A DNA stretch of 43,401 nt from Stutzerimonas stutzeri (GTDB taxonomy: Bacteria; Pseudomonadota; Gammaproteobacteria; Pseudomonadales; Pseudomonadaceae), in NCBI RefSeq assembly GCF_024451105.1, contig NZ_JANGEY010000010.1, forward strand, positions 77,006-120,406, given 5' to 3'. Both the position numbers and the translations under genes were made by a program. The number at the start of each line of letters is the position of its first letter. Within the stretch, counting starts at the first letter, position 1. This document shows, piece after piece, positions 1 through 43,401 of the stretch. Below the pieces are notes generated by a model. The model was given only the letters and a program-made list of their open reading frames with translations, searched no databases and had not been told where the DNA came from.

Positions 1-330
1 GGCCGCCACCAGCGCACTGGGATGGATCCCCGGCGCCGCGACCGGCTTGCGGTCAAACAGGTGCGAGAGCTGGGCGAAGGCCAGGTAGGGGTTGGCCAGT
101 ACCAGTGCGTTGCCGGCGAAGCCCTCGGCGTCGGCCGGGGTCAGCAGCACCGCACCGGCACGGCTGCCGGCCAGGTGCTTGCGGTACTGGGCGTTGGCCA
201 GGAAGGTCAGTTGCTGCGGACCGGCGTCCTGCAGCGCGGCGAGGCCTGCGATCTGCAGCTCGGCCGGACCGCGCAGCTCGGCGCCGACGCGCTGGGCCAG
301 CTGGCCCAGGGTGTATACGGGAGCACTCAT
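1..330 (-). CDS. lpxD: LpxD, UDP-3-O-acylglucosamine N-acyltransferase (N-terminal 110 residues; gene runs off the left edge)
   Basis: LpxD adds the second 3-hydroxyacyl chain, from acyl-ACP, to the UDP-glucosamine precursor of lipid A on the cytoplasmic side of the inner membrane. Only the N-terminal uridine-binding part is in the window. It starts [19 protein letters not shown] and continues through a typical '[19 protein letters not shown]' stretch and a 'HPSA' motif where the left-handed hexapeptide helix would begin. The ATG at 330 lies 4 bases after the skp stop, so the two are surely co-transcribed. The order bamA-skp-lpxD is the usual gammaproteobacterial one. The acyl-transfer histidine of the family lies outside the window and cannot be checked. 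Confidence 0.93.
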
Positions 331-334
331 GGCA

Positions 335-838
335 TCAGCGCAGCTGGTTCATGCGCTCGATCACCTGCTTGGTGATGTCGAACTGCGGTTTGACCTCGAC
401 CACGGCGCCGCGCTCGAGCACCAGGTCGTAGTTGCCCTTCTTGATCACGTCCTCGACGGCCTGGTCCAGCTTCGGCTTGAGCTGCTTGAGCATGTCGCGG
501 TCGGCGATGGCCTTGGCCTCGTTGAGCTCCTTGGACTGGAACTGGAAGTCGCGGGCCTTCTGCTTGAACTCCAGCTCGAGGCGCTCGCGCTCGCTCTGCG
601 CCATCTTGTCGCCGTCCTTGACCAGACGGTCCTGGATGCGCTTGGCGTCGCTTTCCAGGGTCTTCAGGCGGTTGAGCTGCGGACCGAACTTCTTCTCGGC
701 GTCGACCGCATACTTCTTGGCCGCGTCGGACTCGAGCAGGGCCATCTGGTAGTTGAGGACCGCCACCTTCATTTCGGCGAAGGCCGGCAGGCTCAGCAGA
801 GCAGCGGCGAACAGAACAACTTGGGTCAACTTGCGCAC
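335..838 (-). CDS. skp: Skp/OmpH periplasmic chaperone
   Basis: Skp holds unfolded outer-membrane proteins in the periplasm and delivers them to the BAM complex. The 167-aa product has a signal peptide (residues 1-21, basic 'MRK', hydrophobic core, cleavage after 'PAFA'). The mature N-terminus '[13 protein letters not shown]' is the family's first beta-strand. Residues about 40-130 are highly charged and helical, corresponding to the tentacles of the trimer. Length and layout fit OmpH/Skp. The gene lies 43 bases after bamA and directly before lpxD, which fits co-expression of BamA with its feeding chaperone. Nothing looks truncated. Confidence 0.95.
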
Positions 839-881
839 GATGAACTCCTGCTACGAATAGCGTAGAAAATGCCCGACGGGC

Positions 882-3248
882 TTAGAAAGTCTGTCCCAGG
901 GAGAACTGGAATACCTGGGTATCGGAGTTCTCGGGCTCCTTGACCGGCATGCCGAGGCTGAAGCTCAGCGGGCCGAGGGCGGTCAGCCAGGTCAGGCCGA
1001 CGCCCACCGAGCTGGCCATCTCGCTCAGGTCGATGTCGCAGCCGGCCTCGTTGCGGGCCTTCTGCGCCGAACTGCAGTTGGTGTCGAACACGTTGCCGAC
1101 ATCCCAGAACAGCACGGTGCGCAGCGAGCGCTGGTCCTTGACGAACGGCATGGGGAACAGCAGCTCGACGCCGCCGTACACCAGCACGTTGCCGCCGAAG
1201 GGTTGCGGGTCCTGGTCCGGATCCAGCGAGCTGCCGGCGCGGGTGCCGTCGCTCGGGGTGCTGCGCGGGCCGAGGCTGCTGTCCTCGAAGCCGCGCACCG
1301 AGCCGAAGCCGCCGGCGTAGTAGTGCTCGTAGAACGGCAGCTCGCTGGTCGAGCCGTAGCTGTCGGCGTAGCCCAGGCGGCCATGGAAGCGCAGCGCGTA
1401 ATCCTTCTTCCACAGCGGAGCGAAGACCTGCCCGCTGTAGTCGACGCGGTAGAAGGACAGGTCGCTGCCCGGCAGGGTGATCTCGCCGACCAGGTTCTGC
1501 GAGTAGCCACGGGTGGCGAACATGCCGCGGTTGAGAGTCGACTGCGACCAGCCCATGGAGGCCTTGAAGTTGGTGTAGCTGTCGCCCTCGGCGGCGATGA
1601 AGTCGTAGATCTCGTTGACCGTGTAGGTGCCGGGGTCGATCTCGTCCTGCTGCACCGACAGGCCGTAGGTCAGTCGCGAGGTCTCGCTGATCGGGTAGCC
1701 GAGGTTGATGCCGGCGCCCAGGCTGTCCACCGAGTAGCTGGACACGTCGACATCGAGATCGTCGTAGTCGGTGGTGCGGTAGAACATGCTGTAGCCGAGG
1801 CTGACGCCGTCCTCGGTCCAGTACGGGTCGGTGAAGCTGAAGTTGTAGCGGGTCTGGTACTCGCTGCGGTTCAGGCCGATGTTGACCTTGTTGCCGGTGC
1901 CGAGGAAGTTGCTCTGGCTGATCGAGCCGCCGAGGATCAGGCCGGCGCTCTGGGCGAAACCGACGCTGGCGGTGATCGAGCCGGAGGGCTGCTCCTCGAC
2001 GCTGTAGTTGACGTCGATCTGGTCGTCGGTGCCCGGCACCGGCGGGGTCTCGACGTTGACTTCCTTGAAGTAGCCGAGGCGCTCGAGGCGGGTCTTCGAC
2101 TGGTCGATCAGGTAGGTGGAGGCCCAGCCGCCCTCCATCTGGCGCATCTCGCGGCGCAGCACCTCGTCCTCGGTCTTGGTGTTGCCGCGGAAGTTGATCC
2201 GGTTGACGTAGGCGCGCTTGCCCGGGTCGACGGCGAAGGTCAGCGAGACGCTGTTGTCCTCCTCGTGCACCTCGGGAATGCCGTTGACGTTGGCGAAGGT
2301 GTAGCCCTCGTTGCCCAGGCGACGGGTGATCAGCTCGGAGGTGCTGGTCATCACCTTGCGCGAGAACACCTGGCCTTCCTCGACCAGCAGGAGCCTGCGG
2401 ATCTCCTCCTCGGGCACGCGCAGGTCGCCGGCCAGCTTGACCTCGCGGATGCGGTACTTCTCGCCCTCGTCGATGTTGACGGTGACGTAGACGTGCTTCT
2501 TGTCCGGGGTGATGGACACCTGGGTGGAGGTGATGTCCATGTTGATGTAGCCGCGATCCAGGTAGTGGGAACGCAGCCGCTCCAGGTCGCCCGACAGCTT
2601 CTCGCGGGAATACTTGTCGTCGTTGCGGAAGAACGACAGCCAGTTGCTGGTGCGCAGCTCGAACAGGCCGGTCAGCTCCTCGCTGGAGAACACCTTGTTG
2701 CCGACGATGTTGATGTGCTGGATGGCGGCGACCGAACCCTCGTTGATCTTGATCTTCAAAGCGACGCGGTTGCGCGGCTGGCTGACCACCTCGGTCTCGA
2801 TGCTCGCCGAGTAGCGGCCCTGGGCCACATACTGGCGCTGCAGCTCGTTGCGCACGCCCTCGAGGGTCGCCTGCTGGAAGATCTCGCCCTCGGCCAGCCC
2901 CGACTGCTTGAGGCCCTTGAGCAGATCGTCGGTAGCGATGGCCTTGTTGCCGTCGATCTCGATCGCCGAGATCGACGGACGCTCGACCACCTCGACCACC
3001 AGCACGCCGCCGTCGCGACCGAGGCGGATGTCCTGGAAGAAGCCGGTGCGGAACAGCGCGCGGGTGGCATCCACCAGACGGTGATCGTCGACCGCGTCGC
3101 CGACGTTGAGCGGCAGGGCGCCGAACACGCTGCCGGCGGATACCCGTTGCAGGCCGTTGACGCGGATGTCGGTGATGGTGAAGGACTCGGCGTGAACCTC
3201 GGCGGTGATCAGCGCGGCAATTACCGCCGGTAGCAGCAAGCGTTTCAT
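882..3248 (-). CDS. bamA: BamA outer-membrane protein assembly factor
   Basis: BamA is the Omp85-family core of the BAM complex that folds beta-barrel proteins into the outer membrane; it is essential in studied Gram-negatives (Opr86 in P. aeruginosa). The 788-aa product has a signal peptide (about residues 1-20), five POTRA repeats over roughly 21-425, recognisable from 'FTITDIRVNGLQRVSAGSVF' onward, and a C-terminal 16-strand barrel. The barrel holds a 'VRGFE' element of the VRGF/Y family motif (in 'GGFGSVRGFEDSSLGPR') and ends in '...FSLGQTF' with the terminal phenylalanine expected of an outer-membrane protein. It sits between rseP and skp as in related genomes. The start at 3248 gives a clean signal peptide. 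Confidence 0.97.
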   Translation of the reverse strand: MKRLLLPAVIAALITAEVHAESFTITDIRVNGLQRVSAGSVFGALPLNVGDAVDDHRLVDATRALFRTGFFQDIRLGRDGGVLVVEVVERPSISAIEIDGNKAIATDDLLKGLKQSGLAEGEIFQQATLEGVRNELQRQYVAQGRYSASIETEVVSQPRNRVALKIKINEGSVAAIQHINIVGNKVFSSEELTGLFELRTSNWLSFFRNDDKYSREKLSGDLERLRSHYLDRGYINMDITSTQVSITPDKKHVYVTVNIDEGEKYRIREVKLAGDLRVPEEEIRRLLLVEEGQVFSRKVMTSTSELITRRLGNEGYTFANVNGIPEVHEEDNSVSLTFAVDPGKRAYVNRINFRGNTKTEDEVLRREMRQMEGGWASTYLIDQSKTRLERLGYFKEVNVETPPVPGTDDQIDVNYSVEEQPSGSITASVGFAQSAGLILGGSISQSNFLGTGNKVNIGLNRSEYQTRYNFSFTDPYWTEDGVSLGYSMFYRTTDYDDLDVDVSSYSVDSLGAGINLGYPISETSRLTYGLSVQQDEIDPGTYTVNEIYDFIAAEGDSYTNFKASMGWSQSTLNRGMFATRGYSQNLVGEITLPGSDLSFYRVDYSGQVFAPLWKKDYALRFHGRLGYADSYGSTSELPFYEHYYAGGFGSVRGFEDSSLGPRSTPSDGTRAGSSLDPDQDPQPFGGNVLVYGGVELLFPMPFVKDQRSLRTVLFWDVGNVFDTNCSSAQKARNEAGCDIDLSEMASSVGVGLTWLTALGPLSFSLGMPVKEPENSDTQVFQFSLGQTF

Positions 3249-3324
3249 GAAGTCCTTTCTAACTTTTCAGACTGACTAAAAAGGAGCTGCCGCTCCAGGC
3301 GGCAGCTCCGCAATGCGTGGCAGG

Positions 3325-4677
3325 TTACAGTCGGCTGATGTCATTAAACAGGGCGAGGAGCATCAGACCGACCACCAGGCCGATGCCTATCTGCATGCCG
3401 AGGGCCTGCACCCGCTCAGACAGCGGCCTGCCGCGCACCCACTCGACCAGATAGAACAGCAGGTGACCGCCGTCGAGTACCGGGATCGGCAGCAGGTTGA
3501 GCACCCCCAGGCTAATGCTCAGATAGGCGAGGAAGTTCAGGAAATCCCCCACCCCAGACTGGGCCGAAGCGCCGGCCACTTTAGCAATCGTTATCGGGCC
3601 GCTCAAGTTTTTTACCGAGAGCTCACCGAACAGCATCTTGCCGATCGAATCGAGGGTCAGCAGGCTCATCGACCAGGTCCGCGCCAGGCTCTCGCCCACC
3701 GCCGCCAGCGGGCCGTGGCTGACCTCGCGGAGCATCTCGGCCGGCCATTCGCCGCCGCTGACCCCGGCGCCCAGATAGCCGCTGCGCGACTCGCCCTCGC
3801 CGCGCACCGCCAGGGTCAGACTGACCTCCAGCGGCTGCCCGTCGCGCTCGACCATGAAGCCGACCCGCTGTCCGGGGCGCGTGCGCACCCGCTCGACCAC
3901 CTGTTGCCAGTCGTCCAGCGGCACTCCGTCCAGACTCAGCAGGCGGTCGCCGACCTCCAGACCGGCCGCCTGCGCCGGCCCATGAGGATCGAGCTGGGCC
4001 AGCCGCGGCTCGACCGGCGGCGTCCACGGACGGATGCCCAGCGCACTCAGCGGATCGGGATCCTCGGCGCCGCGAAGCCAGCCGTCGAGAGCCAGGCTGC
4101 GCTCGCTCTGCACGCTGGAGCCGGGCTCCTGCAGACGCAGGCGCAGGCTGCCGCTCTCGCCGAGGCGGCGGATCAGCTGCAGGTTGACATCGCTCCAGCC
4201 CTGCACCGCCCTGCCGTCGACCGCCAGCACCTCGGCGCCGGCCATGACCCCGGCCCGCTCGGCCAGGCTGCCCGGCTCGACGCTGCCGATCACCGGACGC
4301 ACCTGCAGACTGCCGAGCATGGCGACCAGCCAGAAGAACAGGATGGCGAGCAGGAAGTTGGCCAGCGGACCGGCGGCGACGATGGCGAAGCGCTGCCCGA
4401 CGCTCTTGCGGTTGAAGGCCTGCTCGAGCATGGCCGCCGGCACGTCGCCCTCGCGCTCGTCGAGCATCTTCACGTAGCCGCCCAGCGGGATCGCCGCGAC
4501 CACGAACTCGGTGCCGTGACGGTCGTGCCAGCGCAGCAGCGGCGCACCGAAGCCCACCGAGAAGCGCAGTACCTTGACCCCGCAGCGCCGCGCCACCCAG
4601 AAATGGCCGAATTCGTGGAAGGTGACCAGCACGCCCAGGGCGACCAGGGTGCCGAGAATCATGTACAGCGCACTCAT
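3325..4677 (-). CDS. rseP: RseP/MucP site-2 protease
   Basis: This intramembrane zinc metalloprotease cleaves the anti-sigma factor (MucA/RseA type) after the first periplasmic cut and so releases the envelope-stress sigma factor. The 450-aa protein has HEFGH at residues 21-25 in the first membrane helix (zinc ligands H21 and H25, catalytic E22) and LDG at 401-403 near the end (third zinc ligand). Two PDZ domains lie between, roughly residues 110-185 and 205-290 ('PVIGSVEPGSLAERAGV' and 'LDPHGPAQAAGLEVGDRLL'). The reading frame is open 23 codons further upstream, but the ATG at 4677 (MSALYMILG) matches the family N-terminus and length, so I start there. Confidence 0.96.
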   Translation of the reverse strand: MSALYMILGTLVALGVLVTFHEFGHFWVARRCGVKVLRFSVGFGAPLLRWHDRHGTEFVVAAIPLGGYVKMLDEREGDVPAAMLEQAFNRKSVGQRFAIVAAGPLANFLLAILFFWLVAMLGSLQVRPVIGSVEPGSLAERAGVMAGAEVLAVDGRAVQGWSDVNLQLIRRLGESGSLRLRLQEPGSSVQSERSLALDGWLRGAEDPDPLSALGIRPWTPPVEPRLAQLDPHGPAQAAGLEVGDRLLSLDGVPLDDWQQVVERVRTRPGQRVGFMVERDGQPLEVSLTLAVRGEGESRSGYLGAGVSGGEWPAEMLREVSHGPLAAVGESLARTWSMSLLTLDSIGKMLFGELSVKNLSGPITIAKVAGASAQSGVGDFLNFLAYLSISLGVLNLLPIPVLDGGHLLFYLVEWVRGRPLSERVQALGMQIGIGLVVGLMLLALFNDISRL

Positions 4678-4693
4678 CGAGAAACCTCCGGAC

Positions 4694-5875
4694 TCAGCGT
4701 CCGTAGCGGCCCAGCCAGTCCTGCGCGGCGGCGCGCGCCTCGGCATCGGCCTGCAGCACCCCGTCCAGCTGGTGGACGGCGGCGACGGGGATGCGGTCGA
4801 GAACCGCCGCGATCATTCGGGAAATGTCGACGAAGCCGATGCGCTCGTCAAGGAATGCCGCCACCGCCACCTCGTTGGCGGCATTCAGCAGCGCCGGCGC
4901 GCTGCCGCCCGCCTCGGCCGCCTGGCGAGCCAGGGTCAGGCAGGGAAAACGCCGCGCGTCGGGCGCCTCGAAGTCCAGTCGGGCAATGGCGAACAGATCC
5001 AGCGGCGCCACCCCGGAGTCGATCCGCCGCGGCCAGGCCAGGGCGTGGGCGATCGGCGTGCGCATGTCCGGATTGCCGAGCTGAGCCAGCACCGAGCCGT
5101 CGACGTAGTCGACCAGCGAATGGATCACGCTCTGCGGGTGGATCACCACCTCGACCTGGCTCGGCCGCGCATCGAACAGCCAGCAGGCCTCGATCAGCTC
5201 CAGCCCCTTGTTCATCATGCTCGCCGAGTCGACCGAGATCTTCCGGCCCATCGCCCAGTTGGGATGGGCGCAGGCCTCACGCGGAGTGGCCTCGGCGATG
5301 CGCTCCAGCGGCCAGCAGCGGAACGGCCCGCCCGAGGCGGTGAGCAGGATGCGCCGCACGCCGACCGGCGCCAGCCCGCGGGCATAGTCGCCGGGCATGC
5401 ACTGGAAGATCGCGTTGTGCTCGCTGTCGATCGGCAGCAGCTCGGCGCCGTGCGCCTGCACCGCCTGCATGAACAGCGCGCCGGACATCACCAGCGCCTC
5501 CTTGTTCGCCAGCAGCACGCGCTTGCCGGCGCGCACCGCCGCCAGGGTCGGCTCGAGCCCGGCGGCGCCGACGATGGCCGCCATCACCGCATCCGCATCG
5601 GGATGGGCGGCGACCTCGCACAGTCCCTGCGCGCCGCACAGCACCTCGGTCCGCAGACCGGCGTCGCGCAGCTTCGCCCGCAGCACGCCTGCCGCCTGCG
5701 CGGTGGGCACCACGGCGAAATGCGGACGATGCAGGCGGCACAGGCGCTCGAGCTCGTCCAGCCGGCTGAAGCCGGTCAGCGCGAAGACGCGGTAGTCGTC
5801 AGGGTGACGGGCGATCACGTCGAGGGTGGAGAGACCGATCGATCCGGTCGCGCCCAGTACGGTTATCTGCTTCAC
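4694..5875 (-). CDS. dxr: 1-deoxy-D-xylulose 5-phosphate reductoisomerase
   Basis: Dxr (IspC) converts DXP with NADPH to 2-C-methyl-D-erythritol 4-phosphate, the committed step of the MEP isoprenoid pathway in the cytoplasm. The 393-aa length is normal. Visible motifs are the dinucleotide-binding GATGSIG (residues 8-14), '[12 protein letters not shown]' near 121-132, and the metal site D150/E152 within '[10 protein letters not shown]'. The '[17 protein letters not shown]' region matches the substrate loop. The start overlaps the cdsA stop by 4 bases (translational coupling), and rseP follows 16 bases after the stop. Adjacent uppS uses the isoprenoids this pathway provides. Confidence 0.97.
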
Positions 5876-6687
5876 AGGCTACCCCAGCCATGCAGCCAGA
5901 GCAGCACGGCGAACATCGGCACCGCTGCCGTCAGGCTGTCGATGCGATCCAGCACGCCGCCGTGACCGGGCAGCAGGTTGCTGCTGTCCTTGATCCCGGC
6001 CTGGCGCTTGAACATGCTCTCGGTCAGGTCGCCGACCACCGAGATCAGCACCACCAGCGCCGTGCCGAGCAGCGCCATCAGCAGATCGCGGGCCGCCCAG
6101 TCGCGGTACAGGCCGACCAGCAGGGTCAGCAGCAGGCAGGCTACCAGACCGCCGTACAGCCCCTCCCAGCTCTTGCCGGGACTGACCTGCACGGCCAGCT
6201 TGCGCCGCCCGAAGCGCCGGCCGCTGAAGTAGGCACCGATGTCGGCGGTCCAGACCAGCAGCATCACGGCGAGGATCAGGCTGTTGCCCTCGGGCCAGTG
6301 CTTGAGCAGCAGCAGACCCTGCCAGGCCGGCAGCAGCAGCAGCAGACCGATCCCCAGACGCACCGGCAGGGCGCGCCAGACCCGAGCGCTGCCCGGATAG
6401 CCGAGCACCAGGCCGATGGCGACCAGCCACCAGAGCACCGCCAGCGCCAGCAGCGGACCGGCCAGCTGCGGCAGCTGGTAGAGCCCCAGCAGCAGCAGCG
6501 CCACCACACCGGCATAGCCCAGCCGCAGCGCCTGCGCCTCGAAGCCGGCCAGACGCGCCCACTCCCAGGCGCCGACGCAGACCACCAGGCCGATGAACAG
6601 GGCAAACCAGCCGCCCTGCAGGAGAAAGAAGCCGCCCAGGGCGATGGGCAGCATGATCAGGGCGGTGACGATGCGCTGTTTCAGCAT
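5872..6687 (-). CDS. cdsA: CDP-diacylglycerol synthase (phosphatidate cytidylyltransferase)
   Basis: CdsA makes CDP-diacylglycerol from phosphatidate and CTP in the inner membrane, the branch point for phosphatidylethanolamine, phosphatidylglycerol and cardiolipin. The 271-aa product is very hydrophobic with about eight membrane helices. It ends with the family signature (about residues 215-250): '[19 protein letters not shown]', then 'LLPGHGG.LDRIDS' with its conserved acidic metal-binding residues. The frame is open far upstream inside uppS, but the ATG at 6687 ([14 protein letters not shown]) gives the usual length and overlaps the uppS stop by 7 bases, indicating coupling. Confidence 0.96.
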
Positions 6688-7454
6688 GAGGGTTTCCGTT
6701 GCTCCGCTTCCACCTGCTCGCTGGTCTTGCCGAAGCGACGCTGGCGACGGGAGAAGTCGGCCAGCGCGGCGCGCATGGCGTCGTGCTTGAAGTCCGGCCA
6801 GAGCAGCTCGGAGAAGTGCAGCTCGGCGTAGGCCACCTGCCAGAGCAGGAAGTTGCTGATGCGCTGTTCGCCGCCGGTGCGGATGCACAGGTCGACCGGC
6901 GGCAGGTTGCCGGTCGACAGGCAGCGCTGCAGCAGGTCGGGGGTGATCTCGTCGGCGCCCAGGTGGCCGGCCGCCACCTCGCGCGCCAGGCGCTGCGCAG
7001 CCTGGGTGATGTCCCACTGGCCGCCGTAGTTGGCCGCCACCTGCAGCAGCATGCCACCGCCCTCGGCGGTCAGCGCCTCGGCCTCGAGCATCGCCTTCTG
7101 CAGCTCGGGCTGGAAGCGCGCGCGCTCGCCGAGGATGCGCAGGCGGATGCCGTTGGCGGCGAGCTTCTTCACCTCGCGGCGCAGCGCCATGAGGAACAGC
7201 TCCATCAGCGCGCCGACCTCGTCGGCCGGGCGCTGCCAGTTCTCGCTGGAGAAGGCGAACAGGGTCAGCACCTCGACCTTCGCCTCGGCGCACACCTCGA
7301 TCACCGCACGCACCGCATCGACGCCGGCCTTGTGCCCGGCAACGCCGGGCATGAAACGCTTCTTCGCCCAGCGGTTGTTGCCATCCATGATGATGGCCAC
7401 GTGGCGGGGGATGCCGGGCGGCGCCGCTTGGTTCGTCTTGTCCATGACTGTCAT
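6681..7454 (-). CDS. uppS: Undecaprenyl diphosphate synthase (cis-prenyltransferase)
   Basis: UppS extends farnesyl diphosphate with eight isopentenyl units to give the C55 lipid carrier used for peptidoglycan and O-antigen. The 257-aa protein shows the family N-terminal motif HVAIIMDGNNRWAKKR with catalytic Asp24, the 'LTLFAFSSENWQRP' motif around residues 80-95, and the C-terminal 'DLCIRTGGEQRISNFLLWQ' and 'WPDF' motifs. Met1 (7454) and Met4 (7445) are both possible starts. The second is preceded by GGATGA and may be the real one; the difference is 3 residues. The gene lies 7 bases after frr and overlaps cdsA. Confidence 0.96.
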   Translation of the reverse strand: MTVMDKTNQAAPPGIPRHVAIIMDGNNRWAKKRFMPGVAGHKAGVDAVRAVIEVCAEAKVEVLTLFAFSSENWQRPADEVGALMELFLMALRREVKKLAANGIRLRILGERARFQPELQKAMLEAEALTAEGGGMLLQVAANYGGQWDITQAAQRLAREVAAGHLGADEITPDLLQRCLSTGNLPPVDLCIRTGGEQRISNFLLWQVAYAELHFSELLWPDFKHDAMRAALADFSRRQRRFGKTSEQVEAEQRKPSC

Positions 7455-7461
7455 CCGGCCG

Positions 7462-8019
7462 TCAGACGGCCATCAGGTCGGCTTCCTTGGCCTGCAGGGC
7501 CTTCTCGATCTCGCCGACGTACTTGTCGGTCAGCTTCTGCACCTCGTCGGCGGCGCGACGCTCGTCGTCCTCGCTGATCTCCTTCTCCTTGACCAGGTCC
7601 TTGAGCTGGGCCAGGGCATCGCGACGGATGTTGCGGACCGCCACGCGGGCGTTCTCCGCCTCGGCGCGCGCCTGCTTGGTGTAGCCCTTGCGGGTCTCCT
7701 CGGTCAGCGCCGGCATCGGCACGCGGATGGTGGTGCCGGCGGTGGCCGGATTGAGCCCCAGATCGGAGGTCATGATGGCCTTCTCCACGGCCTGGATCAT
7801 GCTCTTGTCGAACACGGTCAGCGCCAGGGTGCGCGAATCCTCGGCGACCACGTTGGCAACCTGGCGCAGCGGGGTGTCGGTGCCGTAGTAGGACACCATC
7901 ACGCTGTCCAGGATGCTCGGATGGGCACGGCCGGTGCGGATCTTGGCAAAGGCGTGATCCAGCGACTCCAGCGACTTCTTCATGCGCTCCTGCGCGTCCT
8001 TCTTGATCTCGTTGATCAT
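7462..8019 (-). CDS. frr: Ribosome recycling factor
   Basis: RRF acts with EF-G to split post-termination ribosomes. The 185-aa product, [20 protein letters not shown]..., matches the family along its whole length: triple-helix arms at both ends and a small beta domain near residues 30-105. A TTG two codons upstream keeps the frame open but lies inside the pyrH stop region. The ATG at 8019 has GGAGG about 8 bases before it and gives the standard 185 residues, so it is the start. The gene begins 2 bases after the pyrH stop, as in the usual rpsB-tsf-pyrH-frr order. Confidence 0.97.
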
Positions 8020-8021
8020 TC

Positions 8022-8756
8022 TCAACCCTCCTCGACCAGGGTGCCTTCGGCGCCCCCGACAACAATGTTAAGCAAGGCTCCGGGCTTGTTCATGTTGAAC
8101 ACCCGCAGCGGCATCTTGTGATCGCGGCACAGGCAGATGGCCGTCAGGTCCATCACCCCCAGCTTGCGATCGAGCACCTCGTCATAGGTCAGGCGCTCGA
8201 ATTTCTCGGCATTGGGATCCTTGAACGGATCGGCAGTGTACACGCCATCGACCTTGGTCGCCTTCAGCACCAGATCGGCATCGATCTCGATGGCGCGCAG
8301 GCAGGCGGCGGAATCGGTGGTGAAGAACGGATTGCCGGTGCCGGCGGAGAAGATCACCACCTCGCCGCTGTTCAGGTGGCGCATGGCCTTGCGGCGGTCG
8401 TAGTGATCGGTCACCCCGACCATGGAGATCGCCGACATCACCAGCGCAGGGATGTTCGAGCGCTCCAGCGCGTCGCGCATGGCCAGCGAGTTCATCACCG
8501 TGGCCAGCATGCCCATGTGGTCGCCGGTCACCCGGTCCATGCCGGCCGCGGAAAGCGCCGCGCCGCGGAACAGGTTGCCGCCGCCGATGACCAGACCGAC
8601 CTGCACGCCGATGCCCACCAGCTGGCCGATTTCCAGGGCCATGCGGTCGAGCACCTTGGGATCGATACCGAAGTCCTCGCTGCCCATCAGCGCTTCACCG
8701 CTGAGCTTGAGCAAAATACGTTTGTAGCGGGCTTGGCGACCACTCAGCTGGGCCAT
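8022..8756 (-). CDS. pyrH: UMP kinase
   Basis: PyrH phosphorylates UMP to UDP with ATP and belongs to the amino-acid-kinase fold rather than the P-loop NMP kinases; the bacterial enzyme is a hexamer, activated by GTP and inhibited by UTP. The 244-aa product has the phosphate-binding '[13 protein letters not shown]', '[12 protein letters not shown]', and the '[20 protein letters not shown]' motif. The open frame reaches 33 codons further upstream, but the ATG at 8756 is preceded by 'CAGGAG' and gives the family N-terminus. It follows tsf after a hairpin-containing gap of 204 bases and leads directly into frr. Confidence 0.97.
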
Positions 8757-8783
8757 ACGAATCTCCTGCGGCAGTGTGATGTT

Positions 8784-8804
8784 GCGAAAAAACCGGCTTT
8801 TCGC
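8784..8804 (-). other. Weak hairpin in the pyrH leader
   Basis: A 7-bp inverted repeat (GCGAAAA / TTTTCGC, 7-base loop) lies 28 bases upstream of the pyrH ATG, inside the tsf-pyrH gap. It could be a folded element of the pyrH leader or a weak attenuator. It lacks a long G/C-rich stem, so I give it low weight. Confidence 0.25.
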
Positions 8805-8904
8805 GCTCCGGCGCGGGTTTGACCGCGACGAAGTGAACCCGTGCCCTCGTGGCACCGAAAACTTCTTCCCTGCTTCCCTTCGGCGGCGCCGCCGCCAGAC
8901 CGCA

Positions 8905-8939
8905 AAGAAAAGGCTGCGCGCGCGAGCGGGCAGCCTTTT
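8905..8939 (-). terminator. Rho-independent terminator after tsf
   Basis: On the minus strand, 22 bases after the tsf stop, a 10-bp stem AAAAGGCTGC / GCAGCCTTTT (arms at 8930-8939 and 8908-8917, 12-base loop) is followed by TTTTCTTT. This is a typical intrinsic terminator and separates rpsB-tsf from pyrH-frr. Some read-through is likely, since downstream genes are tightly packed and only weak promoter-like sequence is seen in the gap. Confidence 0.75.
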
Positions 8940-8960
8940 CTCCGACGGCTTCAGGCCATC

Positions 8961-9830
8961 TTACTGCTTGGCGGCAGCCACCTGAGCAGCGACTTCGGCA
9001 GCGAAGTCGGTCTCGGCCTTCTCGATGCCCTCGCCCACTTCGAAGCGGACGAAGGAAACGATTTCGGCACCGGCCTTCTTGGCCAGCTCGCCGACCTTGA
9101 CGTCCGGATCCTTGACGAACGGCTGCTCGACCAGGCTGGCCTCGGACAGGAACTTGGCGATACGACCCTTGACCATGTTCTCGACGATGTTTTCCGGCTT
9201 GCCGGCGATCTTGTCGGCGTTCAGCTGCAGGAAGATTTCCTTTTCCTTGGCGATGGCTTCCTCGGAAACCTGGTCGCCGCTGAGGAACTGCGGGTTGCTG
9301 GCAGCCACGTGCATGGCGATGTCGCGGGCCAGCTCGGCGTTGCCGCCGTTCAGGCAGACCACCACGCCGATGCGATGGCCGTGCAGGTAGGCGCCGACCA
9401 CGTCGCCTTCGACACGGGTCAGACGACGGATGTTGACGTTCTCGCCGCACTTGGCGACCAGGGCTTCGCGGGCGGATTCGCGGGCGGCGACCAGCGGAGC
9501 GGCGTCGGTCAGACCCTCGGCGAAGGCCTGCTCCAGGCTCTCGGCGACGAAGGCCTTGAAGTCGTCCTGCAGGGCCAGGAAGTCGGTCTGCGAGTTGACC
9601 TCGATGATGGTGGCAGCCTTGTTGTCGGCGGCGACCTTGACGGCGATGGAGCCTTCGGCGGCGATGTTGCCGGCCTTCTTGGCCGCCTTGATGGCGCCGG
9701 AGGCACGCATGTCGTCGATGGCCTTCTCGATGTCGCCACCGGCGGCAACCAGGGCCTTCTTGCACTCCATCATGCCCTGGCCGGTGCGCTCGCGCAGTTC
9801 CTTGACCAGTGCTGCAGTAACTTCTGCCAT
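8961..9830 (-). CDS. tsf: Elongation factor Ts
   Basis: EF-Ts exchanges GDP for GTP on EF-Tu. The 289-aa protein has the N-terminal UBA-like domain (residues 1-55, 'VKELRERTGQGMMECKKAL') and the 'NSQTDFLALQDDFKAF' element at about 78-93 that corresponds to the TDF(V/L) motif contacting EF-Tu. Two core subdomains follow, with a C-terminal 'VRFEVGEGIEKAETDFAAEV' segment. The gene follows rpsB after 124 bases containing a hairpin, the classic rpsB-tsf arrangement. No anomaly seen. Confidence 0.97.
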   Translation of the reverse strand: MAEVTAALVKELRERTGQGMMECKKALVAAGGDIEKAIDDMRASGAIKAAKKAGNIAAEGSIAVKVAADNKAATIIEVNSQTDFLALQDDFKAFVAESLEQAFAEGLTDAAPLVAARESAREALVAKCGENVNIRRLTRVEGDVVGAYLHGHRIGVVVCLNGGNAELARDIAMHVAASNPQFLSGDQVSEEAIAKEKEIFLQLNADKIAGKPENIVENMVKGRIAKFLSEASLVEQPFVKDPDVKVGELAKKAGAEIVSFVRFEVGEGIEKAETDFAAEVAAQVAAAKQ

Positions 9831-9898
9831 GTTCGAAATCCTCTAGAGTTGCTCTGAACCAGTTCGCCCGGCGCACCGGGCGGCAATTCGGAAGTGGC

Positions 9899-9922
9899 AA
9901 AAAGGGGGCCTAGCCCCCTTTT
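9899..9922 (-). terminator. rpsB-tsf intercistronic hairpin (terminator or attenuator)
   Basis: A near-perfect stem AAAAGGGGGC / GCCCCCTTTTT with a 3-base loop, read on the minus strand, stands 33 bases after the rpsB stop and ends in a T-run. It has full intrinsic-terminator form. In bacteria with this operon an intercistronic terminator lowers tsf transcription relative to rpsB, and this hairpin fits that role. Extent of read-through cannot be judged from sequence. Confidence 0.75.
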
Positions 9923-9954
9923 CGCGCAGCGGATGACGCCTGACGCGACCGCTA

Positions 9955-10692
9955 TCAGCCTTCGGCGGCTTCGGAGGAAGCCTCGCCGGCGAACTCTTCG
10001 CCGGTACCGGCCTTGGCCTTGCCGCTCAGCACCGCGTCGGCCATGGCGCCCAGGTACAGCTGCACGGCGCGGATGGCGTCGTCGTTACCCGGGATGATGT
10101 AGTCCACGCCTTCCGGGCTGCTGTTGGTATCGACCACGCCGATGACCGGGATGCCCAGCTTGTTGGCTTCGGTGATGGCGATGCGCTCGTGGTCGACGTC
10201 GATCACGAACAGCGCATCCGGCAGACCGCCCATGTCCTTGATGCCGCCCAGGCTGCGCTCCAGCTTCTCCAGGTCGCGCGAACGCATCAGCGCTTCCTTC
10301 TTGGTCAGCTTCTCGAAGGTGCCGTCCTGAGCCTGGGTTTCCAGCTCGCGCAGGCGCTTGATGGAAGCGCGGATGGTCTTGTAGTTGGTCAGCATGCCAC
10401 CGAGCCAGCGGTGGTCGACGAACGGCATGCCGGCACGGGCAGCCTCTTCACGAACGATCTTGCCGGCGGAGCGCTTGGTGCCGACGAACAGGATCTTGTT
10501 CTTGCCGGCAGCCAGCTTCTCGACGAAGCTCAGGGCTTCGTTGAACATCGGCAGGGTCTTTTCCAGGTTGATGATGTGGATCTTGTTGCGCGCGCCGAAG
10601 ATGTACTTGCCCATCTTCGGGTTCCAGTAACGGGTCTGGTGACCGAAGTGGCAGCCGGCTTTCAGCATGTCGCGCATGGAAACTTGGGACAT
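9955..10692 (-). CDS. rpsB: 30S ribosomal protein S2
   Basis: S2 is a late-assembling protein of the 30S head/body junction and is needed for S1 binding. The 245-aa product begins [20 protein letters not shown] and carries '[25 protein letters not shown]', both diagnostic of bacterial S2, and '[20 protein letters not shown]' toward the end. The frame is open 21 codons upstream, but the ATG at 10692 with the GAGGAAT ribosome site fits the family. A 250-base gap to the divergent map gene holds its promoter and a leader long enough for the S2 autoregulation known in other bacteria. Confidence 0.97.
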
Positions 10693-10821
10693 CTCAATTC
10701 CTCGATGTATCGGGTTGGGCCTCCACGCACCCCAAAGTCCAACCCTCGCGGGCACCCAGGACAGTGTGTCGATGCGTGTGTGGTTTCAGTGCCTTTCCGG
10801 GACCACCCCGAAAAGCGCGGC

Positions 10822-10852
10822 GCTTTATACCATACCCGGGCGCTCGGCGAAA
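10822..10852 (-). promoter_or_regulatory. Probable rpsB promoter (-10 region) and leader
   Basis: On the minus strand TATAAA (10824-10829) within GGTATAAAG is followed at once by GC-rich GCGCCGCGC, a discriminator of the kind found at stringently controlled ribosomal promoters. The -35 is poor (TTTCGC at 17 bp). Transcription from here would give a leader of about 125 bases before rpsB, consistent with translational autoregulation by S2. The leader also has a GGGTTGGACTTTGGGG stretch with no assigned role. Confidence 0.5.
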
Positions 10853-10945
10853 CCCGCGCGCGTACCCCGCACTGCCCGCCGGCTCTGTTAGAATGATGCC
10901 CTTTCCTGTTTACCAAGGCAGGCGCAGCCGCGCCAGAGAGAGCTG

Positions 10946-11728
10946 ATGACCGTCTCCATCAAGACCCCCGCGGAAATCGAGAAAATGCGCGTGGCCGGCC
11001 GCCTGGCCGCCGAAGTGCTGGAAATGATCGAGCCCCACGTGCGCGCCGGGGTCACCACCGACGAACTCGACCGCATCTGCCACGACTACATCGTCGAGGT
11101 GCAGCAGGCCATCCCCGCGCCGCTCAACTACAAGGGCTTCCCCAAGTCGATCTGCACCTCGCTCAACCACGTGGTGTGTCACGGCATTCCCAACGACAAG
11201 CCGCTCAAGGATGGCGACATCCTCAACATCGACATCACCGTGATCAAGGACGGCTACTTCGGCGACACCAGCAAGATGTTCCTGGTCGGCAAGGTGCCGG
11301 AGTGGGCCACCCGCCTCTGCCAGATCACCCAGGAGTGCCTGTACAAGGGCATCTCGGTGGTACGTCCGGGCGCGCACCTGGGCGACATCGGCGAGATCAT
11401 CCAGAAGCACGCCGAGAAGAACGGCTACTCGGTGGTCCGCGAGTACTGCGGCCACGGCATCGGCAACGTGTTCCACGAAGAGCCGCAAGTGCTGCACTAC
11501 GGCCGCGCCGGCACCGGCCTGGAGCTCAAGGCCGGGATGACCTTCACCATCGAGCCGATGATCAACCAGGGACGCCACGAGACCCGTCTGCTCGGCGACG
11601 GCTGGACGGCGATCACCAAGGACCGCAAGCTGTCGGCGCAGTACGAGCACACCATCCTGGTGACCGAGACCGGCTGCGAGATCCTCACCCTGCGCAGCGA
11701 CGACAGCATCGCCCGCACCCTGCCCTGA
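10946..11728 (+). CDS. map: Methionine aminopeptidase, type I
   Basis: Map removes the initiator methionine from nascent proteins when the second residue is small. The 260-aa protein has the pita-bread fold motifs in order: substrate His in 'NHVVCHGIPND' (about residue 78), metal-binding aspartates in 'LNIDITVIKDGYFGDTSKMF' (about 96 and 107), His in 'EYCGHGIGNVFHEEP', Glu in 'FTIEPMINQG', and Glu in 'QYEHTILVTETG'. It has the short N-terminus of type Ia enzymes. The AGAGAGAG ribosome site precedes ATG. It is divergent from rpsB and 27 bases upstream of glnD, a conserved neighbour order in Pseudomonas. Confidence 0.97.
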   Translation: MTVSIKTPAEIEKMRVAGRLAAEVLEMIEPHVRAGVTTDELDRICHDYIVEVQQAIPAPLNYKGFPKSICTSLNHVVCHGIPNDKPLKDGDILNIDITVIKDGYFGDTSKMFLVGKVPEWATRLCQITQECLYKGISVVRPGAHLGDIGEIIQKHAEKNGYSVVREYCGHGIGNVFHEEPQVLHYGRAGTGLELKAGMTFTIEPMINQGRHETRLLGDGWTAITKDRKLSAQYEHTILVTETGCEILTLRSDDSIARTLP

Positions 11729-11755
11729 CCCACGCCCGCCACCCGGAGAGCACCG

Positions 11756-14467
11756 ATGCCGCAGCCCGAAGTGGACCTCGAACTGTTCGACCGCGGCCAG
11801 TTCCAGGCCGAGCTGGCCCTGAAGAGCAGCCCCATCGCCGCCTTCAAGAAGGCCATCCGCAAGGCATCCGAGGTGCTCGACGGGCGCTTCTCCGCCGACT
11901 GCGACATCCGCGCGCTGATCACCGGCCGCGCCTGGTTCGTCGACCAGATCCTCTCCGCGGTGTGGAGCCGCTTCGACTGGGGCGACGACGACGGGGTGGC
12001 GCTGGTGGCGGTCGGCGGCTACGGTCGCGGCGAGCTGCACCCGCACTCGGACATCGACATCCTGATCCTCCTCGACGGCGCCCGCCACGAGCAGCTGCGC
12101 GAGCCGATCGAGGGGCTGCTCACCCTGCTCTGGGACATCGGCCTGGAGATCGGCCAGAGCGTGCGCTCGATCGAGGAGTGCGCCGAGGAGGCGCGCGCCG
12201 ACCTGACGGTGATCACCAACCTGATGGAAAGCCGCACCATCGCCGGTCCCGACCAGCTGCGCCAGCGCATGCGCGCCGCCACTGGCACCCAGTACATGTG
12301 GCCGGCGCGCGAGTTCTTCCTCGCCAAGCGTGCCGAGCAGCGCGCCCGCCACGCCAAGTACAACGACACCGAGTACAACCTCGAACCCAACGTCAAAGGC
12401 TCGCCGGGCGGCCTGCGCGACCTGCAGCAGATCCTCTGGGTGACCTGCCGTCAGTACGGCTCCCTGACCCTGGAGACCCTGGTCACCCACGGCCTGCTCA
12501 CCCAGGGCGAGTACGAGCTGCTCAGCGCCGGCCAGACCTTCCTGTGGAAGGTGCGCTACGCCCTGCACATGATCACCGGTCGCGCCGAGGACCGCCTGCT
12601 GTTCGACCACCAGCGCCGCCTGGCCGGCCTGTTCGGCTTCGAGACCAGCGACACCAAGCTGGCGGTCGAGCAGTTCATGCAGAAGTACTACCGGCGGGTG
12701 ATGGCCACCGCCGAACTCAGCGACCTGGTCAACCAGATCCTCGAAGAGCTGCTGCTCGAGCAGCCGGACGCCGAACCGCCGCGCCCGCTCAACGCGCGCT
12801 TCCAGGTCCGCGACGGCTTCATCGAGGCGATCCACCCCAACGTGTTCCGTCGCACTCCCAGCGCGATCCTCGAGATCTTCGTGCTGATGGCCCAGCACCC
12901 GGAGATCCGCGGCGTCCGCTCGCAGACCATCCGCCTGCTGCGCGACCACCGCCACCTGATCGACGAACGCTTCCGCCACGACATCCGCAACACCAGCCTG
13001 TTCGTCGAGCTGCTCAAGTCCCACGAGGGCATCCACCGCAACCTGCGGCGGATGAACCGCTACGGCATCCTCGGCCGCTACCTGCCGGAGTTCGGCCACA
13101 TCATCGGCCAGATGCAGCACGACCTGTTCCACATCTACACGGTCGACGCGCACACCCTCAACCTGATCAAGCACCTGCGCAAGCTCGACCGCCCGGAGCT
13201 GGCCGAGAAGTTCCCGCTGGCCAGCGAGCTGATGGCCAACCTGCCCAAGCCCGAGCTGGTGTATATCGCCGGCCTCTACCACGACATCGCCAAGGGCCGC
13301 GGCGGCGACCACTCCGAACTCGGCGCCCACGACGCGCTGGCCTTCTGCGCGCGCCACCAGTTGCCGCCGTGGGACAGCCGGCTGATCGCCTGGCTGGTGA
13401 AGAACCACCTGGTGATGTCGACCACCGCGCAGCGCAAGGACATCTCCGACCCGCAGGTGATCCACGACTTCGCGGTGACCGTGGGCGACCAGACCCACCT
13501 CGACTACCTCTACGTGCTGACCGTGGCCGACATCAACGCCACCAACCCGTCGCTGTGGAACTCCTGGCGCGCCTCGCTGCTGCGCCAGCTGTACGCCGAG
13601 ACCAAGCTCGCCCTGCGCCGCGGCCTGGAGAACCCCATCGACCGCGAGGAGCGCATCCGCGAGAACCAGCACGCCGCCCTCGAGCGGCTGCGCGGCCACG
13701 GCCAGGTCGAAGGCGACGCCGCCGAGCAGCTGTGGTCGCAACTGGGCGACGACTACTTCCTGCGCCACGGCCCCGAGGACATCGCCTGGCACACCGAGGC
13801 GATCCTCCAGCATCCCGACGACGGCGAACCGCTGGTGCTGATCAAGGAGACCACCCAGCGCGAGTTCGAGGGCGGCACGCAGATCTTCATCTACGCCCCC
13901 GACCAGCACGACTTCTTCGCGGTGACCGTGGCGGCCATGGACCAGCTCAACCTGAGCATCCAGGACGCGCGCATCCTCACCTCGACCAGCCAGTTCACCC
14001 TCGACACCTATGTGGTGCTGGACGCCGACGGCGGCTCGATCGGCGACGACCCGCAGCGCATCGAGGAGATCCGCCGGGGCCTGATCGACGCGCTGAAGAG
14101 CCCGCAGGACTACGGCAGCATCATCAAGCGCCGGGTGCCGCGCCAGCTGAAGAGCTTCGGCTTCGCCCCGCAGGTGACCATCCACACCGACGCCCAGCGC
14201 CCGCTCAGCATCATCGAGGTGATCGCCCCCGACCGACCGGGCCTGCTGGCCCGGGTCGGGCAGATCTTCCTCGACTTCGACCTCTCGGTGCAGAACGCCA
14301 AGATCGCCACCCTCGGCGAGCGCGTCGAGGACGTGTTCTTCGTCACCGACGCCCACAACCAGCCGCTGGCCGACCCGGAGCTCTGCGCCCGCCTGCAGGA
14401 ATCCCTGGTCCGCCAGCTCTCCGACACCCCGGACAGCCTGACCACGCCGTCGCGCATCCGTTTCTGA
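11756..14467 (+). CDS. glnD: GlnD, bifunctional PII uridylyltransferase/uridylyl-removing enzyme
   Basis: GlnD senses glutamine and uridylylates or de-uridylylates PII (GlnB/GlnK), controlling glutamine synthetase and NtrB/C. The 903-aa protein has the nucleotidyltransferase site [17 protein letters not shown] with GG at residue 86 on and metal aspartates D99/D101, a central linker domain, an HD hydrolase domain with H509-D510 in '[14 protein letters not shown]', and two C-terminal ACT domains starting about residues 702 and 817 ('[19 protein letters not shown]') that bind glutamine. Length is normal. The GGAG ribosome site sits 8 bases before ATG. It is followed by dapC after 13 bases. Confidence 0.97.
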
Positions 14468-14480
14468 ACAGGACCCCCCG

Positions 14481-15683
14481 ATGAACCGAGCCCTCGACCT
14501 CCTGCAGCCCTACCCGTTCGAAAAGCTGCGCGCGCTGCTGGCCGGCGCCCAGCCGCCGGCTGACAAGAAGCCGATCGCCCTGTCCATCGGCGAGCCCAAG
14601 CACCGCTCGCCGGCGTTCGTCGCCGAGGCGCTGGCGGGCAACCTCGACCAGCTCGCCGTGTACCCGACCACCGCCGGCCTGCCGGCGCTGCGCGAGAGCA
14701 TCGCCGCCTGGTGCGAGCGGCGTTTCGGCGTGCCGGCCGGCTGGCTCGATCCGGCCCGCCACGTGCTGCCGGTCAACGGCACCCGCGAGGCGCTGTTCGC
14801 CTTCACCCAGGCGGTAGTCGACCGCCAGCCGGGCGCCCTGGTGGTCAGCCCCAACCCGTTCTACCAGATCTACGAGGGCGCCACCCTGCTCGCCGGCGCC
14901 CAGCCGCACTACCTGGCGTGCCTCGCCGAGAACGGCTTCAACCCCGACTTCGCCGCCGTGCCGGCCGAGGTCTGGCAGCGCTGCCAGATCCTGTTCGTCT
15001 GCTCGCCGGGCAACCCCACCGGCGCGCTGGTGCCCATGGACACCCTGAAGCAGCTGATCGCCCTGGCCGATGAGCACGACTTCGTGATCGCCGCCGACGA
15101 GTGCTACAGCGAGCTGTACTTCGACGAGGACAACCCGCCGCCCGGCCTGCTCAGCGCCTGCGCCGAACTCGGCCGCAGCGACTTCAAACGCTGCGTGGTG
15201 TTCCACAGCCTGTCCAAGCGCTCCAACCTGCCCGGCCTGCGCTCGGGCTTCGTCGCCGGCGACGCCGCGATCCTCAAGCCGTTCCTGCTCTACCGCACCT
15301 ACCACGGCTGCGCCATGCCGGTGCAGACCCAACTGGCCAGCATCGCCGCGTGGAACGACGAGGCGCACGTGCGCGCCAACCGCGACCTCTATCGCGAGAA
15401 GTTCGCCGCGGTGCTGGAAGTGCTGCAGGGCGTGCTCGACGTGCAGCGTCCGGACGGCGGCTTCTACCTGTGGGCGAAGACCCCGGTGGACGACGCCACC
15501 TTCGCCCGCGAGCTGTTCGAGCGCGAACACGTCACCGTGGTGCCCGGCTCCTACCTGTCGCGCGAAGTGGACGGCGTCAACCCGGGCGCCAACCGCGTGC
15601 GCATGGCCCTGGTCGCCCCGCTGGCCGAATGCGTCGAGGCCGCCCGGCGCATCCGCGCCCATCTGGAGAGCCGCCGGGGATGA
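14481..15683 (+). CDS. dapC: N-succinyldiaminopimelate aminotransferase
   Basis: DapC uses glutamate and PLP to aminate N-succinyl-2-amino-6-ketopimelate in the succinylase route to diaminopimelate and lysine. The 400-aa product is a fold-type I class I/II aminotransferase: 'SIGEPKH', 'VYPTTAGLPALRESIAAW', 'CSPGNPTGALVP', 'IAADECYSELYF', PLP lysine K246 in 'HSLSKRSNLPGLRSGF', and 'NRVRMAL' with the carboxylate-binding arginine. The gene order glnD-dapC matches P. aeruginosa, where the gene is annotated dapC. With dapD downstream it supplies two pathway steps in one transcription unit. The stop overlaps the next small ORF. Confidence 0.93.
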   Translation: MNRALDLLQPYPFEKLRALLAGAQPPADKKPIALSIGEPKHRSPAFVAEALAGNLDQLAVYPTTAGLPALRESIAAWCERRFGVPAGWLDPARHVLPVNGTREALFAFTQAVVDRQPGALVVSPNPFYQIYEGATLLAGAQPHYLACLAENGFNPDFAAVPAEVWQRCQILFVCSPGNPTGALVPMDTLKQLIALADEHDFVIAADECYSELYFDEDNPPPGLLSACAELGRSDFKRCVVFHSLSKRSNLPGLRSGFVAGDAAILKPFLLYRTYHGCAMPVQTQLASIAAWNDEAHVRANRDLYREKFAAVLEVLQGVLDVQRPDGGFYLWAKTPVDDATFARELFEREHVTVVPGSYLSREVDGVNPGANRVRMALVAPLAECVEAARRIRAHLESRRG

Positions 15684-15850
15684 TGGACAACCCGCTCAAC
15701 GTGATGACCGCGCTGATCGCCGTCGGCATGCTGCTGCTCGGCGTCGGCTACAGCCGCCGCGACAGCGACGCCGGGGTGGCCGTGCTGGCCGTCGGCGTGC
15801 TGGTGATGCTGTCGTCGCTGGTCTATCGCCTGTACCTCGCCTTCGCCTGA
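15680..15850 (+). CDS. 56-aa predicted membrane protein of unknown function
   Basis: A small ORF beginning MMDNPLNVMTALIAVGM overlaps the dapC stop in an ATGA arrangement, with a second ATG three bases on. It encodes two likely membrane helices (about residues 8-24 and 31-52) joined by a short charged turn, SRRDSD, a helical-hairpin protein. Codon use has the G/C third positions of its neighbours and the spacing (0 bases to dapC, 13 to yffB) places it firmly in the operon, so I consider it real. I recognise no family and propose no function. Confidence 0.7.
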   Translation: MMDNPLNVMTALIAVGMLLLGVGYSRRDSDAGVAVLAVGVLVMLSSLVYRLYLAFA

Positions 15851-15863
15851 TCCGGAGCCACCG

Positions 15864-16214
15864 ATGACCGCCATCCGTCTGTACGGCATCAAAGCCTGCG
15901 ACACCATGAAGAAGGCCCGCGCCTGGCTCGACGAGCACGACGTGGCCTACGACTTCCACGACTACAAGGCCGCCGGCATCGACCGCGCCAGCCTGGAGAA
16001 GTGGTGCGCCGAGCACGGCTGGGACAAGGTCCTCAACCGCGCCGGCACCACCTTCCGCAAGCTCGCCGAGCCGCAGAAGGCCGACCTCGACCAGGCCCGC
16101 GCCATCGAGCTGATGCTCGCGCAGCCGTCGATGATCAAGCGCCCGGTGCTCGACCTCGGCGACCGTACCCTGCTCGGCTTCAAGCCGGAACTCTACGCCG
16201 CCGCGCTCGCCTGA
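15864..16214 (+). CDS. yffB: YffB/ArsC-Spx family thioredoxin-fold protein
   Basis: The 116-aa protein belongs to the ArsC/Spx/YffB group. It starts 'IRLYGIKACDTMKKARAWL' with a single active-site-type cysteine C12 in CxT context and continues with 'RAGTTFRKL' and 'PSMIKRPVLDL', where the ArsC-type arginine and cis-proline lie. It lacks the further cysteines needed by true arsenate reductases, so an arsenate role is unlikely; family members have been described as glutathione-dependent thiol reductases of uncertain substrate. A GGAG ribosome site precedes the ATG. Its place between dapC and dapD is conserved in Pseudomonas. Confidence 0.88.
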   Translation: MTAIRLYGIKACDTMKKARAWLDEHDVAYDFHDYKAAGIDRASLEKWCAEHGWDKVLNRAGTTFRKLAEPQKADLDQARAIELMLAQPSMIKRPVLDLGDRTLLGFKPELYAAALA

Positions 16215-16250
16215 GCCGGCCGCCCGCCACTCTCGAAAGGAAACATCCGC

Positions 16251-17285
16251 ATGTCGCAGAACCTCTACAGCATCGCCTTCGGCGTCGGCACCCAGAACCG
16301 CCAGGGCGCCTGGCTGGAAGTCTTCTACGCCCAGCCGCTGCTGGCTCCGGGCGCCGAACTGGTCACCGCGACCGCCGCCGTGCTCGGCTACGAAGGCGGC
16401 AACCAGACCCTGGCGATGACCAACCACCAGGCCCACGAACTGGCCGCCGCCCTCAAGGGCGTCGACGCCGCCCAGGCCGCCCTGCTGACCCGCCTGGCCG
16501 AGAGCCGCAAGCCGCTGGTCGCCGTACTGCTCGCCGAGGACGCCGCACCGGCGACCACCCCGGAGGCCTACCTCAAGCTGCACCTGCTGTCCCACCGCCT
16601 GGTCAAGCCGCACGGCACCAGCCTGGCCGGCATCTTCCCGCTGCTGCCCAACGTCGCCTGGACCAACCAGGGCGCCGTCGACCTGGCCGAGCTGGCCGAG
16701 CGCCAGCTGGAAGCGCGCCTGAAGGGCGAGCTGCTGGAGGTGTTCTCGGTGGACAAGTTCCCGAAGATGACCGACTACGTGGTGCCGAGCGGCGTGCGCA
16801 TCGCCGACAGCGCCCGCGTGCGTCTGGGCGCCTACATCGGCGAAGGCACCACCATCATGCACGAGGGCTTCGTCAACTTTAACGCCGGCACCGCCGGTCC
16901 CGGCATGATCGAGGGCCGCGTCTCCGCCGGGGTGTTCGTCGGCAAGGGCTCCGACCTCGGCGGCGGCTGCTCGACCATGGGCACCCTGTCCGGCGGCGGC
17001 AACATCGTCATCTCCGTGGGCGAGGGCTGCCTGATCGGCGCCAACGCCGGCATCGGCATCCCGCTGGGCGACCGCTGCACCGTGGAATCCGGCCTGTACG
17101 TCACCGCCGGTACCAAGGTCGCCGTGCTCGACGAGCAGAACAACCTGGTGGAAGTGGTCAAGGCGCGCGACATCGCCGGCCAGAACGACCTGCTGCTGCG
17201 CCGCAACTCGCAGACCGGCGCGGTCGAGTGCAAGACCAACAGGACTGCCATCGAGCTCAACGAGATGCTGCACGCGCACAACTGA
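16251..17285 (+). CDS. dapD: Tetrahydrodipicolinate N-succinyltransferase
   Basis: DapD transfers succinyl from succinyl-CoA to tetrahydrodipicolinate, opening the succinylase branch toward meso-diaminopimelate and lysine. The 344-aa protein is of the long Pseudomonas type, not the ~274-aa E. coli type. An N-terminal domain is followed from about residue 180 by a left-handed beta-helix of hexapeptide repeats ('VRLGAYIGEGTTIMHEGFVN', 'GCSTMGTLSGGGNIVISVGE', 'CLIGANAGIGIPLGDRCTVE'). AAAGGAAA stands before the ATG. A hairpin pair follows the stop and may end the map-dapD transcript. Confidence 0.94.
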   Translation: MSQNLYSIAFGVGTQNRQGAWLEVFYAQPLLAPGAELVTATAAVLGYEGGNQTLAMTNHQAHELAAALKGVDAAQAALLTRLAESRKPLVAVLLAEDAAPATTPEAYLKLHLLSHRLVKPHGTSLAGIFPLLPNVAWTNQGAVDLAELAERQLEARLKGELLEVFSVDKFPKMTDYVVPSGVRIADSARVRLGAYIGEGTTIMHEGFVNFNAGTAGPGMIEGRVSAGVFVGKGSDLGGGCSTMGTLSGGGNIVISVGEGCLIGANAGIGIPLGDRCTVESGLYVTAGTKVAVLDEQNNLVEVVKARDIAGQNDLLLRRNSQTGAVECKTNRTAIELNEMLHAHN

Positions 17286-17302
17286 GCGGCCAGCTCGTGT
17301 AG

Positions 17303-17374
17303 GGTGGACAACGCGCGCAGCGCTTGTCCGCCGCATGACCAGGCGGTGGACAAGGCTGCGCCCTTGTCCACCGC
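17303..17374. repeat. Two neighbouring GTGGACAA inverted repeats (REP-like)
   Basis: Two palindromes built on the same core lie between dapD and csdA. The first pairs GGTGGACAA (17303-17311) with TTGTCCGCC (17324-17332). The second is a perfect 13-bp stem, GCGGTGGACAAGG (17343-17355) with CCTTGTCCACCGC (17362-17374), around a 6-base loop. No T-run follows. Same-core tandem palindromes between genes resemble REP/BIME elements. They could stabilise the dapD mRNA 3' end or act as weak terminators. Confidence 0.6.
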
Positions 17375-17416
17375 ACAGCGAACCGCCCACCGGGACCGCC
17401 CCCGACAGGAGCCGCC

Positions 17417-18622
17417 ATGTCCCTGCCCTCCCCCTGGCGCGCCGACTTCCCGGCCTTCGCCGCCTTCGCCGCCGACGCCCAGACCTACCTGGACAGCGCC
17501 GCCACCGCACAGAAGCCGCAGGCCGTGCTGGATGCCTTGCTGGCCTTCTACTCCGGCGGGGTGGCCAACGTGCACCGCGCCCAGCACGCCCCCGGCGAGC
17601 GCGCCACCCTGGCCTTCGAGGGTGCCCGGCAGAAGGTCGCGCAATGGCTGAACGCCGAGAGCGCCGAGGAGATCGTCTTCACCCGCGGTACCACCGAGGG
17701 TCTCAACCTGCTGGCCTATGGCCTCGAGCATCTGCTGCGGGACGGCGACGAGATCGTCGTCAGCGCCCTCGAGCACCACGCCAACCTGCTGCCCTGGCAG
17801 CAGCTGGCCCAGCGTCGCGGCCTCAAGCTGGTGATCCTGCCGCTGGACGCCGCCGGCGACATCGACCTCGAGCAGGCCGAACGGCTGATCGGCCCGCGCA
17901 CCCGCCTGCTGGCGGTCAGCCAGCTGTCCAACGTGCTCGGCCGCTGGCAGCCGCTGGCGCCGCTGCTGGCCCTGGCCCGCGCCCAGGATGCGCTGAGCGT
18001 GGTCGACGGCGCCCAGGGCGCGGTGCACGGCCGCCACGACATCCAGGCGCTGGGCTGCGACTTCTACCTGTTCTCCGGGCACAAGCTGTACGCCCCGGAC
18101 GGCATCGGTGTGCTCTACGGCCGCCGCGACGCCCTCGCCCGGCTGCGCCACTGGCAGTTCGGCGGCGAGATGGTGCAGTTCGCCGACTACCACGAGGCGC
18201 GCTTCCGCCCGCCGCCGCTGGGCCTCGAAGCCGGCACCCCGGCGATCGGCGCGGCCATCGGCCTGGGCGCCGCGCTGGACTACCTGGGCGCCCAGGACCC
18301 GCACGCCATCGCCGCCCACGAGGCCGCCTTGCACGCCCGCCTGCTCGCCGGCCTGGCACGCTTCGACGGCCTGCACCTGCTCAGCCAGCCGCATGCCGCG
18401 CTGGCCAGCTTCGCGGTCGAGGGCGTGCACAACGCCGACCTCTCCCACCTGCTCAGCGAGCAGGGCATCGCCGTGCGTGCCGGCCAGCACTGCGCCATGC
18501 CGCTGCTGCGCCGCCTCGGCATGCCCGGCGCGGTGCGCGTGTCGCTGGGCATGTACAGCGAGGGCGACGACCTGGAGCGCTTCTTCGCCGCCCTCCACCA
18601 CGCCCTGGAGCTGCTGCGATGA
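17417..18622 (+). CDS. csdA: Cysteine desulfurase CsdA (SufS-like, group II)
   Basis: CsdA is a PLP enzyme that takes sulfur from cysteine as a persulfide and passes it to CsdE. The 401-aa protein shows 'YLDSAATAQKP' at the start, 'ANVHRAQH', 'FTRGTTEGLNLLA', the PLP histidine in 'ALEHHANLLPW', PLP lysine K223 in 'FSGHKLYAPDG', and active cysteine C359 in 'RAGQHCAMPLL'. The cysteine loop is short, as in group II enzymes that need an activator. It overlaps csdE by 4 bases (ATGA), matching the CsdA-CsdE partnership, and tcdA lies close by, as the csdA-csdE-tcdA (csdL) set does in other gammaproteobacteria. Confidence 0.95.
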   Translation: MSLPSPWRADFPAFAAFAADAQTYLDSAATAQKPQAVLDALLAFYSGGVANVHRAQHAPGERATLAFEGARQKVAQWLNAESAEEIVFTRGTTEGLNLLAYGLEHLLRDGDEIVVSALEHHANLLPWQQLAQRRGLKLVILPLDAAGDIDLEQAERLIGPRTRLLAVSQLSNVLGRWQPLAPLLALARAQDALSVVDGAQGAVHGRHDIQALGCDFYLFSGHKLYAPDGIGVLYGRRDALARLRHWQFGGEMVQFADYHEARFRPPPLGLEAGTPAIGAAIGLGAALDYLGAQDPHAIAAHEAALHARLLAGLARFDGLHLLSQPHAALASFAVEGVHNADLSHLLSEQGIAVRAGQHCAMPLLRRLGMPGAVRVSLGMYSEGDDLERFFAALHHALELLR

Positions 18623-19035
18623 GCCTGCCCGCGGCCGCCCGCGAGGCCCTGGACGCCTTCGCCGCCTGTCCTGGCTGGGAACAGCGCGCGCGCCTGCTGA
18701 TGCAGTGGGGCGAGCGCCTGGAGCCGCTGAGCGAGGAGGAGCGCTGCGAGGCCAACCGGGTGCACGGCTGCGAGAGCACGGTGTGGCTGGTGCCCGGCGG
18801 CGACGCCACGCGCCTGCGCTTCCGCGCCGCCAGCGACGCCCGCCTGCTGCGCGGCCTGCTGGCCCTGCTGCTGCTGCGGGTCAACGGCCTCAGCGCCGCC
18901 GAGCTGGCCGAGGTGGATGTGGTCGACTGGTTCGATCGGCTCGGCCTGGCGCGCCAGCTGTCGCCGTCGCGCAGCAACGGCCTGAATGCGGTGCTCACGC
19001 GGATCCGCGAACTGGCCGCCGGCATCTCCCTGTAG
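18619..19035 (+). CDS. csdE: CsdE sulfur acceptor (SufE family)
   Basis: The 138-aa SufE-type protein accepts the persulfide from CsdA on C51 in 'NRVHGCESTVWLVPGG', the diagnostic motif of the family. The N-terminal 'CPGWEQRARLLMQWGERL' helix and C-terminal 'SRSNGLNAVLTRIRELA' are also family-typical. The ATG at 18619 overlaps the csdA stop, so the two are translationally coupled. The stop codon TAG (19033-19035) falls inside the left arm of a perfect inverted repeat, so ribosomes ending translation would open that hairpin. Confidence 0.93.
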   Translation: MSLPAAAREALDAFAACPGWEQRARLLMQWGERLEPLSEEERCEANRVHGCESTVWLVPGGDATRLRFRAASDARLLRGLLALLLLRVNGLSAAELAEVDVVDWFDRLGLARQLSPSRSNGLNAVLTRIRELAAGISL

Positions 19036-19064
19036 GGGCGAATTCATTCGCCCCTACAGGGAGA
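19025..19064. repeat. Perfect 17-18-bp inverted repeat at the csdE 3' end (GGGGCGAATTCATTCGCCCC type)
   Basis: The arms TCTCCCTGTAGGGGCGA (19025-19041) and its exact complement (19048-19064) surround ATTCAT, of which the outer A and T can also pair. The core GGGCGAAT..ATTCGCCC recurs in the element at 22854-22903, suggesting a dispersed repeat family. With csdE and tcdA convergent it may serve both genes as a transcription barrier, though no T-run follows on either side. Confidence 0.7.
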
Positions 19065-19139
19065 GATTGCCCACCATCGGGCGCACGGGGCATCGGCAGA
19101 TGGTCGCTGCGCGAGTCATCTACCCCACGACGTCCCAAC

Positions 19140-19952
19140 CTACGCCTGAACGATCCTGCGCTCGGCCGGGCGCCGCGCACCGGCCACCAGCTTGTCCACC
19201 ATCCTCGCCGCGGCGACCATGCCGAAGGTCGCGGTGACCATCGTCACCGCGCCGAAGCCGCCGGCGCAGTCCAGGCGCACGCCCTCGCCGACGAAGCCCT
19301 TGGCCTGGCAGACGCTGCCGTCCGGCTTGGGGTAGCGTAGCTGCTCGGTGGAAAACACGCAGGGCACGCTGTAGGTCCGCCCCGGGGTGCGCGAGAAGCC
19401 GTAGTCGCGGCGCAGCAGCGAGCGCACCTTGGCTGCCAGCGGGTCGTTGAAGGTCTTGTTGAGGTCGGCGACCTGGATCTGCGTCGGGTCGATCTGCCCA
19501 CCGGCGCCGCCGGTGGTGACGATCTGGATCTTGCGCCGCTTGCACCAGGCGATCAGCGCCGCCTTGGCGGCCACGCTGTCGATGCAGTCGATCACCCCGT
19601 CGAGCCGCTCGGTGATGTACTCGGCCATGGTCTCGCGGGTGACGAAGTCGGCCACCGCGTGCACCGTGCAGGCCGGGTTGATGGCGCGGATGCGCTCGGC
19701 CATCGCCTCGACCTTGGCGCGGCCGATGTTGCCGGCGTGGGCGTGGATCTGCCGGTTGCTGTTGGTCACGCAGACGTCGTCCAGATCGAACAGCGAAATC
19801 TCGCCCACCCCGCTGCGCGCCAGCGCCTCGGCCACCCAGGAGCCGACCCCGCCGATGCCCACCACCGCCACATGGGCGGCGGCCAGCCGCTCGAGGCCCT
19901 GCCGGCCGTACAGGCGGGCGATGCCGCCGAAACGCTGCTCGTCGATCTGCAT
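19140..19952 (-). CDS. tcdA: tRNA threonylcarbamoyladenosine dehydratase TcdA (CsdL)
   Basis: TcdA is an E1-like ATP-dependent enzyme that cyclises t6A37 of ANN-decoding tRNAs to ct6A. The 270-aa protein has the nucleotide-binding VVGIGGVGSWVAEALARSG (glycines at about 32-37), 'DLDDVCVTNSNRQIHA' with the metal/ATP residues, 'DCIDSVAAKAALIAWC', and 'VTTGGAGGQIDPTQI'. It is MoeB/ThiF-fold but lacks the adenylation partners. The opposed csdA-csdE pair is its known sulfur-relay-associated neighbour in E. coli. The start at 19952 fits a nearby -10 element; the open frame reaches beyond it only in a different reading frame. Confidence 0.94.
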   Translation of the reverse strand: MQIDEQRFGGIARLYGRQGLERLAAAHVAVVGIGGVGSWVAEALARSGVGEISLFDLDDVCVTNSNRQIHAHAGNIGRAKVEAMAERIRAINPACTVHAVADFVTRETMAEYITERLDGVIDCIDSVAAKAALIAWCKRRKIQIVTTGGAGGQIDPTQIQVADLNKTFNDPLAAKVRSLLRRDYGFSRTPGRTYSVPCVFSTEQLRYPKPDGSVCQAKGFVGEGVRLDCAGGFGAVTMVTATFGMVAAARMVDKLVAGARRPAERRIVQA

Positions 19953-19978
19953 GGAACCCCCGGAAAAATGCCTGGCGC

Positions 19979-19984
19979 ATTATA
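19979..19984 (-). promoter_or_regulatory. -10 element upstream of tcdA
   Basis: A consensus TATAAT read on the minus strand lies 27 bases before the tcdA ATG, which would put the transcript start about 20 bases upstream of translation. The -35 at 17 bp is poor (TGGGCG). The rest of the 284-base gap to the divergent ndvB gene is GC-rich and shows no other clear element. Confidence 0.5.
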
Positions 19985-20236
19985 GGTTCGCCGGGCTCCG
20001 GCGCCCAGCGCAGGCCTCGCGCAATCCGTCAGCCGCTGCCGCGCTCGGGGCGCGCACGACGGCCGCGAACGCCGCCGCCATGCCCGGCGCGCGGCGCCTT
20101 TCCCGGCCGGCCGGAGGCGATGGCGGAGACCGTTTCAGCGCCCCCTGTACAGCCGCCACGGGCCGGGAGTAGGATGCGCGCGCCCCGGCGCCCGCCGGAC
20201 TTTCCTCTCCGTTCCAGCCTCCGGAACCCCGCACAC

Positions 20237-22825
20237 ATGTCTGCTCGCAAATTGGGTTTCAACCTGGTCATGGTCGTGGCCGTGGCCTCCCTGTTCACCG
20301 GCCTGTGGGCCTGGTTCAACCAGCCGCTGAAGGCGCCGGACTGGCCCGAGCGGATCGCCGGCTACTCCTACTCGCCGTTCCGCCTCGAACAGAGCCCGCA
20401 GGAGGCCAGCTACCCCAGCGAGGAGGAGATCCGCGCCGATCTGGAGCTGCTCGGCGGCCAGACCGACAACATCCGGACCTACGCCGTCGACGGCATGCTC
20501 GGCGAAATCCCGCGGCTGGCCGAGGAGGCCGGCCTGCGGGTGACCCTGGGCATCTGGCTGAGCAACGACGAGGCGGCCAACGAATGGCAGATCCGCCGCG
20601 GCATCGAGATCGCCCGCAGCGCCCGCAACGTGGTGCGCGTGGTGGTCGGCAACGAAGCGCTGTTCCGCGAGGAGGTCAGCCTCGAGCAACTGACCGGCTA
20701 CCTGGACCGGGTGCGCGCCGCCCTCAAGGTGCCGGTGACCACCGCCGAGCAGTGGCACATCTGGCAGAAGTATCCGGAGCTGGCCGACCACGTCGACCTG
20801 GTCGCCGCCCACGTGCTGCCCTACTGGGAATTCGTGCCGCGCGAGGACTCGGTCGACTTCGTCCTCGAACGCGCCCGCGAGCTGAAGAAGCTGTTCCCGA
20901 AGAAACCGCTGCTGCTCGCCGAAGTCGGCTGGCCGAGCAACGGCCGCACCCGCGGCGGCGCCGAGGCCACCCAGGCCGACCAGGCCATCTACCTGCGCAG
21001 CCTGGTCAACCAGCTCAACGCCAAGGGCTACAACTACTTCGTCATCGAGGCCTTCGACCAGCCGTGGAAGGCCGGCGAGGAAGGCGCGGTGGGCGCCTAC
21101 TGGGGCGTCTACGATGCCGAGCGCCAGGCCAAGTTCCCGTTCACCGGCAGCGTGGTGGAGATTCCCGAGTGGCGCCTGCTGGCCACCGCCTCCGGCGTGC
21201 TGGCCCTGCTCGCCCTGGCCCTGCTGCTGATCGACGGCAGCGCCCTGCGCCAGCGCGGGCGCACCTTCCTGACCATAGTTGCGTTCCTCGCCGCCACCCT
21301 GCTGGTGTGGATCGCCTACGACTACAGCCAGCAGTACAGCACCTGGTTCAGCAGCCTGGTCGGCATCCTGCTGGCCTTCGGCGCCCTCGGCGTGACCATA
21401 GTGCTGCTCACCGAAGCCCACGAACTGGCCGAGACCGTGTGGAAGCAGCAGCGCGTGCGGCCCTTCCCGCCGGTCACCGGCACCGATGCCTGGCGGCCCA
21501 AGGTGTCGATCCACGTACCCTGCTACAACGAGCCGCCGGAGATGGTCAAGCAGACCCTCGACGCCCTGGCGCGCCTCGACTACCCGGACTTCGAGGTCCT
21601 GGTGATCGACAACAACACCAGGGATCCGGCGGTCTGGCAGCCGCTGGAGACGCACTGCGCAGCCCTCGGCCCGCGTTTCCGCTTCTTCCACGTCGCGCCG
21701 CTGGCCGGTTTCAAGGGCGGCGCACTCAACTACGTGCTGCAGCACACCGCCGCCGACGCCGAGGTCATCGCGGTGATCGACTCCGACTACTGCGTCGAGC
21801 CGGACTGGCTCAAGCACATGGTGCCGCACTTCGCCGACCCGGAGATCGCCGTGGTGCAGTCGCCCCAGGACTACCGCGACCAGCACGAGTCGCTGTTCAA
21901 GAAGCTCTGCTACGCCGAGTACAAGGGTTTCTTCCACATCGGCATGGTGACCCGCAACGACCGCGACGCGATCATCCAGCACGGCACCATGACCATGATC
22001 CGCCGCCGCGTGCTCGACGAGCTGAAGTGGGCCGACTGGTGCATCACCGAGGACGCCGAGCTGGGTCTGCGGGTGTTCGAGAAGGGCCTCTCCGCCGCCT
22101 ACTCCGAGCACAGCTACGGCAGGGGCCTGATGCCCGATACCTTCGTCGACTTCAAGAAGCAGCGTTTCCGCTGGGCCTACGGCGCCATCCAGATCATGAA
22201 GCGGCACATGGCCAGCCTGCTGCTGGGCAAGGGCAGCGAACTGACCCGCGGCCAGCGCTACCACTTCATCGCCGGCTGGCTGCCGTGGATCGCCGACGGC
22301 CTGAACATCTTCTTCACCGTCGGCGCCCTGCTCTGGTCGGCGGCGATGATCATCGTGCCGCACCGCGTCGACCCGCCGCTGATGATCTTCGCCCTGCCAC
22401 CGCTGGCGCTGTTCGCGTTCAAGCTGGGCAAGATCCTCTACCTCTACCGCCGTGCGGTCGGGGTCAGCATGAGGGACGCCGCCGCCGCCGCGGTGGCCGG
22501 CCTGGCGCTGTCGCACACCATCGCCAAGGCGGTGCTGTATGGCTTCGTCACCCGCAGCATCCCGTTCTTCCGCACGCCGAAGCTGCGCAGCAGCCACGGC
22601 CTGCTGGTGGCCCTGGCGGAGGCGCGCGAGGAAGTGTTCGTGATGCTGCTGCTGTGGGGCGCCGCACTGGGCATCGCGCTGACCCAGCCGCTGCCGGGCC
22701 TGGACGTGTACTTCTGGGTCGGCGTGCTGCTGGTGCAGTCGCTGCCCTACCTGGCGGCGCTGCTCATGGCCCTGCTCTCGGCGCGCCCGCAGGAGGAGAC
22801 GGGCAGCGACGAGGTGCCGGCCTGA
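20237..22825 (+). CDS. ndvB: NdvB-type beta-glucan synthase: GH17 domain fused to GT2 glycosyltransferase
   Basis: The 862-aa membrane protein has one N-terminal helix (about 7-27), then a periplasmic GH17 domain (about 45-310) with acid/base E140 in 'VVGNEALFR' and nucleophile E229 in 'LLLAEVGWPSNG', then two or three helices (about 315-400). A cytoplasmic GT2 domain follows (about 430-660): 'IHVPCYNEPPEMV', D515/D517 in 'VIDSDYC', D606 in 'TEDAE', and Q642-R645-W646 of 'QRFRW'. Several C-terminal helices end it. The layout matches P. aeruginosa NdvB (PA1163), linked to cyclic beta-1,3-glucans and biofilm antibiotic tolerance; GH17 domains of such proteins act as beta-glucan transglycosylases. 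The frame is open 39 codons upstream, but the ATG at 20237 gives a proper membrane N-terminus. Confidence 0.9.
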   Translation: MSARKLGFNLVMVVAVASLFTGLWAWFNQPLKAPDWPERIAGYSYSPFRLEQSPQEASYPSEEEIRADLELLGGQTDNIRTYAVDGMLGEIPRLAEEAGLRVTLGIWLSNDEAANEWQIRRGIEIARSARNVVRVVVGNEALFREEVSLEQLTGYLDRVRAALKVPVTTAEQWHIWQKYPELADHVDLVAAHVLPYWEFVPREDSVDFVLERARELKKLFPKKPLLLAEVGWPSNGRTRGGAEATQADQAIYLRSLVNQLNAKGYNYFVIEAFDQPWKAGEEGAVGAYWGVYDAERQAKFPFTGSVVEIPEWRLLATASGVLALLALALLLIDGSALRQRGRTFLTIVAFLAATLLVWIAYDYSQQYSTWFSSLVGILLAFGALGVTIVLLTEAHELAETVWKQQRVRPFPPVTGTDAWRPKVSIHVPCYNEPPEMVKQTLDALARLDYPDFEVLVIDNNTRDPAVWQPLETHCAALGPRFRFFHVAPLAGFKGGALNYVLQHTAADAEVIAVIDSDYCVEPDWLKHMVPHFADPEIAVVQSPQDYRDQHESLFKKLCYAEYKGFFHIGMVTRNDRDAIIQHGTMTMIRRRVLDELKWADWCITEDAELGLRVFEKGLSAAYSEHSYGRGLMPDTFVDFKKQRFRWAYGAIQIMKRHMASLLLGKGSELTRGQRYHFIAGWLPWIADGLNIFFTVGALLWSAAMIIVPHRVDPPLMIFALPPLALFAFKLGKILYLYRRAVGVSMRDAAAAAVAGLALSHTIAKAVLYGFVTRSIPFFRTPKLRSSHGLLVALAEAREEVFVMLLLWGAALGIALTQPLPGLDVYFWVGVLLVQSLPYLAALLMALLSARPQEETGSDEVPA

Positions 22826-22853
22826 TCATGTTCGAACGCCCTCGAGGCCCGCA

Positions 22854-24154
<1,301 letters not shown>

Positions 24155-24158
24155 CCCC

Positions 24159-24962
24159 ATGCTCATCTGCCCGATCTGCAGCGGCGCGCTGCACGACGTC
24201 GACGACGGCGTGCAGTGCGGCCACGGCCACCGCTTCGACCGCGCCCGCCAGGGCTACCTGAACCTGCTGCCGGTGCAGCACAAGAAGAGCCGCGACCCGG
24301 GCGACAACGCCGCGATGGTCGAGGCGCGCCGGCGCTTCCTCGGCGCCGGCCACTACGCGCCGCTGGCCGCGCGGCTGGCCGAACTGGCCGCCGAGCGCGC
24401 CCCGGCGCGCTGGCTCGACATCGGCTGCGGCGAGGGCTACTACAGCGCGCAACTGGCCGCGGCCCTGCCGCAGGCCGACGGCTACGCCCTGGACATCTCC
24501 CGCGAGGCGGTCAGGCGCGCCTGCAAGCAGGCGCCGCAGCTGACCTGGATGGTCGCCAGCATGGCCCGCGTGCCGCTGGCGACGGCCTCCTGCGGCTTGC
24601 TGGCCAGCGTGTTCAGCCCGATCGACTGGCACGAGGCGGCACGCCTGCTGCGTCCCGGCGGCGGCATCCTGCGCCTGGGCCCGGCCCGCGACCACCTGCT
24701 GGAGCTGCGTCAGAGGCTCTACGACGAGGTGCGCGACTACGTCGACGACAAGCACCTGGCCGACCTGCCGGAGCCCCTGAAGCTGGCCGACACCCAGACC
24801 CTGGAGTTCCGCCTGAGCCTGGACAGCTTCGCCGCGCGCAGCGACCTGCTGGCGATGACCCCGCACGGCTGGCGGGTCAACGCCGAGCGCCGCGAGCGCA
24901 TCCTCGCCGAGCCGTTCGAGGTCACCGTCTCGGTGCGCTACGACTGGATCGAGCGCCAATGA
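24159..24962 (+). CDS. rlmA: 23S rRNA (guanine-N1)-methyltransferase RlmA
   Basis: RlmA (RrmA) methylates N1 of G745 in 23S rRNA helix 35. The 267-aa protein begins with a zinc module, C4 and C7 in 'LICPICSGAL' with C20 and H24 in 'VQCGHGHRFDRARQGYLNLL', followed by the SAM-binding 'WLDIGCGEGYYS' (DIGCGEG at 87-93) and 'ALDISREAVRRAC'. The later 'FSPIDWHEAARLLRPGGGILRLGP' is family-typical. It follows dapE after 4 bases, an association also seen as PA1161-PA1162 in P. aeruginosa. Confidence 0.94.
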   Translation: MLICPICSGALHDVDDGVQCGHGHRFDRARQGYLNLLPVQHKKSRDPGDNAAMVEARRRFLGAGHYAPLAARLAELAAERAPARWLDIGCGEGYYSAQLAAALPQADGYALDISREAVRRACKQAPQLTWMVASMARVPLATASCGLLASVFSPIDWHEAARLLRPGGGILRLGPARDHLLELRQRLYDEVRDYVDDKHLADLPEPLKLADTQTLEFRLSLDSFAARSDLLAMTPHGWRVNAERRERILAEPFEVTVSVRYDWIERQ

Positions 24963-25016
24963 GCCCCCGGCGCGGCCGCCGGCCGCGCCATCCACCGCCG
25001 CATCAGGAAGCCCGAC

Positions 25017-25388
25017 ATGCGCCAACCGGATATCGAGATCTACCTCAAGGACATTGAGCTGCCGGCGCTGACCGCCTGGCTGGAGCAGGCCATCGGCCCG
25101 TGCAGCGAATGGCAGGTCCGCGGCCAGACCCACAAGTGCCGCGCCGCCGGCATTCCCGTCACCTGGCTGCCGAAGGCGGTCGGCAAGTGGCACAGCCTGC
25201 TGCTGGAAAGCGACCGGACGCCCTGGGACGACGACCTGGCCTGCGCCAGGGCCGCCTGCGCCGCCCTCGGCGTCGAGGTGCGCTGCGCACCGGGCAGCTG
25301 GAGCGAGGAGCAGGGCGAGGAAGACGCCGACCGCTGGCTGAAGGTCACCGGCGAGGGCGTCAGCGAGATCACCTGGCGCACCGGCTGA
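25017..25388 (+). CDS. Conserved hypothetical protein, 123 aa
   Basis: I do not recognise a named family. The 123-aa protein (MRQPDIEIYLKDIELPALTAWLEQAIG...) is soluble and slightly acidic, with no signal peptide or membrane helix. Mixed alpha/beta character is suggested by 'DIEIYLKDI', a helix to about residue 26, then strands around 'CRAAGIPVTWLPKAVGKWHSLLLES'. Two cysteines (29 and 41) and several tryptophans stand out. It follows rlmA after 54 bases and precedes the cold-shock/RNase gene by 35, with neighbour-like codon use, so it is very likely a real gene of this operon. Confidence 0.7.
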   Translation: MRQPDIEIYLKDIELPALTAWLEQAIGPCSEWQVRGQTHKCRAAGIPVTWLPKAVGKWHSLLLESDRTPWDDDLACARAACAALGVEVRCAPGSWSEEQGEEDADRWLKVTGEGVSEITWRTG

Positions 25389-25423
25389 GTCCGGCGCCCC
25401 CGCAACCATCCAAGAGACAGGCA

Positions 25424-26080
25424 ATGCAAGGCAAGATCGTCACCTGGAACGACGACCGCGGCTTCGGCTTCATCCAGCCCGAGGACGGCTCGGCCGAAGT
25501 GTTCTTCCACATTTCCGCGGTGCGCAACGCCGCGCGGCGGCCGCTGAAGGGCGAGCGCGTCGCCTTCGACACCACCCGCGACGCCTCCGGCCGGCTCAAG
25601 GCCGCCTGGGTGACGCTGGAAGGCCCGCCGGCGCCGGCCCGCCCCGCCCGCCAGCCGCGTGGCACCCCGGCGCCCGCCAATCCGTTCAAGCTGCTGACCG
25701 GCGCCGCGCTGCTGGTGCTGCTGTTCGTCGGCTGGCTGCTGACCCAGGGGCCGCTGCCGGGCCTGTTCGGCCCGGCGCCCGCGGGCAGCGGCAGCGTGCT
25801 GCAGGTCGAGGCGCCGATCCAGCGCGAGATCGACAAGACCCTCGCCCTGATCCGCCAGGGCGGCCCCTACCCGCACAGCCAGGACGGTACCGTGTTCCAG
25901 AATCGCGAGCGCCGGCTGCCGACCCAGCCGCGCGGCTACTACCGCGAATTCACGGTGCGCACGCCGGGACTGTCGCACCGCGGGCCGCGACGCATCGTCA
26001 CCGGCGGCAACCCGCCGGAGATCTACTACTACACGGAAGACCACTACCAGAGCTTCCGCGTGCTGGAGCCCAGGCCATGA
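25424..26080 (+). CDS. Cold-shock domain / membrane helix / RNase Sa-like ribonuclease fusion
   Basis: The 218-aa protein joins three parts. Residues 1-66 are a cold-shock domain with RNP1 RGFGFI (12-17) and RNP2 VFFHI (26-30). Residues about 67-87 are a basic Pro/Arg linker and 88-107 a membrane helix. Residues about 129-215 match guanyl-specific ribonucleases of the RNase Sa/barnase group: the guanine-binding FQNRE (158-162), then E175, R186, R190 and H207, equivalent to E54, R65, R69 and H85 of RNase Sa with spacings of 11, 4 and 17 against 11, 4 and 16. Arginines before the helix suggest N-in topology, placing the RNase in the periplasm. The downstream overlapping gene is a barstar, the inhibitor of this RNase class, so the domain is probably active. 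Confidence 0.85.
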   Translation: MQGKIVTWNDDRGFGFIQPEDGSAEVFFHISAVRNAARRPLKGERVAFDTTRDASGRLKAAWVTLEGPPAPARPARQPRGTPAPANPFKLLTGAALLVLLFVGWLLTQGPLPGLFGPAPAGSGSVLQVEAPIQREIDKTLALIRQGGPYPHSQDGTVFQNRERRLPTQPRGYYREFTVRTPGLSHRGPRRIVTGGNPPEIYYYTEDHYQSFRVLEPRP

Positions 26081-26508
26081 CCCCCGCCGAGTTCGCCGCC
26101 CGACTCCTCGCCGAGCCGGCGCGCGCCGGCCTGTACCGCGCCGCACCGGGCTGGGCGCAGGACACGCCGGAGATTCTCTGGAAACCGCTGGCGACCGCCG
26201 CCATCGACCGCGAGCGGCTGCTCGCCGCCCTCGGCCGGGCGCTGGAGTTCCCCGCCTACTACGGGCAGAACTGGGACGCCGCCTGGGACTGCCTGACCGA
26301 GCTGGACTGGCCGGCGGACCGGCTGCTGGCCGTGCGCCTGCCGATCGCGGCGGACTGCGCGGTGGACGCGGCCGCGCTGGAGATCTTCCTCGAGCTGCTC
26401 GCCGACGCCTGCCGGCACTGGGCCGAGCAGGGCCGCGCGCTGTGCCTGCTGGTGGAGACGGCACGCGAGGACATCGGCGGCCTGGATGCGCTGCCCGTCC
26501 CGGGCTGA
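26077..26508 (+). CDS. Barstar family ribonuclease inhibitor
   Basis: The 143-aa protein carries the barstar hallmark at residues 59-73, 'FPAYYGQNWDAAWDCLTEL', aligning with the barstar helix 'PEYYGENLDALWDCL'. D67 and D71 equal barstar D35 and D39, which plug the RNase active site, and Y61/Y62 match Y29/Y30. A C-terminal helix follows, '...EIFLELLADACRHWAEQGRALCLLVE'. It has about 40 extra N-terminal residues beyond the 90-aa Bacillus protein. It overlaps the RNase stop by 4 bases (ATGA), typical of toxin-immunity pairs. It is cytoplasmic (no signal) and presumably blocks any RNase not yet exported. Confidence 0.9.
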   Translation: MTPAEFAARLLAEPARAGLYRAAPGWAQDTPEILWKPLATAAIDRERLLAALGRALEFPAYYGQNWDAAWDCLTELDWPADRLLAVRLPIAADCAVDAAALEIFLELLADACRHWAEQGRALCLLVETAREDIGGLDALPVPG

Positions 26509-26521
26509 AAAGGCCGCCCAA

Positions 26522-26551
26522 CAAGAAGCCCGTCTCACGACGGGCTTCTTG
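26522..26551. terminator. Bidirectional terminator between barstar gene and csp
   Basis: A perfect 12-bp stem CAAGAAGCCCGT / ACGGGCTTCTTG (26522-26533, 26540-26551) with loop CTCACG lies between the two convergent genes, 13 bases after the barstar stop and 23 after the csp stop. Short A/T-rich flanks in both directions suit termination of both transcripts. Confidence 0.75.
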
Positions 26552-26574
26552 CGGCAACTCGAGTCGCAGAGAAC

Positions 26575-26784
26575 TCAGAGCTTGGCGACGTCTTCCGCCT
26601 GCAGACCTTTCTGTCCCTGGGCCACGGCGAACTCGACGCGCTGCCCCTCGACCAGCGAACGGTGGCCTTCGCCACGGATCGCACGGTAGTGCACGAATAC
26701 ATCGGGGCCGCTTTCGCGCTGGATGAACCCATAGCCCTTGGCATCGTTGAACCACTTGACGGTTCCAATCTCACGATCAGCCAT
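26575..26784 (-). CDS. Cold-shock protein (CspA family)
   Basis: This 69-aa single-domain protein is a small nucleic-acid chaperone that binds single-stranded RNA/DNA. It has RNP1 KGYGFI (16-21) and RNP2 VFVHY (29-33) within '[18 protein letters not shown]' and ends '[11 protein letters not shown]'. The frame is open 14 codons upstream, but ATG at 26784 preceded by AGAGAG gives the standard length. A leader of about 150 bases separates it from a good promoter, as at cspA-type genes whose 5' UTR controls cold induction. It matches PA1159 in P. aeruginosa by position. Confidence 0.95.
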
Positions 26785-26940
26785 TACAACTCTCTCCAGA
26801 CTCGCAAATGTTGATTGCCCCACCACGGAGCAGCTCGGGACGGTACGTTGAAAACGTTCTTCTTGTTATATCCGACCTCCGCCGCCGCGAGGCGTCTGGA
26901 GCGGGTATTACGAATGGCGTTCTTGACGACCGCTGGCCCG

Positions 26941-26968
26941 AGTATAAACAAAGGGCGTGTCCTGAAAA
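26941..26968 (-). promoter_or_regulatory. csp promoter with long 5' leader
   Basis: Read on the minus strand, TTTTCA (26963-26968), a 16-base spacer and TATACT (26941-26946) form a plausible sigma-70 promoter. Transcription would start near 26934, leaving a leader of about 150 bases before the csp ATG. The leader includes A-rich AACAAGAAGAACG. Long leaders of this kind are typical of cold-shock genes. Confidence 0.6.
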
Positions 26969-27004
26969 GCCCCTGCGGCTTGACCCAAGGCAAGGATCGG
27001 GGCG

Positions 27005-27994
27005 CTATTCGCCCGCTCCCGCGGCCGGGCCGAGCAGATCGCCGAGCCGCCTGGCCAGGGTGCGGTACTGCTGCTCCTCCAGCCGGTAGGCCCAGTCGCG
27101 GCCGGCGATCAGCTGGCCGTCCAGCCCCCGGCTGTCGCCGAGCAGCAGCCAGTGCTGGCCGCCCTGCAGATGGAAGCGACCGTGCAGCTCACCGCCGTCG
27201 AAGGTCTGCAGGCTGAACTCCAGCTCCGGCCGGCCCTTGAAATCGAGCTGCGCCAGCGGCGCGGCGTCGGCGAAGTCGAGGCCGGCGAACAGCATGGCCA
27301 TGCCGTTGGCCAGCGGCGCGTGGGCCAGTTGGCGACCGGCCGGCAGGCGACGCAAGGCCAGGTCGAACTGCTCGGGCCGCTCGCGCCGGAGCTCGAGGCG
27401 CTCGCCATCGGCGTGGCGCACCTCCAGCGCGCTGACGCTGGCGAAGGGGATGGCGCTGATCCGCCGGTCCAGCCAGGCCAGCTCGTTGTCGACCAGCGCC
27501 AGCGGCTGGTCGATCAGCCACACCTGGTCGTCGCCGGGCAGGCGCACCAGCTGGCCGCCCTGCCGCGAGCCCTGGCCGATCAGCAGCTCCAGCGGCGCCT
27601 GGCCGACGCCCTCCAGCCTCAGCCGGGTGGCCGCCTGTTCGCCGCGCTCGGCCAGGCCGAGGCGCGCGTGGTTGTCCGGGTTGCGGGTCTTGGCCTCGAC
27701 CTTGCGCGCCTCGCCCAGCGCGCGCAGCAGGCGATTGACCTCGCCGGCCGCGGCCGGAAAGCCGGCCTTGGCCGGCACCACCCAGCCGCCGCCCTGACGC
27801 TCGATGCGGATCGCCGGCAGCTCGCCGTGGCGGATCTCCAGCGCCTGCACCCGCTCCAGCTGGCCGGCCAGCGCCGGCAGCAGCAGTTGCCGCGCGGCCT
27901 GGCGCGGCGCCTCGGCGCCGCGCTGCAGCCAGGCGAACAGCCCGCCCAGCAGCAGCACGACGAGCAACAGAACCCATAGCGACTTGCGTTGCAT
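27005..27994 (-). CDS. DUF4340 domain protein of the Gld-like ABC cluster
   Basis: The 329-aa protein has one N-terminal membrane helix, 'SLWVLLLVVLLLGGLFAWL' (about 5-23), and a large soluble domain beginning 'ALEIRHGELPAIRIERQGGGWVVPAKAGFPA', the pattern of DUF4340 proteins, with repeated beta-rich units ('VWLIDQPLALVDNELAWLDRRI'). It is the last gene of a four-gene set with an ATPase, permease and auxiliary protein; the same set is PA3669-PA3672 in P. aeruginosa. The domain probably projects into the periplasm. The function is unknown. The ATG at 27994 gives the membrane N-terminus; the frame upstream is open but non-coding. Confidence 0.83.
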   Translation of the reverse strand: MQRKSLWVLLLVVLLLGGLFAWLQRGAEAPRQAARQLLLPALAGQLERVQALEIRHGELPAIRIERQGGGWVVPAKAGFPAAAGEVNRLLRALGEARKVEAKTRNPDNHARLGLAERGEQAATRLRLEGVGQAPLELLIGQGSRQGGQLVRLPGDDQVWLIDQPLALVDNELAWLDRRISAIPFASVSALEVRHADGERLELRRERPEQFDLALRRLPAGRQLAHAPLANGMAMLFAGLDFADAAPLAQLDFKGRPELEFSLQTFDGGELHGRFHLQGGQHWLLLGDSRGLDGQLIAGRDWAYRLEEQQYRTLARRLGDLLGPAAGAGE

Positions 27995-28065
27995 AAGTAC
28001 CTCCCCAAACCATTCGGTGCGCGTGGTGCAGCCCGCCTTCGGGCATGCGCCGTGCGCACCGGCGA

Positions 28066-29889
28066 TCAGTGCACGCGCCGGCGGCGCAGCAGCCACAGGC
28101 CGAGCACCGCGACGGTGAGCAGCAGCGGCACCAGGGCGATGTTGACGAACTTCAGGCTGCGGCCCAGCGCCTCGATGTCGGCGTTGAGCTGGTAGCGCAC
28201 CTCGCGCAGTTCCTTGCGGATCGCCAGCTTCTCCTGGAGGAACTGCTGCAGGGTGGCCTGCTGCTCCGGGGTCAGCTCCAGCACCTGCTCGCCGTCGTCG
28301 CCCTGCTGCAGCTCGGCCAGGCGCTGCTCGGTCTGCGCCAGGCGCCGGTTGAGGATTTCCTCCTGCTCGCGGAAGCGCGCCTCGGCCTGGCGCTGCAGGT
28401 TCTCCACCACCACGAACGGGCGGCTGAAGCGCCCGCGCGAACGCACGCTGATCAGCGCGTCGCTGCCGGCGAGGTTGTCCAGCGCATTGATGGCGAAGCC
28501 GGCGTTGTCGGCGAACGGCTGCGGGATGCGCTGGCCGAAGAAGTCCTGCACCTGCACCCACATACGGTCGGCGAGCAGGTCGGTGTCGGCGACCACGATC
28601 AGGTTGATGCGCTCGGCGGAGCGCAGGCCGTCCTGCTGGCCTTCGATGCCCTCGGGGAAGGCCGACTGCGCCGGCCCGGCGATCCGCGCGGCCATGGCGT
28701 AGCGCTCGCCGGTCGGCTCCAGGTCGCGCAGCAGCGCCTGCGGATCGCGCAGTCCGGCCAGCCGCTGGGCATCCATCGGCATGGCGTACTCCGAGCTCTG
28801 CAGCAGCGGCGTGAAACGGGTCTGCGCGCCCTCGAGCGGCTCGAGGATGCCGGCGCTGGCCACGGTCAGGCTCTCCAGCCCGGCGGTGGTCACGTCGTCC
28901 TGGTCGAGGGCCGCCGCCGGCAGGCCCAGCCAGGCCGGATGGCGCACCGGGCGGCGCTCCTGGCCCATGCCGACGGCCATCGCGTAGCTGCCGTCGACCA
29001 GCATCTCGCCCGGGCGCATCCGCAGGCCCCAGGCCTTGAACAGCGGCTCGAGGTCGGAGGCGTTGCCGCCGCCCATCAGGCCGCCGTCGTCGCTCTCGCT
29101 GAACGGATCGACGAAGGCCAGCAGCTTGCCGCCACGCAGCACGAACTGGTCGATGGCGTAGAGGGTGGCCTGCGGCAGCTCCCTGGGATGGACCAGCATG
29201 AGCACCGAGACCTCGTCGGGAATGCGGTCGACGCCGGCCTGCAGGCTCTTGATGGCGAACTGCTGGCGGATCTGCTCCATGAGCATCCAGGGCGCGCCGG
29301 CCTGGCCGGTCAGCGGATTGAAGCTGCCGTCCAGCTGCAGCCCGGAGAGCACGCCGACCACCGGCCGCTCGGGCTTGGCCAGGGTCTGGATCAGCCGGCT
29401 GATCTCGTACTCGAGGAACTCCTCCTGGTCGAGCGGGAAGAACGGAATGATCTGCACGTCGTCCAGCGCGTTGGTGCCGGCCAGGCCGAAGTACAGCTTG
29501 TCGCCACCTTGCTGCAGCGGCACCGCCTGCAGGCCGAACTCGGCGGCGCGGTCCTCCTCCTCGGAGAACGGCTCGGGGTCGATCACCTGCAGGCGCAGCT
29601 TGCCGCCGGCGGCGCGCTGGTAGGCACGCAGCATCTCCTCGACGCGCCGCGCGTAGTTGCGCAGCGGAGTGAGGTCGCGGCTGACGTTGTCGGAGTAGAA
29701 GAAGTACAGGTTCACCGGCTCGTCCAGTTCGGCGAGGATCCGTTCGGTGCCCTCGCTGATGGTGAAGAGCTTCTGCTCGGTGAGATCGAGGCGCGCGTTG
29801 GGCAGGCCGAGGCCGGCGACCATGTTGAACACCAGGAACGCCAGGGCAATCAGCAAAAGCCCGGCGCTGGAATGGATGATGCGTTTCAT
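28066..29889 (-). CDS. GldG-like ABC transporter auxiliary protein
   Basis: The 607-aa protein has N- and C-terminal membrane helices (about 8-28 and 580-600, the latter ending 'LLRRRRVH') and a periplasmic domain between. It starts 'MVAGLGLPNARLDLTEQKLFTISEGTERIL', typical of the ABC-type auxiliary/GldG family, and holds 'GVLSGL', 'VLMLVHPRELPQATLYAIDQFVLRGGKLLAFVDPFSE', and a coiled-coil segment at about 480-560. In Bacteroidota GldG is required for gliding, but here no other gliding gene is present, so a different role in the envelope is likely. It is 9 bases from the permease gene. Confidence 0.87.
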   Translation of the reverse strand: MKRIIHSSAGLLLIALAFLVFNMVAGLGLPNARLDLTEQKLFTISEGTERILAELDEPVNLYFFYSDNVSRDLTPLRNYARRVEEMLRAYQRAAGGKLRLQVIDPEPFSEEEDRAAEFGLQAVPLQQGGDKLYFGLAGTNALDDVQIIPFFPLDQEEFLEYEISRLIQTLAKPERPVVGVLSGLQLDGSFNPLTGQAGAPWMLMEQIRQQFAIKSLQAGVDRIPDEVSVLMLVHPRELPQATLYAIDQFVLRGGKLLAFVDPFSESDDGGLMGGGNASDLEPLFKAWGLRMRPGEMLVDGSYAMAVGMGQERRPVRHPAWLGLPAAALDQDDVTTAGLESLTVASAGILEPLEGAQTRFTPLLQSSEYAMPMDAQRLAGLRDPQALLRDLEPTGERYAMAARIAGPAQSAFPEGIEGQQDGLRSAERINLIVVADTDLLADRMWVQVQDFFGQRIPQPFADNAGFAINALDNLAGSDALISVRSRGRFSRPFVVVENLQRQAEARFREQEEILNRRLAQTEQRLAELQQGDDGEQVLELTPEQQATLQQFLQEKLAIRKELREVRYQLNADIEALGRSLKFVNIALVPLLLTVAVLGLWLLRRRRVH

Positions 29890-29898
29890 CGGGCTTCC

Positions 29899-30636
29899 TC
29901 AGTAGTCGGCTTTCTTCAGGTCGACCACCAGCGCGGTGGCCGCCAGCCAGGCCAGGATCAGGCTGGCGAAGTACAGCAGGTCGCGGGCATCGAGCACGCC
30001 CTTGCTGATCGCATCGAAGCGGGTCAGGAAGCTCAGCGAGGCCACCGCGTCGACCAGCGCCTGCGGCGCCCAGCCGCTGAAGGCGTCGAGCACCAGCGGG
30101 AAGCCGCTGGCGATGAACAGGAAGCACACGCAGACGGTGAGGATGAAGGCGATCACCTGGTTGCGGGTCAGCGCCGACAGGCACGAGCCGATCGCCAGGT
30201 AGCCGCCGGCCAGCAGCCAGCTGCCGATGTAGCCGGTGAGGATGGCGCCGTTGTCCGGCTCGCCGAGGAAGTTGACGGTGACGACCATCGGGAAGGTCAG
30301 CAGCAGGGCGATGCCGGCGAACGCCCAGGCGGCGAGGAACTTGCCGCCCACCGCCTCGGCGCGGGTGATCGGCAGGGTCATCAAGAGCTCGATGGTGCCG
30401 CTCTTGCGCTCCTCGGCCCACAGGCGCATGGCCAGCGCCGGGATCAGGAACAGGTAGAGCCAGGGATGGAAGTCGAAGAAGGGCGCGAGGTCGGCCTGGC
30501 CGCGCTCGAAGAAGTTGCCCAGATAGAAGGTGAACACCCCGGACAGCACCAGGAAGATCACGATGAACACGTAGGCCAGCGGGGTGGCGAAATAGCTCGC
30601 CAGCTCGCGCCTGAAGACTACCGGCAACTGCCTCAT
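29899..30636 (-). CDS. ABC-2 type permease (GldF-like)
   Basis: The 245-aa protein has six predicted membrane helices: 'YVFIVIFLVLSGVFTFYLG', 'WLYLFLIPALAMRLWAEE', 'FAGIALLLTFPMVVTV' and three more. It carries the 'LWAEERKSGTIELLMTLPIT' signature of ABC-2/NosY-type permeases. It forms the membrane part of a transporter with the ATPase encoded just upstream. The start codon overlaps the ATPase stop (ATGA), so coupling is likely. The frame is open upstream through the ATPase gene, but ATG at 30636 gives the usual N-terminus. Confidence 0.9.
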   Translation of the reverse strand: MRQLPVVFRRELASYFATPLAYVFIVIFLVLSGVFTFYLGNFFERGQADLAPFFDFHPWLYLFLIPALAMRLWAEERKSGTIELLMTLPITRAEAVGGKFLAAWAFAGIALLLTFPMVVTVNFLGEPDNGAILTGYIGSWLLAGGYLAIGSCLSALTRNQVIAFILTVCVCFLFIASGFPLVLDAFSGWAPQALVDAVASLSFLTRFDAISKGVLDARDLLYFASLILAWLAATALVVDLKKADY

Positions 30637-31556
30637 GCCGCCTCTCCTCGGGTCAGGGTGCGGAACACCTCGTCGAGGCGGCCGCGCTCCACGTCCATTT
30701 CCTTGATTTGCCAGCCGCGCGCCGCGACCAGCGCGCTGACCTGCGGGAAGATCACCTGGCCGGGCTGCGCCAGCACGGTCAGGCTGTGCTCGCGGGCGTT
30801 GCGCTCCACCCCGGCCACCCCCGGCAGCGCGGCCAGCGCGGCCTCGTCCAGCGGCGCGTCGCCGACCAGGGTCACCGCCTGGTGGTAGCGCGAACGGCTC
30901 TCCAGCTCGAAGGGCGTGCCGTCGGCGACCAGCCGGCCGGCGGCGATCACCACCGCGCGCGAGCAGACCGCGGCGACCTCCTCGAGGATGTGCGTGGAGA
31001 TGACGATGATCTTGTCGGCGGCCAGGTTCTGGATCAGCTGGCGCACCTGGTGCTTCTGGTTGGGGTCGAGGCCGTCGGTGGGCTCGTCGAGGATCAGCGC
31101 GCGCGGGTCGTGGAGGATCGCCTGGGCCAGCCCGACCCGGCGCTTGAAGCCCTTGGACAGGGTCTCGATGGACTGCTCGAGCACCTTCTCCAGCTCCACC
31201 AGCTCCACCGCGCGGGCCACCCGCGCCTTCTTCTCGGCGCCGCGGAAACCGCGCACCTCGGCGACGAACTCGAGGAAGCCGCGCACGCGCATGTCGCCGT
31301 AACAGGGCGCGCCCTCGGGCAGGTAGCCGATCAGCCGCTGGGCCTGGAGGGTCTGCCGCCGGATGTCGAAGCCGAAGATCCGCGCGGTACCCGAGGTCGG
31401 CGCGAGAAAGCCGGTGAGCATCTTCATGGTGGTCGACTTGCCGGCGCCGTTGGGGCCGAGGAAGCCCAGCACCTCGCCGGGCTGGACGCGGAAGGACAGG
31501 TCGTCCACCGCCGTGTGCTGCGCAAAGCGCTTGCTGAGTCGTTCTATCTCGATCAT
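30633..31556 (-). CDS. ABC transporter ATP-binding protein (GldA-like)
   Basis: The 307-aa ATPase drives the adjoining permease. Walker A is GPNGAGKST (34-42), the signature LSKGF (133-137, a common variant of LSGGQ), Walker B LILDEP (154-159), and the switch His is H189 in 'ISTHILEEV'. A C-terminal extension of about 95 residues follows the ATPase core, as in GldA/NatA-type proteins. The frame also opens at a GTG two codons upstream (31562), but its GGAG overlaps that codon and instead suits the ATG at 31556, so I start there. It is the first gene of the four-gene unit. Confidence 0.93.
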   Translation of the reverse strand: MIEIERLSKRFAQHTAVDDLSFRVQPGEVLGFLGPNGAGKSTTMKMLTGFLAPTSGTARIFGFDIRRQTLQAQRLIGYLPEGAPCYGDMRVRGFLEFVAEVRGFRGAEKKARVARAVELVELEKVLEQSIETLSKGFKRRVGLAQAILHDPRALILDEPTDGLDPNQKHQVRQLIQNLAADKIIVISTHILEEVAAVCSRAVVIAAGRLVADGTPFELESRSRYHQAVTLVGDAPLDEAALAALPGVAGVERNAREHSLTVLAQPGQVIFPQVSALVAARGWQIKEMDVERGRLDEVFRTLTRGEAA

Positions 31557-31622
31557 GGCCACTCCATAACCTGCTGGAGCCCCCGGACCGCAAGGCCCGG
31601 AGGCCGCTCGAATGCCGGCTGA

Positions 31623-31651
31623 ACTCTAGGTAGAGCGGGCGGGCATTGCAA
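31623..31651 (-). promoter_or_regulatory. Promoter of the Gld-like ABC operon
   Basis: Minus-strand TTGCAA (31646-31651), a 17-base spacer and TAGAGT (31623-31628) match sigma-70 boxes at 4 of 6 positions each, about 67 bases upstream of the ATPase ATG. The divergent mrp genes start at 31789. No clear plus-strand promoter was seen in this 232-base gap. Confidence 0.55.
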
Positions 31652-31788
31652 GGGGCGCGGTGCGGCAGGCCTTTGCCGAAGATGTCCGCCCGCCCCGCTG
31701 CGCGCAGGCCGGCTAAGCTGAACGAGGCACACCGTAGCGACGGCGCCCTTGCCGGCCACCGGCAGCGCCCCGTCCGGAGACCCCAGCC

Positions 31789-32256
31789 ATGCCCCGCGCC
31801 ATCCTCTATCGCGGCCTGCTGCTCGCCCTGCTCTGGTGGGTGCTGAGCGAGGGCCGTGCGGACAGCTGGGCGCTCGGCGCCCCGGCAGTACTCGCCGCCC
31901 TGTGGGTCAGCCTGCACCTGCTGCCGCCCGCCCGGCGCATCAGCGCGGGCGGCCTGCTCGGCTACCTGGCCTTCTTCCTGGGCAACTCCCTACGCGGCGG
32001 GCTGCAGGTCTCGCTGCTGGCCCTGCGCGGCCGCGCGGCCCTCGAGCCGGCCATACTGGAATGGCGACTGAAGCTGCCGGAGGGACTGCCGCGGGTGCTG
32101 ATGCTCAACACCCTGGGGCTGATGCCCGGCACCGTGGGGGTGGAGCTGGACGACGCGCACCTGCGCGTCCACGTGATCGACCGGCGCCTGCCCATCGCCG
32201 CCGAAGTGGCGGCGCTGGAGAGACACATCGCGCGGATCTTCGGAGCCTGCCCATGA
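31789..32256 (+). CDS. mrpE: Mrp/Mnh cation antiporter subunit E
   Basis: MrpE is a small integral subunit of multi-subunit Na+(K+)/H+ antiporters. The 155-aa product has two or three membrane helices ('ILYRGLLLALLWWVLSEG', 'GAPAVLAALWVSLHL', 'GLLGYLAFFLGNSLRGGLQVSLLAL') and then the soluble 'LNTLGLMPGTVGVELDDAHLRVHVID' segment that marks the MnhE family (usually 'ISLTPGT...'). It is the first gene of an eight-gene tightly packed set. The next gene overlaps by 4 bases. A GGAG is 10 bases upstream of the ATG. Confidence 0.92.
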   Translation: MPRAILYRGLLLALLWWVLSEGRADSWALGAPAVLAALWVSLHLLPPARRISAGGLLGYLAFFLGNSLRGGLQVSLLALRGRAALEPAILEWRLKLPEGLPRVLMLNTLGLMPGTVGVELDDAHLRVHVIDRRLPIAAEVAALERHIARIFGACP

Positions 32257-32525
32257 CCGGACTCGAACTGCCCATCGCCCTGTTCCTGCTCGGCAACCTG
32301 CTGGTCGCCCTGCTCGCCGCCGCACGCGGGCCGACCAGTGCCGACCGCATGCTGGTGGCGCTGCTGTTCGGCAGCACCGGGGTCGGCCTGCTGGTGCTGC
32401 TGGCCCACGCCGGCGGCGGCTGGGCGCTGGTCGACGTCGCGCTGGTGATCGCCCTGCTCGCCGCCATCACCGGCATCGCCTTCGCCCGCCGCGCCTGGCA
32501 CGGCCGGGAGCGTCCTCATGGCTGA
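32253..32525 (+). CDS. mrpF: Mrp/Mnh subunit F
   Basis: The 90-aa protein has three membrane helices and the family element 'ARGPTSADRMLVALLFG' between the first two (usually 'GPTxxDRV'). MrpF belongs to the small-subunit core of the antiporter. ATG at 32253 overlaps the mrpE stop; the 3' end overlaps mrpG by 8 bases. Longer frames upstream in this phase are shadows of mrpE. Confidence 0.9.
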   Translation: MTGLELPIALFLLGNLLVALLAAARGPTSADRMLVALLFGSTGVGLLVLLAHAGGGWALVDVALVIALLAAITGIAFARRAWHGRERPHG

Positions 32526-32820
32526 GCCGGCGAGCGCCGTGCTGCTGTGCGCCGGCGCCTTCTTCTACTTCGCCGGCACCCTCGGCCTGCTGCGCTTTCC
32601 GGACGTCTACTGCCGGCTGCATGCGCTGGCCAAGGCCGACAACCTCGGTCTCGGCTGCCTGCTGCTGGGTCTGGCGCTGCAGGCCGACAGCCTGGCGGCG
32701 GCGCTCAAGCTGCTGCTGATCTGGCCGCTGGCGCTGGCCGCCAGCGCCGGCGCCAGCTACGCCATCGCCCGCCGCGCCGATGCCCTGGGCATCGCGCCGT
32801 GGCGTCGGGAGCGACCATGA
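32518..32820 (+). CDS. mrpG: Mrp/Mnh subunit G
   Basis: The 100-aa protein has three helices and the MnhG hallmark 'LLRFPDVYCRLHALAKADNLGLG' (usually 'RFPDxxxRLHAxTK'). It completes the E-F-G small-subunit group, the first part of the set. It overlaps both neighbours: 8 bases with mrpF and 4 with the following gene. Confidence 0.92.
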   Translation: MAEPASAVLLCAGAFFYFAGTLGLLRFPDVYCRLHALAKADNLGLGCLLLGLALQADSLAAALKLLLIWPLALAASAGASYAIARRADALGIAPWRRERP

Positions 32821-33071
32821 ACCTGGCCCTCGACCTGCTGCTGGCCGGCGCCCTGCTGTGGAGCGCCTGGCGCGCCCTGAGCGCCCCCGGACTGGACCGC
32901 GCGGTGGTGATGTTCATCGTCTTCGGCCTGCTGATGGCGCTGGCCTGGGCGCGCCTGCAGGCGCCGGACATCGGCCTGGCCGAGGCGGCCATCGGCGCGG
33001 GGCTGACCGGCGCGCTGCTGCTCGACGCCTACGGCGCGCTGCGCCGCCACGGCCGGGGGACGCGCCGATGA
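32817..33071 (+). CDS. MbhD-like (DUF4040) antiporter subunit
   Basis: The 84-aa protein has two to three helices and the line 'VMFIVFGLLMALAWARLQAPDIGLAEAAIGAGL', the MbhD/DUF4040 signature. In classical Mrp antiporters this domain is part of the C-terminal half of the large MrpA; here it stands alone, as in archaeal Mbh hydrogenases. It is coupled by 4-base overlaps on both sides (mrpG before, mrpB after). Confidence 0.85.
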   Translation: MNLALDLLLAGALLWSAWRALSAPGLDRAVVMFIVFGLLMALAWARLQAPDIGLAEAAIGAGLTGALLLDAYGALRRHGRGTRR

Positions 33072-33724
33072 AGCGCCTGCTGGTGGGCGGCGCGGCGCTG
33101 GCCTTCGCCCTCGCGCTGGGCGCGGCCCTGCTCGAGCTGCCGCCGGCCGCCATCGACCTGCGCCCGACGGTGACCGCCAACCTGGCGAGCAGCGGCGTCG
33201 AGCATCCGGTCACCGCCGTGCTGCTCAACTTCCGCGGCTACGACACCCTGCTCGAAGTCGCCGTGCTGCTGCTCGCCCTGTTCGCCCTGCTGGCGCAGGG
33301 GCTGGAGCGCCAGCCGGCCCGCCTCGCGCCGCCCTCGCTGCCGCTGGCCATGCTGGCGCGCATCGCCAGCCCGCCGCTGCTGCTGGTCGCCGCCTACCTG
33401 CTGTGGGCCGGCGCCTTCCGTCCCGGCGGCGCCTTCCAGGCCGGCGCCGTGCTGGCCGCCGGCGCCGTGCTGCTGCACCTGACCGGCGTGCTGCCGGGCT
33501 GGCTGCAGCCACGGGCCCGGCTGCGCTGGGGGCTGGCCGGCGGCTTCCTGGCGTTCCTCGGCGTGGCGGCGGCCATGCTCGCGCATGGCGCCCTGCTCGA
33601 ATATCCGCCGGCCCTGGCCGGGGCGCTGATCCTGCTGATCGAGACCGGCCTGACGCTCTCGCTCGGCCTGATCCTCGCCGGGCTGTTCCTGTTCATGTCC
33701 TGCGACGAGGACGGCGAACGATGA
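33068..33724 (+). CDS. mrpB: MrpB with fused MbhE-like N-terminus
   Basis: The 218-aa protein joins two modules. Residues 1-80 look like MbhE (last segment of classical MrpA), with 'VTAVLLNFRGYDTLLEVAVLLLALFALLAQ'. Residues about 95-215 are MnhB, with 'LYLLWAGAFRPGGAFQAGAVLAA'-type motif and helices around it. Total about six helices. The ATG at 33068 overlaps the MbhD stop and the gene ends 4 bases into mrpC. The fused form, with separate MbhD, distributes MrpA's C-terminal parts over two genes. Confidence 0.85.
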   Translation: MKRLLVGGAALAFALALGAALLELPPAAIDLRPTVTANLASSGVEHPVTAVLLNFRGYDTLLEVAVLLLALFALLAQGLERQPARLAPPSLPLAMLARIASPPLLLVAAYLLWAGAFRPGGAFQAGAVLAAGAVLLHLTGVLPGWLQPRARLRWGLAGGFLAFLGVAAAMLAHGALLEYPPALAGALILLIETGLTLSLGLILAGLFLFMSCDEDGER

Positions 33725-34023
33725 GCAGCGGCCTGCTGTTCGCCCTCTGCGGCGTCGCCCTGTTCGCCATGGGCGCGGCCGGCGTGCTGCTGGCGCACCA
33801 CCTGCTGCGACGCATCCTCGCCTTCAACCTGATGGGCAGCGGCGCCTTCCTGGTGCTGGTCGGCCTCGCCCAGCGCCAGGGCGCGGCCGACCCGGTGCCG
33901 CAGGCCATGGTGCTGACCGGCATCGTGGTGGCGGTGGCCGCCACCGCGCTGGCCCTGGCCCTGATGCGCCGCCTGCACGCGCTGACCGGGCGGGCCGAGC
34001 TGCCCGAGGTGGACGATGACTGA
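33721..34023 (+). CDS. mrpC: Mrp/Mnh subunit C (NuoK-like)
   Basis: The 100-aa protein has three helices. It is a homologue of complex I subunit NuoK with 'LLRRILAFNLMGSGAFLVLVGLA' and the family line 'DPVPQAMVLTGIVVAVAATALALAL'. In Mrp complexes MrpC pairs with the D subunit to form the transmembrane ion path. Starts within the mrpB stop and overlaps mrpD by 8 bases. Confidence 0.92.
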   Translation: MSSGLLFALCGVALFAMGAAGVLLAHHLLRRILAFNLMGSGAFLVLVGLAQRQGAADPVPQAMVLTGIVVAVAATALALALMRRLHALTGRAELPEVDDD

Positions 34024-35464
34024 GCCCGCCGCCGGCATGGCCTGGCTGGTCGTGCTGCCGCTGGCCTGGGCCTGCCTGGCCTTCCTGCTCGGCCCCGGGC
34101 GCGGCGCACGCGCCGCCATCGCCGGCCTGCTGGTGCAGCTGGCGCTGGCCGTGCAACTGGCGGTCGCCCTGACCGACGCCGGCCCGGTCGGACACGCGGT
34201 GGGCGGCTGGGCGGCGCCGCTGGGCATCGCCCTGGCCGCCGACGGCCTGGCGGCGGCGCTGCTGCTGCTCGCCCAGCTCATCCTGCTGCCGCTGGCGTTC
34301 TACGCGCGCGCCTACTACGCCGCCGGCGCCGCCGAGGCGCGCTACTTCTGGCCGCTGCTGGGCATCCAGGTGGCCGGCCTCAACGGTCTGTTCCTCTCCG
34401 CCGACCTGTTCAACCTCTACGTCACCCTGGAACTGGTCGGCCTCTCCGCGGTCGGCCTGGTCGCCGCCGGCGGCGGGGCCGGCCAGGTCGCCGCAGCGCT
34501 GCGCTACCTGTTCGCCACCCTGCTCGGCTCCGGCGCCTACCTGCTCGGCGTGGCGCTGGTCTACGGCAGCCTCGGCACGGTCTCGCTGAGCGCCCTCGCG
34601 GCGCCGATCGACGGCGACGCGCCGCGCGCGCTGTGGTTCGCCGGCGGCCTGATGCTGGTCGGGCTGATGCTCAAGACCGCGCTGTTCCCCTTCCACTACT
34701 GGCTGCCGCCGGCCCACGGCGGCGCGCCGGCGCCGGTCTCGGCGCTGCTCTCGGCGCTGGTGGTCAAGGCCTCCTTCTACCTGATCCTGCGCCTGTGGAA
34801 CGGCCCCTTCGCCGGCCTGGCCGGGCAGTTCGCGGCGCTCGCCTGGCTGCCCATGGCGCTCGGCTCGGCGGCGATCCTCTGGGGTTCCTGGCAGGCGATC
34901 CGCGCCCATCGCCTGAAGATGCTGATCGCCTACTCGACGGTGGCCCAGCTCGGCTACCTGTTCCTGATCTTCCCGCTGCTGGCCGCCGCCGGCGCGCTGC
35001 AGGCGGGGATCATGCACGCCTTCGCCCACGGCCTGGCCAAGGCAGCGATGTTCGCCGCGGCCGGCGCGATCATCAAGGCCACCGGCCAGGACACGGTCGC
35101 CGGGGTGGCCGGGGTGGCCGCCCGCCTGCCGCTGCCGCTGTACGCCTTCGGCATGGCCGGCGCCACCCTCGCCGGTCTGCCGCCCTCGGCGGGCTTTCTC
35201 GCCAAGTGGCTGCTGATCGATACCGCCCTGCAGCGCGGCCACTGGATCGTCGCCGTGGTAGTGCTGCTCGGCGGCCTGCTCGCCGCGGTCTACGTGTTCC
35301 GCGTGCTGCGCCAGGCCTTCCTGCGCGTGCCGCTGGCCAAGGAGATCGCGCCGGTGCCGCGCATGCTGCAGTGGATGGCCTTCCTGCTCGCCGCCGCCAG
35401 CGTGCTGCTCGGCCTGCGCGGCGTCGAGCTGGTGGCGCTGCTGTCGATCGGAGCGGCGCGATGA
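34016..35464 (+). CDS. mrpD: Mrp/Mnh subunit D (NuoM/NuoN-like antiporter subunit)
   Basis: The 482-aa protein has about 14 membrane helices and is homologous to NuoM/N of complex I. Visible are the functional lysine helix 'VGLMLKTALFPFHYWLPPAHGGAPAPVSALLSALVVKASFYLILR' split across residues 218-262, the glutamate in helix 'FNLYVTLELVGLSAVGLV' near 140, and 'KMLIAYSTVAQLGYLFLIF' near 302. These are the residues that carry protons in the family. It follows mrpC in the usual order and overlaps the following gene by 4 bases. Confidence 0.92.
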   Translation: MTEPAAGMAWLVVLPLAWACLAFLLGPGRGARAAIAGLLVQLALAVQLAVALTDAGPVGHAVGGWAAPLGIALAADGLAAALLLLAQLILLPLAFYARAYYAAGAAEARYFWPLLGIQVAGLNGLFLSADLFNLYVTLELVGLSAVGLVAAGGGAGQVAAALRYLFATLLGSGAYLLGVALVYGSLGTVSLSALAAPIDGDAPRALWFAGGLMLVGLMLKTALFPFHYWLPPAHGGAPAPVSALLSALVVKASFYLILRLWNGPFAGLAGQFAALAWLPMALGSAAILWGSWQAIRAHRLKMLIAYSTVAQLGYLFLIFPLLAAAGALQAGIMHAFAHGLAKAAMFAAAGAIIKATGQDTVAGVAGVAARLPLPLYAFGMAGATLAGLPPSAGFLAKWLLIDTALQRGHWIVAVVVLLGGLLAAVYVFRVLRQAFLRVPLAKEIAPVPRMLQWMAFLLAAASVLLGLRGVELVALLSIGAAR

Positions 35465-36972
35465 GCGGCAGCGAACTCCTGCCGCTGGCCGTGCTGGCCT
35501 CGTCGCTGCTGCCCGGCCTGCTGATCTTCGCCCTGCCGGAGCGGCGCGTCGGGCTGCGCACCGCCCTCAACCTGTTCGCCGCGCTCACCAAGCTGGCGCT
35601 GGTCGCCATCCTGATCGTCGGGGTGCACGCCGGCTTCAGCTACGAGGTGCGCTTCGCGGTGCTGCCGGGCCTCGACCTGGCCCTCGAGGCCGACGCCCTG
35701 GGCCTGATGTTCATCACCCTGTCGGCGATCCTCTGGCTGTTCACCACCCTGTACGCCATCGGCTATCTGGAGGGCATGCCGCACCGCAGTCGCTTCTTCG
35801 GCTTCTTCAGCCTGTGCGTGACCGCCACCATGGGCATCGCCATGGCGGGCAACCTGTTCACCTTTTTCGTGTTCTACGAGTTCCTCACCCTGTCCACCTT
35901 CCCCCTGGTAGTGCACCGCGGCAGCGCCAAGGCGCTGCAGGCCGGGGCGATCTACCTGGCCTACACCCTGACCGGCGGCACCTTGCTGCTCACCGGCATC
36001 GTCTGGCTGCAGCACCTGCTCGGCCACACCGAATTCGCCCACGCCGGCATCGTCGCCGAACTGGCCGACCAGCACGCCGGCGAGCTGCGCATCGTCTTCG
36101 TCCTGCTGATCGTCGGCGTCGCCGTCAAGGCGGCGATGGTGCCGCTGCACGGCTGGCTGCCGCGAGCGATGGTGGCGCCCGCGCCGGTGTCGGCGCTGCT
36201 GCACGCGGTGGCGGTGGTCAAGGCCGGCGCCTTCGGCATCGCGCGCATCGTCTACGAGGTCTACGGCGTCGAGCTGACCCAGGCGCTCGGCCTGCTCGCC
36301 CCGCTGGCCGGCGCCGCCGCCGTGACCATCCTCTGGGGCAGCCTGCGCGCACTGTTCCAGGACGACCTCAAGCGGCGTCTGGCCTACTCGACGGTCAGCC
36401 AGGTGTCCTACATCGTCCTCGGCGTCGCCCTGTTCGGCCCGGTCGGCAGCGTCGGCGGCCTGGTCCATCTGGTCCACCAGGGAATCATGAAGATCACCCT
36501 GTTCTTCTGCGCCGGCAACTACGCCGAAACCCTCGGCGTGCACCGGGTCAGCGAGATGGACGGCATCGGCCGGCGCATGCCGATGAGCACCCTGGCCTTC
36601 AGCGTCGCCGCGCTGAGCATGATGGGCATGCCGCTGACCGCCGGGGCGGTCAGCAAGGCCTGGCTGATCGACGGCGCGGCGCAGGCCGGCCTGCACTGGG
36701 CGATCTGGGTGCTGTGGGCCTCCAGCCTGCTCAACGCCGGCTACTTCCTGCCCATCCTCTGGCGCGCCTGGCTGCGCCCGCCGCCGGCCGCCTGGCCCGA
36801 CGAGCGCCTGCACACCCGGAAGTGGCACGAAACCGCCTGGCTGCTGAGCATGCCGCCACTGGTCACCGCCGCCGCCGTGCTCGCCGCCGGGCTGTTCGCC
36901 GACACGCCGTGGAGCCCGCTGGCCTGGGCGCAGCTGATCGCCGAGCGCGAGTACCGCCAGGAGCTGCCCTGA
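35461..36972 (+). CDS. Second NuoL/M-like antiporter subunit, MrpA-N/MrpD-like
   Basis: The 503-aa protein has about 14 helices. It contains 'FVFYEFLTLSTFPLVVHRG' with the key glutamate, 'VAVKAAMVPLHGWLPRAMVA' with the key lysine, and 'APAPVSALLHAVAVVKAGAFGIAR', closer to MrpA/NuoL than to MrpD (which has 'GAPAPVSALLSALVVKAS'). It lacks the C-terminal MbhD/MbhE parts of a full MrpA, which are encoded earlier in the operon. I infer it fills the place of MrpA's N-terminal antiporter half. It is the last gene of the set; a 17-base gap separates it from a convergent gene. Confidence 0.82.
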   Translation: MSGSELLPLAVLASSLLPGLLIFALPERRVGLRTALNLFAALTKLALVAILIVGVHAGFSYEVRFAVLPGLDLALEADALGLMFITLSAILWLFTTLYAIGYLEGMPHRSRFFGFFSLCVTATMGIAMAGNLFTFFVFYEFLTLSTFPLVVHRGSAKALQAGAIYLAYTLTGGTLLLTGIVWLQHLLGHTEFAHAGIVAELADQHAGELRIVFVLLIVGVAVKAAMVPLHGWLPRAMVAPAPVSALLHAVAVVKAGAFGIARIVYEVYGVELTQALGLLAPLAGAAAVTILWGSLRALFQDDLKRRLAYSTVSQVSYIVLGVALFGPVGSVGGLVHLVHQGIMKITLFFCAGNYAETLGVHRVSEMDGIGRRMPMSTLAFSVAALSMMGMPLTAGAVSKAWLIDGAAQAGLHWAIWVLWASSLLNAGYFLPILWRAWLRPPPAAWPDERLHTRKWHETAWLLSMPPLVTAAAVLAAGLFADTPWSPLAWAQLIAEREYRQELP

Positions 36973-36989
36973 AGCCGCGCCGCACCCGT

Positions 36990-37466
36990 TCAGTCGCGCA
37001 GGCGGCTGAACACGTAGTCGTGCTCCTTCTCGGGGGCATGGCAGCCGTAGCAGGCGCTCGCCGCATTGGCGCCGACCGCCCGCTGCGCGGGATCGCCGCC
37101 GGCGAAGCCCTCGAAGCCCCAGCCGCCGGTGGCCGCGTACTTGCGCGCATCCTTGTGCATCACCCCGAGCACCTTGCGCCCCCCCTCGGTCACCGCGTTG
37201 TCGGCGCGCTCGGCCGCCAGCAGGTCGAAGACGATCACCGCGCCGTCCGGGAAGCGGCCGGCGCGGTAGCCCTCCAGGGCCGCGGCGTTGGCGTAGATGT
37301 GGTGGATGCCGCCGAAGGACTCGTACAGCGGATGGCCCGGCTCGATCAGCATGCTCTTGACGTGCTGCCAGTAGCGATAGCCGGCAGGATAGGGAACCTC
37401 GGGATCGGCGGCCAGCGTCGTGCTGGCGGGCAGCGCCGCGAGCAGGGCAAGCAGAAGCGGTTTCAT
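36990..37466 (-). CDS. Cytochrome P460 family c-type heme protein
   Basis: The 158-aa protein has a signal peptide (about 1-19, cleavage near 'TLAA') and one c-type heme motif CYGCH (139-143) near the C-terminus. The preceding domain, 'YPAGYRYWQHVKSMLIEPGHPLYESFGGIHHIYANAAALEGYRAG', and 'FPDGAVIVFDLLAAERADNAVTEGGRKVLGVMHKDARKYAATGGWGFEGF' (given in parts) match cytochrome P460-type proteins. These are periplasmic and in some members oxidise hydroxylamine/NO or bind these; no such function can be shown here. A GAGG ribosome site precedes the ATG. Confidence 0.82.
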   Translation of the reverse strand: MKPLLLALLAALPASTTLAADPEVPYPAGYRYWQHVKSMLIEPGHPLYESFGGIHHIYANAAALEGYRAGRFPDGAVIVFDLLAAERADNAVTEGGRKVLGVMHKDARKYAATGGWGFEGFAGGDPAQRAVGANAASACYGCHAPEKEHDYVFSRLRD

Positions 37467-37740
37467 GGGGATACCTCGTGGCGGGCCGGCACGCGCGCCG
37501 CCCGCAGGTTGCGCGAAACGGCGACCCGCGCAGTGCCGGAATCGCCAGCCACACCGCCTCGCCCCCGCAACCGCACCGCCCGCGGGTGCGCCCTGCGCCC
37601 GCGGCGGAGTGCATCGAGCCGGTGCCAGAGCAGCGTAGGTGCCCCCCGCCGCCCTGTCAAAGCCGCGCCCCGGCGGCCGGGCAGGGCGCCGGCCGTGCGG
37701 CTAAGGTAGAAGGGTAACTCCGCCACGACGAGGCACGCCC
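37467..37740. other. Intergenic region between cytochrome gene and nrdJa
   Basis: These 274 bases are GC-rich and separate two divergent genes. I see no good hairpin, no repeat and no clear sigma-70 promoter; TAAGGT near 37702 is a weak -10 candidate for nrdJa. I looked for AT-rich NrdR-type boxes in front of nrdJa and found none. Confidence 0.4.
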
Positions 37741-39882
37741 ATGGCCAGGCAGCGCGCAACGGCGCCGCGCAAGACCGCCGGCATCCCCCTGCAGCCCGCG
37801 GCGGCGGACGTCTGGGCGCAGAAGTACCGGCTCTGCGACGCCGACGGCCGACCGCTGGAAGCCGACATCGACGCCACCTGGCAGCGCATCGCCCGCGCCG
37901 TCGCCGCCGTCGAGGCCCCCGAGCGGCGCGAGCACTGGTGCGCACAGTTCCTCTGGGCGCTGCGCAACGGCGCCATCCCCGCCGGTCGGATCGTCGCCAA
38001 CGCCGGCGCGCAGGACCGCAAGCCGGCCACCTCGACCGTCAACTGCACCGTCTCCGCCAGCATCGGCGACTCGCTGGACGAGATCCTCGCCCGCCTCCAC
38101 GAGGCCGGACTGACCCTCAAGGCCGGCTGCGGCATCGGCTACGAGTTCTCCACCCTGCGCCCGCGCGGCGCGCAGGTCAGCGGCGCCGGCGCGCGTACCA
38201 GCGGCCCGCTGTCGTTCATGGACGTCTACGACAGGATGTGCTTCACCGTCAGCTCCGCAGGCGGGCGGCGCGGCGCGCAGATGGCCACCTTCGACGTCGC
38301 CCACCCGGACGTGCGCGAATTCATCCGCGCCAAGCGCGAGGACGGCCGCCTGCGCCAGTTCAACCTGAGCCTGCTGATCGGCGACGACTTCATGCAGGCG
38401 GTCGAGGACGACGCCGACTGGCCGCTGGTGTTCCCGGTGCACCCGCGCGAGACGGCCCGCCTGGACCTGAACAACCCCGACCAGGTGCTCTGGCGCGACT
38501 GGCCGCTGCGCGAGGGCTACCCGCTGCGCGACGACGGCAAGGTGGCCTGCCGGATCTACGCCAAGGTGCGCGCCCGCCACCTGTGGGACATGCTGATGAC
38601 CTCCAGCTACGACTTCGCCGAACCCGGCTTCATCCTCATCGACCGGGTCAACCAGTTGAACAACAACTGGTGGTGCGAGGAAATCCGCGCCTGCAACCCG
38701 TGCGGCGAACAACCGCTGCCGCCCTACGGCGCCTGCCTGCTCGGCTCGCTCAACCTCACCGCGTTCGTCGACGAGCCGTTCGGCGGGCGGGCGCGCTTCG
38801 ACTGGAAACGCTTCCGCCGGGTGGCGCGCATCTTCACCCGCCTGCTCGACAACGTGGTGGAACTGGCCAACCTGCCGCTGGAGACGCAGCGCCGCGAAAT
38901 CCTCGCCAAGCGCCGCCACGGCATGGGTTTTCTCGGCCTCGGCTCGGCACTGGCCATGCTGCGCCTGCGCTACGGCAGCGCCGAGGCCTGCCGCTTCACC
39001 GAAGAGGTGAGCCGTGCGCTGGCGCTGATCGGCTGGCAGATGGCCCTCGAACTGGCCCGCGAGAAGGGCCCGGCACCGCTGCTCGGCGAAGACTTCGAAG
39101 TGACCGCACGGATGCTCGAGCAACGCCCGGAAATGCGCACCGACGGCTACAAGGTGGGCGACCGGGTGGCGGGCCGCGTGCTGCACGCGCGCTATTCGCG
39201 CTACATGCAGCGCCTCGCCGAGGCCGCTCCCGAGCTGGTCGCCGCACTGGCCCGCGAAGGCGCACGCTTCACCCACCACAGCTCCATCGCCCCCACCGGC
39301 ACCATCGCCCTGAGCCTGGCCAACAACGCCTCCAACGGCATCGAACCGAGCTTCGCGCAGCGCTACTCGCGCAACCTGATCCGTCCGGGACGCAAGGCCA
39401 AGGAGAAGATCGAGGTGCTCAGCTACGAACTGCTGGCCTACCGTGCGCTGGTCGATCCGCAGGCCGCCCCGGACAGCGAGGACCCCGCACACCGCCTGCC
39501 GGAATGGTTCGTCGGTGCCGACGACATCGCCCCGCGCGAACACATCGACATGCAGGCCGCCGCGCAGAAATGGCTGGACTCGTCGATCTCCAAGACCGTC
39601 AACGTGCCCAGCGACTACCCCTTCGAGGCCTTCAAGGACATCTACCGCTACGCCTGGCGCCAGGGTCTCAAGGGCTGCACCACCTTCCGCTTCAACCCGA
39701 CGGCCTTCCAGGGCGTGCTGGTCCGCGAGGCCGACCTGGAGAATACCCACTACCGCTTCGAACTGGAGGACGGCAGCACGATCGAGCTCAGGGGCAACGA
39801 ACTGGTCGAGTACGAGGGCGAGGTGAACAGCGCCGCCAACCTGTTCGACGCCCTCAAAGAAGGCTATTACGGCAAGTACTGA
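37741..39882 (+). CDS. nrdJa: Adenosylcobalamin-dependent ribonucleotide reductase, large subunit NrdJa
   Basis: NrdJa is a class II ribonucleotide reductase that makes deoxyribonucleotides using a B12-derived radical, working with or without oxygen. The 713-aa protein has the ribonucleotide reductase core: cysteine C102 in 'TSTVNCTVSAS', the active loop N319-x-C321-x-E323 in 'ACNPCGEQPL', 'SSIAPTGTIALSLANNASNG', and 'SSSISKTVNVP'-type loop near residue 615. It lacks the C-terminal cysteine tail, supplied by the next gene. Split nrdJa-nrdJb is characteristic of Pseudomonas. Confidence 0.95.
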   Translation: MARQRATAPRKTAGIPLQPAAADVWAQKYRLCDADGRPLEADIDATWQRIARAVAAVEAPERREHWCAQFLWALRNGAIPAGRIVANAGAQDRKPATSTVNCTVSASIGDSLDEILARLHEAGLTLKAGCGIGYEFSTLRPRGAQVSGAGARTSGPLSFMDVYDRMCFTVSSAGGRRGAQMATFDVAHPDVREFIRAKREDGRLRQFNLSLLIGDDFMQAVEDDADWPLVFPVHPRETARLDLNNPDQVLWRDWPLREGYPLRDDGKVACRIYAKVRARHLWDMLMTSSYDFAEPGFILIDRVNQLNNNWWCEEIRACNPCGEQPLPPYGACLLGSLNLTAFVDEPFGGRARFDWKRFRRVARIFTRLLDNVVELANLPLETQRREILAKRRHGMGFLGLGSALAMLRLRYGSAEACRFTEEVSRALALIGWQMALELAREKGPAPLLGEDFEVTARMLEQRPEMRTDGYKVGDRVAGRVLHARYSRYMQRLAEAAPELVAALAREGARFTHHSSIAPTGTIALSLANNASNGIEPSFAQRYSRNLIRPGRKAKEKIEVLSYELLAYRALVDPQAAPDSEDPAHRLPEWFVGADDIAPREHIDMQAAAQKWLDSSISKTVNVPSDYPFEAFKDIYRYAWRQGLKGCTTFRFNPTAFQGVLVREADLENTHYRFELEDGSTIELRGNELVEYEGEVNSAANLFDALKEGYYGKY

Positions 39883-39941
39883 TGGCCCTCCCCGGTGACC
39901 TGCCCAGCCCTACCCCACAACCTGCGCACAGCGAGAATCCC

Positions 39942-40619
39942 ATGACCGTGAAGATCAGCCAGCGCATCCGCCGCTTCGCGGTGATCGAGCGGGCGCTCCG
40001 GCCCACCAAGGCGGCCGGAGCGCCGCCGGTGCAACTCGACGAAAGCCTCCAGCGCCCGGAAGTGCTGAACGGTACCACCTACAAGATCAAGTCGCCGCTG
40101 TTCGAACACGCCCTCTACGTGACCATCAACGACATCCTGCTCAACCCCGGCACCCCCTTCGAACAGCGCCGGCCTTTCGAGATCTTCATCAACTCCAAGA
40201 ACATGGACCACTTCCAGTGGATCGTCGCCCTCACCCGCATCATGTCCGCGGTACTGCGCAAGGGCGGCGACTGCACCTTCCTGGTCGAGGAACTCAAGGC
40301 GGTGTTCGACCCGCGCGGCGGTTACCTGAAGAAAGGCGGCGTCTACATGCCCTCGATAGTCGCCGAGATCGGCGCCGTGCTGGAACGCCACCTGATCGCC
40401 ATCGGCATGCTCCGCGAGCAGCGCCCCGACGAAACGCAGCAGCACTACCTGGCCGAACGCCGCGCCGTCTGGGAAGCCCGCCAGGGCGCCGCGGCGCTGG
40501 AGCCCGGCGAAGGCTTCCCGCCCGGCGCCCGGCTGTGCGGCCACTGCCGCACCCGCGCGGTGATCCGCCTGGAGGGCTGCGACAGCTGTCTGAACTGCGG
40601 ACACAGCCAGTGCGGATGA
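39942..40619 (+). CDS. nrdJb: Ribonucleotide reductase class II accessory subunit NrdJb
   Basis: NrdJb supplies the C-terminal domain missing from NrdJa. The 225-aa protein has an N-terminal domain ('IRRFAVIERALRPTKA', 'YKIKSPLFEHALYVTINDI') and a cysteine-rich tail, C199, C202, C213, C216, C219 and C224, resembling the redox-active/zinc tail of long class II enzymes that re-reduces the active site. ATG at 39942 fits the family; the frame also opens at 39882, overlapping the nrdJa stop, giving 20 extra residues of unlikely composition. The stop is 6 bases from the end of intI. Confidence 0.92.
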   Translation: MTVKISQRIRRFAVIERALRPTKAAGAPPVQLDESLQRPEVLNGTTYKIKSPLFEHALYVTINDILLNPGTPFEQRRPFEIFINSKNMDHFQWIVALTRIMSAVLRKGGDCTFLVEELKAVFDPRGGYLKKGGVYMPSIVAEIGAVLERHLIAIGMLREQRPDETQQHYLAERRAVWEARQGAAALEPGEGFPPGARLCGHCRTRAVIRLEGCDSCLNCGHSQCG

Positions 40620-40625
40620 GCGAGC

Positions 40626-41591
40626 TCAGGGCCGATCCAGCGGACTCAGCACGGCCAGCCCGCCGCGGTTGAGCACGTGGGTGTAAATCATCGTCGTCTT
40701 GACGTCAGCGTGTCCGAGCAGCTCCTGGACCGTGCGGATGTCCTGTCCACTCTCCAGCAGGTGGGTGGCGAAACAGTGCCGCAGCGTGTGCGGCGTGGCC
40801 GGCTTGACGACTCCCGCAGCCTGCAGCGCCCGCTTGAAGCCGCGCTGGATGCGCTTCTCGTCGAGGTGATGGCGGCGCACCGCCCCCGAACGCGGATCGA
40901 CCGACAGCCCGGCGGCCGGAAAGACGTACTGCCAGCCCCAGTCCCAGGCCGCATTGGGATACTTGCGCTCCAGCGCGAAGGGCAGCCAGACATCGCCCCG
41001 CCCGGCCGCCAGCTCGGCCTGGTGCAAGGCCCGCACCAGCGCCAGATGCTGGCGCAACGGCTGCTGCAGGGTGCGCGGCAACACCGTCACCCGATCCTTC
41101 ATGCCCTTGCCGTCGCGGATCAGGATTTCCCCGCGAGCGAAGTCCACGTCCTTGACCCGCAGGCGCAACACCTCCATCAGGCGCATGCCGGTGCCGTAGA
41201 GCAGACTGCAGACCAACCAGAGATCGCCCTGCAGCCCAGCCAGAACGCTGCGCACCTCCTCGACCGACAAGACCACCGGCAGGCGCTGCGGCCGCTTCGC
41301 CCGCACCACATCCTTCAACCAGGGCAGGTCTGCCTGCAGTACTTCGCGGTAGAGAAACAACAAGGCGGCCAGCGCCTGATTCTGCGTAGAGGCCGAGACC
41401 TTGCGCCGCACGGCCAGATCGGTCAGAAAGACTTCCAGCTCCGGAGCCCCCATCTCCACGGGATGGCGGTAGCGGTGGAAACGTATGAACTGCTTCACCC
41501 ACTCGCAATAGACCTTCTCGGTACGAATGGAGTAGTGTTTGACTCGAATCCGCTCACGCATCTGGTCGAGCAGCCTGGGCTTGCCATCCAT
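40626..41591 (-). CDS. intI: Integron integrase IntI
   Basis: IntI is a tyrosine recombinase that exchanges gene cassettes at attI and attC sites. The 321-aa protein has the catalytic set R137 ('[13 protein letters not shown]'), H268 and R271 ('[17 protein letters not shown]'), H294 and nucleophile Y303 ('[11 protein letters not shown]'). It also has the extra segment unique to IntI (about 207-245: '[23 protein letters not shown]', '[20 protein letters not shown]'), which excludes XerC/D. ATG at 41591 has GGGGAG nine bases before it; the frame opens 29 codons further up but without that support. The gene is opposite in direction to the cassettes, the standard integron layout. Confidence 0.94.
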
Positions 41592-41635
41592 GGTGCATAA
41601 CTCCCCGAAGCGGTCATCCTGACCGCAGAACCCGC

Positions 41636-41664
41636 AGCGTAGACAGGGAAAGCAAGAATGACAA
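41636..41664 (-). promoter_or_regulatory. Probable intI promoter
   Basis: Minus-strand TTGTCA (41659-41664) has 5 of 6 consensus bases; after a 17-base spacer TACGCT (41636-41641) gives 3 of 6. The transcript would start about 40 bases before the intI ATG. I looked for a LexA box (CTGT-N8-ACAG) around it and found none, unlike many SOS-controlled integron integrases. Confidence 0.5.
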
Positions 41665-41667
41665 GGA

Positions 41668-41682
41668 GTGTTATCCACCAGC
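41668..41682 (+). repeat. attI direct repeat, copy 1
   Basis: GTGTTATCCACCAGC. Differs from copy 2 (41693-41707) at one of 15 positions; the copies start 25 bases apart. Likely accessory IntI binding site, as direct repeats are in class 1 attI. Confidence 0.6.
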
Positions 41683-41692
41683 CCCGTTCGGG

Positions 41693-41707
41693 GTGTTATA
41701 CACCAGC
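41693..41707 (+). repeat. attI direct repeat, copy 2
   Basis: GTGTTATACACCAGC, second copy, ending 15 bases before the GTT core site. It overlaps the palindrome CACCAGCTGGTG (41701-41712). Confidence 0.6.
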
Positions 41708-41723
41708 TGGTGTCTATTTATAG

Positions 41724-42387
41724 TTAGAGGTCTAGATCGTGCCACCTGCAATGACCCCGAAAGATTTTATTGACCGGTTTGCTTTAGACACCATCGAGGC
41801 CACACGCCTTCTCTATGAAAAAAAGCTTTTCGGGCATTTGATGATTTTGATCTACTCCGCAATTGATGCAATGGGATTGCTCGATGCGCCGCCAAAGCAG
41901 ACCTCTGCCAACGGAAAGTCATTTCAAGCATGGGTTAAAAAATACCTACTAAACAACCCTGAAATTCAGTTCAACGAAATTGATCTGTGGGCTGCTCGAT
42001 GCTCCGTCCTCCACACGTTTACGTCGAAATCTGACCTATCCAACGCAGGAAAAGCCCGGCAGATTCAATATTATTCAGGCCCCAAAGATTCGCCGATGGC
42101 AAAAGCTTTCGTCGAAGCTGCGAATGATATTGATGGTGGAGCCCACGTTCCTGGGCATATTGAAGATACCTACATGACTTTCTTGGATGGCCTTGGAAAA
42201 TTCGCAGGTGATCTGGTTATAAAGTGCAGCACATCCGTTGAGCATGAAAAACGACTTCGCAACGTACTGCAGCCATTTTCACTTTGAATCCGCCCTCTAA
42301 CTATTCCGTCGAGAGGGACCGCCCACAAGCTGCGCTTGTGGGTTCCCTTCGCGGCTTCGCCGCTACGGCGGCCCCTCACGTCAAACG
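41724..42387 (+). mobile_element. Integron gene cassette 1
   Basis: The cassette runs from the first T of the GTT at attI to the G of the next GTT (42387). It holds one ORF (41739-42287) and its own attC. Its start TTAGAG matches its R'' core CTCTAAC as complements, as required for a cassette that once circularised. Base composition is much richer in A/T than the neighbouring chromosome, a sign of foreign origin. Confidence 0.82.
41739..42287 (+). CDS. Cassette protein 1, possible HEPN-type (Rx4H) protein, unknown function
   Basis: The 182-aa protein is mostly helical, without signal peptide or membrane helix ('EATRLLYEKKLFGHLMILIYSAIDAMGLL', read in parts). It has R87-CSVL-H92 in 'LWAARCSVLHTFTSKSDLS', an Rx4H arrangement like the Rx4-6H motif of HEPN ribonucleases, and lies in a helical context. 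That similarity is my reading, not a match I could test. GTG at 41739 is preferred: GAGG (41727-41730) is 8 bases upstream, while the in-frame ATG at 41751 has no ribosome site. This GAGG is part of the attI/cassette junction. Confidence 0.75.
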   Translation: MPPAMTPKDFIDRFALDTIEATRLLYEKKLFGHLMILIYSAIDAMGLLDAPPKQTSANGKSFQAWVKKYLLNNPEIQFNEIDLWAARCSVLHTFTSKSDLSNAGKARQIQYYSGPKDSPMAKAFVEAANDIDGGAHVPGHIEDTYMTFLDGLGKFAGDLVIKCSTSVEHEKRLRNVLQPFSL

Positions 42388-42393
42388 TTAGCC
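42295..42393 (+). other. attC site of cassette 1
   Basis: About 99 bases bounded by R'' CTCTAAC (42295-42301; the first base departs from the RYYYAAC consensus) and R' GTTAGCC (42387-42393). Inner sites CGTCGAGAGGGACCGCC and GGCGGCCCCTCACG pair with three bases (C, A, A) left unpaired on one strand, the extrahelical bases typical of attC. Additional internal hairpins are CACAAG/CTTGTG and GCGGCTTCGCCGC. Confidence 0.85.
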
Positions 42394-43365
42394 ACTTATC
42401 GCAGGACGCATATGCACTTTTTCTATCTCGACGAAAGCGGCGACACAGGGAAAAATCTGAATGACGCAGAACAGCCAATATTTGTCTTGGCCGGATTAAG
42501 CGTTGCAGATAAAAAGTGGAACAATACAAAAGAGCAGCTCGACGCAATTACAATCCAGTACTTCGAGGGAAATCCCCCTGAAAATTTCGAGCTACACTCG
42601 CATCAATTACTGTCTCCAAAAGGTGAAGGGCCATTTACAGGCCACCCCATTGATCGCCGCTTGGCGCTAGTAACCGACTTAATAGACCTGATTGATGATC
42701 TTGGACATCAAATTCACTACTATGCAATTGACAAAAAGAAAATGGCCGATGAAGACTGTCAATTTGAAACCATCTTTGATCACAAGACGCCATATCTTCT
42801 TGCATTTGAATACTTAATTACCTACATGAACTGGCATGTAAAGGAAAATCTTGGGCAATCCGCCCGAGGAATGATTGTTCTCGACGAAAAAGAAGAGCAT
42901 CACGAAAGCATAGAATCAATCATCCACAACAGGCGCTATCAAGTTGCCAATAATCAAAAGGTTAAGTGGATTGTTGAATTTAGCTATCCAGTTGACTCAC
43001 GTAAGAATCCGATGATTCAGCTTTCTGATCTTGTCGCCCTGTGTATCCGAAGGTTCCTTGAAATAGAAACTGGGTACAAGCCAAACATCCCCGATGTTGT
43101 GAAGCAGTTCTATGGCGAGTGCTTCCATAAAATAGACAAAAGGGTCAAGTCAAAAAATATAATCGAGCGAAACGGACGACGCCTTGAGCATTTGAATAAA
43201 TACATTGCAAGCGTTCAGTCAAAGCCAAGCACACAATGGCGCCGTGCATACGGGTTAAAACGTGGCTAACAACTGTATATGGACTCTCCCCACAAGTAGT
43301 GAGTAAAGCCTTGCCAACCCTGTCGTCAGTGCGGTTGCATTCGTATATCCGGCCTTTGCTGGGCG
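42388..43365 (+). mobile_element. Integron gene cassette 2
   Basis: The cassette begins TTAGCC after the G at 42387. Its R'' core GGCTAAC (43264-43270) is the exact complement of GTTAGCC, so start and end belong together. One ORF fills it (42412-43269). The right boundary at G43365|TT is the best candidate, because GGGCGTT resembles common attC ends, but the inner arms do not pair well so it may lie further right, even outside the window. Confidence 0.6.
42412..43269 (+). CDS. DUF3800 family protein in cassette 2
   Basis: The 285-aa protein begins 'MHFFYLDESGDTGKN', the YxDESGD signature of DUF3800. It has a later acidic 'MIVLDEKEEHHESI' and the family's 'PMIQLSDLVALCIRRFLE' motif near residue 200. 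Conserved acidic residues at these three places suggest a metal-dependent nuclease-like (RNase H-type) fold; that is inference. DUF3800 genes occur widely in cassettes, phages and defence-rich regions; the function is unknown. CAGGA lies upstream of the ATG. A/T-rich codon use differs from the chromosome. The stop TAA overlaps the R'' core. Confidence 0.85.
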   Translation: MHFFYLDESGDTGKNLNDAEQPIFVLAGLSVADKKWNNTKEQLDAITIQYFEGNPPENFELHSHQLLSPKGEGPFTGHPIDRRLALVTDLIDLIDDLGHQIHYYAIDKKKMADEDCQFETIFDHKTPYLLAFEYLITYMNWHVKENLGQSARGMIVLDEKEEHHESIESIIHNRRYQVANNQKVKWIVEFSYPVDSRKNPMIQLSDLVALCIRRFLEIETGYKPNIPDVVKQFYGECFHKIDKRVKSKNIIERNGRRLEHLNKYIASVQSKPSTQWRRAYGLKRG

Positions 43366-43371
43366 TTGCCG
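43264..43371 (+). other. attC site of cassette 2 (right end uncertain)
   Basis: R'' GGCTAAC (43264-43270) is clear. A candidate R' is the GTT at 43365-43367 in GGGCGTTGCC; another GTT lies at 43388-43390. The inner arms of either choice pair poorly, so the extent is provisional. The R'' core overlaps the end of the DUF3800 gene. Confidence 0.4.
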
Positions 43372-43401
43372 CCCGGGCCACTCTGTAGTTCGCGCAACGG
43401 G
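43366..43401 (+). mobile_element. Possible start of a third cassette (cut by window end)
   Basis: If the boundary at 43365 is right, the last 36 bases are the beginning of another cassette. No ORF can be judged. Confidence 0.3.

Follow-up and report, generated by a model that had tools for sequence, protein, structure and literature searches.

RNases are normally kept away from cellular RNA. The closest described systems are guanyl-specific RNases of the N1/T1 type, barnase and RNase Sa, with the inhibitor barstar. In PDB entry 1ay7, RNase Sa (chain A) is found together with barstar (chain B), which indicates that RNases of the Sa type can be partners of a barstar. Barnase is described as extracellular and its inhibitor barstar as intracellular (PMC8625414). 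The locus analyzed here has in common with these systems the RNase Sa fold, the catalytic residues, and an adjoining barstar gene. However, barnase and RNase Sa are free secreted enzymes, whereas the RNase of this locus is carried on a hydrophobic helix with an N-terminal cold-shock domain (CSD). Proteins that combine a CSD with DUF1294 share the N-terminal CSD, a linker, and a membrane part with the protein studied here, but end in DUF1294 instead of an RNase. According to two papers, the function of cold-shock proteins with DUF1294 is not established (PMC7404187, PMC7593944). CoCoNuT systems contain cold-shock-like folds, in an architecture that differs from our fusion (PMC11090510). Signal-anchored RNase Sa-type proteins of Halomonas, Halopseudomonas, Xanthomonas, Stenotrophomonas, Thauera/Azoarcus, and Acidovorax possess the same RNase, a hydrophobic N-terminus, and an adjoining barstar (62 of 64 CSD-less proteins among the best 80 of 575 relatives), yet unlike the fusion they have no cold-shock domain. 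A reading of the DNA made from the sequence alone (hereafter the sequence-only reading) had regarded the layout as unusual and not known to be a described system. This agrees with the open-access literature searched, in which we found no description of the combination of CSD, transmembrane (TM) helix, RNase, and barstar, or of a Gram-negative RNase Sa-barstar module. The parts are ordinary, and their combination seems to be undescribed.

The window, i.e., the whole 43,401-nucleotide stretch of Stutzerimonas stutzeri DNA that was analyzed, contains the following features of the locus:

25424..26080, + strand: gene of the CSD-linker-TM-RNase Sa-type fusion; ATG start, 218 amino acids
25424..25615, + strand: cold-shock domain, residues 1–64, with the RNP-like motifs RGFGFI and VFFHI
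25616..25684, + strand: basic proline-rich linker, approximately residues 65–87, probably cytoplasmic; three K/R and a net charge of +3 between the end of the CSD profile and the helix
25685..25744, + strand: single hydrophobic helix, approximately residues 88–107, predicted N-in/C-out; helix at 88–107 in the AlphaFold model
25811..26062, + strand: RNase Sa-type ribonuclease domain, residues 130–213, with E175, R186, R190, and H207
26077..26508, + strand: gene of a barstar-family inhibitor, 143 amino acids, with D67 and D71; Pfam E = 7e-19; no signal peptide by eye

The fusion gene and the barstar gene share four bases (ATGA). The frame of the fusion gene can also open at a GTG at 25100, but members of the genus share the ATG at 25424 as start. 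Coding sequence calls, Pfam matches, and the predicted helix bore out the coordinates and the order of CSD, basic linker, membrane helix, and RNase given in the sequence-only reading. The N-terminus of the fusion protein matched PF00313 (CSD) at residues 1–64 (E = 2.5e-14; 53.3 bits vs. a cut-off of 27), and the C-terminus matched PF00545 (Ribonuclease) at residues 130–213 (E = 9.2e-24; 84.3 bits vs. a cut-off of 24) over profile positions 16–96 of 98. These were the only Pfam models above their cut-offs in the 218 amino acids, and neither DUF1294 nor a delivery domain was among the matches. Residues E175, R186, R190, and H207 align with the positions of the RNase Sa chain that we take to be the catalytic E54, R65, R69, and H85, and the RNase domain contains the stretch FQNRE; the proposed resemblance to RNase Sa was thus confirmed by Pfam and by alignment to the RNase Sa chain. 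Equally correct was the assignment of the overlapping next gene as a barstar with both inhibitor aspartates. Its product matched PF01337 at residues 42–126 (E = 7e-19; 68 bits vs. a cut-off of 23.4) and barstar chain 1ay7_B (phmmer, E = 1.9e-4), and in the alignment its D67 and D71 occupy the positions of the inhibitor aspartates of barstar, presumably D35 and D39. With 11 sequences, AlphaFold gave an RNase part of low quality (mean pLDDT 66.3). With 52 sequences the mean pLDDT was 83.3 and the pTM 0.45, the relative arrangement of the domains being undefined. Structural comparison covered 1000 preselected chains, which were aligned.

The helix of the fusion protein has a best 19-residue mean hydropathy of 2.2 and is followed by 15 residues free of K/R. 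In all 12 fused proteins checked (out of 36 distinct ones), the 15 residues preceding the helix contain two to five K/R and the 15 residues following it no more than one, and the linker ahead of the helix holds three to nine K/R. According to the positive-inside rule, such a charge pattern corresponds to an N-in, C-out orientation. Among 66 CSD-less relatives, nine matched a loose lipobox pattern, a crude criterion that misses some lipoprotein-like N-termini and leaves at least one of the nine doubtful. Another hydrophobic N-terminal segment was present in 56, and the remaining one (L054), which was weak in the N-terminus scan, has a hydrophobic stretch at residues 4–22. The charge asymmetry, the signal-like N-termini of the relatives, and the lack of an apparent signal peptide in the barstar suggest that the RNase is periplasmic and the barstar cytoplasmic. 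From the hydrophobic N-termini and the barstar linkage of the CSD-less relatives, the fusion seems to have arisen through the addition of an N-terminal CSD to a signal-anchored RNase-barstar module of Gram-negative bacteria. The sequence-only reading had suggested three roles, namely a contact- or periplasm-facing RNase, an RNA scavenger, and an abortive device; of the locations implied, the periplasmic one is best supported by the charges before the helix and the exported-type relatives. Scavenging of RNA would be a possible role.

Comparison of the eight genomes from the window's genus gave a pN/pS of 0.29 for the CSD and 0.16 for the RNase, whereas the helix reached 1.08 and the two linkers 0.90 (residues 67–86) and 0.72. 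This difference shows that the fusion gene is not a product of chance, and the fusion architecture is a real, selected gene. The sequence-only reading had named as contrary evidence a missing ribonuclease domain, or homologues that lack both the catalytic residues and a barstar. The domain was found; the catalytic Glu, two Arg, and His are present in all 60 fused loci, counting duplicates, and a barstar adjoins 35 of the 36 distinct fused genes. All 59 barstars located next to fused loci, again counting duplicates, have both inhibitor aspartates. Among the 85 distinct unfused genes, a set that includes L088 and the toxin-like L132 and L134, 83 have a barstar next to them, and the 4-base overlap of the RNase and barstar genes is frequent among relatives. 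As for the two unfused exceptions, the sequence of L106 ends ~360 bases past the RNase gene, and a profile search of the flanks of L049 revealed no barstar. In the CSD, the motif residues F16, F27, and H29 are present in 36 of 36 distinct fusions and W8 in 34. Together with the purifying selection, these conserved residues argue for nucleic acid binding by the CSD. A role as a mere anchor does not account for the conserved RNA-contacting face and the pN/pS of 0.29, which show that the CSD is important.

The fusion is present in four genera, that of the window (a relative of Pseudomonas) and three others. A search of 56 related genomes found it at full length in all eight genomes of the window's genus (its own included; 76–100% identity), each time with a barstar behind it. 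Within the Pseudomonadaceae, 26 of 398 genomes contain the RNase family, and in 11 of these it is fused (eight genomes of the window's genus and three of genus g7, read as Thiopseudomonas). Alignment searches at the order and class levels scored up to seven candidates per genome. The order search (390 genomes) gave 11 full-length matches, ten from genus g74 (read as Psychrobacter) plus the window's own, three matches to the RNase part only, and 11 more to the cold-shock part. The class search (369 genomes) gave 13 matches, of which the window's own and that of G923 (genus g305) were full length and 11 covered the RNase part only, two of them with an internal stop. Genus g305 belongs to another order, and in the family of G923 two of 12 genomes matched, these being both g305 genomes in the search. 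In Psychrobacter, matches were found in 78 of 100 genomes: 73 span the whole protein (one with an internal stop), and five are partial (two with stops). The 22 genomes without a match and the few broken copies indicate that the function of the fusion is dispensable in this genus. Both domains exceeded the Pfam cut-offs in one Psychrobacter protein, one Thiopseudomonas protein, and both g305 proteins (L033, L046, L197, and L214). In a scan of 84,980 species genomes, the best 80 of 575 relatives comprised 15 with a CSD (Pseudomonas oryzagri, 13 Psychrobacter, and one Thiopseudomonas MAG), 64 without, and L088, which is cut by a contig end.

Two natural variants bear on the roles of the individual parts. 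In Psychrobacter G1156 (L221), the CSD was lost in frame while helix, RNase, and barstar were kept. The protein opens with residues like the start of a CSD and then passes straight into the basic segment, the helix, and the RNase; Pfam detected Ribonuclease but no CSD, and a barstar follows. On the basis of this one genome, the CSD appears separable, and the loss in G1156 together with the absent or broken genes elsewhere in Psychrobacter suggests that its role is not essential there. The second variant, which is the single fused exception to the barstar linkage, is an intact fusion with all catalytic residues in G1232 (L214/L224), one genome, rated 100% complete, in which no barstar was found nearby or genome-wide at an E-value of 0.001. 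Such a gene is easiest to understand if the RNase acts outside the cytoplasm. One Psychrobacter genome possesses a second barstar-family gene, located ~115 kb from the RNase locus (G552:C1:387131-387265; L218).

We consider it probable that the locus encodes an inner-membrane-anchored, periplasm-facing guanyl-specific RNase with a cytoplasmic barstar as safety lock, in which the anchor has acquired an additional cytoplasmic, RNA-binding CSD. The CSD and the basic linker would stay in the cytoplasm, with the single helix serving as signal anchor, and the Sa-type, guanyl-specific RNase domain would be exported and work at the periplasmic face. The barstar, through its predicted binding, would neutralize RNase molecules that fold prior to export or are not exported. 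As to the substrate, we conjecture that the RNase cuts RNA reaching the envelope, such as environmental RNA or RNA of lysed neighbours. The CSD would be an add-on, gained once or more, to the signal-anchored RNase Sa and barstar module; as a conjecture, its most likely role is the binding of cytoplasmic RNA on the inner side of the membrane, where it could serve for anchoring or as a handle for regulation, e.g., by contacting its own mRNA while the protein is being inserted. RNase T2 (PF00445), the usual RNase of the periplasm, is absent in 22 of 23 genomes with the fusion vs. 26 of 33 others, the single match in the former being partial. As evidence for a replacement of RNase T2 this is suggestive only, because related genomes are not independent and eight of eight Psychrobacter without the fusion also lack T2.

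The phylogeny of the CSD brings in a different reading, in which the membrane-bound CSD is the output of the protein, similar to a membrane-tethered regulator: the periplasmic RNase would bind or cut RNA, or be cleaved under envelope stress, whereupon the CSD would be freed or re-positioned onto cytoplasmic RNA. In a CSD tree (70 rows and 68 columns, a model without mixture, CSDs of G923 and G1232 left out), the CSDs of the window's genus and Psychrobacter grouped with other membrane-linked CSDs, i.e., those of CSD-DUF1294 and CSD-two-helix proteins, apart from free Csp (branch support 85/91), which speaks for this reading. The conserved RNA-contacting motif residues and the purifying selection on the CSD are likewise in its favour. 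However, the Thiopseudomonas CSDs lie across the 85/91 branch and neighbour the free Csp group without belonging to it (99/92). The catalytic residues of the RNase are preserved, and no other part of the protein is as strongly constrained. Furthermore, most of the best 80 of 575 relatives have no CSD, and the one Psychrobacter that dropped the CSD kept the RNase. Taken together, we regard an output role of the CSD as unlikely. Among the membrane-linked CSD proteins scanned with Pfam, four of four contained DUF1294 (L017, L018, L023, and L024). Another membrane-linked protein, L014 from a Pseudomonadaceae genome, has a CSD as its only Pfam match, two hydrophobic stretches, and a cysteine-rich end with several cysteine pairs that look like a zinc ribbon by eye; L141, from the genome of the Thiopseudomonas locus L046, resembles it in having a CSD, two hydrophobic stretches, and a cysteine-rich part.

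Trees of the RNase alone and of RNase plus barstar are compatible with a single gain of the CSD followed by losses or with two or more gains. A quick RNase tree (98 rows) needed four changes, with the contig-end-truncated L088 wrongly counted as CSD-less. In a careful RNase tree (50 rows), a single clade of all fused proteins was not rejected (p-AU 0.103), although it occurred in 0% of 200 bootstrap trees, and the three pairwise groupings had p-AU values of 0.20, 0.20, and 0.25. The RNase plus barstar tree (95 rows) joined Psychrobacter, Thiopseudomonas, and g305 in one clade (98/98) and placed the window's genus beside CSD-less Halomonas (98/61); here, the p-AU of a single fused clade was 0.066. 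Duplicates, near-copies, many Xanthomonadaceae, L132, and L134 were left out of all these trees, and L015 and L088 also out of the 50-row and 95-row trees. A free csp gene (26575–26826, − strand) is convergent with the RNase-barstar pair and adjoins it in eight of eight loci of the genus (L002–L009). Capture of this neighbour as the source of the fused CSD is unlikely, because the CSD tree separates the fused CSDs of the genus from the free Csp group to which this gene belongs.

The remaining explanations concern toxins. A cytoplasmic toxin-antitoxin or abortive device would have both domains kept on the cytoplasmic side by the hydrophobic stretch, with the CSD feeding RNA to the RNase and the barstar acting as an antitoxin that is released upon phage attack or stress. 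Such a device would fit an inhibitor that lacks an apparent signal peptide and whose gene adjoins the RNase in 35 of 36 distinct fused genes, overlapping it here. It agrees poorly with one clear helix preceded by basic residues, with the signal-like N-termini of relatives, and with a genome in which no barstar was found (G1232, at an E-value of 0.001). The genomic context also stands against it. The window neighbours scanned have housekeeping functions: a methyltransferase resembling RlmA, an M20 peptidase that reads as DapE, and a transport system of the ABC type. In the three Psychrobacter loci viewed, the fusion is preceded by a gene of 433 amino acids that we take to be proA. PADLOC returned only a generic CSD model for the locus (E = 1e-7), and the gene occurs in eight of eight genomes of the genus. 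The abortive device against phage or stress proposed in the sequence-only reading therefore finds no supporting context, and we judge a cytoplasmic toxin-antitoxin function to be quite improbable. Least plausible is a contact-dependent or secreted antibacterial toxin with the barstar as immunity protein, for although some Pseudomonadaceae carry an RNase of this family as the terminal part of very long frames with a barstar near (L132 in G414, 3944 amino acids; L134 in G350, 1460 amino acids), the 218 amino acids comprise only CSD and Ribonuclease in Pfam and no delivery domain (Rhs, VgrG, filamentous haemagglutinin, etc.), which together with the housekeeping neighbours argues against the contact-facing role suggested earlier. 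These long proteins are likely polymorphic toxins, and the G350 frame contains Rhs-like repeats by reading.

Further observations were made around the locus. No mobile-element families were found with Pfam among the 13 window ORFs scanned. In the Thiopseudomonas locus, the upstream genes look chemotaxis-like by eye. A conserved protein of 123 amino acids without a Pfam match is encoded at 25017–25388 (+ strand) and also just upstream in L003, L004, L006, L007, and L009. No promoter- or terminator-like sites were detected in 24900–26900 with a finder for the sigma-70 type only. Elsewhere in the window, a t44 RNA (RF00127) was identified at 10714–10800 (− strand; 69.7 bits).

A membrane-anchored, periplasm-facing RNase with a cytoplasmic barstar and an added CSD would place an RNA-binding domain and an RNase on opposite sides of the membrane, so that the sensing or processing of envelope RNA by bacteria becomes a testable question. 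A bolder and rather doubtful extension is a trans-membrane RNA device, in which the cytoplasmic RNA-binding CSD is tied by one helix to an active RNase across the membrane and events on one side, be it RNA in the envelope or the state of cytoplasmic RNA, control the other. If true, membrane-linked CSDs would form a receptor-like module family with interchangeable partners (DUF1294, the cysteine-rich two-helix part, and the RNase). The finding points to a little-noticed group of membrane-linked CSDs and to a Gram-negative RNase Sa-barstar module.
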